From a virus: a stretch of DNA of 43,069 nucleotides. The notes below the pieces were generated by a model. The model saw nothing but the letters and a program-made list of their open reading frames with translations, searched no databases and was not told where the DNA came from. The stretch lies in the IMG/VR virus record IMGVR_UViG_3300026479_000020, positions 1 through 43,069 of that record; one strand, given 5' to 3'. Positions 1-43,069 of this stretch are shown piece by piece (the stretch's first letter is position 1; every line of letters starts with the position of its first letter). The translations under genes were made by a program, and so were the position numbers.

Positions 1-3000
1 TATTAGTAGTAATTACTTTATCAAAATCACTTTGAAAGTCTTTAAGAAACATCATATCTGAAACCATTAAAGTGCTTCCGTCTTTTTTAGCCTGTTTTTT
101 AGCTTGTCCCCAAACCTTTTTCATAGCTTTTTCAAACAAAGCTTCATTTTTAGGATCTTCTTTTCTCCATTTGTTTAAAGAAACACTTGATCTTTTACCT
201 TCTGGTAATCCTAATAACTCTGCTACTTTTGGTTTAAAGTCTGTATCAAAATCTAAAACATCTTGTCTATTTTTTCTTAAAGTAGATTTTCCTAATCCTG
301 GATGTCCCCAAATTATAGAATGTTTTTTATTTTGTAAAGCAGGATAATACAAAAACATCTTATCGACATCATAATCTGAACCAGTTTGCGTCACAATCTC
401 ATGTGGCAACATAATCTGACCTTTAGATGTTGGAGGTAATATTCTTTTTACTATTAAAGGTAACATAGATGATTTACCTTGTGTAGGGATACGGTATCCA
501 ATAATTTCTAACACAGATTTATCAGGCATTTTATCATGGTCTATAATACCGTTTTCATCAGCATATTCCAAAATACCTAATTTCTCTGCTTCTTTATAGG
601 AGATGGCGCACTCAGCAGCTTTCATATCTCCGTTCTCAAACGAATAATACTTCAACCTGTTTTCAGTATCATCACCGTACTCAGCTACTTGTACTGCGGC
701 ATCTCCTGGTAATCTTTGAGTAAGAACTCTTGATTTATATAAAGAAGCTAATGCGATTTCAAATTTCTTAGCGTAAGCTGGGAAAGATAAAGGCATTGCA
801 AAAGAATAATCTCCTGATTCTAATTGCTGTATTTCTAAAGCGATACTGTAATTATCTGGTAAATCTCTTGACTCAATTTGTTCTATAAGTAATTTTTGAA
901 CCTTTTTCAAAAACTCTAATTGGTTTTCTCTTGAGTTACTTTTACCATTCGCTAAGTATTTATCGTACCCTAAGTCCTCTCTAAGTTTTTTAGAAGCACG
1001 TTTGATTTTCTCTACATATACAGAGTTGGAAACAGACTTTATTTGTTCTGTTGTCATAGCTTCCATTCCTTCTACTGTATTGTACACAGCACCTGGATCC
1101 ATATTAGAAGTAATCAATTTAACAAATTGAGAACCGTCTTTTGGATCAGTACCTTTATCAGTTGGTAAAATAAATGGACTTCTTTCATTCTCTGAATAGA
1201 TAGTCTGAAGAGTCATGTTAGATAAATAAGATCCATCTTGAGAATAAGTATTTACACCTGACTTACCTACTTTTACAGCAGACTCCATATTCACTACATC
1301 TATAGGATCCATGTTAGAAAATTCACCAGTAGCTTCCATTCTTTGACGTAATTTATCTAAAGATGGAACTTGCTTAGTCATACCAGCGTATAAAGGAACA
1401 GTAGAGTGTTTAATTTGTTTAAACGACACTCTTTGTAATGCTACATCGTATTGTTTTCCCCAGTAAAAAGTTTTTAATGGTTTTAGTGCAAGTTTATTTA
1501 CCCAGTCTGGCCAAGAAGATACTGGAACTTCTTTTTTCCAATACTCATTATATGCTTTTTCGTGAGAGTGTTCTCCTTCCATAGTCCAATCACCTCTACT
1601 CATCATTGAATGACGGTGAGCTTCAAGAGTTGTGTATCCTTGTGCATCAGCAGAATTACTTCCTTTACGATACATTCTAACTATTTTGATAGCATCTTTC
1701 TTCTCTGTAGATAGAGAAGAAGTAGATTTTTTCATTCCATCTTCTGTAAGGTATGGTTTTGCCCAATTAGACTCACCAACTAAATTTTCAGCGATATTAA
1801 CTGCAGAATCTACAGACATAGAAGTTTCTATATCTTTCATAATAGCCATGGACATCTGCTTAGGTTTTCCGTACATTGAGTCTATTACATGATCGATACC
1901 TGGGGTAATAGTTTGGTAAGAACGTTTACCAGCATCTGTTACAACTGATAAGAACTCACCTTTAACACCATTGAACTCAGCATCATTTGATATATCTGCA
2001 GTTTTTGTTTTATACAGAGCTAAATCCCCCATTTGGAATTTGTTTATTTCTGTTCTCCAAACAAGTTCGTTCATTAAAAATTCAGAAACTTGGTCATCTA
2101 TCTTGTTTACTTGCTCACCATCTATAGTTACAGAAGTACCTCCAAAAGAATCTACCTTTACCATATCGGTATAGTAAATACCGTCTTTTTCAAATAAGAC
2201 ACCAGCTTTAACCATTCTATTTTTACCACGTAGAACTTCTCTATCTAAAAACGCATCTAAGGCTTTGTTAACTTTTGCGTAGTTTGTTTCTGTAGAGATT
2301 TCTTTTAAGCTTCCATCTGTGTTAAACAATCCGTAAGTAGAGAAGTTTAAATCAGGTATAGACATAAATTTCAATCCATTAGCAGCTTTTCTATTTAAAG
2401 TACCATCTGGATTAGTTCCTTTATAATGTAGATTTTCTACTAACTGGTCATCTCTTAAAGCTTCTGGACCGAACAATTGTTCCTGAGTAAGTCTAATACG
2501 AGCAGCTTCTTGCATTACATTTCTTTTCAAGACATGTTTTGCAGCTTCTTTTACATATTTTACTCCAATACCATTACTAATACTCATCTCAGCAGGTGCT
2601 TTAGCATTTTGTAATGTAGGAACTTTCATGTATAAAGACCTTCCTTTATCTGCTTTCGTACCCATACTTATATAAGAGTAACCTGTACTTTTTCTGTTAC
2701 CATTGTTTGCAAACATAGCCATACGTGTTAACCATGCTTGTTTTTCTATCATTTGGTCAAAAGAAGTACCTTTTCCTTTTTCTTTATCCTTAGCAGTATC
2801 AAGTTCGATTATATCAAACTCTTCTCTCATCTTAGGATTATTTTTTAATAACTCAAAAAATAGAGAACCATGTACTCCTAAATTACCATCTGGATTGTAG
2901 AATACATCTTTAGAATATGAGTCTTCCCACATCTTTTCGATATTTTCTACTGTAGAAACATCTTGTTTAAATTTAGAAATATAAGAGTTTAAGTTTATAG

Positions 3001-6000
3001 AATAAACCATTTTACCCTCACCATTTACAAATGAACCAGTGTATAAATCCGTAGATACATCTTTAACTAATTCAGCTATTTTAGTAATTGTTTTTAACTG
3101 ACCTTTATTCTGAGTAGAAACGTATGGATCAACTCCTTTTCCAGATTTTATTTTTTTAGTTTTTACATCATACCCAAGTTCATTCATAATAAATTTGAAT
3201 TTCCCTTGTACATAAGACTTATTAAAATCTTTTGGAGAATATTTAGTAGCAAGCATTTGAAGTACAGGAGCGTCAAACTCTATACCTATGAAAGAAAACA
3301 CTTCATTAATTGCTTTGTAATAATCTACTGGATTTTCTTGAAGCTTTTCATTACTCAATGTCTCATAAGAATCAGCCATTTTTTGAAGCACTTCTTTATT
3401 AACAGTAGCTGTTTGACCTTGCTCTTCAACAAATAAATTCTTAGCGTTTTTATTACGAGCCCATCCTTCTAATATCTGTTTTAAAACACCAGTACGATTT
3501 GTTTCAATAAGTTTCCACTCCATGTTTTCACCTGAAACAACTGTCATAAACTTTAACTGTGTTTTAGACATTACAGCTTTAAACTTATTTTTAAGTTCTG
3601 GAGACCAGTTTTGATACTCTGTATATACAGAGGAAATCATTGGGTTCCATGCTGATAACTCTTGTAATTTATCTTCCATCTCAGATATATCCACATCTGC
3701 TAACTTACTTGTAAGCATTGAATATACTTTATGAAAATCAATAAAAGTAGGAAGCATTGTAAACTTACTTCTTCCATTTGAAATAGTTTTACCTGTTTTT
3801 TTGTCTACTATTGTAGGAGTAGGAACAAAACTTAAAGCTATTTTAACTTCTGATGCTAATGTTTTCTTAGGATCACTTAAAGCAAAGTGTGAATTATGTA
3901 TTCTTTCAATAGATGTAGATTCGTTTTCACCTTCTTCAACTACTTCTTCACCAAATTCAAGGACTTCATTTTCTACTTTCTTAGCATCGTATTCTGTAAA
4001 TCCATCTGTTGTTTTTTGTCTTTTTACATTTGAACCGTGTAGTTTTAAACTATCGATTAATAAAGAACCAAACCCAGGATCTGAAACAATACCACCTTCA
4101 AATTTATCATTCCATTCAGAGTCTTGTAATGATTTTTCTAAATATCTACCTGATAATGTTTTATTAGCAGTAGGATTTTTAGAATTTAAAAATGTAGTAC
4201 CTTGTTTTAATAAAATGTCTCTTGTTTCATTAATAGCAGTCCTAACATCTTCTACATACTTATTAGATGTAATCATCTCAGTAATAGAAGTAGCAGTTGT
4301 TCTACCATCTGCAATCATTTTAGGTATTACTTTTCTCATCAATGCGTAACGCATTGTGCTTACCATATCATGTTTGAACTCTTCTGTGAATCCTTTTTTT
4401 CTTCTAAGTTTAAAATCATTTGGATTAAAATATTGCTTATCCATGATTGATTTTGCTCTTTCTGAAAACGTTACGTTACCATTCTTAATGTTTAAGAATG
4501 CTTTATTCATAATAGAATTAGAAAGGTAAACTGAATCTCTGTTCAACATCTGAGAACCTTTTATACGCATCGCTAAAATTGCTTTTCTAATTCTATCAAA
4601 GAATTTTTGAATAGCAATTCCTACTTTAGTTTTCTTTATTTTGCCTTTTGACTCTTCAGACTCCATAAAAGTTCTGAATGCTTCGGCCATTTCTTCTTCA
4701 TAATAAACTTCAGCTAACTCAGCTTCATTTTTATTAGGATATGTAGTTTTTAAATCTTGGTATTTTTGTGAGCGTTTATTTATTTCTCCAAATACTTTTT
4801 TAGCCGCTTTCATTAATACTTCTTTTTCTTTAGAAGTAGAAGCTAAATCAAGAACTAAGTGAAAAGCTTCGTGATAAGCAGTTCCTTTTTTACCATCTCT
4901 TGCTAAAAACACCATTCCATTTGAATAAGCACCGTATGCTTTTTCTCCTTTTATAAGAATAAATTTAGCTTGAGCCATTGGAGCTAAATGTTCTTCTCCG
5001 AATGTATCTATAATCCAGCTAATCTCTGTATCAGTTAAGATGTTCAAAGGATTTTCTTCAAATTTAGACTCAACTTTTCTAAAAACTAAGTCTTCATCAT
5101 TCGGATCTATATCCTCTGTATTGATTGTTTCTGTACCATCTAACTCTTTTTCTGGTTCTAACTCTTGTGTGTTATTATCAATTTCATTTTGAGTCGGATC
5201 TGAATCAATAACATTATCTGTTTCAGAAACTATTTCAATATTAGCAGGTGTAGCTTCTCCATCTGTATTGCTTTCGTTTTTAACTGCATTATCTTGCTGT
5301 TCTAAAGCTGTTAATTCAGCATCGTATTTAGCGTTGATTTTGTCTATTTCAGTATGTTCTTTTACATAGATCTTCTCATTTTTATAATCTCCTATTAAAT
5401 ATACAACATCATTAGTAAACACAGGCTTTGTAGTATTACTATTAGTAGTACTTGCGTTATGCTTTAATCCTGCTGTTTTTAAATTAGCTCTGGGTACTAC
5501 TGCAATATAAGGATCTCCACCTGCTTTTTCTGCAAAATCCATTACCACATTAAAGCCTTTAGTTCCATTTCCAAAGTATATACTGCTATACTTAGGATTA
5601 TTATTATATCCTTTTTGACTTAAAACACCAGTTTCAGCAGCATTTATAAATCCTTCTTTAGATAAACTTCTATAAGCTAATTGATCATTTATATAATTAG
5701 ATTGATTTTCAGGTGTTAACTCTACTGAATTTTCTATACTTAACAACTCTACCTGCCTTCTTCTTTTTATATCAGCTTTAGTTTTAGCTTTAGCTACATC
5801 CAAACTATCTATATCAGATGTTACTTCTACTGAAGGAGTAACAATTTGAATTTTTTTATTTACTGGAATTAATTGCGCCTTAGAATTTGTAAACTTTTGT
5901 CCTGTGCTTAATCCTGTAACATCGGTAGTAAGTATATTCTTACCTTCTAAGTATTCAGAGTATGAATTATATGTTTCTCCAGTAGTGTGGTCAATTGTAG

Positions 6001-9000
6001 CTGTGTTGCTAACAATATTCTTTTTACTGACATCATAATTTTTACTCATTATAGCATCCTTAATAACTTGTCTGAAGTCTTGTAATGCTTCAAGCATCTC
6101 AGGAGTTAAAGTCTTAGGGCTTTTAGGATCGAAATATTCTTGCTTTGGTTTTCCGTCATCATTAAGTAATGGCTCACCATAGTTGTATTCTGGATTACCA
6201 GTTGATGATTGGTAAACAGTTGCTAAAAATCTTTCACCATTTAAAGCTTGTCTTAAATTGTTAATTCCTTTATCTCCGAAATCATAAAATCCAATAGATA
6301 ATATTTGACCACCTACTCTTAATTTTATCTCTCTATTGTTTGCAAAAAATAAAGGTCCATTAGCATTTTCAGAGTCTTCAATATTATGATTAGCTATTGT
6401 TCCTACAATACTTTTAATAATAGCTGCTTTATCATTACCTTCTAATTCACTATTTAAAAGAATATTATCTATAATGTGATCTGCATCTTTTTCTGATACT
6501 TTTTTAGTTTCTAAACGTACAGGAACTTTATCACCATTAGCAGAAGTAACCATTGCGTAAACTCTACCATCTTCTACTTTTGCTTCATATTCTTTTTCAA
6601 CGCCATTTTCCGTATAAATAACAGTACCATTACTACCAACACCTAATGTAAAATCTTTTCCAAAAGCACCTAAAACTCCTATTGGATTTTTAGCAGATGA
6701 ACCATCTGGTTGCTTTTGATTTATAACAAATCCTTTTCCTTTTTTATGTATCATAACTGGTACAGCTCCTGATTCATCTGAATAAACATCAAAGTTTGTC
6801 CTTAAATCGGATAACTCTTCTACGCTGTCAGCAGCAATTTTTTGTACTGGAGGACCATCTGGAGTTAAATGAACTGTAATAGGTTGATTATGTTCACCTG
6901 CGTCTGGGAATATCTCTTGTCCAGCTTTTTCATGTCCTTGAGGATATACATATTGTCCTTTTTTAAGATAAACTACCTGGTCTTTTTTTGCATTTTCAGG
7001 TTTAACCCAGTCTTCAAACGCTAATACTTCGCTTTCTAATACAGGAGTCTCGTTTAAATCTGCTGGAACTATATAAATAGGCTCACCTTTCATACCTTTT
7101 GTTAGCAAAGGAACTGGAGCAGATGATTTATCGTATCTAAACTTATCCATTCCAAACCCTTGCCTTATTATAGGCATACCAGTTGTCTCATCCAATTTAA
7201 CTGGATACCAATATAAAGGAATAGCAACTGCTTTCTCAGCTTCTGTAAGATTGTCTTCTGTTTTTCTTACATACTTAGTAGCTAATTTTGGAATAGGATT
7301 ACCATTTTCATCAGTAGCTTTTACAAAGAAACCTTTTTCACGAACACCCATCTCGATGTTATTAGAAGTAGGAGTCTCAGGATTATCTATCTGCAGAGAT
7401 ATAAATTGCGTATCAACTGTTGTTACAGCATCTACTGGCATTGCTTGTAACTGAGGTTGCATTTTAGCTTCAGCCTCTTCTTCAATATCTTCTTCTTCTG
7501 TAGTTTCAACCTCTGAATCAAGATCTAAAACAGGGGTGTTCTCTAAACCGTACTTAGCAGAATTATCACCTTCTTTTTCAGATAACTGAACGATACGAAT
7601 ATCTTTAGTATCTAACATTGCATCTGGATCAACTCCAGCTTCTTCTAATTCTTTATCTCTTTGTTCTAAAGCAGCTTCCTTATCTTTTAATGCTTGTTCA
7701 AAAGATTGTAGTTCTTGTACTCGTTCATTCAGTATCGCTGCTTCAGATGACTTTATATCATCTCCCAGTAAATCTAAGTTATCAGTGATTTCTTTTACTG
7801 TATTAGCCTCTTCTAAAAGCATTTTAGTACCATCAGATAATTCTGCTTTTCTTTCTGGAGATAAATTTTCTAATGTTTTATTAGGAACTTTTTCCCCCAA
7901 ATCTTCTGCAGTAGCAGTAGGCTCTGTTTCTTGTACAGTTATTTTACCATCTTCACTCAGACTTACTGTTGGAACACCTAATATTTCATTTAAACTCTGT
8001 TGTCCTTCAGAAGGAGCATTTTGAGTAGGAGCTTCTTCTTTTTCATTTGTTGGAGCTTCTACTTTTTTACCTGGTTGTTTTTTAGCAGCCTCAGCAACTT
8101 TTTTAGCAGCTTTAGGTGTTAATCCTAATTCTTGTTTTAACGACTCTGCCTGTGTATCTATATGCTGTAATACTTCAGTTTGAGCTTGTTTTCTTTTATT
8201 GTCTAAAGCAATAGTTTCGTTTTTAGAAACCTTTTCTAAAAAGTCATATAAAACATCTAAACGAGAATTTTTCTCAGGATGATTTGATTTCTGTACAGAG
8301 TTAATTAATGATTGAATACCATCACGAGTTAAACCATTATCGATTATTTCATCTTGTATTCTTTCTCTAAACGCATCTTCCCTACGTCTTTCAAATCTAT
8401 TTTTACGAATATCATCTGCTTTATTTTTAGCAGCCCTTTTACCTTCAGATTTTTTAACCATCTGAATATACTCTGAATCTAATTCATTTTGTATTTTAGA
8501 ATTTTCATCAGCTTCTTTTTCATTATCTCTTTTTAACTTTAAAGCAAAGGCAAAGGCATCATTTTCTAATGCTAATTCTTCATCTGACATAGATGCATAC
8601 GAAGGAGATAACCCAGAACGTATTTCGTTCATAGCTTTTTCAACTTCTTGTATGTTTTCTTTTGCTTCTTTTGTGTATTTTTTATAATTCAAAGCAGTAG
8701 CCCTATTAACTACTGCACTACTTTGTAGTTTAGGAGAAGCAAAACTAAATTTATTATAAGCATCTTCTGTTTCTTCTATAAACTCAATAGCACTTTCAGC
8801 TCTTTCTTTATAGTTAGAAGGCATACCTCTTTCATCAATAGCTTCTTTCTCAGGAATACTTGCCATGTGTTTATACGCTGCAAGTAAAGACTCAGTAGTA
8901 CCGTCTTGCAAACTGTTTTTAACCTGACTCCATAACATATTATCAGCAGCTGCACTTACTTTTGCTTGCGCTTGTTCTATTTTCTTTGTGTCTCCCTCTG

Positions 9001-10513
9001 CTTCTGCTTTTTCCAGTTCTTTTTCGGCTGCTTTTTGAGCTTCAGCTTTTGTTTTGAAATCCGCTGCAGAAAGAAAAACACTTGATAATGTTCCATTTTT
9101 AGCACTGCTTTTCTTTGCCATATTATCAATCTCAGCAATACGTGCTTCTTGTTTTTCAAACTGTTCTAATTCTTGTTTGTACTTACCAGACGCTTTTCTG
9201 TACGCCATACCACCAGCTCCTTGACCAATACCACCAATAGCCCCAAGCGTACCAGCTTCCCAGAAACTTGCATCATCAGCATATTTAGCCATAGAATTAC
9301 CGTCAGCTAACGCTGATAAAAGATTATCCTTACCTCCTCCAGCAATCGCTTTTTTACCTTCTCCTTCAGCTATAAAGTTTATTTGTTCTTCTCCAAATTC
9401 TTGTACACCCTCAGCACCTAATGTTCTTAGTCCTGCTTTTGAAAATAATTTTTTAGGGGCCTCAAGTAAAGTTCTTGATGCTAATGTTTGAGCACCAGCA
9501 CGAGTAAACATACTTGCACCAGTTAAATTCAAAGCAATATTTGCTCTGTTAATGGCAATTATATTAGAAGCGTCATCAGCAGCTTTGGCTTTAGCTTCTT
9601 CTTCAGTAGCACCTAAAGAAATATAATGATCTAAATTTTCTTTGTAAACTGTTGAAGCTGACATTACTGCTTCTGTTTGATTCAGAGCTGTAGCTGTAGC
9701 TAATGTGGATGTTCCTTTAGCTAATTTTTGTACCCACTTAGCTGCGTTAGCTGTTAATCCAGCAGCACCAGCACCAAACGTAGCACCTACTACAGCACCT
9801 TGCGCTGCAAAAGCTCCTATTGAAGCAACTAAAGAAGAACCGTTTTCAAACCACCATGCTGGATCTCCAATATCAAAAGCCTCTCCTGGCTTTTCTCTGT
9901 AAATAGCAAAAGAGTCATTCATTGCATTTTTATACTCTTCCATTTTATCTGAAATAGGATTACCTACTTCATCATCTTGATTGTAGTAATCTTCTATATC
10001 AACCATAGAAGCCATACCACCTACAAAATCAAATATAGCACCACCCACAGCTCTAACAACCGCATTACCAGCTTGCTCAACTCCACTTTGTCCTTGAGCT
10101 CTACGTAAATCTAACTCTTGAGTACCAACCCAAGGTTTAACTTGGTCCATATAATCAGAGTAAGCATCTACATCTATGTCATATACTTTATTTGCGTTTA
10201 ATCTCGCACCAGCACCTTCTTCGTATTTTCCTGGATTCTTTTTATAATCTTCAAGCTGTGCTCCTCTAAGAGGTAGACCTGTTGAAGGATCTAAAACAGT
10301 TTCATTTAAAGCCTCAGAAATAGTTTTTTTCTTTTCTTTTTCACGCTTTGCTGGTCCAGGACCAGGATTAGCAGGAACACTTTTTTGAAATTGTTCTTCT
10401 TGTTGTTTACGAAGTCTTTCTAATTCTTGTTCTGAATAAGCTACACCAGTAGCAGGATTGATTGCGCCAGCCCCATAGCCACCGTCTGTATTGAACATTA
10501 TATTTTCTTCCAT
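1..10513 (-). CDS. Giant virion RNA polymerase-like polyprotein (partial, C-terminus outside window)
   Basis: The frame is open from ATG at 10513 to the left edge, about 3504 codons, with no stop. Seen in order: Ala/Gly-rich hydrophobic stretches near residues 215-260 and 414-440; charged coil-like sequence about 450-950; a beta-rich unassigned region about 1010-1600; an ART-like YRSLSKEGF stretch at 1614; an acidic linker about 1740-1820; HEAFH at 1881-1885 with downstream glutamates at 1939-1944, a zincin-type metallopeptidase signature; a long unassigned stretch; DGSQFVK at 3126-3132; GYRIPTQ at 3339 and GSDYDVDKM around 3380-3384; then a P-loop GHPGLGKS at 3403. GYRIPT followed 39 residues later by DxDxD mimics the beta-prime double-psi barrel of cellular RNA polymerase, where three Asp bind Mg2+. 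Known crAss-like phages package such a polymerase in the virion. The likely role is transcription of early genes after ejection. The peptidase may process the chain (inference). The exact domain borders and the C-terminal half of the barrel are not visible. Confidence 0.85.
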   Translation of the reverse strand, partial: MEENIMFNTDGGYGAGAINPATGVAYSEQELERLRKQQEEQFQKSVPANPGPGPAKREKEKKKTISEALNETVLDPSTGLPLRGAQLEDYKKNPGKYEEGAGARLNANKVYDIDVDAYSDYMDQVKPWVGTQELDLRRAQGQSGVEQAGNAVVRAVGGAIFDFVGGMASMVDIEDYYNQDDEVGNPISDKMEEYKNAMNDSFAIYREKPGEAFDIGDPAWWFENGSSLVASIGAFAAQGAVVGATFGAGAAGLTANAAKWVQKLAKGTSTLATATALNQTEAVMSASTVYKENLDHYISLGATEEEAKAKAADDASNIIAINRANIALNLTGASMFTRAGAQTLASRTLLEAPKKLFSKAGLRTLGAEGVQEFGEEQINFIAEGEGKKAIAGGGKDNLLSALADGNSMAKYADDASFWEAGTLGAIGGIGQGAGGMAYRKASGKYKQELEQFEKQEARIAEIDNMAKKSSAKNGTLSSVFLSAADFKTKAEAQKAAEKELEKAEAEGDTKKIEQAQAKVSAAADNMLWSQVKNSLQDGTTESLLAAYKHMASIPEKEAIDERGMPSNYKERAESAIEFIEETEDAYNKFSFASPKLQSSAVVNRATALNYKKYTKEAKENIQEVEKAMNEIRSGLSPSYASMSDEELALENDAFAFALKLKRDNEKEADENSKIQNELDSEYIQMVKKSEGKRAAKNKADDIRKNRFERRREDAFRERIQDEIIDNGLTRDGIQSLINSVQKSNHPEKNSRLDVLYDFLEKVSKNETIALDNKRKQAQTEVLQHIDTQAESLKQELGLTPKAAKKVAEAAKKQPGKKVEAPTNEKEEAPTQNAPSEGQQSLNEILGVPTVSLSEDGKITVQETEPTATAEDLGEKVPNKTLENLSPERKAELSDGTKMLLEEANTVKEITDNLDLLGDDIKSSEAAILNERVQELQSFEQALKDKEAALEQRDKELEEAGVDPDAMLDTKDIRIVQLSEKEGDNSAKYGLENTPVLDLDSEVETTEEEDIEEEAEAKMQPQLQAMPVDAVTTVDTQFISLQIDNPETPTSNNIEMGVREKGFFVKATDENGNPIPKLATKYVRKTEDNLTEAEKAVAIPLYWYPVKLDETTGMPIIRQGFGMDKFRYDKSSAPVPLLTKGMKGEPIYIVPADLNETPVLESEVLAFEDWVKPENAKKDQVVYLKKGQYVYPQGHEKAGQEIFPDAGEHNQPITVHLTPDGPPVQKIAADSVEELSDLRTNFDVYSDESGAVPVMIHKKGKGFVINQKQPDGSSAKNPIGVLGAFGKDFTLGVGSNGTVIYTENGVEKEYEAKVEDGRVYAMVTSANGDKVPVRLETKKVSEKDADHIIDNILLNSELEGNDKAAIIKSIVGTIANHNIEDSENANGPLFFANNREIKLRVGGQILSIGFYDFGDKGINNLRQALNGERFLATVYQSSTGNPEYNYGEPLLNDDGKPKQEYFDPKSPKTLTPEMLEALQDFRQVIKDAIMSKNYDVSKKNIVSNTATIDHTTGETYNSYSEYLEGKNILTTDVTGLSTGQKFTNSKAQLIPVNKKIQIVTPSVEVTSDIDSLDVAKAKTKADIKRRRQVELLSIENSVELTPENQSNYINDQLAYRSLSKEGFINAAETGVLSQKGYNNNPKYSSIYFGNGTKGFNVVMDFAEKAGGDPYIAVVPRANLKTAGLKHNASTTNSNTTKPVFTNDVVYLIGDYKNEKIYVKEHTEIDKINAKYDAELTALEQQDNAVKNESNTDGEATPANIEIVSETDNVIDSDPTQNEIDNNTQELEPEKELDGTETINTEDIDPNDEDLVFRKVESKFEENPLNILTDTEISWIIDTFGEEHLAPMAQAKFILIKGEKAYGAYSNGMVFLARDGKKGTAYHEAFHLVLDLASTSKEKEVLMKAAKKVFGEINKRSQKYQDLKTTYPNKNEAELAEVYYEEEMAEAFRTFMESEESKGKIKKTKVGIAIQKFFDRIRKAILAMRIKGSQMLNRDSVYLSNSIMNKAFLNIKNGNVTFSERAKSIMDKQYFNPNDFKLRRKKGFTEEFKHDMVSTMRYALMRKVIPKMIADGRTTATSITEMITSNKYVEDVRTAINETRDILLKQGTTFLNSKNPTANKTLSGRYLEKSLQDSEWNDKFEGGIVSDPGFGSLLIDSLKLHGSNVKRQKTTDGFTEYDAKKVENEVLEFGEEVVEEGENESTSIERIHNSHFALSDPKKTLASEVKIALSFVPTPTIVDKKTGKTISNGRSKFTMLPTFIDFHKVYSMLTSKLADVDISEMEDKLQELSAWNPMISSVYTEYQNWSPELKNKFKAVMSKTQLKFMTVVSGENMEWKLIETNRTGVLKQILEGWARNKNAKNLFVEEQGQTATVNKEVLQKMADSYETLSNEKLQENPVDYYKAINEVFSFIGIEFDAPVLQMLATKYSPKDFNKSYVQGKFKFIMNELGYDVKTKKIKSGKGVDPYVSTQNKGQLKTITKIAELVKDVSTDLYTGSFVNGEGKMVYSINLNSYISKFKQDVSTVENIEKMWEDSYSKDVFYNPDGNLGVHGSLFFELLKNNPKMREEFDIIELDTAKDKEKGKGTSFDQMIEKQAWLTRMAMFANNGNRKSTGYSYISMGTKADKGRSLYMKVPTLQNAKAPAEMSISNGIGVKYVKEAAKHVLKRNVMQEAARIRLTQEQLFGPEALRDDQLVENLHYKGTNPDGTLNRKAANGLKFMSIPDLNFSTYGLFNTDGSLKEISTETNYAKVNKALDAFLDREVLRGKNRMVKAGVLFEKDGIYYTDMVKVDSFGGTSVTIDGEQVNKIDDQVSEFLMNELVWRTEINKFQMGDLALYKTKTADISNDAEFNGVKGEFLSVVTDAGKRSYQTITPGIDHVIDSMYGKPKQMSMAIMKDIETSMSVDSAVNIAENLVGESNWAKPYLTEDGMKKSTSSLSTEKKDAIKIVRMYRKGSNSADAQGYTTLEAHRHSMMSRGDWTMEGEHSHEKAYNEYWKKEVPVSSWPDWVNKLALKPLKTFYWGKQYDVALQRVSFKQIKHSTVPLYAGMTKQVPSLDKLRQRMEATGEFSNMDPIDVVNMESAVKVGKSGVNTYSQDGSYLSNMTLQTIYSENERSPFILPTDKGTDPKDGSQFVKLITSNMDPGAVYNTVEGMEAMTTEQIKSVSNSVYVEKIKRASKKLREDLGYDKYLANGKSNSRENQLEFLKKVQKLLIEQIESRDLPDNYSIALEIQQLESGDYSFAMPLSFPAYAKKFEIALASLYKSRVLTQRLPGDAAVQVAEYGDDTENRLKYYSFENGDMKAAECAISYKEAEKLGILEYADENGIIDHDKMPDKSVLEIIGYRIPTQGKSSMLPLIVKRILPPTSKGQIMLPHEIVTQTGSDYDVDKMFLYYPALQNKKHSIIWGHPGLGKSTLRKNRQDVLDFDTDFKPKVAELLGLPEGKRSSVSLNKWRKEDPKNEALFEKAMKKVWGQAKKQAKKDGSTLMVSDMMFLKDFQSDFDKVITTN

Positions 10514-10523
10514 GATAATACTT

Positions 10524-10587
10524 TTTACTAAAAACAGGTAGATCAAAAATACAAAATATCCTTTAATCTATAACTGTTTTTAGTAAA
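10524..10587. repeat. 14-bp perfect inverted repeat upstream of the giant gene
   Basis: TTTACTAAAAACAG at 10524-10537 is exactly complementary to CTGTTTTTAGTAAA at 10574-10587, with a 36-bp AT-rich spacer. It fills most of the 88-bp gap between the hydrolase stop and the giant gene ATG. It could be a long-loop RNA hairpin in the leader, a protein-binding palindrome, or part of a terminator/attenuator. There is no clear T-tract on the minus-strand exit side. Confidence 0.75.
10544..10551 (-). promoter_or_regulatory. Promoter-like TATTTTTG box for the giant gene
   Basis: TATTTTTG fits the Bacteroidota -7 consensus TAnnTTTG and lies 30 bases upstream of the ATG, inside the spacer of the inverted repeat at 10524-10587. 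No clear -33 TTTG element is visible at the usual distance, so this is a candidate only. Confidence 0.4.
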
Positions 10588-10601
10588 GTATAATCTAAAA
10601 G

Positions 10602-11429
10602 TTAATAACTACCAGTATAAACTTTTTCCAAAACATCTCCCATTTCTGCTAATCTCTCTGAATAAGGAGTAAGAGCCACTCCGTTTTTACTTGTTGCTGA
10701 TTCAGCTATCATAGGTTCTCCTTGGGAGTTATAAACTATTATACCAATATGGTCAATACCATACTTTCTATTTTTATCAAACCCATGGTCTCCAGTATCA
10801 AATGCTATCACCATTCCTTCTTTTAAATCTGATTTTTTAATAGATTTCCAATCTGTATAAGTTTTATGGTCTTTAGAATTAACCCATAATCCTTGAGAAC
10901 TTAAATCATCTGTTGGAACTGATTTATTTAAGTCTGTAAGTACTTTATAAACAAACCCCGAACAGTCTATACTATTCCCACTTTTATCTCCAAGATTATA
11001 TGTTTTATCTCGCATAGAAGCAACAGAACGAACTATAGCTTTACTTGTACTATTTGATGGTAGTTGATTAAAAGCACTCACAATTTCATCTCCTTTTAAA
11101 GATGTTCCAGAAGGCTTTTCATTTTGCTCCAGAGTTTGCTGTGCGTATGCTTCAGCTTTAATATCATTCAAAGTTTTTGGAGTTGCTCCATTTTTTTCTA
11201 CCATATTTGATTTAACTACATTTGATTTACCTTTTAAGTTATCAGTAGTCAATTCTTTTGCAGGAGTAACAGGAGCAGGTTGCTGATAAGCTTGCTGTTT
11301 TATTTGGTCTAATGTAATTCCAATATTTTGCTTTGGAATTACAGGTTGTAATGGTTTTTGTGGTGCTGGTGGCTCTTGTTCTTGTATGCTTGAAGTAGTA
11401 AGAACAGGAGGAGTATTAGGCAATGGCAC
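10602..11429 (-). CDS. NlpC/P60-family peptidoglycan hydrolase
   Basis: The 275-aa product has a Pro/Gln-rich, probably disordered first ~110 residues and a C-terminal NlpC/P60 domain. The catalytic cysteine is Cys156 in SIDCSGFVYK and the catalytic histidine is His227 in GIDHIGII; the third polar residue is not certain. This family cuts stem peptides of peptidoglycan. Placed between the internal virion proteins and the giant polymerase, it is more likely a virion-carried wall-penetration enzyme than a late endolysin (inference). The start used is GTG at 11429, which has AAGGAGG seven bases upstream (11437-11443), a rare good Shine-Dalgarno in this genome. No ATG, GTG or TTG occurs further upstream in this frame before a TGA at 11487-11489. 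That TGA overlaps an A9 run in the preceding gene, so expression as a -1 frameshift extension is also possible. Confidence 0.85.
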   Translation of the reverse strand: MPLPNTPPVLTTSSIQEQEPPAPQKPLQPVIPKQNIGITLDQIKQQAYQQPAPVTPAKELTTDNLKGKSNVVKSNMVEKNGATPKTLNDIKAEAYAQQTLEQNEKPSGTSLKGDEIVSAFNQLPSNSTSKAIVRSVASMRDKTYNLGDKSGNSIDCSGFVYKVLTDLNKSVPTDDLSSQGLWVNSKDHKTYTDWKSIKKSDLKEGMVIAFDTGDHGFDKNRKYGIDHIGIIVYNSQGEPMIAESATSKNGVALTPYSERLAEMGDVLEKVYTGSY

Positions 11430-11436
11430 AGCCCCT

Positions 11437-11443
11437 CCTCCTT
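11437..11443 (-). promoter_or_regulatory. Shine-Dalgarno AAGGAGG for the GTG start of the hydrolase
   Basis: AAGGAGG lies seven bases before the GTG at 11427-11429. Most genes here lack such a site, so it supports the non-ATG start. The same bases also encode Gln-Gly-Gly in the open frame that extends upstream, so the match could be coincidental. Confidence 0.5.
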
Positions 11444-11461
11444 GTTCATTACTTGGGATAT

Positions 11462-14407
11462 TTACTGAGTTATTGGACTTTTTTTTTCAACCTCCTCTTG
11501 TTCAAATATAGATGGATCATATTGTATTCCTAACATATCCATTAAATTTCTATATGTTTGATTCGGAACGTTTACTGCTTTATATGCATTTTTATATTCT
11601 TTATCAATAGATTGTAGTAGTATTTTACTATCATCTCTACTATCCACATCTACAGTAAATCTTTTAGCTTCTAAAGCTTTACCAGTCAACATACCATCTG
11701 TCATTGTTAAAAATAACTGACCTTCAGGAGAGTTAGCATCTATAGGAGGTAATTTTGTTGTTTTAGGATCTATGTTACTTATAAAAGTATGTAAATCTGG
11801 TAACGTTTGTTCCAACCCATTATAAAAAGTTGTAGATGGAGATAAATTTTCACCACTATACTGATAATTTTGAGATCCAGTTTTTTTCATTTGGATGGTA
11901 TTATCAACACCTTGTAATATAAAACGATTATTTACAGGTATTTTAGTAAGTTGTGGAATATTTATCTCTGTTGAATAATTATTTTTAGTATCTGATATTT
12001 TTAAATTAGCGTCTGCATTTTCAAAAATCGCATCAGTTGTAACCGTATTATTTAATCTATCTTTTACAAAATCAACTGCTCCAGATTTATCTGTTACATT
12101 AGCTTGATTCAAGTAGTTACCTAAATGCGTATATAATGAGCCTGAAGCATCTCTACTTGAGTACATGGTGTAAGAAGTAGGTACTTTTGTAGCTTTTCCA
12201 GTATCATCGTATGTTGTTAAAGTACCTTTTACTATTATTGGAATATACTCTTCACCTCCTCCTAAATCTAATTCATCCATTCCTACATGAGAAAACTCTT
12301 CAGCTACAAAACCTGTTAATAATTCTGGGTTCTCTGTAGCAGATATAGCCTCTCCTGTTGTTGTATTATAAACAACAGCATTTTTTTGATTAATTATATC
12401 TGTTGCTGATGATAATGCATTTGCGTAAGATTCGTTAGCCATTTTCTTTTGTGGTTCAGAAGCTAATCCTTTTTCTATTTCAGGAATAGCTAAAAATCCA
12501 GTAGAATATGCAGGTGTTTCGACACCTACTTTTTCGATATGGTTATTGTACGCATCGTAATACTCTTGTTTCATATCTTCTGCCATAGCATCAAAAACAT
12601 CATCAAACTCTTGACCATGTGATGAACCTCCTCCTTTATGTTTATAAAAATAACCACCTAATTTTATTAACGCTTGTTCTTGATTTTCAGGCCACTTTAA
12701 GGCATCTGTTACTTTTTTTACTGCTTCAGGATCTTTAGTGGCTAAAGCTTTTACAAAAGTAGCTCTATCTATTCCTGCTCTTTCAAAAAACTCTGGTTTT
12801 GCCTCAGCACTATATCCTTGATCTATTACATAACTAAGTCTTTTAGCAAATTGCACAAACTCTTTATTATCCATATTAACACCAGAAGCTTCATTTATAG
12901 CTTGTCTTACATACTCTGTGCGTACATAGTCTTTTACATTTGAAATATCTGATGTAACTTCCCCTAACTCAAGATCGTTATCTTTAATGATATTTCCTTT
13001 AGCATCTTTTTGAAACTCTACATTTTTATAAAAATCGATAGTATTTGTCTTACGATCCCACTGTCCAGTTCCTTCTAATTGACGTTTTATTTTAACAGCT
13101 TCTACTCCTTCATTGTTATTTTGAATAGTATTATCTTCCCAATTATTTCTTGTTTGTACAAGTGTATTTAATTTATTTATAGCAGCTTGTTGCTCTATCT
13201 GATACTGTTTATACTGAGATGCAGTAATTGGAGGGGTAACATTATTTCTAACTGCTTCTTCGTATGCTTTTATCTCTGCAGAATGCTCTTGGGTTTGTGC
13301 TGCATAAGATCCTTCCAGTTGTGCTACTTCTTCTGGAGAAGTATATCTTTTAGAATTAGTATTGTTAACACCAGTTACTTGATCAACACTTGTCTCAATT
13401 GCTGGAGGAACAACTACTTCTTCAACTTCATCAGCTTTCTTTCTTTTATATGCTATGGTCGCAGCAAGTTGTGCATCGTTTTGTGTATGCGCACCTATTT
13501 CAGTATATGCAGCGTAATCAACTGCAGCTGCGATACCTTTATCAATATAAGCTTCTTTATCAAAAACGGTTCCACCGTTTTGTTCTCTTAATTCTTTAAT
13601 TAAATAATTAGCCCCGTCTTCACTATGACCTTGACTCATTAATTCTTTCTTTTTAATAATCTCAGCTCCCCTATCTTTTTGTTCAAAGAAAGAAGTAAAA
13701 GCAGGAGAAGAGTTTACATAGTTTTTAGCAATACGTGTAGCTTCTTCAGCAGTAACTTCTGAATTGTCTTCCCATCTAAGAACACCAAAATTATCAGCTT
13801 GCATTATACGCCCATCCTCTGTATAGATAGGTGTCTTGTTTGCTTTGATACCTTTTAAATACTCTTGAACATTTTTAGCCATTTCAGGAGTTTTCTTAGC
13901 CATTACATTTTCCCATTTATTAAACGATCTATAATCATCTACTTCTCCGATACCAATTTGATTTTTAGCTTCTATATCAGCCATAGCTGCTGCATATACT
14001 TCTGGATCTAAACTCGCTTTTTCTTCTTCAATAGCTTTTTTATTTGCTTCATAACCTTTAGAAAAACTTCTAATATCTTGTAACGCAACATCATTAGCTG
14101 CTTGAGAACCAAGACCTATCATTTTATTATACTTCTCCGTGGTCGTCAGCTTTTTATCATTTAGAACCCTTTCTTGTTCAGTGTTGTAATAATTAGCTCT
14201 TTGTTCTAATTTACGAGCATTAAAATCATTTGTAGCACGAATGTCTTGATATTGTTTATCAAGCAGAGCCTGCTGTTTAGCCAACTTTTCAGTTTGACCT
14301 GTTCGCCATTTTTTGTTTTCCAATAAAGCACCAAAAGGAATTGGATTCGCTTCTGGCATTAATGCAGCTCCTGGAGCTAAAAATTGATATTGTGGTGTAT
14401 ATCCCAT
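11462..14407 (-). CDS. Large coil-rich internal virion (cargo-like) protein
   Basis: This 981-aa protein has no motif I can assign to an enzyme. The first ~200 residues are rich in Lys, Glu, Gln and Ala and look helical or coiled (for example around KLAKQQALLDKQYQDIRA). The rest mixes charged helices with beta-like, Thr/Asn-rich stretches towards the end. There is no signal peptide or clear membrane segment. It sits between a 1194-aa glycine-patterned protein and the NlpC/P60 gene, directly before the giant polymerase, where crAss-like phages encode proteins carried inside the virion and ejected with the DNA. I infer an internal or ejected tail protein. It ends EEVEKKSPITQ at a TAA eight codons after a slippery A9 run, so a minor longer product including the hydrolase is possible. 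Confidence 0.6.
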   Translation of the reverse strand: MGYTPQYQFLAPGAALMPEANPIPFGALLENKKWRTGQTEKLAKQQALLDKQYQDIRATNDFNARKLEQRANYYNTEQERVLNDKKLTTTEKYNKMIGLGSQAANDVALQDIRSFSKGYEANKKAIEEEKASLDPEVYAAAMADIEAKNQIGIGEVDDYRSFNKWENVMAKKTPEMAKNVQEYLKGIKANKTPIYTEDGRIMQADNFGVLRWEDNSEVTAEEATRIAKNYVNSSPAFTSFFEQKDRGAEIIKKKELMSQGHSEDGANYLIKELREQNGGTVFDKEAYIDKGIAAAVDYAAYTEIGAHTQNDAQLAATIAYKRKKADEVEEVVVPPAIETSVDQVTGVNNTNSKRYTSPEEVAQLEGSYAAQTQEHSAEIKAYEEAVRNNVTPPITASQYKQYQIEQQAAINKLNTLVQTRNNWEDNTIQNNNEGVEAVKIKRQLEGTGQWDRKTNTIDFYKNVEFQKDAKGNIIKDNDLELGEVTSDISNVKDYVRTEYVRQAINEASGVNMDNKEFVQFAKRLSYVIDQGYSAEAKPEFFERAGIDRATFVKALATKDPEAVKKVTDALKWPENQEQALIKLGGYFYKHKGGGSSHGQEFDDVFDAMAEDMKQEYYDAYNNHIEKVGVETPAYSTGFLAIPEIEKGLASEPQKKMANESYANALSSATDIINQKNAVVYNTTTGEAISATENPELLTGFVAEEFSHVGMDELDLGGGEEYIPIIVKGTLTTYDDTGKATKVPTSYTMYSSRDASGSLYTHLGNYLNQANVTDKSGAVDFVKDRLNNTVTTDAIFENADANLKISDTKNNYSTEINIPQLTKIPVNNRFILQGVDNTIQMKKTGSQNYQYSGENLSPSTTFYNGLEQTLPDLHTFISNIDPKTTKLPPIDANSPEGQLFLTMTDGMLTGKALEAKRFTVDVDSRDDSKILLQSIDKEYKNAYKAVNVPNQTYRNLMDMLGIQYDPSIFEQEEVEKKSPITQ
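11480..11496 (-). promoter_or_regulatory. Candidate -1 frameshift site (A9 run with upstream AGGAGG)
   Basis: On the coding strand the end of the 981-aa gene reads AGGAGG (11491-11496), TTG, then nine A (11479-11487). In the gene's own frame this is GAA AAA AAA AGT, so the heptamer A AAA AAA (11480-11486) fits the X XXY YYZ slippery form. A -1 slip enters the open frame of the NlpC/P60 gene and yields one fused chain. Internal Shine-Dalgarno-like sites and A-rich heptamers drive -1 shifting in E. coli dnaX. Function here is inferred, and a homopolymer sequencing error must also be considered. Confidence 0.45.
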
Positions 14408-14426
14408 TACCGTATATTTAATTTTA

Positions 14427-17400
14427 TTAACCTATATTAGTTCCCATTCCAATCAGAGAAGTTCCAGCACCTTTAACAAATTTACCAAGCCCAGCCCATC
14501 CAGATCGTTTTTGAGCATTACGTAAATCAAGTTCTTGTTTATTGAGCTCGTTAACATATTGAGCGTATTCTCTATCTTGTTGCCCCATGTTTTGATACAT
14601 ACCACCAAGCATTCCTTGTTGACCTGCAAGACTTCCATATAAACTTGCTTTTTGAGATTGTAGACTTCCTTCAGAAGAACCAAGTTGATTCATACCTGCT
14701 GCTTTCATTTTTTGAGTATCTAAATCAAACTTATTTTTGTAAGCTTCTATTGATCCCATCTGAGCTTGTCTTTGTCCTTGGACATTTTGTGCTCCTGCTA
14801 ACATCTCAGCTCTTGAGCCTGCACCACCACGTAATGCGTACATTTGATTACCTGCAGCATTAGAAGCGTCAGCTCTTTGTTGAGAAACATCTAAATCACC
14901 CATTCCAGCATAAATATCTCTGGATGCTTGAAAATCTCTAACTGCTTGTGAATCCATATCACCTACAGTTTCACCCATAGCACCAAGATTTCCAGACGCA
15001 TTTCCAAATTGATTTAATGCATTTTGTTTTTGCTCGTTTTGAAGTCTTTCCCATTCATAAGGATCTTTTCTTCCTTGAGCAAAATCATAAAACATTGTAG
15101 GTAAAGGTGTTGCAGCACCTACTCCTGCTCCTATATTTTGTAACATTGATCCATCACCATGTTGAGGTAATTTACCTCCATACTTAGCTATTGCAGGTAT
15201 TCCAGCAGCAGCCATAACAGACTTTGTTAAAATTTTTCCAATATCTGATTGAGCCATATCTTTTGAAGAATCTTTTTTATCTTCAGTTGTAATTTCTGGC
15301 ATATCTTCTGTAGCATTTCCTTCTCTGTCTTTAGTTTTATCCATCATTTCTAAAGCTTCCTCAGACAAACCACCTTGATCAGGTTCTTGATTGTTATAGA
15401 AATCTAAAGCAGCGTTTCTATAACCTCCCTGTCCAGTGTACCCGCCATAAGCAAAGTTATATTGCATACTTAAATTTGGGTTAAAATAACTATCTTTTCT
15501 CATAACATTATTAATTCCTAAGTTAAAGTTACCCTTTTTATTTGAATAATTATAAGAAGCATTTAATTCTGGATTAAGTTTTTTACGAGAAGCAGGATAA
15601 CTATTTACTTCCACACCAAAATTACCTTTTTTTGTAGGTTGGTTATATCCTACGGACAATCTATTAACTTTAAATTTAGAATTATCTTGAATAGGTATTT
15701 CACCATTCACAGCTGCTCTTAATCTATTTTTTGTTCTAAGTTCTAAATCTGTAGCAACTGTATCACCATTTTCATTTCCTGAGCGATAAGCGTTTAAATT
15801 TAAACTACCTCCATTAGGAAACATAGTAAGATTACCACCCATTTCTTCCATAGGCATTTGAGACATTTGTTGTGCCATCATATCTAAAGTTTCTGGAGTT
15901 GGAGCATTTGGAGGTACAGCGTTAGCATCTAATGCTTTAGCAAATTCCCCTGCTTCTTCTGCTCTTCCAGGTTGAGCTGGAATACCTTGTTCAGCTTTCA
16001 TTTCTTCTTGCTCTTCAAATAACTCATCTAATTTAGCATTATACTTATCAGCCATTATTTGAGAAGTACGTCTTGAAATAGCTTCAGAACTTTTATTTTT
16101 TATTACGTCTTCGTACTTACCTATCTTCTTTAAAAGTTTATCTGCTTCTTCAGAGAATGGTCTTTTAGTTGTAGGACTTTTTAATTTTTTAGAAAATATT
16201 CTACCTTCAGTTGCTCCAGATGTAGCCATCTTAACTCCTGAGTTTGGATTTGCAGAGCTCTCTTTATGATCTACTCCGTTTATCATAGCACCTCCGTCAG
16301 CTCTGTATGATAGAGAAGGATTCCCTCCACCACCATTAATTTGTATTCCATCTCCTTGTATCACTTCTCCACCCTCTGCTTCAAACTGAGAAGGAGTAGA
16401 ACCACCTAATTTCATTTGCATAGGATACATTATACTTGGAAAACTTTCACCATCATCCTCATTAAAATTTCTTTTTCTTCTTAATTTTTCTTCTGCTATT
16501 GCTCTTCGCATTTCCTCTTCGTCTTTATAGATAGCACCATAAGCAAATGATTCATCTTCATTTGGGTTAGAGGAAGTTCTATTAAGATATGGAATAGGCA
16601 TCATTTCTGTAGCAGGATATATAGCATCTAACCTTTTTGTATCTTCAAAAGTAAGAGGTCCTTCTTTTATGTATCTTCCTTTTTTTCCTTCTTTAGCTCT
16701 TTTAGCTTGCCTTTTTGTTAATTTACCACCTAACGGACCACCTTTTGCGTAATGTGTATTCATAGTTCCTCCTAATTTAAAATTAAGTATTCTTTTATCA
16801 GCATAGTCCCACCCTGGTTTATTTTCTACAGCATCTATTAATGCATCTTTAGCTTCATCTACAACACCTGTATCATCTAACAATTGAGCTTTGTTTGCTA
16901 ATTTAGCTGTTTTATTTACTGTATTAAAAGCATCTATGGCTTTTTGATTAGCTTTTTGTAAAGTAGGATCAATATACTTAATATTATCTTTTAATGATTT
17001 TGTTAATGATCCTGATACGTTATCATAACTTTTAACTTTATCGTATGATTTACCTATTGTTTTAAATAATTTTTCTTTTGTTTTATTTGAAACAGGTAAT
17101 TTATTAACTGTTTTATTTGCTTTTATTAATGTTTCAAAAGCAGGACCTAATATCTTACCAGACTTCCCTATTTTACCTAATAGTGGTAATGCTCCTAATA
17201 GTTCAAAAGCTGTTTCTCCAGAAAACAAACCATTCTTATCATACGAATCTTTTACATCTCCCCATGAAGTCATCCCTGTAGGATCTAAAAATTGTATAGA
17301 TGGTTTAACAAAATTTTTATAATATTGAGTAGGTCTTTCTCCTGTAACAGTAGCTGTAGGCAGATGTCTATAATCAGGATTCATAAATTGTGACTCATCG

Positions 17401-18011
17401 TAAACGATGTTATCATCTACAGATTGAGCATTTTTATATAATTCTTTGGATTTAGAACCATCTGGATCATCTAAAAGAATCCATCCTCTATTATTTTCAT
17501 CTGGTACATTTACTAACCAATTACCTTTTTCATCTAAACCATATCGTACACCAGGTCGTTTATCATAAGTAAATATCTGAGAGGGTTTATTTAAACTACC
17601 ACCGTTAGGAAACATTCCTATTGCAGCTTCTTGTCTAACTACTTCAGGCTCAACAATTTCTGGTGTCATAGGAGCTACTCCTGATTGTTCAGCTTGTAGT
17701 TTTTCAGCATCTTTTTCAGCTTGACGTTCCGATATTTTATTACCAGCCATACTGCCAAGCTTTGCACCAGCCGATGCACCAGCAGGACCACCAAGAAAAA
17801 ATCCTCCAATTCCACCAGCCACAGCTCCAATAGCTCCAGCATTCTTGCCTAACCATTGTCCAAAACCATGTTGAGGTATTTTACCACCATAAGCCATTTG
17901 GTATTGTTGATAAGCATCTGGAAACGCTTTTACCAACTCTTCTTCTGTATAAGATTTATTACCAAATGAGTACGTTGGTTTTTTTACTGGTATTTGTTTT
18001 ATTGTAGACAT
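14427..18011 (-). CDS. 1194-aa glycine-patterned internal virion (cargo-like) protein
   Basis: The sequence is studded with short glycine turns: AYGGKIPQHGFG near residue 40, KYGGKLPQHGDG near 950, FPNGGSL twice, FAYGGYTGQGG, KLGGS, KLGGT, YAKGGPLGG and EAEGGEV. An Ala/Gly hydrophobic stretch lies at about residues 53-92 (GAIGAVAGGIGGFFLGG), followed by a helical ERQAEKDAEKLQAE segment; a second helical, Gln-rich region ends the protein. An internal segment around MINGVDHKESSANPNSG resembles repeats seen in large virion proteins of Bacteroidota phages (recognised from memory, not searched). The hydrophobic glycine stretch would suit membrane insertion on ejection. I infer an internal, ejected protein; the exact function is unknown. 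It has its own promoter-like box at 18028-18035 and is followed after 19 bases by the 981-aa gene. Confidence 0.6.
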   Translation of the reverse strand: MSTIKQIPVKKPTYSFGNKSYTEEELVKAFPDAYQQYQMAYGGKIPQHGFGQWLGKNAGAIGAVAGGIGGFFLGGPAGASAGAKLGSMAGNKISERQAEKDAEKLQAEQSGVAPMTPEIVEPEVVRQEAAIGMFPNGGSLNKPSQIFTYDKRPGVRYGLDEKGNWLVNVPDENNRGWILLDDPDGSKSKELYKNAQSVDDNIVYDESQFMNPDYRHLPTATVTGERPTQYYKNFVKPSIQFLDPTGMTSWGDVKDSYDKNGLFSGETAFELLGALPLLGKIGKSGKILGPAFETLIKANKTVNKLPVSNKTKEKLFKTIGKSYDKVKSYDNVSGSLTKSLKDNIKYIDPTLQKANQKAIDAFNTVNKTAKLANKAQLLDDTGVVDEAKDALIDAVENKPGWDYADKRILNFKLGGTMNTHYAKGGPLGGKLTKRQAKRAKEGKKGRYIKEGPLTFEDTKRLDAIYPATEMMPIPYLNRTSSNPNEDESFAYGAIYKDEEEMRRAIAEEKLRRKRNFNEDDGESFPSIMYPMQMKLGGSTPSQFEAEGGEVIQGDGIQINGGGGNPSLSYRADGGAMINGVDHKESSANPNSGVKMATSGATEGRIFSKKLKSPTTKRPFSEEADKLLKKIGKYEDVIKNKSSEAISRRTSQIMADKYNAKLDELFEEQEEMKAEQGIPAQPGRAEEAGEFAKALDANAVPPNAPTPETLDMMAQQMSQMPMEEMGGNLTMFPNGGSLNLNAYRSGNENGDTVATDLELRTKNRLRAAVNGEIPIQDNSKFKVNRLSVGYNQPTKKGNFGVEVNSYPASRKKLNPELNASYNYSNKKGNFNLGINNVMRKDSYFNPNLSMQYNFAYGGYTGQGGYRNAALDFYNNQEPDQGGLSEEALEMMDKTKDREGNATEDMPEITTEDKKDSSKDMAQSDIGKILTKSVMAAAGIPAIAKYGGKLPQHGDGSMLQNIGAGVGAATPLPTMFYDFAQGRKDPYEWERLQNEQKQNALNQFGNASGNLGAMGETVGDMDSQAVRDFQASRDIYAGMGDLDVSQQRADASNAAGNQMYALRGGAGSRAEMLAGAQNVQGQRQAQMGSIEAYKNKFDLDTQKMKAAGMNQLGSSEGSLQSQKASLYGSLAGQQGMLGGMYQNMGQQDREYAQYVNELNKQELDLRNAQKRSGWAGLGKFVKGAGTSLIGMGTNIG

Positions 18012-18027
18012 AAAAAACTTGTTTTAA

Positions 18028-18035
18028 CAAAGATA
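18028..18035 (-). promoter_or_regulatory. Promoter-like TATCTTTG box before the 1194-aa gene
   Basis: The context AATTTAGTATCTTTGTTAA closely matches AATTAAGTATATTTGTAAT upstream of the portal gene (41360-41367). It fits TAnnTTTG and lies 16 bases from the ATG at 18011, in a 37-base gap. Two well-matched copies in front of two virion genes make a real promoter plausible. Confidence 0.5.
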
Positions 18036-18048
18036 CTAAATTACCAAT

Positions 18049-21000
18049 TTATCTTGCTGAGAACCTGTAAAAAGTTTTCAGGTAGTGTAATAAGAATCTT
18101 CTATCATTTATATTATCAAATTCAAAATCGGCAATCATAATCTTATCACGAAGCCTATCTTTAAACTCTCTGTTTTTATCTAAATTAACAGGATTAAAAA
18201 TATCTATATCTACTGGAGTAGCTCCAAATGAGTTCAATACTGCGTTTCTTGCAATAGCTGATTGCCACTCTCTGTCTACTCTTCGTATATTATTTTTTGG
18301 AACAATACTTACCCAGTCTGTATTTTGATACGTAGTATTACAACGAATCCTACTAAATGTTTCTTGGTCTATCTGAATAGGATTAGAATCATTAGAAAAT
18401 ACCTCTGTGTAGTATCCAAAGTTATCAAACACTTTAGTAATACCTTTACCATCATTAATGATAAGTTGTAATGTAGAATTAAAAATGTTACCATAGAACT
18501 CACCGTACTTTCCTTTATTATGTCTATACAGAGCCTCCGAATTTATTGGGTTTGGAGATAGTATATTCACACCATCGTTTAAGTATATCGTAGGAGCGTG
18601 ATCGTAGAATCCTGTGAATACTTCATACGCCTCGTTATATACAATAGTCTCTTCTACAATCTCCATGATTTGTACATCGAATAATAAAGCTGTTTCACCT
18701 AAGTATTTCCCGTAAAGGTCTTGATCTATTATACCAGTAGCATCTACCGCACCATTGAATATTGCATCAGATCCGATAAATGAACCAACAGACATACGTA
18801 TGTATACAAAATCCGTATCAGAAGTTGTTTCTGATATTAAAATACTTTGGTCAACACCTTCTACATTAATTTCAACATAGTTACCTATGGATATAGATAA
18901 TATACCTAAACAAGTCTTCGAAACTTTTAATGCATTTGTCATGATATTATCACTTGGAAAAGCCTGGAATGTGTAACGAGCAGATGCTTTACATAAAGAA
19001 ATAGGCTGTCTGTTTAAGAATGTAAACCAAACTTCATTAAAACGTGTTGACCAAGTAGAATGTATACCCTTATTAATCAATGGGTTATCATTAGTTAAAA
19101 GATTACCAACCAGTTTATCAAAGAACCATGGATTCATACCTGCTTGCATTGAAACTGGTACTAATTGTTTTCCTTTAATCGAATACATTTGTTTATGGTA
19201 TGAGTCTATAAACATTAAATTCGTATTCGTAGAGATTGGAACCCATTGATGGAAACATCCTATATCAGTAGAGATGTATTCGAAATCATGCAGTACATCT
19301 CCAAAACCAATTTGTAGACTTCCTGCAGGGCCGCCTGTAATTGATCCCCTTGGATTTATTAATAAGTACCCACATCCGTGATCTTGGAAAAAGAATATCA
19401 TATCATTATGATTGATAAGTCTATTTACAGGTCCTAAACTTCCTTCCACATCTTTGTATAAGAAAGCGTCAAACTGTCTCCAGTTATCGATTACCTCACC
19501 ATTAATCTTTCCTCGTGAGGCATAGATTCTATTATCAAATGTTTCCAGTAAAGGAACTCCAACAGGTCTACCTATAAAGGATATAAAGTCGTCTTCCCTA
19601 CTATACAGAGACTCTGCTTCGTAGGTATCATGTGCATAAGTTATATCACTTGCAGGAGGGTAACTACCGTCAGGTTTTGCTTTGTTCAAGAAGTGTCTTC
19701 CGTTTCTTAATGTAGTATTGAACGTACTAACTAAAGGAACTACAACTCCATCTCTGGATGTATATGTGACAGGATCAATCGGCTCTTTACCATCCACACG
19801 AGTAAAATCGTATTGTGCGTGATAAACATCTCCACCAAAAACACTGAATGTATTTAACGCTGATGAACCTGATTCTTTCTGAATGAACCCTCCAGTACTC
19901 TGGTACACGTTATTAGCTCTCGCTGCTTGAGTGTTACCACCGTATTGGTCTAATAATTCTCTTTCATAGGTTACCAACATAGGTCGCCCATTTAATCCTC
20001 CACTCTGTGTAGATGTATTTCCAGGAAGAAATAATTCTACTCCTCCTCCTAATGTAACAAATAGACATAAACCACCATCTACCTGTTCTTCACTATTTGA
20101 CATATCTGCGGTTGGAGGCGTACTGTTCGTAAACTGTACGGTAGGAGATAGTGTTGGTATAGCTGATAATACTGCTCCTGGTTGAATCTCTCTTGTAAAC
20201 TCTAATGGTATTGTTTTCTTACCATTACTTCTTACTTGATCTCCATCTGTAGGGTCTCCATAACCATTTTCAGTTCCTGGGTGTATTACAATCTTCGTTG
20301 GTTCAGAAACACCACAATTCAACATAGTATTGTTGATAGTTAAATCCTCTTCTATAATCTCTGTAAATGTACCGTCCACACGTATACGATCTCCTAACGA
20401 ACTTCCAACCGTATTAAAGAATTGTAACTCTGGGCTATAAATAACCAAACTCTTCTTAGCGTCTGCTGGATATAAAGTAAGATCATCATAATCAGGATAA
20501 GCATCTTTTCTTCCTTCTACCATTGGTCCAGAGACATTCCACCTTAATAAATTTCCTCCCTTTCTTGGGAACAAGTATAAGTTATCATCACTTTCTACTT
20601 GGCATAGTTGATGAGCGATTCCCTGAGCAAGTTTAGTTCTATCCGATACTTCCCGTTTTACTCTTACTATTTCGTACCCACTTATGCTGTCTAAAAGGTT
20701 AGCGGGAATTTCTATATCAAACTCTAATCCAAGTTGATTTAATTCTACTCTGTCCCCTAAAGAATCGGAAACAGATTTCAACATATCAGCACCACCTACA
20801 TAAGGACCACCAGCAATAGTTTCTCCCCAAGGGTAGTTACCATAAGCTCGTAGATTTCTACGCATTTCCCATCTTTCTGGAAATTTAATATCACCGATCC
20901 AGTTTACAAATCCTGGATTCCCTGCTAAATCATATAGTACTATTCCAAATCTATATACTTCTCCAGGAGAATACCCTCTAAAGATTACATTAACGAAAGG

Positions 21001-22839
21001 ACTCTTATGATTCAGAGGTGTAGAGATGACTGGATACTTTTCATCATTCGTTCCAAACTCATATACAGTACTCTGTTTTCTTGACTCTAAGAGTGGTGCA
21101 GCACTGTTCATCATATTTGCAGGATCATAAAAGTATCCTTCAGTATTTGCACCAGTTATTTCGGATTGAGTTATGAACTTATATTTAACATATGGTCCTT
21201 CCCCACCAAGAGTAACACCATCAGTCTGCCATTTAAAAGGTAGGAAATTACTATTCCAATCTACTTTATTATAAGGATTGATAGCGTCTCTTACTACAGA
21301 GGATACACTGACATCTTCTGGATCTTCGTACCCCCAATCTGCATCAGCAGTATTCAACCCAGGTACATAACTTTTAATACTACTTAACTCTCCTGTTACT
21401 GAGTAAGAGTTACCATTATTATATGCTGGGTTACCACTTATGTTATTGTCCACCAAAGAGTTACCAAAACGGTATGCTCTTGCGTGAAACTTCAAAGTAT
21501 CATTTTTAGGTGCAGAGATATTCCCTACTATAAGTCTATTGTCTTTGTAACTGAGTGTTTTTGCTTTTTCAAAAGGAACACCAAATATCTTATACTCTGT
21601 ATCAGACAAACTAAAAGAACTTTCCTCTCCTGTATGTGTAATGACAATTGAGTTAGAAGAAGGTATTTCCAATGACTCAAAGACATTAATCTCTGGAGTA
21701 GACTCAGCTGCCCCATAGTATAATGATATTAATTCTATAGTATCGTAAGTACTATCAATATCTTTAATAGATACAGATACACTCTTAGTGGTAACAGTTG
21801 AAGGATTTGTTCCAGAGTATTCTCCCAATTGACTCCATTCTGTTCCTGACTCACTATTAAGTAATACATTGATAAGTCTACTTGCTGGAGACACTTTAGA
21901 TTGTGCTCCTGTAGAACTTGACAATCTATATGCATATTGATAGATACCTGCTTTCAAAGTACCGCCCGAATTAATTGAATTTAATACTGGTCTTGAGAAA
22001 TCGATTGAAGGAGTAAGACTTAGAAATGCAGGATCGACACCTAAACTTGTACTTATGGAAGCTACATTTAAAGCTCTTACATTGTTATGGTTATCTGTGA
22101 AATAAGTTCTTTGAATCTCTTCGTTCTCATAACGAGCTACCATCTCGATCGGATGTTCTGTAGAGAATCCTATGTCATCATGGGTATATCTAATTTCAAT
22201 ACTATATGTATCAAATACTTTGTCGTAAGTTGCTACCCATACTTGCCCATTTCCGCCTTTTTTTGAGGTATCATTTGTAGTACAGATTATTAATTGATCT
22301 CTTATTTCAGTATATCCTATGATTTGTAAGTCTGTTTGACGAGTCGCAAATTGAGTGCCTATTGTGTAGTTAGATTGTCCAAGAGAATTCACGGATAGTA
22401 TAGCTGCATTCTCTGAATAAACAGATACAGAATTTGCTGATGTTCGAACTACTTTGATTCCCATTATAGACAAAGCAGATGTAGGATCGTTTGCAACATC
22501 CATTACCTGATTAAAATAGTCTTCAAACCCACCAGATATTAATTGGAAAGCCTCTGTTATAACGCCTGCCGCAGTTTCTACTGTAAAGTTATCAGTTACA
22601 CCTGCTATTGGTGCAGCTACACCTACAATAGGTGAAACCTTAAACACACTTGGGGATGTAGGGATAGTCAACTCAAGAGTGTTACCTTTTACATTTGCTA
22701 AGGCTCCTCCAGAATCTTCTCCATCATCACTTAGTCTGAAGTTCCGAGCATCTCGATATGACGTAGGTTTAAGCCTATCCTTACTAATAGATTTATTCAT
22801 TCCTTCTTCAAAGGAATTTGTCTGCATCTTTCTTCCCAT
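18049..22839 (-). CDS. Large tail protein, crAss-like stabilization protein family
   Basis: This is a 1596-aa protein. Its N-terminus (QTNSFEEGMNKSISKDRL, then YRDARNFRLS and GALANVKGN) follows a pattern I recognise from the large stabilization/tail proteins of crAss-like and other Bacteroidota phages: a short start, a 'GMN-D/S' turn, then 'RNFR...GA..N..G'. The rest is beta-rich, with many Tyr, Asn, Gly and Ser residues, typical of a nozzle or tail-needle structure; no enzyme motif is seen. The C-terminus ends in a basic, helical stretch. It follows two connector-like genes (250 and 147 aa) with a six-base gap, so it is probably co-translated with them and assembled at the tail end below the portal rings. 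An alternative start is the internal ATG five codons in. The family name is inference by resemblance. Confidence 0.7.
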   Translation of the reverse strand: MGRKMQTNSFEEGMNKSISKDRLKPTSYRDARNFRLSDDGEDSGGALANVKGNTLELTIPTSPSVFKVSPIVGVAAPIAGVTDNFTVETAAGVITEAFQLISGGFEDYFNQVMDVANDPTSALSIMGIKVVRTSANSVSVYSENAAILSVNSLGQSNYTIGTQFATRQTDLQIIGYTEIRDQLIICTTNDTSKKGGNGQVWVATYDKVFDTYSIEIRYTHDDIGFSTEHPIEMVARYENEEIQRTYFTDNHNNVRALNVASISTSLGVDPAFLSLTPSIDFSRPVLNSINSGGTLKAGIYQYAYRLSSSTGAQSKVSPASRLINVLLNSESGTEWSQLGEYSGTNPSTVTTKSVSVSIKDIDSTYDTIELISLYYGAAESTPEINVFESLEIPSSNSIVITHTGEESSFSLSDTEYKIFGVPFEKAKTLSYKDNRLIVGNISAPKNDTLKFHARAYRFGNSLVDNNISGNPAYNNGNSYSVTGELSSIKSYVPGLNTADADWGYEDPEDVSVSSVVRDAINPYNKVDWNSNFLPFKWQTDGVTLGGEGPYVKYKFITQSEITGANTEGYFYDPANMMNSAAPLLESRKQSTVYEFGTNDEKYPVISTPLNHKSPFVNVIFRGYSPGEVYRFGIVLYDLAGNPGFVNWIGDIKFPERWEMRRNLRAYGNYPWGETIAGGPYVGGADMLKSVSDSLGDRVELNQLGLEFDIEIPANLLDSISGYEIVRVKREVSDRTKLAQGIAHQLCQVESDDNLYLFPRKGGNLLRWNVSGPMVEGRKDAYPDYDDLTLYPADAKKSLVIYSPELQFFNTVGSSLGDRIRVDGTFTEIIEEDLTINNTMLNCGVSEPTKIVIHPGTENGYGDPTDGDQVRSNGKKTIPLEFTREIQPGAVLSAIPTLSPTVQFTNSTPPTADMSNSEEQVDGGLCLFVTLGGGVELFLPGNTSTQSGGLNGRPMLVTYERELLDQYGGNTQAARANNVYQSTGGFIQKESGSSALNTFSVFGGDVYHAQYDFTRVDGKEPIDPVTYTSRDGVVVPLVSTFNTTLRNGRHFLNKAKPDGSYPPASDITYAHDTYEAESLYSREDDFISFIGRPVGVPLLETFDNRIYASRGKINGEVIDNWRQFDAFLYKDVEGSLGPVNRLINHNDMIFFFQDHGCGYLLINPRGSITGGPAGSLQIGFGDVLHDFEYISTDIGCFHQWVPISTNTNLMFIDSYHKQMYSIKGKQLVPVSMQAGMNPWFFDKLVGNLLTNDNPLINKGIHSTWSTRFNEVWFTFLNRQPISLCKASARYTFQAFPSDNIMTNALKVSKTCLGILSISIGNYVEINVEGVDQSILISETTSDTDFVYIRMSVGSFIGSDAIFNGAVDATGIIDQDLYGKYLGETALLFDVQIMEIVEETIVYNEAYEVFTGFYDHAPTIYLNDGVNILSPNPINSEALYRHNKGKYGEFYGNIFNSTLQLIINDGKGITKVFDNFGYYTEVFSNDSNPIQIDQETFSRIRCNTTYQNTDWVSIVPKNNIRRVDREWQSAIARNAVLNSFGATPVDIDIFNPVNLDKNREFKDRLRDKIMIADFEFDNINDRRFLLHYLKTFYRFSAR

Positions 22840-22845
22840 GTCTTT

Positions 22846-23598
22846 TTATTTAAGTCTTTTTATTTCTCTTATACTGTTTCCTGAAAAAAACGTATCATGT
22901 TGATTTATCATAGGTTTTAAACGTACCCAAGAATTTTTAAAGTTTTCTACTTTATCTACGTTAGGCATCATCGCAGCACTTGCTGCTCCTCTTACGTAGA
23001 ATAACCAATTACGTTCTGAATCTCTATACACAGCTTCATTAAGATTTCCTTTACGCCATTCTTTTCTATCCATCATAAATTGACAATAGAACTTTAACGC
23101 CTTATCAAAATACACATTATCTGGAACCATTGGGTATCCATCCTCATCCACTTGTATAGCTTTATATGCCATAACAATAGTTCCTGATTCAAACGAAGTA
23201 GCGATACAACCATTTTGTATGTAATAATGAGACATGTTACCAGTACCATTGTCAGAAAGTTGTGGAAAATTTTCATCGTCTATATCTTGTGAGTTTAAAT
23301 AGTTTGTATTTAATCCTGATTCTGAAGGTCCTGGGCCCATCGTAGAACCCATTAACTGTAATGGAAAACCATTATACGAAATCTGCATTACATGGTGAAA
23401 ATCATACGGTAAAGGATGATTATGATTTGTAATGTCAATTTCTACAAATCTATCTACATATTGTGTTGCAGCACCAATTAATTCTAATGCTTCAGCACAC
23501 CATTCAATAATATCCCATACCTCTAAATCTTGAGGAGAGTCAAAATCTCTGTATAGTCCATCTACTATACCTTTCACACTTTTATGTTGATAAATCAT
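22846..23598 (-). CDS. Ring/adaptor-type head-tail connector protein
   Basis: The 250-aa product starts with a helical segment (residues 11-43: GLYRDFDSPQDLEVWDIIEW and onward), followed by a beta-rich domain with VEIDITNHNHPLPYDFHHV, then a helical part with MDRKEWRKGNL. This helix-beta-helix plan and the 'P.DF..V' strand are typical of phage adaptor or ring proteins that stack beneath the portal. It shares this design with the 277-aa protein at 34304-35137, so two rings may exist. It is followed by the 1596-aa tail protein after six bases and preceded by the 147-aa gene after 11 bases. The connector role is inferred; no catalytic residues are seen. Confidence 0.6.
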   Translation of the reverse strand: MIYQHKSVKGIVDGLYRDFDSPQDLEVWDIIEWCAEALELIGAATQYVDRFVEIDITNHNHPLPYDFHHVMQISYNGFPLQLMGSTMGPGPSESGLNTNYLNSQDIDDENFPQLSDNGTGNMSHYYIQNGCIATSFESGTIVMAYKAIQVDEDGYPMVPDNVYFDKALKFYCQFMMDRKEWRKGNLNEAVYRDSERNWLFYVRGAASAAMMPNVDKVENFKNSWVRLKPMINQHDTFFSGNSIREIKRLK

Positions 23599-23609
23599 AC
23601 TCTATGTAT

Positions 23610-24053
23610 TTATTCGTAATAATCTACTTCTCTAAACTCATCTTTTAACAAAGCTGCTAATTGACGTTTGTTTTTTCTGGCTGCTGTAAAACTATACATA
23701 CTTTTGTTTATAAAAGTAGCGTTTTTCTTTTTCCAATAAAATCTAAAGTTAAATGAATTAGTATGATCATTCATGTGATATACTTTTTGACCTAACTCTT
23801 TTGTTTTTTTCCAGTCAGGCTTCATGTTCTTAGGTTTAAAATAAGTTTTACTTTTTTTAATTCTAATTGAACCTAACCTATAAGGCATTTCAAATTCAAA
23901 TGCTTCGAATAATATAAGCTCCATTACTCTCTGATTAAAACTCTTTACTACTGCAGAGTATGTTTTAAAGTCAGAAGCTGTATCTCCATATGCTTCTTTA
24001 TAAAGCAAATAAGCGTCTTTTAATGTTTTTGTGTCTGTAAATACGTTTGCCAT
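23610..24053 (-). CDS. Small basic conserved phage protein
   Basis: This 147-aa, strongly basic protein starts with a helical stretch (KDAYLLYKEAYGDT) and has a central MPYRLGSIRIKKSKTY motif followed by a Lys/Phe-rich C-terminal half. The 'P.RLG.I.I.K' pattern occurs in small proteins encoded next to connector genes in several phage groups; the biochemical role is unknown to me. The basic charge would suit DNA or RNA contact. Its ATG overlaps the TAA of the upstream gene (TAATG at 24051-24055), a sign of translational coupling with the 228-aa protein. Confidence 0.55.
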   Translation of the reverse strand: MANVFTDTKTLKDAYLLYKEAYGDTASDFKTYSAVVKSFNQRVMELILFEAFEFEMPYRLGSIRIKKSKTYFKPKNMKPDWKKTKELGQKVYHMNDHTNSFNFRFYWKKKNATFINKSMYSFTAARKNKRQLAALLKDEFREVDYYE

Positions 24054-24739
24054 TATTTAGTGTCTTGTGTTGGTCCTGATATAGCATTGTTATTTGTATC
24101 TTCTGGAGCTTGAAGTAATATTCCCATACGTTTTACCAACATTTCAGTAATCCTACCCGCCATCTCTAATGTTATAGGAAAAGAACTATCCCATGTGTAA
24201 CATTCTTCTGGAGCACATTTTTGACATTCTGTTATATCTTCAGGATCTTCTAATAAAGCTGATATTTGTAACGTAGAAGCACTTTCTCCTACTAAATACA
24301 TATATTCACCCTTAATATACCAACGTCTATCATTTTTAGTGTACTTACTGTGTTTGTGCCATTGTTGTCTATGGAAAGATGTTTGTGTGTAACTTGTACC
24401 ACTTGTTAAAGACATAACAGCTATCACACCGTTTTTATGCCCTCTCTGTATAGTCACAGGCATTTTACATTTACTTCTATAAACTTTATCATCACATGAA
24501 GGATAACATCCTGGATCAATAGAAGCGTCTATTTCTTCAAACTCCATTACAAAATGCTGAATCCAAGAGTCATGTATTTTTCCTTTTTGGGAAAACTCTT
24601 GTCTGATAAGTTGAGCCCTTACTTGTGTTATCCAGTAAGCTACTTGTCTATCTGATGGTTTTGTGTCGTCTGATTGAACTCCACCTGTTACCAGGTTTTT
24701 CAAATCAAACACCATTTTATTCATTGTTACAGCACCCAT
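24053..24739 (-). CDS. crAss-like virion protein with PSDRQVAYW motif
   Basis: This 228-aa protein carries PSDRQVAYWITQVRAQLIRQ at about residues 28-47. That short helical motif resembles one I know from connector-region structural proteins of crAss-like phages. Two cysteine clusters follow (CYPSC...C in the middle and CQKCAPEEC near residue 180), which could bind metal or form disulfides. The middle is beta-rich. The start is taken at ATG 24739, with a second ATG five codons in (MNKM) as an alternative. It lies downstream of the terminator at 24762-24797 and is coupled by TAATG to the 147-aa gene. No promoter-like box was found in the 91-base leader, so read-through from the small gene upstream may drive it. 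Confidence 0.55.
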   Translation of the reverse strand: MGAVTMNKMVFDLKNLVTGGVQSDDTKPSDRQVAYWITQVRAQLIRQEFSQKGKIHDSWIQHFVMEFEEIDASIDPGCYPSCDDKVYRSKCKMPVTIQRGHKNGVIAVMSLTSGTSYTQTSFHRQQWHKHSKYTKNDRRWYIKGEYMYLVGESASTLQISALLEDPEDITECQKCAPEECYTWDSSFPITLEMAGRITEMLVKRMGILLQAPEDTNNNAISGPTQDTK

Positions 24740-24761
24740 AGTGTTTATATTTTTCTTTAAT

Positions 24762-24797
24762 AAAAAAGGAGGATTAACAAGTAGCTATCCTCCTTTT
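24762..24797 (-). terminator. Rho-independent terminator
   Basis: AAAAGGAGGAT (24764-24774) pairs perfectly with ATCCTCCTTTT (24787-24797) around a 12-base loop. On the minus strand the stem runs straight into six T. It lies 34 bases past the stop of the 104-aa gene and before the 228-aa gene. The A-rich flank makes it possibly bidirectional. Confidence 0.85.
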
Positions 24798-24830
24798 AAT
24801 CTTTTAAAAGTACCTCTCTCTATAAAAGAC

Positions 24831-25145
24831 TTACGCTTCTCCTTCTAAAAATTTGAACGCTTGACCTACGATTAACGGAAGGTAAATATGTCCGATAAGT
24901 TTTTTTAACAATGTTACATCTTCTACCTTTAAATCTATAACCTCTTTAGCGTTATAAATATCCTGGGACAAATTGTATCTTCTTGCTTTTTCCTCACCAC
25001 TCATTTCATCATTTTCTCCAGGTGTTAACAATGCTGTTATGCAAATGTCTTTTAAGTTCATTTTAGAACTTTCTGGATTCTTAGGATCTGCTGGTATCGA
25101 TTTACCATCCAAAGTTTTAAATTCTTTTACTAAATTTACTTTCAT
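24831..25145 (-). CDS. Small hypothetical phage protein (104 aa)
   Basis: The product begins MKVNLVKEFKTLDGK, a strand-turn-strand, has a Met/Glu-rich middle with SGEEKARRYNLSQDIYNA, and ends with a hydrophobic helix LIGHIYLPLIVGQAFKFLEG. This plan (a 'DG' hairpin, 'SGEEK.R...A..I', 'LI...Y.PLIVGQ') recurs in short proteins of unrelated tailed phages, often of unknown role; some may be assembly chaperones (uncertain). It is monocistronic in appearance: promoter-like box at 25171-25178 and terminator at 24762-24797. Confidence 0.6.
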   Translation of the reverse strand: MKVNLVKEFKTLDGKSIPADPKNPESSKMNLKDICITALLTPGENDEMSGEEKARRYNLSQDIYNAKEVIDLKVEDVTLLKKLIGHIYLPLIVGQAFKFLEGEA

Positions 25146-25161
25146 TTCTCTCTCTTTTAAA
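25144..25161 (-). repeat. 18-base leader repeat, copy A
   Basis: TTTAAAAGAGAGAGAAAT on the coding strand, ending in the A and T of the ATG of the 104-aa gene. It is identical to copy B at 36091-36108, 11 kb away. A purine-rich stretch so close to a start may serve ribosome binding. Confidence 0.7.
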
Positions 25162-25170
25162 CTATTTATA

Positions 25171-25178
25171 CAAATATA
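25171..25178 (-). promoter_or_regulatory. Promoter-like TATATTTG box before the 104-aa gene
   Basis: The context AATTAATTATATTTGTATA matches AATTAAGTATATTTGTAAT of the portal gene almost base for base. It fits TAnnTTTG and lies 25 bases upstream of the ATG. No -33 box is obvious. Confidence 0.5.
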
Positions 25179-25179
25179 A

Positions 25180-25890
25180 TTAATTTTTATACGCTAATTC
25201 CATAAATAACCCATTTATTCTATCAAAAGTTTCAGTGCTATGTCCTATAACATCATCTAACTCAAATGCTATAACTTCATATACTGCTAATAATAATTGA
25301 AAATTATTTTCATAAAAGTCACACGCAAAAATACTTTCAACTCTTTTATTGTATCTATCAATAGTAGAAGATCTTATACCATGAAATTTATTTATAACTT
25401 GTTTAGCTTGATCCTTGGTTAATCCTTCATTTATAAATCTTTCTAATAAATCTTTATTTAAAGAATAATTACATTCTTGTAATGATGTAACTATTAAATG
25501 TTTTAATGATACTCTTGACAATTCATTAGTAGCATTGTAACATACTTTTAACATAGATACTTTTGTATTTTCAAGCAGTATATTTAAAAAATCTATAAAA
25601 AATTCTGATTTAGATGTGTCTAACTTTCCATGTGTGTAAAAATCAAATCTGGATCCTTTAGAGTTTTCTAATTCTAAAAACAAATCATGTTGTTCTAAAT
25701 CTGATATTTTATACTTAAATTTTTCTTTTCCTTTAAAAGAATGTATTATAGCTGGTATGTTTACTTTTTCTATAAACCTTCCAATTGATTTTCGTGTATA
25801 ATATATAAAAATAGCACTAATAATTACAATTCCTAAAACCCATTGATTGCTTATATATGTAATTGTTTCTCCAAATAAATCTGTTAACAT
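25180..25890 (-). CDS. Membrane-anchored protein of unknown function
   Basis: The 236-aa product has one clear hydrophobic segment near residues 17-32 (WVLGIVIISAIFIYY) followed by basic residues (RKS..R), predicting an anchored protein with most of the chain in the cytoplasm. The remaining 200 residues are helical and charged with no motif I recognise. It has its own promoter-like box (25942-25949) and sits between the fibre genes and the tail genes, apart from both, which is typical of accessory (moron-like) genes. Possible roles are lysis control, superinfection exclusion or membrane reorganisation; none is shown by the sequence. Confidence 0.6.
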   Translation of the reverse strand: MLTDLFGETITYISNQWVLGIVIISAIFIYYTRKSIGRFIEKVNIPAIIHSFKGKEKFKYKISDLEQHDLFLELENSKGSRFDFYTHGKLDTSKSEFFIDFLNILLENTKVSMLKVCYNATNELSRVSLKHLIVTSLQECNYSLNKDLLERFINEGLTKDQAKQVINKFHGIRSSTIDRYNKRVESIFACDFYENNFQLLLAVYEVIAFELDDVIGHSTETFDRINGLFMELAYKN

Positions 25891-25914
25891 GAGAGTGTGT
25901 TTTAATAAAAATTT

Positions 25915-26040
25915 TCAATCCTTAAAAGTACGTATTAAATTCAAATTTACTTTTAAAAAACTCTTTTTTATGCATTTATTTATTACATCCTCTGGAGTAA
26001 GATCATAATAATTTTGAAAGTTATAAATCCAAGCTCTCTA
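25915..26040 (-). pseudogene. Possible remnant of a small gene
   Basis: Just upstream of the membrane protein, a frame with protein-like composition (NFQNYYDLTPEDVINKCIKK) runs from a TAG at 26038-26040 to a TGA at 25915-25917 but has no usable start: it is preceded by ATG-TAG at 26038-26043. A second frame starting at ATG 26073 covers only 27 codons. It could be a degraded gene or a chance open stretch. The surrounding 25891-26088 gap (198 bases) otherwise holds only the promoter-like box at 25942. Confidence 0.25.
25942..25949 (-). promoter_or_regulatory. Promoter-like TAAATTTG box before the membrane protein
   Basis: The context AAAAGTAAATTTGAATTT fits TAnnTTTG and shares AGTAnATTTG with the portal box. 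It lies 51 bases from the ATG at 25890, in the longest non-coding gap of the window. Confidence 0.4.
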
Positions 26041-26088
26041 CATGCTATTATATCTCCTGTTCTCATGGTACTTTATTTAATTGGATTT

Positions 26089-26319
26089 TTACGGTATTAG
26101 CTGATTAATAGTAGCGTCACCTTTATAAACTTTGTTTTCTAAAATTGATGCTAATGTAAAATTAGTTAAATAAGAATTAACAATACTGTCCATTTGCTGT
26201 TTAGTTTCCAAAATATCTTCATACAAAAATGTTAAAGTTTGCTGATTGTGTTTTACATCATAAACAATCTTTGTTCCTTTTGTATTTAATTCGTTTTCTA
26301 ATCCTGTGAAGTCTTCCAT
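26089..26319 (-). CDS. Small hypothetical protein at the end of the fibre cluster
   Basis: A 76-aa, acidic, mostly helical protein (MEDFTGLENELNTKGTK, then TKQQMDSIVNSYLTN). It starts four bases after the stop of the 213-aa adhesin-like gene, so it is part of the same transcript. Its position suggests a fibre-assembly or tip accessory role, but no family is recognised. Confidence 0.5.
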   Translation of the reverse strand: MEDFTGLENELNTKGTKIVYDVKHNQQTLTFLYEDILETKQQMDSIVNSYLTNFTLASILENKVYKGDATINQLIP

Positions 26320-26323
26320 AATA

Positions 26324-26965
26324 TTAATAATTAAATTTCAAATGTGGTCTTAAATTTTGTCTGCTCAATGAAGTTGGTAAAGAACCATCTGAATAGTCAA
26401 AACCCCCTTTTTGGTTACTTGCTAAAGTGGAATCTGTGTCCCAAAAAGGATAATTACTTAAGTCGTATGATCCTTGATTATTAATCCACATTACAACAAC
26501 ACTATCTGTACCATTATAACAAAAATTATCTGTAAAGTCTAAGTTTTTCCAACCTGAAGAGGCTGTTTGATACCAACTGCCGTCTAATACTGTTGTTTCG
26601 TCATTTACAATAAGTGAACCATTTGCACCTACTAAGCTTAAATTATTTCCACTACCCAAAGTGTTTATAGTACCTGGCAAAGTTATTTGAGACGTATGAT
26701 AAATCTTTATAGTTTGATTAAGCTGTGTTATTCCACTCGGTTCTGTGTATGCTTTAGAAAGCTGTAAGCCTGTAAATTGCTTTGCGTTACCAAGCTCAAA
26801 AGCACTCATTATCCATATACCTAATGAATATCTGTAATAACCACTATAAGGCGTATAAGAATTAACTGAACCTGAACCACTCAAAACAGTATAATTAGTT
26901 CCAACAATAGGCGCACAGGATTCGACCTGTGCGCTTGATAAAATTCCATGAGTAGATAAAATCAT
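26324..26965 (-). CDS. Adhesin-like tail fibre tip protein
   Basis: The 213-aa product is rich in Ser, Thr, Gly, Asn and Tyr with alternating strand-like segments (YYRYSLGIWIMSAFELG, QTIKIYHTSQITLPGT, VVVMWINNQGSYD), as expected for a beta-sandwich receptor-binding domain. No enzyme motif is seen. It follows the 191-aa fibre-tip protein. The start codon is fused to an A11 run, and a GC-rich hairpin lies 31-55 bases into the gene (26911-26934). Short fibre-tip genes like this are the ones phages exchange most readily, so an acquired module is likely. Confidence 0.55.
   Translation of the reverse strand: MILSTHGILSSAQVESCAPIVGTNYTVLSGSGSVNSYTPYSGYYRYSLGIWIMSAFELGNAKQFTGLQLSKAYTEPSGITQLNQTIKIYHTSQITLPGTINTLGSGNNLSLVGANGSLIVNDETTVLDGSWYQTASSGWKNLDFTDNFCYNGTDSVVVMWINNQGSYDLSNYPFWDTDSTLASNQKGGFDYSDGSLPTSLSRQNLRPHLKFNY
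26911..26934. repeat. GC-rich hairpin inside the adhesin gene, resembling a tRNA T-arm
   Basis: GCGCACAGG (26911-26919) and CCTGTGCGC (26926-26934) form a perfect 9-bp stem with the loop ATTCGA. The coding-strand core CAGGTCGAATCCTG resembles a TpsiC arm but has a 6-base rather than 7-base loop, and no other tRNA parts are visible. It stands out in an AT-rich genome. Confidence 0.6.
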
Positions 26966-26973
26966 TTTTTTTT

Positions 26974-27549
26974 TTATTGTAAATTACCACCAAGAGACCA
27001 AGTATCTGTGTTGGTTTTTATTAATGTAAATAACGAATACTGCCCCAATGATATAGTCTTATTTAGATATGATTCAATAATAACTCCTCCAGTAGGCAAA
27101 AATATAGTTTGTCCTGCACCCTTTTGTTTTACTAAAATTTGGGTTCCAATTGGAAAAGCCACCGAGCTATTTAATGGTATTACCAAAGTGTTACCACTTC
27201 CATTGTTCATTGAAACTAATTTATTAGCATCACTTAAAACAAGTGTATATGACGCACCTGTTTGAGCATTTTCAGTAATTAATTTATCAGACTTTACTTC
27301 TATAATTTCATCAAGTGCTGCAATTAAATCTGTTTGTGATGATAATGTTCCTGTTATATCTCCCCAAGCAGTTGAGCTAACATAAGCATCATTAATTACT
27401 CCGTCAGCATTTTTATAATAAACAATCTCTGTTGCTAAGTCGTAAAAATAAGTATCATTTGATACACTACTCCAATCAGCACTTGAATCTGTCTGCACGG
27501 TGTATTTAACACCTGCTGCCATTGTTGTTGTTACCGTAGTTACTGCCAT
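26974..27549 (-). CDS. Tail fibre tip/attachment protein
   Basis: The 191-aa protein has an N-terminal TDSSADWSSVSNDTYFYDL part and a C-terminal beta domain with ENAQTGASYTLVLSDANKLV, GTQILVKQKGAGQ and GQYSLFTLIKTNTDTWSLGG. This C-terminal pattern is a common capping domain of phage and Bacteroidota tail fibres: 'T..SYTL...D..K.V.M', 'P.GTQI...Q.GAG', 'T...Y.....IK...D.W...G'. It probably trimerises at the fibre end. It sits directly after the 93-aa gene (one-base gap) and before the adhesin-like 213-aa gene. Confidence 0.65.
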   Translation of the reverse strand: MAVTTVTTTMAAGVKYTVQTDSSADWSSVSNDTYFYDLATEIVYYKNADGVINDAYVSSTAWGDITGTLSSQTDLIAALDEIIEVKSDKLITENAQTGASYTLVLSDANKLVSMNNGSGNTLVIPLNSSVAFPIGTQILVKQKGAGQTIFLPTGGVIIESYLNKTISLGQYSLFTLIKTNTDTWSLGGNLQ

Positions 27550-27550
27550 A

Positions 27551-27832
27551 TTAAATAGTATTTGCTGTTATAAAATTATCTAAAGCTGTTTTTTGATCTG
27601 CTGTCATTAGATCGTATTCTAATTCTTCAAAACTTTTCGGAATACCGTCAGTAATCTCATAAAATTTCATTATTCTTTTTATAGGTTGACTAACATTTAC
27701 TGTTGTCAAGTCCTGTGTATCAATAAACATTGATTCAAAAACAGGATCATTAAATTCTGTTTCTTCTTGTTGTTCCATATCAGAATCATACCTGTAAACA
27801 ACTTTTTCTATTATGTCAAATTTTTCTGTCAT
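27551..27832 (-). CDS. Small acidic protein, possible fibre assembly chaperone
   Basis: A 93-aa acidic protein (MTEKFDIIEKVVYRYDSD; EEDLM-type helical C-terminus ending DQKTALDNFITANTI). It starts on the TAA of the 1013-aa fibre gene (TAATG at 27830-27834), so it is translationally coupled to it. Small acidic proteins directly after a long fibre are often its chaperone; that role is inferred from position only. Confidence 0.5.
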   Translation of the reverse strand: MTEKFDIIEKVVYRYDSDMEQQEETEFNDPVFESMFIDTQDLTTVNVSQPIKRIMKFYEITDGIPKSFEELEYDLMTADQKTALDNFITANTI

Positions 27833-30800
27833 TATATTAAAATATTTCCTTGTGAATCACTTGTATTTACTATACCTTGACTTATATTAGCCGTATTTAC
27901 AGGAGTTGTTGAACCCTCAAATGAATTATTTGCATACTTCCACGTTGAACCTCCTGCTCCACCATATCCATCAATGCAATAAGCTGAAGCATTTGCTACT
28001 TTAAATGATGAATTTACAATTTCTAATTCTAAAAGTACATTTGATGTTGTACAATGTCCTCCTGCATTATTCCATTTACAAACAACTGTTGAATTGTAAA
28101 GATTAGGTCTAAAAGTTGTGATATTTGAAGATGACTCCACATAACAATTATAAAGTGCTTTTGTTCCTGTACCACTAAAAGCATAGTTTGAAGATGAAAT
28201 TAAAGTTGAGTTATGAAAATCTCCTTGCCCACCAATACCACTTGTTGAAATACCAACACAATTCTTACCATTTGCACACGATATACCTGCACTACTTGTA
28301 CTTATTCCAACACAATTTGTTGGTCTTTGAGCATTTATTCCTATTGAACTTGTAGACTTACCTGTTGATTCGTAAACTTCCCCATTGCAAACAATGCCAG
28401 TACCATTTGTAGTTATACCGACAGAATTATAAATTCTACCTGTACCGTTATAGATAGCATCTCCGTTAACAATTTTTGCGTAACAATTTACTATTTCTCC
28501 AGTTGCAACATATATTCCATTACCATTTGAAGCACCTGTACATTGTATATTAGTGTCGTATACATTTATTGCACCAAAAGGGTTATAAACACCTCTTAAA
28601 ACTGCTGTAATATTAAGTCCGTATAATGATCCTAAGCCTGTTGTTCCACTTCCATAAGTGTTAATTAATTGACACCCATTTCCTTTAACAGTTGCACCTG
28701 AGTTATTATGTTGTAAACAATAACCATTTGCATTTACGGATCTACCTGTTCTAATAATTGTTATATTATTTAAGAAAACAGTTCCACTTGAATTAAAAGT
28801 AAAAGCGTGTGTGTCAGCGTCAACACTCAGTTTATAAATATGTCCATTCCCATTAACTGTAATGTCGGGAATTAATGTAACTGTTGTTGAAGTTGTTTCT
28901 TCAATATCAGCAAACATTTCAATAGTATCTCCTGCACTTGCCGAAGCTAAAGCCAAAGCAAAAGTAGAGTAATAAGTGTATGTCCCACTTGAATCTGAAA
29001 TACCTAAAACTCCTCCACTTCCTCCTCCTCCTATTAATCCATCAACGTACTCTTTATCAACTAATGATCTGTTGGTATAATTAGCTGAGTAATCTGCTAC
29101 ATAAACAAGACCCTGAGAATTGATACTATCGTCAATAGTCCAAGCAGCATCGTACATCTGCATCTTATTGGAACTACCACTTACATCATCTTTATAAGTA
29201 AATAAAAGTTTACTTGGTAGTGCTTCTACTGTTGAACCTTTTGTGTATGCTGCGTTTACTCCTGTAAGTGTTGCTCCTCCACCTATAAGTATAACATTTC
29301 CGATATTTCCACCATCAATTCTTTCAAATTTAGAATAGCCAGAACTGAATAATAGAAAGTCATTTGTTGTAGTTCCATGTATTAGGTTAGTACCCATATT
29401 AATAGCTCCAGTCATAGTCCCACCAGAAAGAGGTAGAAAATTAGAGTAAATGGTTCCTTGTAATGTAGCTATCGCAGCAGTAGTCCAACTTTCTAAGGCA
29501 ACAACCCCTGAAGCATCAGGAAAAGACCAAGTTCGGTTAGCAGTTGGTAGACCTATAAGATCTAAAGTTACATCCGCTGTAGTACTTAAAGACTGAATTG
29601 TTCCAGTAGATGACCTAAAATGAAAGGAAGTCGAGTTAGTAACATCTTCTAAGAAAAAGGAGCCTCCTGATGCGAAGTACATTTTTTGTGGAAATGATGG
29701 GTCGTAAAAATCAACGATTTTGTTACCATTCAGATTAATATCTCCAGACATAGTTCCTCCAGCAAGTGGGAGATAGTCAGCTAATCTTCCATCAATATAC
29801 CCTTTATCTACTAAAGAACGTGCAGTGAAGTTCGCATTGTAATCAGCAGCGTATTGGAATCCTCTGGAAGAAGAAGATCCTCCATCTACTACAAATGAAT
29901 GCTCTGATTCATCCCAAGATATTTTTGGTGTTCCTGTAACTCCTACTCGTATTAGGTCAATATCTATATCGGATCCTGGATTAAAAGCTAAAAAGTTATC
30001 TAATGCTAAGTTCGTACCATCAAAAGATAGTCCCCCACCATATAAGAATCCATCATTAGAACCATTCATATAAGGAATCCTTCCAGAAATCCCGTATGCA
30101 GGAGTAGGAATAGCAGCTAAATTAACTCCTATAATACCCGTTATGTTATCATAATTAATCGTTGCGTCACCTGATAAAGCTAATCTTGCTCTTGCATTTG
30201 TGTAATAAAGATTTCCAATACCTTCTATTAAGTTGTCTGTATCCTTCGCTGCAAAATTTGCATTAAATCTTGAAGTAGTGAAATAATAGTTTAAAGCTCC
30301 CTCTGATAAATCGTCTGTACTCTTAGAAGTCAACCTCGCATCAAAACGAGCGTTTGTGTAGTAGTATTTATTACCGTCTAATTCTGTACCTGCTCCTGTT
30401 GCTGTTCCGTCAGAACCTTCATCTAAATCGTTGGTATCCAAAGGTATAGCACCTATCAAACCGATTTGAGCGTCTACATATTGTTTTGTAGCAGCATGTA
30501 AAGCATTTATTGGATCAGCATGTAAAGTAGCAAATCCACTCATAGTACCTCCAAATAAAGGTAAGAATTTATCTACATACTCTTTGTTAGCTAAATCTTC
30601 ATCATTTGTAGGAGTAGAAGAAGACGTAATTTTATTAGAACCCATATCTAAGTTTCCAGTCATAGGACCGTTAGAAGCATCTAATTTTAATCTACTTGAC
30701 TCTAAGTTTCCTATAGAATTATTTATTGATGTTAAATCTACATTAGCAGCATCTAAAATCATCTGACCTGTAATATAGTAGTTTTCCGTGCCTCTTCTTA

Positions 30801-30873
30801 CACCAAACCAATCTGATACCTGTAACGAACCTCCACTTGGTAATTCTGATATTTTTTTATTTTCTGCAGCCAT
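27832..30873 (-). CDS. Long tail fibre with repeats and a beta-helix end
   Basis: The 1013-aa protein has an N-terminal attachment part (KKISELPSGGSLQVSDWFGV), then four copies of a 'GG.M.G.......N' fibre repeat near residues 68, 108, 373 and 484, each linked to (K/N)..YVD elements. Between them are three short tandem units of the type 'TDDLSEG..NYYFTTSRF' around residues 170-240. From about residue 620 the sequence becomes a Gly/Asn/Ser/Cys-rich series with recurring N-C-V-G-I-S-T units, the look of a right-handed beta-helix. No catalytic residues for polysaccharide cleavage can be assigned. It is the likely main receptor-binding fibre, with a modular structure suited to recombination. Confidence 0.75.
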   Translation of the reverse strand: MAAENKKISELPSGGSLQVSDWFGVRRGTENYYITGQMILDAANVDLTSINNSIGNLESSRLKLDASNGPMTGNLDMGSNKITSSSTPTNDEDLANKEYVDKFLPLFGGTMSGFATLHADPINALHAATKQYVDAQIGLIGAIPLDTNDLDEGSDGTATGAGTELDGNKYYYTNARFDARLTSKSTDDLSEGALNYYFTTSRFNANFAAKDTDNLIEGIGNLYYTNARARLALSGDATINYDNITGIIGVNLAAIPTPAYGISGRIPYMNGSNDGFLYGGGLSFDGTNLALDNFLAFNPGSDIDIDLIRVGVTGTPKISWDESEHSFVVDGGSSSSRGFQYAADYNANFTARSLVDKGYIDGRLADYLPLAGGTMSGDINLNGNKIVDFYDPSFPQKMYFASGGSFFLEDVTNSTSFHFRSSTGTIQSLSTTADVTLDLIGLPTANRTWSFPDASGVVALESWTTAAIATLQGTIYSNFLPLSGGTMTGAINMGTNLIHGTTTNDFLLFSSGYSKFERIDGGNIGNVILIGGGATLTGVNAAYTKGSTVEALPSKLLFTYKDDVSGSSNKMQMYDAAWTIDDSINSQGLVYVADYSANYTNRSLVDKEYVDGLIGGGGSGGVLGISDSSGTYTYYSTFALALASASAGDTIEMFADIEETTSTTVTLIPDITVNGNGHIYKLSVDADTHAFTFNSSGTVFLNNITIIRTGRSVNANGYCLQHNNSGATVKGNGCQLINTYGSGTTGLGSLYGLNITAVLRGVYNPFGAINVYDTNIQCTGASNGNGIYVATGEIVNCYAKIVNGDAIYNGTGRIYNSVGITTNGTGIVCNGEVYESTGKSTSSIGINAQRPTNCVGISTSSAGISCANGKNCVGISTSGIGGQGDFHNSTLISSSNYAFSGTGTKALYNCYVESSSNITTFRPNLYNSTVVCKWNNAGGHCTTSNVLLELEIVNSSFKVANASAYCIDGYGGAGGSTWKYANNSFEGSTTPVNTANISQGIVNTSDSQGNILI

Positions 30874-30884
30874 AAACTTTCTTT

Positions 30885-31424
30885 TTATTCGTAGAAATTG
30901 TAATTATTCATTGAGTTCATATATTCTTTCCAAGCTTTAGAATCACTTGCTAATAAACAAGTAGTATTCTCTAATTGAATACAAGAATCTTCTATCGGTT
31001 CTTCTAATAAGAACAACCCTCCAGATTCTAAAGCTAAACAACAAGGTCCTGATGATGGTAATGGTGGAATACCTGCTGGTATTTGTAAATCTCCATTAGC
31101 ATCTGCAACAACTGATTCTTTAGGTCTGAAACATATATTCTTACAATATTTTTGAAACCATGCAAATATTTCATCTAACTGTTTTTCTGTAATACAGTTA
31201 ATATTTCCCACTTGATCTCCTGCGTAAGAAATAGTAGATAAATTTTCATATTCACAAATTACATCTAAGAAAGCATTTGCTAACTTAAATTCTCTCATTT
31301 CTTTCTCTTCTACTTTATCTCCTTTCTGTGTATCACAACAGATAGAAGCACCTTTATCTGCTATACATTCAGAGATTAACCATCTTCTATGCTGTAAATC
31401 AGCTTTTGTGTAGTATAAAGGCAT
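30885..31424 (-). CDS. Cysteine-rich fibre-region protein of unknown function
   Basis: The 179-aa protein holds about a dozen cysteines (ICCDTQ, a central helical part with ICEYENLS and KYCKNICF, then GPCCLALE and ETTCLL-like positions). It starts with MPLYYTKADLQHRRWLI and is helical at first, then beta-like with a PAGIPPLPSSG turn. Cysteine clusters are unusual in virion proteins and recur in three adjacent products of this cluster. The likely role is an adapter between fibres and the tail; no family is recognised. It lies five bases after the collar-domain fibre and 11 bases before the long fibre. Confidence 0.55.
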   Translation of the reverse strand: MPLYYTKADLQHRRWLISECIADKGASICCDTQKGDKVEEKEMREFKLANAFLDVICEYENLSTISYAGDQVGNINCITEKQLDEIFAWFQKYCKNICFRPKESVVADANGDLQIPAGIPPLPSSGPCCLALESGGLFLLEEPIEDSCIQLENTTCLLASDSKAWKEYMNSMNNYNFYE

Positions 31425-31429
31425 ATCTT

Positions 31430-32449
31430 TTATATTTTAATTACTGGTATCATTGCATAATACGGAGGTAAAGCATTTGCTTCAGCATTCGTATTGGTAG
31501 CCTCTGTAGTGTCAAATGCAGACTCTGTTGATATATTGTCATCAGTAGTACCTGTTACGCCATTAGTACTCGCTGTACCATACTCGGGTTGAACTATCGT
31601 GTGTGTATGAGCACCTCCTTGTATCCACCCACTATTATACAAACTTGGTGTTTGATTTGTTAATCTAATACCTTCCGCACCTCCTGTACCACCGTCTTGA
31701 TCTCCTAAGAAGCTATGTCCATGCGCACCACCACTTACGCTTACATCTGTTGTTCTTGGGTGAGTATGTGCATCTACAACAATTCCACTTGTTCCGTGTG
31801 TATGTGTAGGTAAATTATTTTCTAATAGAGTAATATTATCATGTGTGTGGTTTTTAGTACCACCTTGTGCATCCTTAGCGAAGTCTGCGTCTGATAAACT
31901 ATAACCAGCTAAAAACTTTCCTCTTAAATCAGGGATAGAAATTGGACCAGTACCATCTGATTTATTTTTAATCACTCCATCACAGATAGCCCAACCTAAT
32001 AAGTTAGCACCTCCAGAACCTGATAAATCTTTTCCGTATCCACTTGCATCAAAATTTGCAGTACTTAAATAAAAATGTTCTACTTTTCCAAGTGGATTCA
32101 TTTTGTTCAACCATAAAGCCAATTCTGTACCTACAAAATCATTGTAAGTGTTATATGTAACATCTAAAGATGTTAAAACATCTCCTGCTATTCCAGAAGA
32201 AGGATTACCATCTGCTCCATCTGCTCCACGTAGATCGTCTGTAGCATAAGTAGTACCATCCGTAAATGTAAATGTAACAACACCAGTTAAAGGGTCATAA
32301 ATAGATGAAACTATTCCTCTTCCATCGTTTCCAGGATTACCTTGAGGTCCTGTTGGTCCTGTTGGTCCTAAAGGTCCTGTCGGTCCTACTGGTATTCTTA
32401 TATTTGCTGGGTCACAACTGCACCCATTATTTCCGCAACTTCCACACAT
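31430..32449 (-). CDS. Collagen-like tail fibre with phage collar domain
   Basis: The 339-aa product opens with a cysteine cluster (MCGSCGNNGCSC), followed by a collagen-type Gly-X-Y stretch at about residues 22-44 (GPTGPLGPTGPTGPQGNPG). A tail-collar-like domain follows (GWAICDGV, then IPDLRGKFLAGYS), and then many histidine-paired strands (THTHG, DAHTHPR, GAHGHSF, GAHTHTI) ending PPYYAMIPVIKI. HxH pairs can chelate iron along trimeric fibres, as in T4 gp37. The function is most likely a trimeric short fibre or host-adhesion protein. The cysteine-rich start may dock to the cysteine-rich end of the upstream 211-aa protein. Confidence 0.8.
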   Translation of the reverse strand: MCGSCGNNGCSCDPANIRIPVGPTGPLGPTGPTGPQGNPGNDGRGIVSSIYDPLTGVVTFTFTDGTTYATDDLRGADGADGNPSSGIAGDVLTSLDVTYNTYNDFVGTELALWLNKMNPLGKVEHFYLSTANFDASGYGKDLSGSGGANLLGWAICDGVIKNKSDGTGPISIPDLRGKFLAGYSLSDADFAKDAQGGTKNHTHDNITLLENNLPTHTHGTSGIVVDAHTHPRTTDVSVSGGAHGHSFLGDQDGGTGGAEGIRLTNQTPSLYNSGWIQGGAHTHTIVQPEYGTASTNGVTGTTDDNISTESAFDTTEATNTNAEANALPPYYAMIPVIKI

Positions 32450-32460
32450 AGTTTATATTT

Positions 32461-33096
32461 TTATGAACATCCACAACCACAGTCACTACTGTTTATGCAA
32501 GCTAATTGTTCTTTTACTTTATCAATTTTTCCCATTGCTGCGTTATACAACATAGATTTATACATAGCATACGTTGCTAATGCATCATCTGTAGAACCTC
32601 CGTTACAACAATCTTCACACGTTACTTTCGCTAAAGCGTTATGTACTCTACATTTGGCATTATGAGCCAAAACTATGTATTTTGTAGCTATTGGTAAAAA
32701 TCCAGTTTGATTTGCGTCTTCTACTAAATAACGTATTGTATAAACACCATCAGGTAAAACAGTATCGGCAGTATATCCTATATCTTCTGGGTTTATTTCA
32801 AATGTATTTGCTGTTCCTGGATTTATAAAAGTAACAGGCACATCTAAACCATAAGTATACGAAGTGTCTTCTGGTCTCATAACCTCAATTAAAATACCAG
32901 TTGATGTCAATACAGAGCCTACATCCGTTCTTTCTGGATTAGGAGTTCCAAATCCACTCGGATTTGTTGAAACATTATAATCACCAGTAGTTTCTTTTAA
33001 TGCAAGAATCTTTCCACTGTGTGATTGTGCTGCCTCTAATTTTAAAAGTAAGTTGCTTGTTACGCTAACTCCTGTGTATGGACTTGTATATGGCAT
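32461..33096 (-). CDS. Fibre-region structural protein with cysteine-rich tail
   Basis: The 211-aa protein has beta-rich N-terminal two-thirds (TSNLLLKLEAAQSHSG, then DVPVTFINPG, DGVYTIRYLVED) and a helical, cysteine-rich end: CRVHNALAKVTCEDCCNGG, a helix with MYKSMLYNAAMGKID, and the terminal DCGCGCS. The end could form a metal site or disulfides. It is the first gene after the terminator at 33191-33222, with a promoter-like box at 33139-33146, so it probably leads the fibre operon. It may form the adapter that attaches fibres to the virion (inference). Confidence 0.55.
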   Translation of the reverse strand: MPYTSPYTGVSVTSNLLLKLEAAQSHSGKILALKETTGDYNVSTNPSGFGTPNPERTDVGSVLTSTGILIEVMRPEDTSYTYGLDVPVTFINPGTANTFEINPEDIGYTADTVLPDGVYTIRYLVEDANQTGFLPIATKYIVLAHNAKCRVHNALAKVTCEDCCNGGSTDDALATYAMYKSMLYNAAMGKIDKVKEQLACINSSDCGCGCS

Positions 33097-33138
33097 CGTG
33101 TTTAATTATTGTATTTGTGAAAACCAAATTTTAATCCT

Positions 33139-33146
33139 CAAAAATA
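33139..33146 (-). promoter_or_regulatory. Promoter-like TATTTTTG box for the fibre operon
   Basis: TATTTTTG fits TAnnTTTG and lies 42 bases upstream of the ATG at 33096, downstream of the terminator at 33191-33222. It is the same octamer as at 10544-10551. No -33 box is seen. Confidence 0.4.
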
Positions 33147-33190
33147 AAGAATTTATTTGATTTTTTTGTATTATGTTAGATATTAATTAT

Positions 33191-33222
33191 TAAAAAAGGG
33201 TTAAGAAATACATCTTAACCCT
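33191..33222 (-). terminator. Rho-independent terminator after the 342-aa virion protein
   Basis: AGGGTTAAGA (33197-33206) pairs with TCTTAACCCT (33213-33222) with a 6-base loop. On the minus strand the stem is followed by six T. It lies 27 bases after the stop of the 342-aa gene and separates the capsid/connector block from the fibre block. Confidence 0.85.
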
Positions 33223-33249
33223 CTCTGTATAAAAATAGAAATTTAATTC

Positions 33250-34278
33250 TTACAATGTAATCGCTGGGAAAGCTTTAGGCGTAGAAGCCATGTAAGCATT
33301 TAAACGTGCTTCAAGGTACTCTGCTGGAGAGTTAGCTGTAGCACTTTCTTCTACTGCGATCAATAACGTAGATGGAGATGCAATTGCTCTATCTAAAGAT
33401 GCACTTTCGTGAACATCATCAAATTCAATTACATAAACATTGTACGAAGCACCTGCTTTAGCAGCTGTGTAAGGAACTGGAATTGGGAAACCAGTACGGT
33501 TTAAAGCACCATCGTATCCTACTGCATCATTTTCCAATGTAGCAATTAGTTCGTAAGTACCTGCACCTTGACTTGGTCCGTTTGAAGCAGCACCAGTAGT
33601 TGTTCCGTTAGGATTAGCTACATTGTAAAGGTATCCAAACTCATCAACTTGAGAAGCTAATGTATCGAATCCTTCATCTAAAGAAACTTCAAAAGAAACT
33701 TGCTCATATCCGTCTAATGGATTGAAAGTAACTTTTTTACCAGTTAAGCTAATCCCAGCATCACCTGCCATAGCAGCAGCTGTTAATAATGTAGCACATA
33801 CTTGGTCTGCATTAATTAAAGCTACGAAATCAGTCTCAAGAGTTGCTCCAGTTGGAGTAGCAGTATAAGTTTTAGAAAAACTTCTTCTGTATTGTCTCTC
33901 AGAGAAAAGCCCTTTATCGTGAGTGAAATTGATGTGCATTGAAAATAACAATGCAGAAGCTAAAGGAGTAATGTCTCCTGAAGTACCGTTTTCACCGATA
34001 TAAGTTACTTGCTCAACAGCAGCAGCTGGAGCGATACCTTGGTACTTACGTACATTAGCACCCTGAAGTGGTTGACCAAATTTAGGGCTTCCTAAAACAT
34101 TAGTTCCCATTACTGGTGTGATTACATCTGAATCAGAGATAGTCTCAGCAGCACCTAACGCAGTTCCATCTCTTTTTAATAAAAGAAATTCACCTTCTGC
34201 TAAGTTAGCTGGAGTAGTACCTGTCTGTGCAGCTACTCTGTTACTTACTAAAACTTTAAGTGTTCTATCGTGTGACAT
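33250..34278 (-). CDS. Probable abundant virion protein of unknown fold
   Basis: The 342-aa protein is rich in Ala, Thr and Gly with evenly spread strands (LKVLVSNRVAAQTG, EGEFLLLKRDG, KVTFNPLDGYEQVSFEVSL) and no enzyme motif or membrane segment. Composition is typical of a major structural protein such as a capsid decoration or tail component, but I cannot say which. Two signs point to high expression: it has the same 16-base leader (TTATTAATCGTAAAAA) as the major capsid gene, and it has a strong terminator of its own. It is preceded by the 277-aa adaptor-like gene (25-base gap). Confidence 0.55.
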   Translation of the reverse strand: MSHDRTLKVLVSNRVAAQTGTTPANLAEGEFLLLKRDGTALGAAETISDSDVITPVMGTNVLGSPKFGQPLQGANVRKYQGIAPAAAVEQVTYIGENGTSGDITPLASALLFSMHINFTHDKGLFSERQYRRSFSKTYTATPTGATLETDFVALINADQVCATLLTAAAMAGDAGISLTGKKVTFNPLDGYEQVSFEVSLDEGFDTLASQVDEFGYLYNVANPNGTTTGAASNGPSQGAGTYELIATLENDAVGYDGALNRTGFPIPVPYTAAKAGASYNVYVIEFDDVHESASLDRAIASPSTLLIAVEESATANSPAEYLEARLNAYMASTPKAFPAITL

Positions 34279-34287
34279 TTTTTAAAA

Positions 34288-34303
34288 TTTTTACGATTAA
34301 TAA
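34288..34303 (-). repeat. 16-base leader element shared with the capsid gene, copy B
   Basis: TTATTAATCGTAAAAA on the coding strand, just after the stop of the 277-aa gene and ending nine bases before the ATG at 34278. Identical copy at 37598-37613 in the same position before the major capsid gene. Confidence 0.7.
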
Positions 34304-35137
34304 TTATTCCTGTTTGTTCAACTCATTAAGTTGAGTTTGATACCTCTGACTTTCAATATTTTCAAGAGTCATTGAAACTGCCATTTCTACGATTTCTTGA
34401 TGAGTTTGTTCTGCAAGCTCACAATTAGTCGAAGTTGATAACTTAATATCTACTGGCTTTTTAATGTATCTAAAAAAATATGTTTCCAGTTCAAAAGAAC
34501 CATCTGTGAGTAGTTCAACTTTATCATCTAACATAAGTCTCAGGACCTGGTTCTTCCAAGGCTTGTTAAATGGATCTGTCACCACTCTGTTATAATCGTC
34601 ATGTTGTAGAGGCCTGACTCCAGTCCTTTTTAACTCTACCTCACGAAAAACTCCTGTTCCTGTGTAAGTAAGAATACCTACATTAGTTACAAAAACTTTT
34701 CCTTTAGTATAGTCAATAGAGTTGAAGGTAATTGTTCCACTCGTGACGATATAAGCTGTCTGGTCCTTTAAACTACCTGAAGCGGGGGTAATCGGATTAC
34801 ATCCAGGGGCCTTTAAGCTTACTTCTTCATTTATCATAAACCAATAATCTGCAGGTAACGAGACAAAAAACCCATTAGGTTTATTGTCTGTTACTTGTGA
34901 AGTTGGTACTGTTAATTCTGCGTTTTTAATTATTTCTCTTAAATCATCTGTACGCTTTTGCGTTGATTCAAAAGTAGCACGCTTAGGATTAGTAACGCCA
35001 TATCGTTGTTTTACAAATCTTGATTGTGAAAGATTTAAAAACAAATCAATTTCCTCTGGCTCAATGTCAGGGTAATTATTTGTATCTGCTTTATCTAAAA
35101 GCAATTTATACGTGATATGCATTTCTGTTACTGTCAT
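34304..35137 (-). CDS. Head-tail adaptor/ring protein
   Basis: The 277-aa product begins with helical MTVTEMHITYKLLLDKADTN followed by EPEEIDLFLNLSQSRFVKQR, then a beta domain around GFFVSLPADYWFMINEEVSL and a C-terminal helical part (AEQTHQEIVEMAVSMTLENI). The arrangement (helix bundle with 'I...L.....F....', then a beta core) is typical of adaptor proteins that sit on the portal and of crAss-like ring proteins. Its ATG overlaps the TAA of... no gene upstream in the usual sense: the 307-aa gene stop and this start share TAATG at 35135-35139. No catalytic motif is seen. The connector role is inferred from pattern and position. Confidence 0.65.
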   Translation of the reverse strand: MTVTEMHITYKLLLDKADTNNYPDIEPEEIDLFLNLSQSRFVKQRYGVTNPKRATFESTQKRTDDLREIIKNAELTVPTSQVTDNKPNGFFVSLPADYWFMINEEVSLKAPGCNPITPASGSLKDQTAYIVTSGTITFNSIDYTKGKVFVTNVGILTYTGTGVFREVELKRTGVRPLQHDDYNRVVTDPFNKPWKNQVLRLMLDDKVELLTDGSFELETYFFRYIKKPVDIKLSTSTNCELAEQTHQEIVEMAVSMTLENIESQRYQTQLNELNKQE

Positions 35138-36060
35138 TATGCGTAAGCTTCTAATTTATTCTTCAAAGATATTAACAAATTTTGATTTCTTGGGTCTTCT
35201 AAGTGAAGAACTGTTGATTCAATATCATGTCCAATTGGTTCGTCTCCTACAAGGTAGTGAGAACCGTTCTTTCTAATCGCATTAATAGCAAGTAAATCTT
35301 CAATTAAAACTCTTGTTTTAAATCCTGAAAGATTTACAATAGCATTGAAAGCTTGAGGATCTTCTTGTATAAGTTTATCAACAGCATTTTCAATCATAGT
35401 GTGAGACATATTCTGAGCTTTATCTCCTCTAAGTTTAAGAACATCTTTCATCTCTGCTACAGACATTTTACTAAACTTACCGAAAGCAGCTCGTCTTTCA
35501 CGTACTTCTTGATTATCTTTCTTAGCATCTTCTTCGGCATCATACACTACGTATTCAGCATTCGGCCAATCTTCCATCTCATTAATTGAGTTAGCTACAC
35601 GCTTACTCTGCATGCAGATGTGGAAATCAAGAACATCTTTTGGATTCATTAAATCCAACTCTAATTCTTTATCATAAATATGAATAGCATATTCTACCCA
35701 GTATTTACTATAAGGTGATAACATGTCTTTTTCTAAAAACAAATCAGCTTCTAATTGAGCTTGAGCTGCTTTAGATAATCCAGTGTGGAACCCACCTCTA
35801 CCTTGAGAAGCTGTTATAGTATCCTTACATTTTGGAAATCTTGTAAATCCAGACCATGTTTCTTTTCTTTTTGCTTTAATTACTACCTTTCTGTTTTGGT
35901 AGATATTTGATGCGTTTACATCTATTTCTACTGGTTTAGCAGAAGTAGGCATCTCTTTAACTGCTGCAACTGCTTTTGCCACTGCTGAAGGAGTTTTAGC
36001 TTTTGTTTTTTTAGGGATTATATCCATTCCCTCTTGATTTTCTGTGTTATCCTCTAACAT
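35137..36060 (-). CDS. Virion-module protein of unknown function (307 aa)
   Basis: The protein has a basic, Ala/Lys-rich disordered start (PKKTKAKTPSAVAKAVAAVK), a core with SGFTRFPKCKDTITASQGRG and many helices (EKDMLSPYSKYWVEYAIHIY), and an acidic-helical end. Directly after the major capsid gene, proteins of this type in Bacteroidota phages are found in virions, but I cannot assign a role. An AAGGA stretch lies upstream of the ATG. The leader contains the 18-base repeat at 36091-36108, and translation is coupled to the next gene by TAATG. Confidence 0.5.
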   Translation of the reverse strand: MLEDNTENQEGMDIIPKKTKAKTPSAVAKAVAAVKEMPTSAKPVEIDVNASNIYQNRKVVIKAKRKETWSGFTRFPKCKDTITASQGRGGFHTGLSKAAQAQLEADLFLEKDMLSPYSKYWVEYAIHIYDKELELDLMNPKDVLDFHICMQSKRVANSINEMEDWPNAEYVVYDAEEDAKKDNQEVRERRAAFGKFSKMSVAEMKDVLKLRGDKAQNMSHTMIENAVDKLIQEDPQAFNAIVNLSGFKTRVLIEDLLAINAIRKNGSHYLVGDEPIGHDIESTVLHLEDPRNQNLLISLKNKLEAYA

Positions 36061-36090
36061 TTCTTTTTCCTTTTATCTCTATGAATATTA

Positions 36091-36108
36091 ATTTCTCTCT
36101 CTTTTAAA
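36091..36108 (-). repeat. 18-base leader repeat, copy B
   Basis: TTTAAAAGAGAGAGAAAT on the coding strand, identical to 25144-25161. It overlaps the last bases of the hairpin behind the capsid gene and lies 30 bases upstream of the 307-aa start. Confidence 0.7.
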
Positions 36109-36141
36109 TAAGGCTGGACTATCTCAGCCCAGCCCTTATTT
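36106..36141 (-). terminator. Hairpin after the major capsid gene
   Basis: AAATAAGG-CTGG (36106-36117) pairs with CCAG-CCTTATTT (36129-36141) with a single bulged base (36133) and an 11-base loop. It lies 11 bases after the capsid stop. The exit side has only TTATTT inside the stem rather than a full T-tract, so it may be a weak terminator or an mRNA-stabilising 3' hairpin that lets some transcription pass. Confidence 0.6.
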
Positions 36142-36151
36142 TATTTTCTGC

Positions 36152-37588
36152 TTACTTAGTAGCTGTACAGATTAATTCACCACACGCAAATGGGTTTTTA
36201 ACCATAATACCACACTCAGACAACATGTGTACTGAGTAACCATCTAAGTTAGATGATCTCATTGTTCCAACAGATTTTGCAGGATTTCCGTAAGGATCGA
36301 TTGATCCAGCTTCATGCCACATAATCATGTCTGAATCTTTTTTGTACACCTTTTGGATGTTAGATTCTCCACCTTGAGTACCGAAGTCTAAGATAGTAAA
36401 TCTGTATGATTCAATTGGTCTACCAGTTTTCCAGTGTACCTGTCTGTTACGAACAGTGTTATCGTACAATGGTAAATGTTTCAATGTGATCTTAGTACCA
36501 TTCAATCCTTCATAAGTTTTGAATTGTCCACCTAATTTCAAATCTTGACCTTTACCAGTAACGAATACTGAATCAACAAGACGGTATTGGTTTACTGAAT
36601 CTCTCAACGCTTTGTCGAACTCAGCAAATCCGTATTCACCTGTAAATGCTACAAAGTGTCTGTCAGACTCTGGAGTAACATTGTAAGATAAATCGATTAA
36701 GAAATCACGGATGATGTTCTCAGTCAATTCAGAGTAGTAACGTTTATTCGCTGGAGCAATTTGCTCACGAATACCAGCTCCTTCAAATACTGGTAAACCA
36801 TTGTTACCTAACATATCTGTAGTTCCTGTTGGAGTTGAAGAGTACTCAGAGTACCATAAAGAAGCTTCAACCTCTCTGTACCATTGAGCCATAGCTTCCC
36901 ACTCAGCGAACTTAGTCCATAATTGAGTAGATTTTTTTGGATCTTCTGGATTTGCTAATGAGATAACTAAAACGTCAGTCGCTGCAGAACGTGTAACTGT
37001 GTAAGACTTTCTCAAAGTCGTTAAATGATTTCTCATTTTGAACGGAGTAGAGAAAGTAGTATTTCCACCAGTTGAAAATTCAGGTACAGTTGTGTACTCT
37101 TTTGAAAGTTGTTTACCAACTTGTAATAACGCAGGATCTACAAATTTTGTAGCATCGTTACCAGTCAATTTAAGAGTATAAACCCATCCTTGACCATTAT
37201 GAAATGGATCTTCCATTACACGAGCACGGTATTCTCTGTTGTCGAATACTAAAACATCTTGATTAGCGAACCATTTTTCTTCCAAAAGAACCTGGAAAGA
37301 TTGCTTATTAAGACCAGCATTAGCACCAGCTAAAACACCAACGATTTTAATCGCTTTTTCGTCATCTCCTTGTAAAAACCAGTCATACTCACGGTTTCCT
37401 AATTCTTTTGATCTTCCCATTCCAGAAGTCAAATATTGTAAAGGGTTTTGCCCTTGCATACCAAAGATTCTGTGTACGATTGTACTAATAACCTCTGGTT
37501 CTGTTAAAAACGCTCTTGAAAGGTGGTTTTGTTTTGTAAAACCAGAGTTCCATTTCGTTTTATAAAGTTGTAATCCGTTTACTGACAT
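36152..37588 (-). CDS. Major capsid protein (HK97-fold, crAss-like)
   Basis: The 478-aa protein is of the size usual for crAss-like major capsid proteins. The N-terminal arm (SVNGLQLYKTKWNSGFTKQ) leads to LQYLTSGMGRSKELGNREYD (residues 50-69), a segment of the type found in these capsid proteins, followed by alternating strands and the helical AEWEAMAQWYREVEASLWYS. It lies between an acidic scaffold-like gene and the adaptor genes, as expected. It has its own 16-base leader (37598-37613) and a hairpin behind it (36106-36141), signs of high, separate expression. The HK97 fold is an inference from family resemblance and position; virions would contain it as the most abundant protein. Confidence 0.85.
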   Translation of the reverse strand: MSVNGLQLYKTKWNSGFTKQNHLSRAFLTEPEVISTIVHRIFGMQGQNPLQYLTSGMGRSKELGNREYDWFLQGDDEKAIKIVGVLAGANAGLNKQSFQVLLEEKWFANQDVLVFDNREYRARVMEDPFHNGQGWVYTLKLTGNDATKFVDPALLQVGKQLSKEYTTVPEFSTGGNTTFSTPFKMRNHLTTLRKSYTVTRSAATDVLVISLANPEDPKKSTQLWTKFAEWEAMAQWYREVEASLWYSEYSSTPTGTTDMLGNNGLPVFEGAGIREQIAPANKRYYSELTENIIRDFLIDLSYNVTPESDRHFVAFTGEYGFAEFDKALRDSVNQYRLVDSVFVTGKGQDLKLGGQFKTYEGLNGTKITLKHLPLYDNTVRNRQVHWKTGRPIESYRFTILDFGTQGGESNIQKVYKKDSDMIMWHEAGSIDPYGNPAKSVGTMRSSNLDGYSVHMLSECGIMVKNPFACGELICTATK

Positions 37589-37597
37589 TACTTTAAT

Positions 37598-37613
37598 TTT
37601 TTACGATTAATAA
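37598..37613 (-). repeat. 16-base leader element of the capsid gene, copy A
   Basis: TTATTAATCGTAAAAA on the coding strand, directly after the scaffold stop and ending nine bases before the capsid ATG. An identical copy precedes the 342-aa virion gene at 34288-34303. Confidence 0.7.
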
Positions 37614-37618
37614 ATAAT

Positions 37619-38854
37619 TTAAAGAAGTCTCCTAAATGATGATAAGTCTACGTCATCAGTATCTTTAGCTTTTCTCGTTCTTTTACTTTGACCTTTCAAC
37701 TTCGTAGAAGAATCAAGGTTTGATAAACTGTCACGAAGTTTGCTCGAAACTTTTGTTTTGACTTTTTTCTCAATTGTGGAGAAATCAAATTTGTTGTACA
37801 TTAACCAGGCCATTTTCAATTGCGCTTCAGAGTCAGCTTCAATATCTGAGAGCAATCGAGTCTTTCCTTCTTTATCCGACTCCGTTATGTACTTAAAGAA
37901 GTCTTCTTTCTTTTTAGGAGGTATTTGAAAACCAGCAATCTCCTCTTTTTCGTCAATAGTTTTTTTAATACTTTCAACGTAATCTTGGTGATCTTTGATT
38001 CTTTTCTGATGCTCCTGCTTTTGACCTTCTACAAGTCCGTCTTCATACTCTTGTTGTTTTCCAGCTAACTTAGGTAAAACTCTTTTAGCTTGTTTTTCAA
38101 GTAATCCAGACTCTTCGTAGTCTTTCAATTGCTCGGCTACCTCCTCATCAGAATATCCTTGTAATCTCATCCAATCAGTTACCAGTGCTTTTTGGACAGA
38201 TTCTTTACTAAGCATGTTATCATCTAAGCTCTTATAATCAGGCATAGATTGTTTGTCTTCGACATATTTTTTAGGATCTCCTCCTGCTTCTAAATATTCA
38301 AGGAACGCTTTTGCCTCACTTGGCACGGACTCTTTGTATTTGTTTACTGCTTTTTCGACTGTTTTATCAATCATAGTAAGTAAACCTTTTTCAGAATCTT
38401 CAAACTCTTCTTCGTCAAAATCAGCGATTCCACTTTCATCTAAAAACTTACCAAAAGTTTTAAATGGAGAATCTTCTTCATCATCGTCATCAGCGTCATC
38501 CTCATCGTCATCATCCTCATTGTCATCTTGCTCTTCTTTTTTTGAATCGCTTTTTTTATCTGACTTTTTATCTTTAGATACTTCCTCTGGAGTGTCATCT
38601 TCCTCATCATCGTCTTCTTCATCAGTTTCTTCTTCTAATGAAGCTACGTTTTTGATTTCAATTGAATCATCTTTTCCAGTTCGTGCATCTACGATACCAC
38701 CTTTCCCATCAGGACTCTCATCTCCTGTTTTTCCTGGGTCTTCTTCAAATAGACTATTACCAAATCCTGTCTTTTCATCATCACTCACTACTGAGTCTGA
38801 TGCAAGTAGGTTAAATCCTGATAAGTCTAAGTCTCCTGTCTCTATTTTACTCAT
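37619..38854 (-). CDS. Acidic scaffold-like capsid assembly protein
   Basis: The 411-aa protein has long acidic runs at about residues 73-130 (for example EEETDEEDDDEEDD and EDDDDEDDADDDDEED) separated by Lys-rich KKSDKKSDSKKEE. A helical body follows (about 150-380) and a basic end (KGQSKRTRKAKD). Charged, helical proteins encoded just before the capsid gene commonly act as internal scaffolds or carry a prohead protease; no protease motif is seen, so scaffold is the likelier role. The ATG has a TAAATTTG box only five bases upstream. Confidence 0.7.
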   Translation of the reverse strand: MSKIETGDLDLSGFNLLASDSVVSDDEKTGFGNSLFEEDPGKTGDESPDGKGGIVDARTGKDDSIEIKNVASLEEETDEEDDDEEDDTPEEVSKDKKSDKKSDSKKEEQDDNEDDDDEDDADDDDEEDSPFKTFGKFLDESGIADFDEEEFEDSEKGLLTMIDKTVEKAVNKYKESVPSEAKAFLEYLEAGGDPKKYVEDKQSMPDYKSLDDNMLSKESVQKALVTDWMRLQGYSDEEVAEQLKDYEESGLLEKQAKRVLPKLAGKQQEYEDGLVEGQKQEHQKRIKDHQDYVESIKKTIDEKEEIAGFQIPPKKKEDFFKYITESDKEGKTRLLSDIEADSEAQLKMAWLMYNKFDFSTIEKKVKTKVSSKLRDSLSNLDSSTKLKGQSKRTRKAKDTDDVDLSSFRRLL

Positions 38855-38859
38855 GTTTA

Positions 38860-38867
38860 CAAATTTA
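38860..38867 (-). promoter_or_regulatory. Promoter-like TAAATTTG box before the scaffold gene
   Basis: TAAATTTG followed by TA resembles TATATTTGTA of the portal box. It ends five bases from the ATG at 38854, which would give a nearly leaderless mRNA, so chance is a real alternative. Confidence 0.3.
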
Positions 38868-38925
38868 GAATTATAATCAAATTATTTATACTTATTAAAC
38901 TTTTTTTCTCTCATACTATAGCCCT

Positions 38926-41331
38926 TTATTGGTTTGGCTTATTACTTTCGGCTTTTCTAAGCTCTAATTCACGTTCTTTTAGGTTTAATTCCCTATTAGA
39001 TTTTTCTCTTTCATCAGCCATCTTTTGTAACTTCATATTGTTTTCTGTTACATATTTTTCTCTGTCTATAGAATCTCTAACCCCATTATTGTTACGATCT
39101 ATATCCATAAGTTTTGCTTGAGCTTGTATATTAGCAACTTCAACTTTAGTAGCATTAGCTTCAGCAGCCCTTCTGTCCTCTCTATTTTGTTTTTCGATTT
39201 CAGTTTGTTGCATAACTTCAGCAGCTTTTGTTTGAGCTTCTCTATCTGCTTGCGCTGATTGTTCTTGTCTCTGCTCTGTTTTCTCCTGGCTTCTTTCAAG
39301 CTCTCTTGTAATTTCTGCAAGAGAATCTGTTTGCATCATTTGAGCAAAAGAAGATATTTTCATATTTCCTGACTGCATTGCTTGTTGTGCTGACATTCTT
39401 AATGTTTCAAGAGCTTTAATATCTTTAGAACTATTAGTTATAAAAATACCATACTCAGCATCATGGAACATTCCTTCTTCTAAATCAATAAATACTCTGG
39501 ACATATCACCAAGTACATATTGTAATTTTTTAGTGCCTCTCCATGCTATTTTAGCTACATCAATAAGTGCTTCGTAAACTCTACGTTTAACTTCATCATG
39601 GTTTGAAAACCAATATTCTGTAATATGACTCGATTGTGTTACAGCTCTTTCTGTATTACCAACTAATTCTGAAGAACTAATTTGTCCCATACGTTGTCTT
39701 GACACACCTGCTAATTCTTCTAACTCAGTTTTAATCTGATTCAACATCATTACGTGTTGATTGATATAGTTACCCATCGATAAATCTATAGAACTAAATT
39801 GATTGAAAGTAGAAGTCTGGCCTTGTTTCCCTTCTTCTGCAGAGTTTATAAACATAATACCCATAGACTCTAAATAGTATAACCAACTATCTACATCCCA
39901 TCCTTCTGAACGAGGAATCTGAGCAATATCCATTACAGCTAATTTTCCTTTAGATTTAGCAAACGCTAATTCGGTACGGTACATTAGTATATTGTACATG
40001 TATTGATAAGGTTTCATTCTATCAATTAAAGAAATAGATTCTGAATTTCTTGCATTATATAAATACCCTACATATCCTGACTTACAAATTGCTGGATTAT
40101 CGATACTTCTTCTTTGGTTAGCTTTCGCTTGGATATTTACATAAATATCATCTCCAATTTTAGTACCTTCCCACCATTCATTAACCCAGTCCCATTTAAT
40201 ACGCATAGGTAAATCTGTTAATGAGTCAGTCCAGTTATAAAACTTATCTCTATCCTTGGTAGCCTCTGAAGGAACATCAAAGTCTTCATCAACGATTTCT
40301 TCATCCCAATTTTCTGTTTCAGGATCGAATACCTGTAAAAACCCTATTTTCTTCAGAGATTTCCACTCTACACGAATAACTCTTACGTTTCCTTCTCCGT
40401 CATAAACATTTGCACCACTATTTGCACTTCTGTAAGCATCATCACCTTGGATTCTTATTTCAGATACATTGTAATTCAAATCATTATTTGGAGATTTACC
40501 AGAACCATGGTTAGTCATTTCTTCTATGTCACATATTTCTTTCTCCGTTAAATCTTCATTAAATTCATCTATTACAGAACCTAAAGCCATCCATCTTTCT
40601 TCGATCACTGCTTGAGCGTCTTCTATGTATGGATTATCTTTATCTGTTACTACTGTAATGTCAAGTGGATTACAAACACGTACTATTGGTTTTCCACCTA
40701 CTGTACCAACCCAATAAATTTCTCTACCAGATAAAAGAGCATCTTTCATTCCATCATTAAACTTAAATAAAAGTCTTTGTTGCTCTTCTAAATATTTTAA
40801 TAAGTCGTGAGCAGTTTTCTCACGCATATCTTGGTATTCGTATTTTAAAAATTTATCTAATTCTTCTGGAGGCATTGGTGGTCCACTTTCTCCAGGAACT
40901 CCACCATTATAAGCTTGCTCAAATACTTTAACTAATTCTTTTTGAATTATCTCAACCTTTTCTTTTTCGATTTCACTTATTGCGTCAGAGTTAGTTGTAA
41001 TAGCTCTGTAATTTAAAGGTCTTTTGATTTCTTCTCCAATTAACAAATTAATTTTAGGAGATATAATATCATAGTGTTGTAAGTTTGCAGGAAACTCTCC
41101 TTGCTTCATTCCATACGGATTTGTTACGTATTCAAAATCTGAAGGATCTAATTTACCATTATATAAATCGTAATTTACTTGTAAGTTTTGAGAAGTACCA
41201 GAAGCACCAGAAAAACTATCTGATGTGACATAAGTCTCAAATGAGTCTATAATTGTTTTACCCCAATCTTTTGTTTTCTTACTTTTAGGTAATTTCTGTC
41301 TTGGTATATTATTTTTTCCTGAAGCTTCCAT
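38926..41331 (-). CDS. Portal protein
   Basis: The 801-aa protein has the layout of a large crAss-like portal: a clip/wing region with PANLQHYDIISPKINLLIGE (about residues 80-100), a long stem region with IDRMKPYQYMYNILMYRTEL and NQIKTELEELAGVSRQRMGQ, then TERAVTQSSHITEYWFSNHD. A long charged coiled-coil tail (about 680-801, many Gln/Glu/Lys) ends it. It lies directly after the terminase and before the scaffold and capsid genes, the classic order. The dodecameric portal is the DNA entry gate and docks the terminase. A promoter-like box lies at 41360-41367. The extended coiled tail might reach into the capsid (inference). Confidence 0.88.
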   Translation of the reverse strand: MEASGKNNIPRQKLPKSKKTKDWGKTIIDSFETYVTSDSFSGASGTSQNLQVNYDLYNGKLDPSDFEYVTNPYGMKQGEFPANLQHYDIISPKINLLIGEEIKRPLNYRAITTNSDAISEIEKEKVEIIQKELVKVFEQAYNGGVPGESGPPMPPEELDKFLKYEYQDMREKTAHDLLKYLEEQQRLLFKFNDGMKDALLSGREIYWVGTVGGKPIVRVCNPLDITVVTDKDNPYIEDAQAVIEERWMALGSVIDEFNEDLTEKEICDIEEMTNHGSGKSPNNDLNYNVSEIRIQGDDAYRSANSGANVYDGEGNVRVIRVEWKSLKKIGFLQVFDPETENWDEEIVDEDFDVPSEATKDRDKFYNWTDSLTDLPMRIKWDWVNEWWEGTKIGDDIYVNIQAKANQRRSIDNPAICKSGYVGYLYNARNSESISLIDRMKPYQYMYNILMYRTELAFAKSKGKLAVMDIAQIPRSEGWDVDSWLYYLESMGIMFINSAEEGKQGQTSTFNQFSSIDLSMGNYINQHVMMLNQIKTELEELAGVSRQRMGQISSSELVGNTERAVTQSSHITEYWFSNHDEVKRRVYEALIDVAKIAWRGTKKLQYVLGDMSRVFIDLEEGMFHDAEYGIFITNSSKDIKALETLRMSAQQAMQSGNMKISSFAQMMQTDSLAEITRELERSQEKTEQRQEQSAQADREAQTKAAEVMQQTEIEKQNREDRRAAEANATKVEVANIQAQAKLMDIDRNNNGVRDSIDREKYVTENNMKLQKMADEREKSNRELNLKERELELRKAESNKPNQ

Positions 41332-41359
41332 ACTTTTCTTTTCTATAATAAAAATATTA

Positions 41360-41367
41360 CAAATATA
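41360..41367 (-). promoter_or_regulatory. Promoter-like TATATTTG box before the portal gene
   Basis: AATTAAGTATATTTGTAAT contains TATATTTG (TAnnTTTG) and lies 28 bases upstream of the portal ATG in the 62-base gap after the terminase. It has close copies before the 104-aa gene (25171) and the 1194-aa gene (18028). Confidence 0.5.
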
Positions 41368-41393
41368 CTTAATTCAAATTGCATTTTTTTATA

Positions 41394-43069
41394 TTATCTA
41401 TGGTTCTTTTTAAATAAAGGTCTGTTAAAGAAACTATTTTGTGGTATTACTCTGTGTAAACCTTCTTCTTTTGCAACAACCTTATGGTTTTCTTGTGAAT
41501 GAAACATACATAACATAAATGATATAACACGGTCAAAATTTCCTCTCTTGTTATATTTTATCAACTCTTGTAATAAAGGTATTGAATATAATGTATCCAA
41601 ATTCCTTATAACATCTCCAGACTCAGTTTCACCTCTTTCTTCCATCAACCAATCTCTAATATAAAGCTCTCCTTGATTTTTTATTGGCTCACTCATGTGA
41701 ATACCATATCCTCTATGTGTTTTAGAGTTAGGAACAATATCTTTTAAAATTGAAGGTTGTTGTTTTAACAAATGTAAACATTTTTTCTGTTCAAAATATA
41801 TCTTTAAACCTTTCAAGTTATTCTCATACAGAGTTTGCGCATTGTAATATTCTAATAATTTACGAATTGTTTCATAATATTCTTTAGCTGTTTCAGGTCT
41901 CCCTGTATATTCAGCTACAATCATATTATATGTTTTATCAAAATTTTGAAATGTTTTGTAGATAAATGTACTTCCTAATGAAGTAGTAGTAGAACTATCC
42001 TGATCGTATGGATCGGTTCCAGCTACGTATAATCCAAATGGTATTAAACCTGCATGGTCTTTATACGGATGTTCCCAAATAACTACACATCCTTCAGAGT
42101 CTTCATTATCTTTAATTGGAAATTTATTTATAGCTCTTAAAGTCGGATCTCCTTTCCATCGAACTTTTACATTTTTATCATCTGTTTCAGTATTCCAATA
42201 TAACTCTCCAGTTTGACCTAATGGAGACATTCTATTAGATGCTTCTATTTTAGATAAGTGTCTTTGTAATTCAATAGTTGGAAATATATTACCTGCAACT
42301 TGTAAGAAAGCTTCTTGTGGTGTTTTTGGAAACTGAGTAATGTATTTTTCCCATGTAGTACGAGAATCACTTGTTTTCATTACTTCTCTTTCTCTATCTA
42401 ACCAAAACTCCGCTGCTTCCCTATTAGAATTACCATCTTTGTCAACCATATCAAAAGTATGCTCATCCTCTTCAAGTTCCATAAAAAATTTAGTAAGCTT
42501 TGGAAACTTCTCTTCTACCGGAACAAGTTGTTCTCTTGTAATATGTACTTGTCCTGGTTTATACCACATATCATCTATAAACAAACCACAAGAACTATTT
42601 GAATTTCCTTCTTCGTATTCATTTACATAAGGTCTTAACCAATACTTCTCTGGATTGTAAAACATTTCAGAAAAATCGTTAGAACCTCCATCCATATCAC
42701 CACCTGTTCCAAAAATAATCGGCATACCAATCATTTCAGCTCCATCTCTGAATACAGGAGCAGTAACCATGTATGATTGAATTAAGTTCGGCCACTTACC
42801 AGCCTCTTCAAATAAAAACAATTCTGCTTTTTTACCAATCGCTGCAGAGAAGTTATCTTTAAATGTAAGTGTGTAAATCTCTGAATTATACCCAGCCCAC
42901 ACTTCGTTTCCATCTAAGTTTTCTTTGAATCTTGCTTTGACGTGATCTTTTCTATCTGGATTTCTACGTTTACCCCAAGCAGTATTTTTATTTAAAAAGT
43001 TAAGTACATCCAATGCCATATACATAGTGGCTTGAGAATACTCATCTAAATAAGCACCTATAATACTTG
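41394..43069 (-). CDS. terL: Terminase large subunit (partial, N-terminus outside window)
   Basis: The frame is open to the right edge (SIIGAYLDEYSQATMYMALD is in frame), so the ATG at 43025 is not the true start and the Walker A part of the ATPase is missing. Seen here: a Walker B segment KAELFLFEEAGKWPN near 42800, then the RNase H-like nuclease with the first Asp in YVAGTDPYDQD near 42010, followed by IVAEYTGRPETA and YENNLKGLKIYF. The C-terminal portion (KTHRGYGIHMSEP) is of the usual type. The enzyme cuts and pumps phage DNA into the prohead through the portal encoded next. It ends in TAA at 41394. Confidence 0.9.
   Translation of the reverse strand, partial: SIIGAYLDEYSQATMYMALDVLNFLNKNTAWGKRRNPDRKDHVKARFKENLDGNEVWAGYNSEIYTLTFKDNFSAAIGKKAELFLFEEAGKWPNLIQSYMVTAPVFRDGAEMIGMPIIFGTGGDMDGGSNDFSEMFYNPEKYWLRPYVNEYEEGNSNSSCGLFIDDMWYKPGQVHITREQLVPVEEKFPKLTKFFMELEEDEHTFDMVDKDGNSNREAAEFWLDREREVMKTSDSRTTWEKYITQFPKTPQEAFLQVAGNIFPTIELQRHLSKIEASNRMSPLGQTGELYWNTETDDKNVKVRWKGDPTLRAINKFPIKDNEDSEGCVVIWEHPYKDHAGLIPFGLYVAGTDPYDQDSSTTTSLGSTFIYKTFQNFDKTYNMIVAEYTGRPETAKEYYETIRKLLEYYNAQTLYENNLKGLKIYFEQKKCLHLLKQQPSILKDIVPNSKTHRGYGIHMSEPIKNQGELYIRDWLMEERGETESGDVIRNLDTLYSIPLLQELIKYNKRGNFDRVISFMLCMFHSQENHKVVAKEEGLHRVIPQNSFFNRPLFKKNHR

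Follow-up and report, generated by a model that had tools for sequence, protein, structure and literature searches.

A predicted P-loop kinase-like domain is built into the RNA polymerase (RNAP) of a crassvirus, directly after the catalytic DxDxD motif and the strand that follows it, and both the sequence and the predicted fold show the polymerase to be intact around the insert. We are very confident of this anatomy: the polymerase core is conserved and its frame open, and a loop that tolerates insertions holds a kinase-like insert which is itself intact. The explanation that we favour is that this virion RNAP chain carries the kinase-like domain as a passenger accessory enzyme in a loop that serves as a hotspot for attaching exchangeable enzyme domains, and taken as a whole we judge it to be reasonably probable. 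The domain would be packaged together with the polymerase in a fixed ratio, would be ejected with it and become active at an early stage of infection, in the cytoplasm of the host, and its substrate would probably be a nucleotide-like small molecule.

The DNA analysed here, referred to as the window, is the whole of IMG/VR virus record IMGVR_UViG_3300026479_000020 (43,069 bases), in which the frame of the giant polymerase gene is truncated at the contig end. Coordinates refer to the window unless a contig is named. Judged by the sequences of its capsid and muzzle genes, both of which are in the record, the genome is that of a crassvirus; crassviruses are described as very abundant in the human gut (PMC10172136, abstract). 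The genes are:

2..10546, minus strand: giant open reading frame (ORF), with possible starts at TTG 10546, ATG 10513 or 10498; the 3' end lies beyond the record and the full frame is at L001:1055-14329.
10602..11429, minus strand: neighbouring NlpC/P60 gene, 275 aa (Pfam PF00877, E 2e-7; phrog_329, minor tail protein, E 7.9e-10).
18049..22839, minus strand: crassvirus muzzle protein (Pfam PF25731, E 1.6e-144).
36152..37588, minus strand: crassvirus major capsid protein (Pfam PF23898, E 4.7e-142).

The giant ORF runs on the minus strand from 10546 to 2, with 3515 codons from the TTG at 10546 and 3504 from the ATG at 10513, and an open run this long has a log10 P of about -135 at the observed base composition. 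An earlier note on this DNA had reported a frame of at least 3504 codons; the open frame is real, and what needed adding was the strand, as frame 1 of the plus strand is ridden with stops throughout positions 1-10513 and that reading was discarded. Residue n of the earlier note is residue n+11 of the protein numbered here (P0001). Using the last 533 residues of the ORF as the query, we recovered two longer contigs, L001 and L002, which are 100% identical to the record over 11,600 shared bases. The extension beyond the record that had been suggested as a check was thus achieved, and the whole protein has 4,424 aa; 13 bases downstream of its gene lies another gene encoding 1,314 aa. Neither a phmmer search of the whole protein against the PDB (nothing useful) nor a search of the record with PF00623 (no match) was informative, and a sub-threshold Pfam match to Terminase_4 at 776-823 was judged to be due to chance.

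Segment HMMs were run against the proteins of crAss001 and phi14:2, giving a domain map of the giant chain:

9149..10294, minus strand: N-terminal conserved domain (aa ~85-466), corresponding to crAss001 gp47 aa 61-511 (E 1.2e-36).
4250..5200, minus strand: zincin-like region (aa ~1783-2099), corresponding to crAss001 gp47 aa 2068-2250 (E 3.9e-54).
2..4066, minus strand: RNA polymerase catalytic subunit (from aa ~2161), matching crAss001 gp50 and phi14:2 gp66 and continuing beyond the record.
359..376, minus strand: catalytic DYDVDK (DxDxD), aa 3391-3396, read from the sequence.
2..331, minus strand: P-loop kinase-like domain of ~167 aa (aa ~3406-3572), of which the record holds aa 3406-3515; the rest is at L001:11600-11770.
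281..307, minus strand: Walker A motif GHPGLGKST, aa 3414-3422, read from the sequence.

The 1,314-aa downstream gene matches gp49/gp65 with the segment HMMs. Apart from one weak match, residues 480-880 and most of 1030-1800 had no counterpart in crAss001 or phi14:2. From these sequence matches, the chain is a fusion of gp47-like and gp50-like parts, with the gp49-like gene separate. The N-terminal domain and the HEAFH-containing (zincin-like) region are common to this protein and crAss001 gp47, a virion RNA-polymerase-associated protein that has its own gene in crAss001, whereas here both are fused in front of the polymerase. Similarly, phi14:2 gp66 (6VR4) and crAss001 gp50 are DxDxD polymerases with the same fold and the same flanking blocks, but they are separate proteins of 2,180 and 2,412 aa, respectively. 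The HMM of the N-terminal domain found 60 ORFs in 59 loci, and the domain gave no Pfam match at 0.01 and no credible match in the PDB; the zincin-like region is present in 67 loci.

Peptidase-like and RNAP regions also share one CDS or ORF in the Suoliviridae cr273_1, cr7_1 and cr1_1 and in L022, L023 and L027. Unlike the present phage, the latter three also include the gp49-like part, so that gp47-, gp50- and gp49-like parts all lie within one stop-to-stop ORF of 5,496-5,641 codons, and their loop is empty. A relative of the P-loop domain is found in the next gene in cr1_1.

A giant RNAP chain as such belongs to a kind that has already been published. Parts of PMC7886860 cover large crassvirus transcription proteins with many domains; crAss-like and N4-related phages whose virion RNAPs are fused to large proteins are mentioned in parts of PMC10770324, and RNAP-plus-peptidase chains of N4-like phages in parts of PMC5512222. 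The crAss001 homologues gp47, gp49 and gp50 have been detected in virions by mass spectrometry, and ejection of the cargo proteins with partial unfolding has been proposed (PMC10172136, relevant sections). By homology to these proteins, it is therefore likely that the giant chain is packaged and travels as ejected cargo, in line with the idea in the earlier note of a polymerase carried in an ejected, multi-domain chain.

The polymerase assignment that had been made from a beta-prime-like signature was borne out at the level of both profile and predicted fold. The profile of the RNAP region matched 6VR4 with E 1.1e-54, which identifies it as a crassvirus catalytic subunit, and the three Asp and the Lys of DYDVDK are invariant in an RNAP-only alignment of 65 rows. 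We also carried out the comparison with the phi14:2 polymerase that the earlier note had recommended: a structural model of 1,020 aa (pLDDT 83, pTM 0.81) matched 6VR4 with a Foldseek E of 3.4e-30 and a Z of 27.0 over 739 aligned residues at 3.5 Å. This match over the whole core would imply two double-psi barrels in one chain in the predicted structure. Profile A2 gave only chance-looking rows against the PDB.

The P-loop domain starts ten residues past DYDVDK and is flanked by polymerase on both sides: the sequence upstream of it matches crAss001 gp50 and others (143 phage records) and the sequence downstream matches crAss001 gp50 and phi14:2 gp66 (49 records). This nested domain (from about position 331 of the window) is absent from the earlier note. 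Aligning RNAP and P-loop sequences jointly failed in all four settings, with none placed right (64 polymerase rows judged in three settings, 14 in one), because the insert's own DFDTD drew the DxDxD of the polymerases. With RNAP rows alone 64 of 64 were placed right, and separate RNAP and P-loop alignments were used instead. In the 1,020-aa polymerase model the insert is of low confidence because the alignment held no rows for the P-loop domain, and its placement relative to the active site is therefore not given by that model.

Folded alone, the insert gave a confident model (pLDDT 90, pTM 0.83), and the best structural matches listed are P-loop kinases, including shikimate kinases (Z 10.3, 3.3 Å, 146 aligned residues), adenylate kinase (Z 9.5) and dephospho-CoA kinase (Z 9.5; Foldseek E 1.6e-4). 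As these rows are tied within 1 Z unit, they name the class only and no substrate. With its Walker A motif and predicted alpha/beta kinase-type fold the insert is P-loop kinase-like, and phosphotransfer is its putative activity. The Walker A H-P-x-x-G-K and two Arg further on are invariant in all 14 aligned copies. The insert also matches phrog_4182 (E 4.2e-9), listed in PHROGs as function not known, as do 12 of the 14 aligned members; on BFVD, Foldseek found a close match in cr124_1 (E 3.2e-12), the remainder being mixed at E 8e-5 or weaker. Searches with phmmer against the PDB and of PADLOC for the P-loop domain gave nothing useful.

Comparison with relatives shows the domain to be an insertion. 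The loop after DxDxDK has 209 aa in L001 compared with 43-44 aa in L021-L024, L026 and L027, which are 36-42% identical over the query (among the best 80 of 517 relatives). In a tree of 152 cores built without the loop, these six sisters and L001 form a clade of seven with support 1.0. Another relative, L025, ranks among these six by raw identity (38%) yet falls outside this clade; it has a 111-aa loop with different content, in which no domain was recognised, and it keeps HEAFH.

It might be argued that the P-loop segment was mis-joined to the polymerase by an assembly or frame error, as the contig of the record breaks off within the insert, and a different phage from a metagenome with the same number (L010, 3300024221) has a domain homologous to it. 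However, the left junction of the insert is found in three IMG/VR records and the right junction in two, and the latter two (L001 and L002) differ from each other at three positions across 21.6 kb; the frame is open throughout, and at the DNA level the copy in L010 shares no more than ~69% identity with the insert. Junctions shared in this way speak strongly against an assembly error, and we regard a mis-join as extremely improbable.

Copies of the insert occur in eight further contigs (L005-L012) at 52-58% identity, with only a fragment in L013, and DNA identity is ~69% in the three copies compared. Identity in the other matching pieces of the carrier proteins is 22-34%, with a single exception, a 48-aa piece at 40%. 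Among 20 other carrier loci, 18 have the domain assigned to an ORF (L113 and L114 had no ORF match for it), and none of these 18 has it inside this loop: its position is ahead of, among or behind the other domains, or it falls within an adjacent gene. Placement inside the polymerase core is found only in L001 among the carriers placed. As L009, L010 and L013 share one placement, the 18 carriers are not 18 independent events. In a genome collection of 84,980 species, 64 stretches matched the pattern of the P-loop family and none was a relative. The identities of the copies, their varied placements and the lack of a relative in these species together suggest that the P-loop domain is a phage-borne exchangeable module.

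The same data bear on the possibility that the nested kinase works in cis, sensing or converting nucleotides or acting on RNA ends and thereby linking polymerase activity to the cell's nucleotide status. Such a role would fit the position of the insert in the catalytic barrel so close behind DxDxD, its kinase-like fold with an intact Walker A, and the fact that the domain shares an ORF with the RNAP core in L005, L008, L009, L010, L105, L108 and L109. However, with the domain outside this loop in all 18 placed carriers, selection has not fixed its geometry relative to the active site, and the range of places that it occupies in other phages speaks against any need of its function for a site beside the active centre. 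The same loop also holds unrelated domains in other phages and is only 43-44 residues long in the six clade sisters. A role in cis is therefore unlikely in our view, and we favour the passenger enzyme.

How this loop behaves across crassviruses was surveyed with three scans of the RNAP core, each taking the best 80 of 517, 546 and 539 relatives, and with further loci retrieved the set came to 160 non-redundant cores. Loop lengths could be measured for 158 of these, the exceptions being L044 and L105. L213, with an apparent loop of 391 aa, was dropped as its extra length comes from an intein-like segment of some 300 residues further downstream in the core, leaving 157 valid loops. In this sample (best 80 of 517, 546 and 539) the loop has a minimum of 18, a median of 52.5 and a 95th percentile of 195 aa; 85 of the 157 loops are shorter than 60 aa, 10 have 60-83 aa and 62 have at least 84 aa.

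All 62 loops of at least 84 aa were scanned with Pfam at E 1e-3. The L029 loop contains a NADAR domain (E 9.6e-15 to 1.1e-14), the L199 loop contains DUF7831 (E 3.2e-35), and the 860-residue loop of L065 matched GNAT (E 1.9e-4 to 2e-4, below the curated cut-off) and also carries HEYAHH, an HExxH motif. An L31 match in one long loop was read as chance. No Pfam match at 1e-3 was found in 58 of the 62 long loops, including that of L001. For the P-loop domain of L001 no Pfam model exists. The loops of gp66 and gp50, at ~110 aa, had no recognised domain in the long-loop scan, whereas the loop of the present phage holds a P-loop kinase-like domain. Among the best 80 of 517, 546 and 539 relatives, every type of insert was represented by a single phage. 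The nearest sisters of L029, L065 and L199 have loops of 52, 43 and 73 aa (supports 0.83, 1.0 and 1.0, respectively), and with L001 these shorter-loop sisters make four separate gains the simplest reading. A domain of the same kind as one of these inserts occurs elsewhere in cr126_1, where NADAR is at the N-terminus of the RNAP protein.

As a control, insertions were counted across the core of ~660 aa at sites bounded by columns in which over 80% of rows have a residue. Both the tree and the control used 152 of the 158 cores, L213 and L018 having been removed by hand and four lacking flank. An insertion of at least 100 residues is present in this loop in 41 of the 152 sequences (best 80 of 517, 546 and 539), compared with none of 152 at other sites of the core, where the largest has 82 residues; this control omits L213, whose intein-like segment would have added a large insertion elsewhere in the core. 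The loop is the most length-variable part of the surveyed polymerase core, and from the pattern of four kinds of insert we read it as an insertion hotspot.

The catalytic centre of two-barrel RNA polymerases is highly conserved. If one of its loops has repeatedly taken up unrelated enzyme domains, this would show how far evolution can remodel such a core, and the hotspot would point to the delivery of effectors in a fixed ratio with the polymerase. It also makes the stretch after DxDxD a concrete place to seek unrecognised effectors in crassviruses, and the cargo of their large transcription proteins becomes testable domain by domain. More tentatively, one may picture a docking loop beside the catalytic centre that builds exchangeable effectors (kinase-like, NADAR, DUF7831, acetyltransferase with a peptidase-like part) into the polymerase, each injected polymerase bringing with it one counter-defence or metabolic enzyme; in the present phage the nucleotide-kinase-like unit may then feed or gate the active site. 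We consider this extension a possible but rather doubtful one.

A neutral or selfish hitch-hiker, a mobile stretch of coding DNA that a surface loop puts up with and from which the phage gains nothing, would also account for a loop that is naturally variable in length (a median of 52.5 among the best 80 of 517, 546 and 539), for the occurrence of the domain at various positions of giant proteins, and for the low GC content of the insert (27.5% compared with 32.6% for the gene). Against this, the Walker A motif and other residues are conserved over 14 diverged copies, the reading frame is kept, codon usage is not foreign, and no intein, self-splicing or homing family was matched by the insert in Pfam up to E 10. 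Recognisable enzyme domains, moreover, recur at one site. We consider the hitch-hiker to be quite improbable and retain the passenger enzyme as the preferred explanation.

Another model of the chain came from the earlier note, in which the chain is cleaved by the zincin-like domain, and the polymerase crosses the envelope with the help of the hydrophobic parts at the N-terminus. The peptidase motif itself, which had been placed at residue 1881, was found: HEAFH is at aa 1892-1896 of P0001 (4859-4873 of the record), crAss001 gp47 has HEAFH at 2157, and the region of the motif is shared by the 67 loci. Downstream of HEAFH, an EEEMAEAF stretch contains a candidate Glu ligand, which would be the metal-binding Glu. 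Autoprocessing has also been proposed for polyvalent proteins (PMC5512222, in part). However, Pfam and PDB profile searches with the HEAFH region returned no credible match for a zincin fold. The six clade sisters keep the region with WEAFR or WEAMR in place of HEAFH and have no HExxH; five of them have stop-to-stop ORFs of 5.5-5.7 k codons and the sixth is cut by the contig end. Members of that clade must therefore be able to do without processing by the HEAFH domain, and the case for it is weak.

Passage through the envelope would draw on the following stretch:

9740..9832, minus strand: most hydrophobic stretch (aa 239-269), rich in Ala, Gly and Val (Kyte-Doolittle).

Residues 239-257 are the most hydrophobic 19-mer of the protein, with a Kyte-Doolittle score of 1.64, and 163-184 reaches 1.35-1.42. 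Of the two hydrophobic stretches that had been reported, the one at about 215-260 was recovered with this peak, whereas 414-440 never rises above 1.2. There is hence one moderate stretch, and in crAss001 the role of channel proteins has been proposed for gp45/gp46 in sections of PMC10172136, which makes a membrane-active N-terminus a weak proposition. A model of cleavage and passage combined is conceivable but doubtful.

Comparison with known systems places the nested kinase-like domain more precisely. As the text available from PMC5512222 describes them, polyvalent proteins, including the N4 virion RNAP with its metallopeptidase, also combine polymerase, peptidase and enzyme domains that are thought to be delivered together. 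The present chain likewise holds several distinct domains in one ORF (gp47-like, HEAFH region, RNAP and P-loop). In polyvalent proteins, however, the domains stand side by side or interspersed, not nested in the catalytic barrel as here (PMC5512222, in part). P23-45 gp96 is also a two-barrel virion RNAP in a giant chain, and our model aligns to its structure with a Z of 9.5; it is fused to a tape measure protein, and the parts of PMC10770324 that deal with it mention no nested kinase-like domain. In the open-licence literature that could be searched, which included portions of PMC10172136, PMC5512222, PMC9503650, PMC10770324 and PMC7886860, no description was found of enzyme domains after the DxDxD of crassvirus RNAPs. 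Lineage-specific insertions in DPBB-A are reported for two-barrel RNAPs in general in sections of PMC10770324 that name no enzyme domain, and the present observation of the loop is in line with these insertions.

The giant polymerase protein includes a zincin-like region, whose HEAFH motif was compared with the corresponding residues in sister phages:

window 4859-4873, HEAFH of the zincin-like region

In six contigs of the same polymerase clade (L021-L024, L026 and L027) the peptidase-like region itself is retained and WEAFR or WEAMR stands at this position, so that both zinc-ligand histidines are substituted. Judged from these sequences, the six probably constitute a pseudo-peptidase clade.

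The polymerase loop that follows the catalytic DxDxD carries other domains in related crass-like contigs:

L065:11348-13903, 860-aa insert in the loop
L029:11327-12553, NADAR domain in the same loop
L199:7465-8163, DUF7831 domain in the same loop

Within the L065 insert, a GNAT-like stretch and HEYAHH were observed; the corresponding loop of L196, a sister 50% identical to L065, is 43 aa long. In the L213 polymerase, an intein-like insertion was called by eye after AGKDG, downstream of DxDxD and at another site than this loop.

Two crass-like contigs sharing one metagenome number, L010 (IMGVR_UViG_3300024221_000011) and L002 (IMGVR_UViG_3300024221_000018), both carry a P-loop domain, at different positions and with ~54% identity between the domains. 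A linker of the form GVEELFDSNPELANEVYEALGF recurs in L012/L087 (one contig), L029 and L066. It immediately precedes the P-loop domain in L012/L087 and comes after NADAR in L029, and may perhaps represent a recombination seam.

Two genes flank the giant ORF:

window 10602-11429, NlpC/P60 cell-wall peptidase gene, adjoining the giant ORF on its upstream side
L001:14343-18287, gp49-like gene, in a contig near-identical to the window

The start of the gp49-like gene gave a weak ART-PolyVal match (aa 54-147, E 1.1e-3, below the cut-off).
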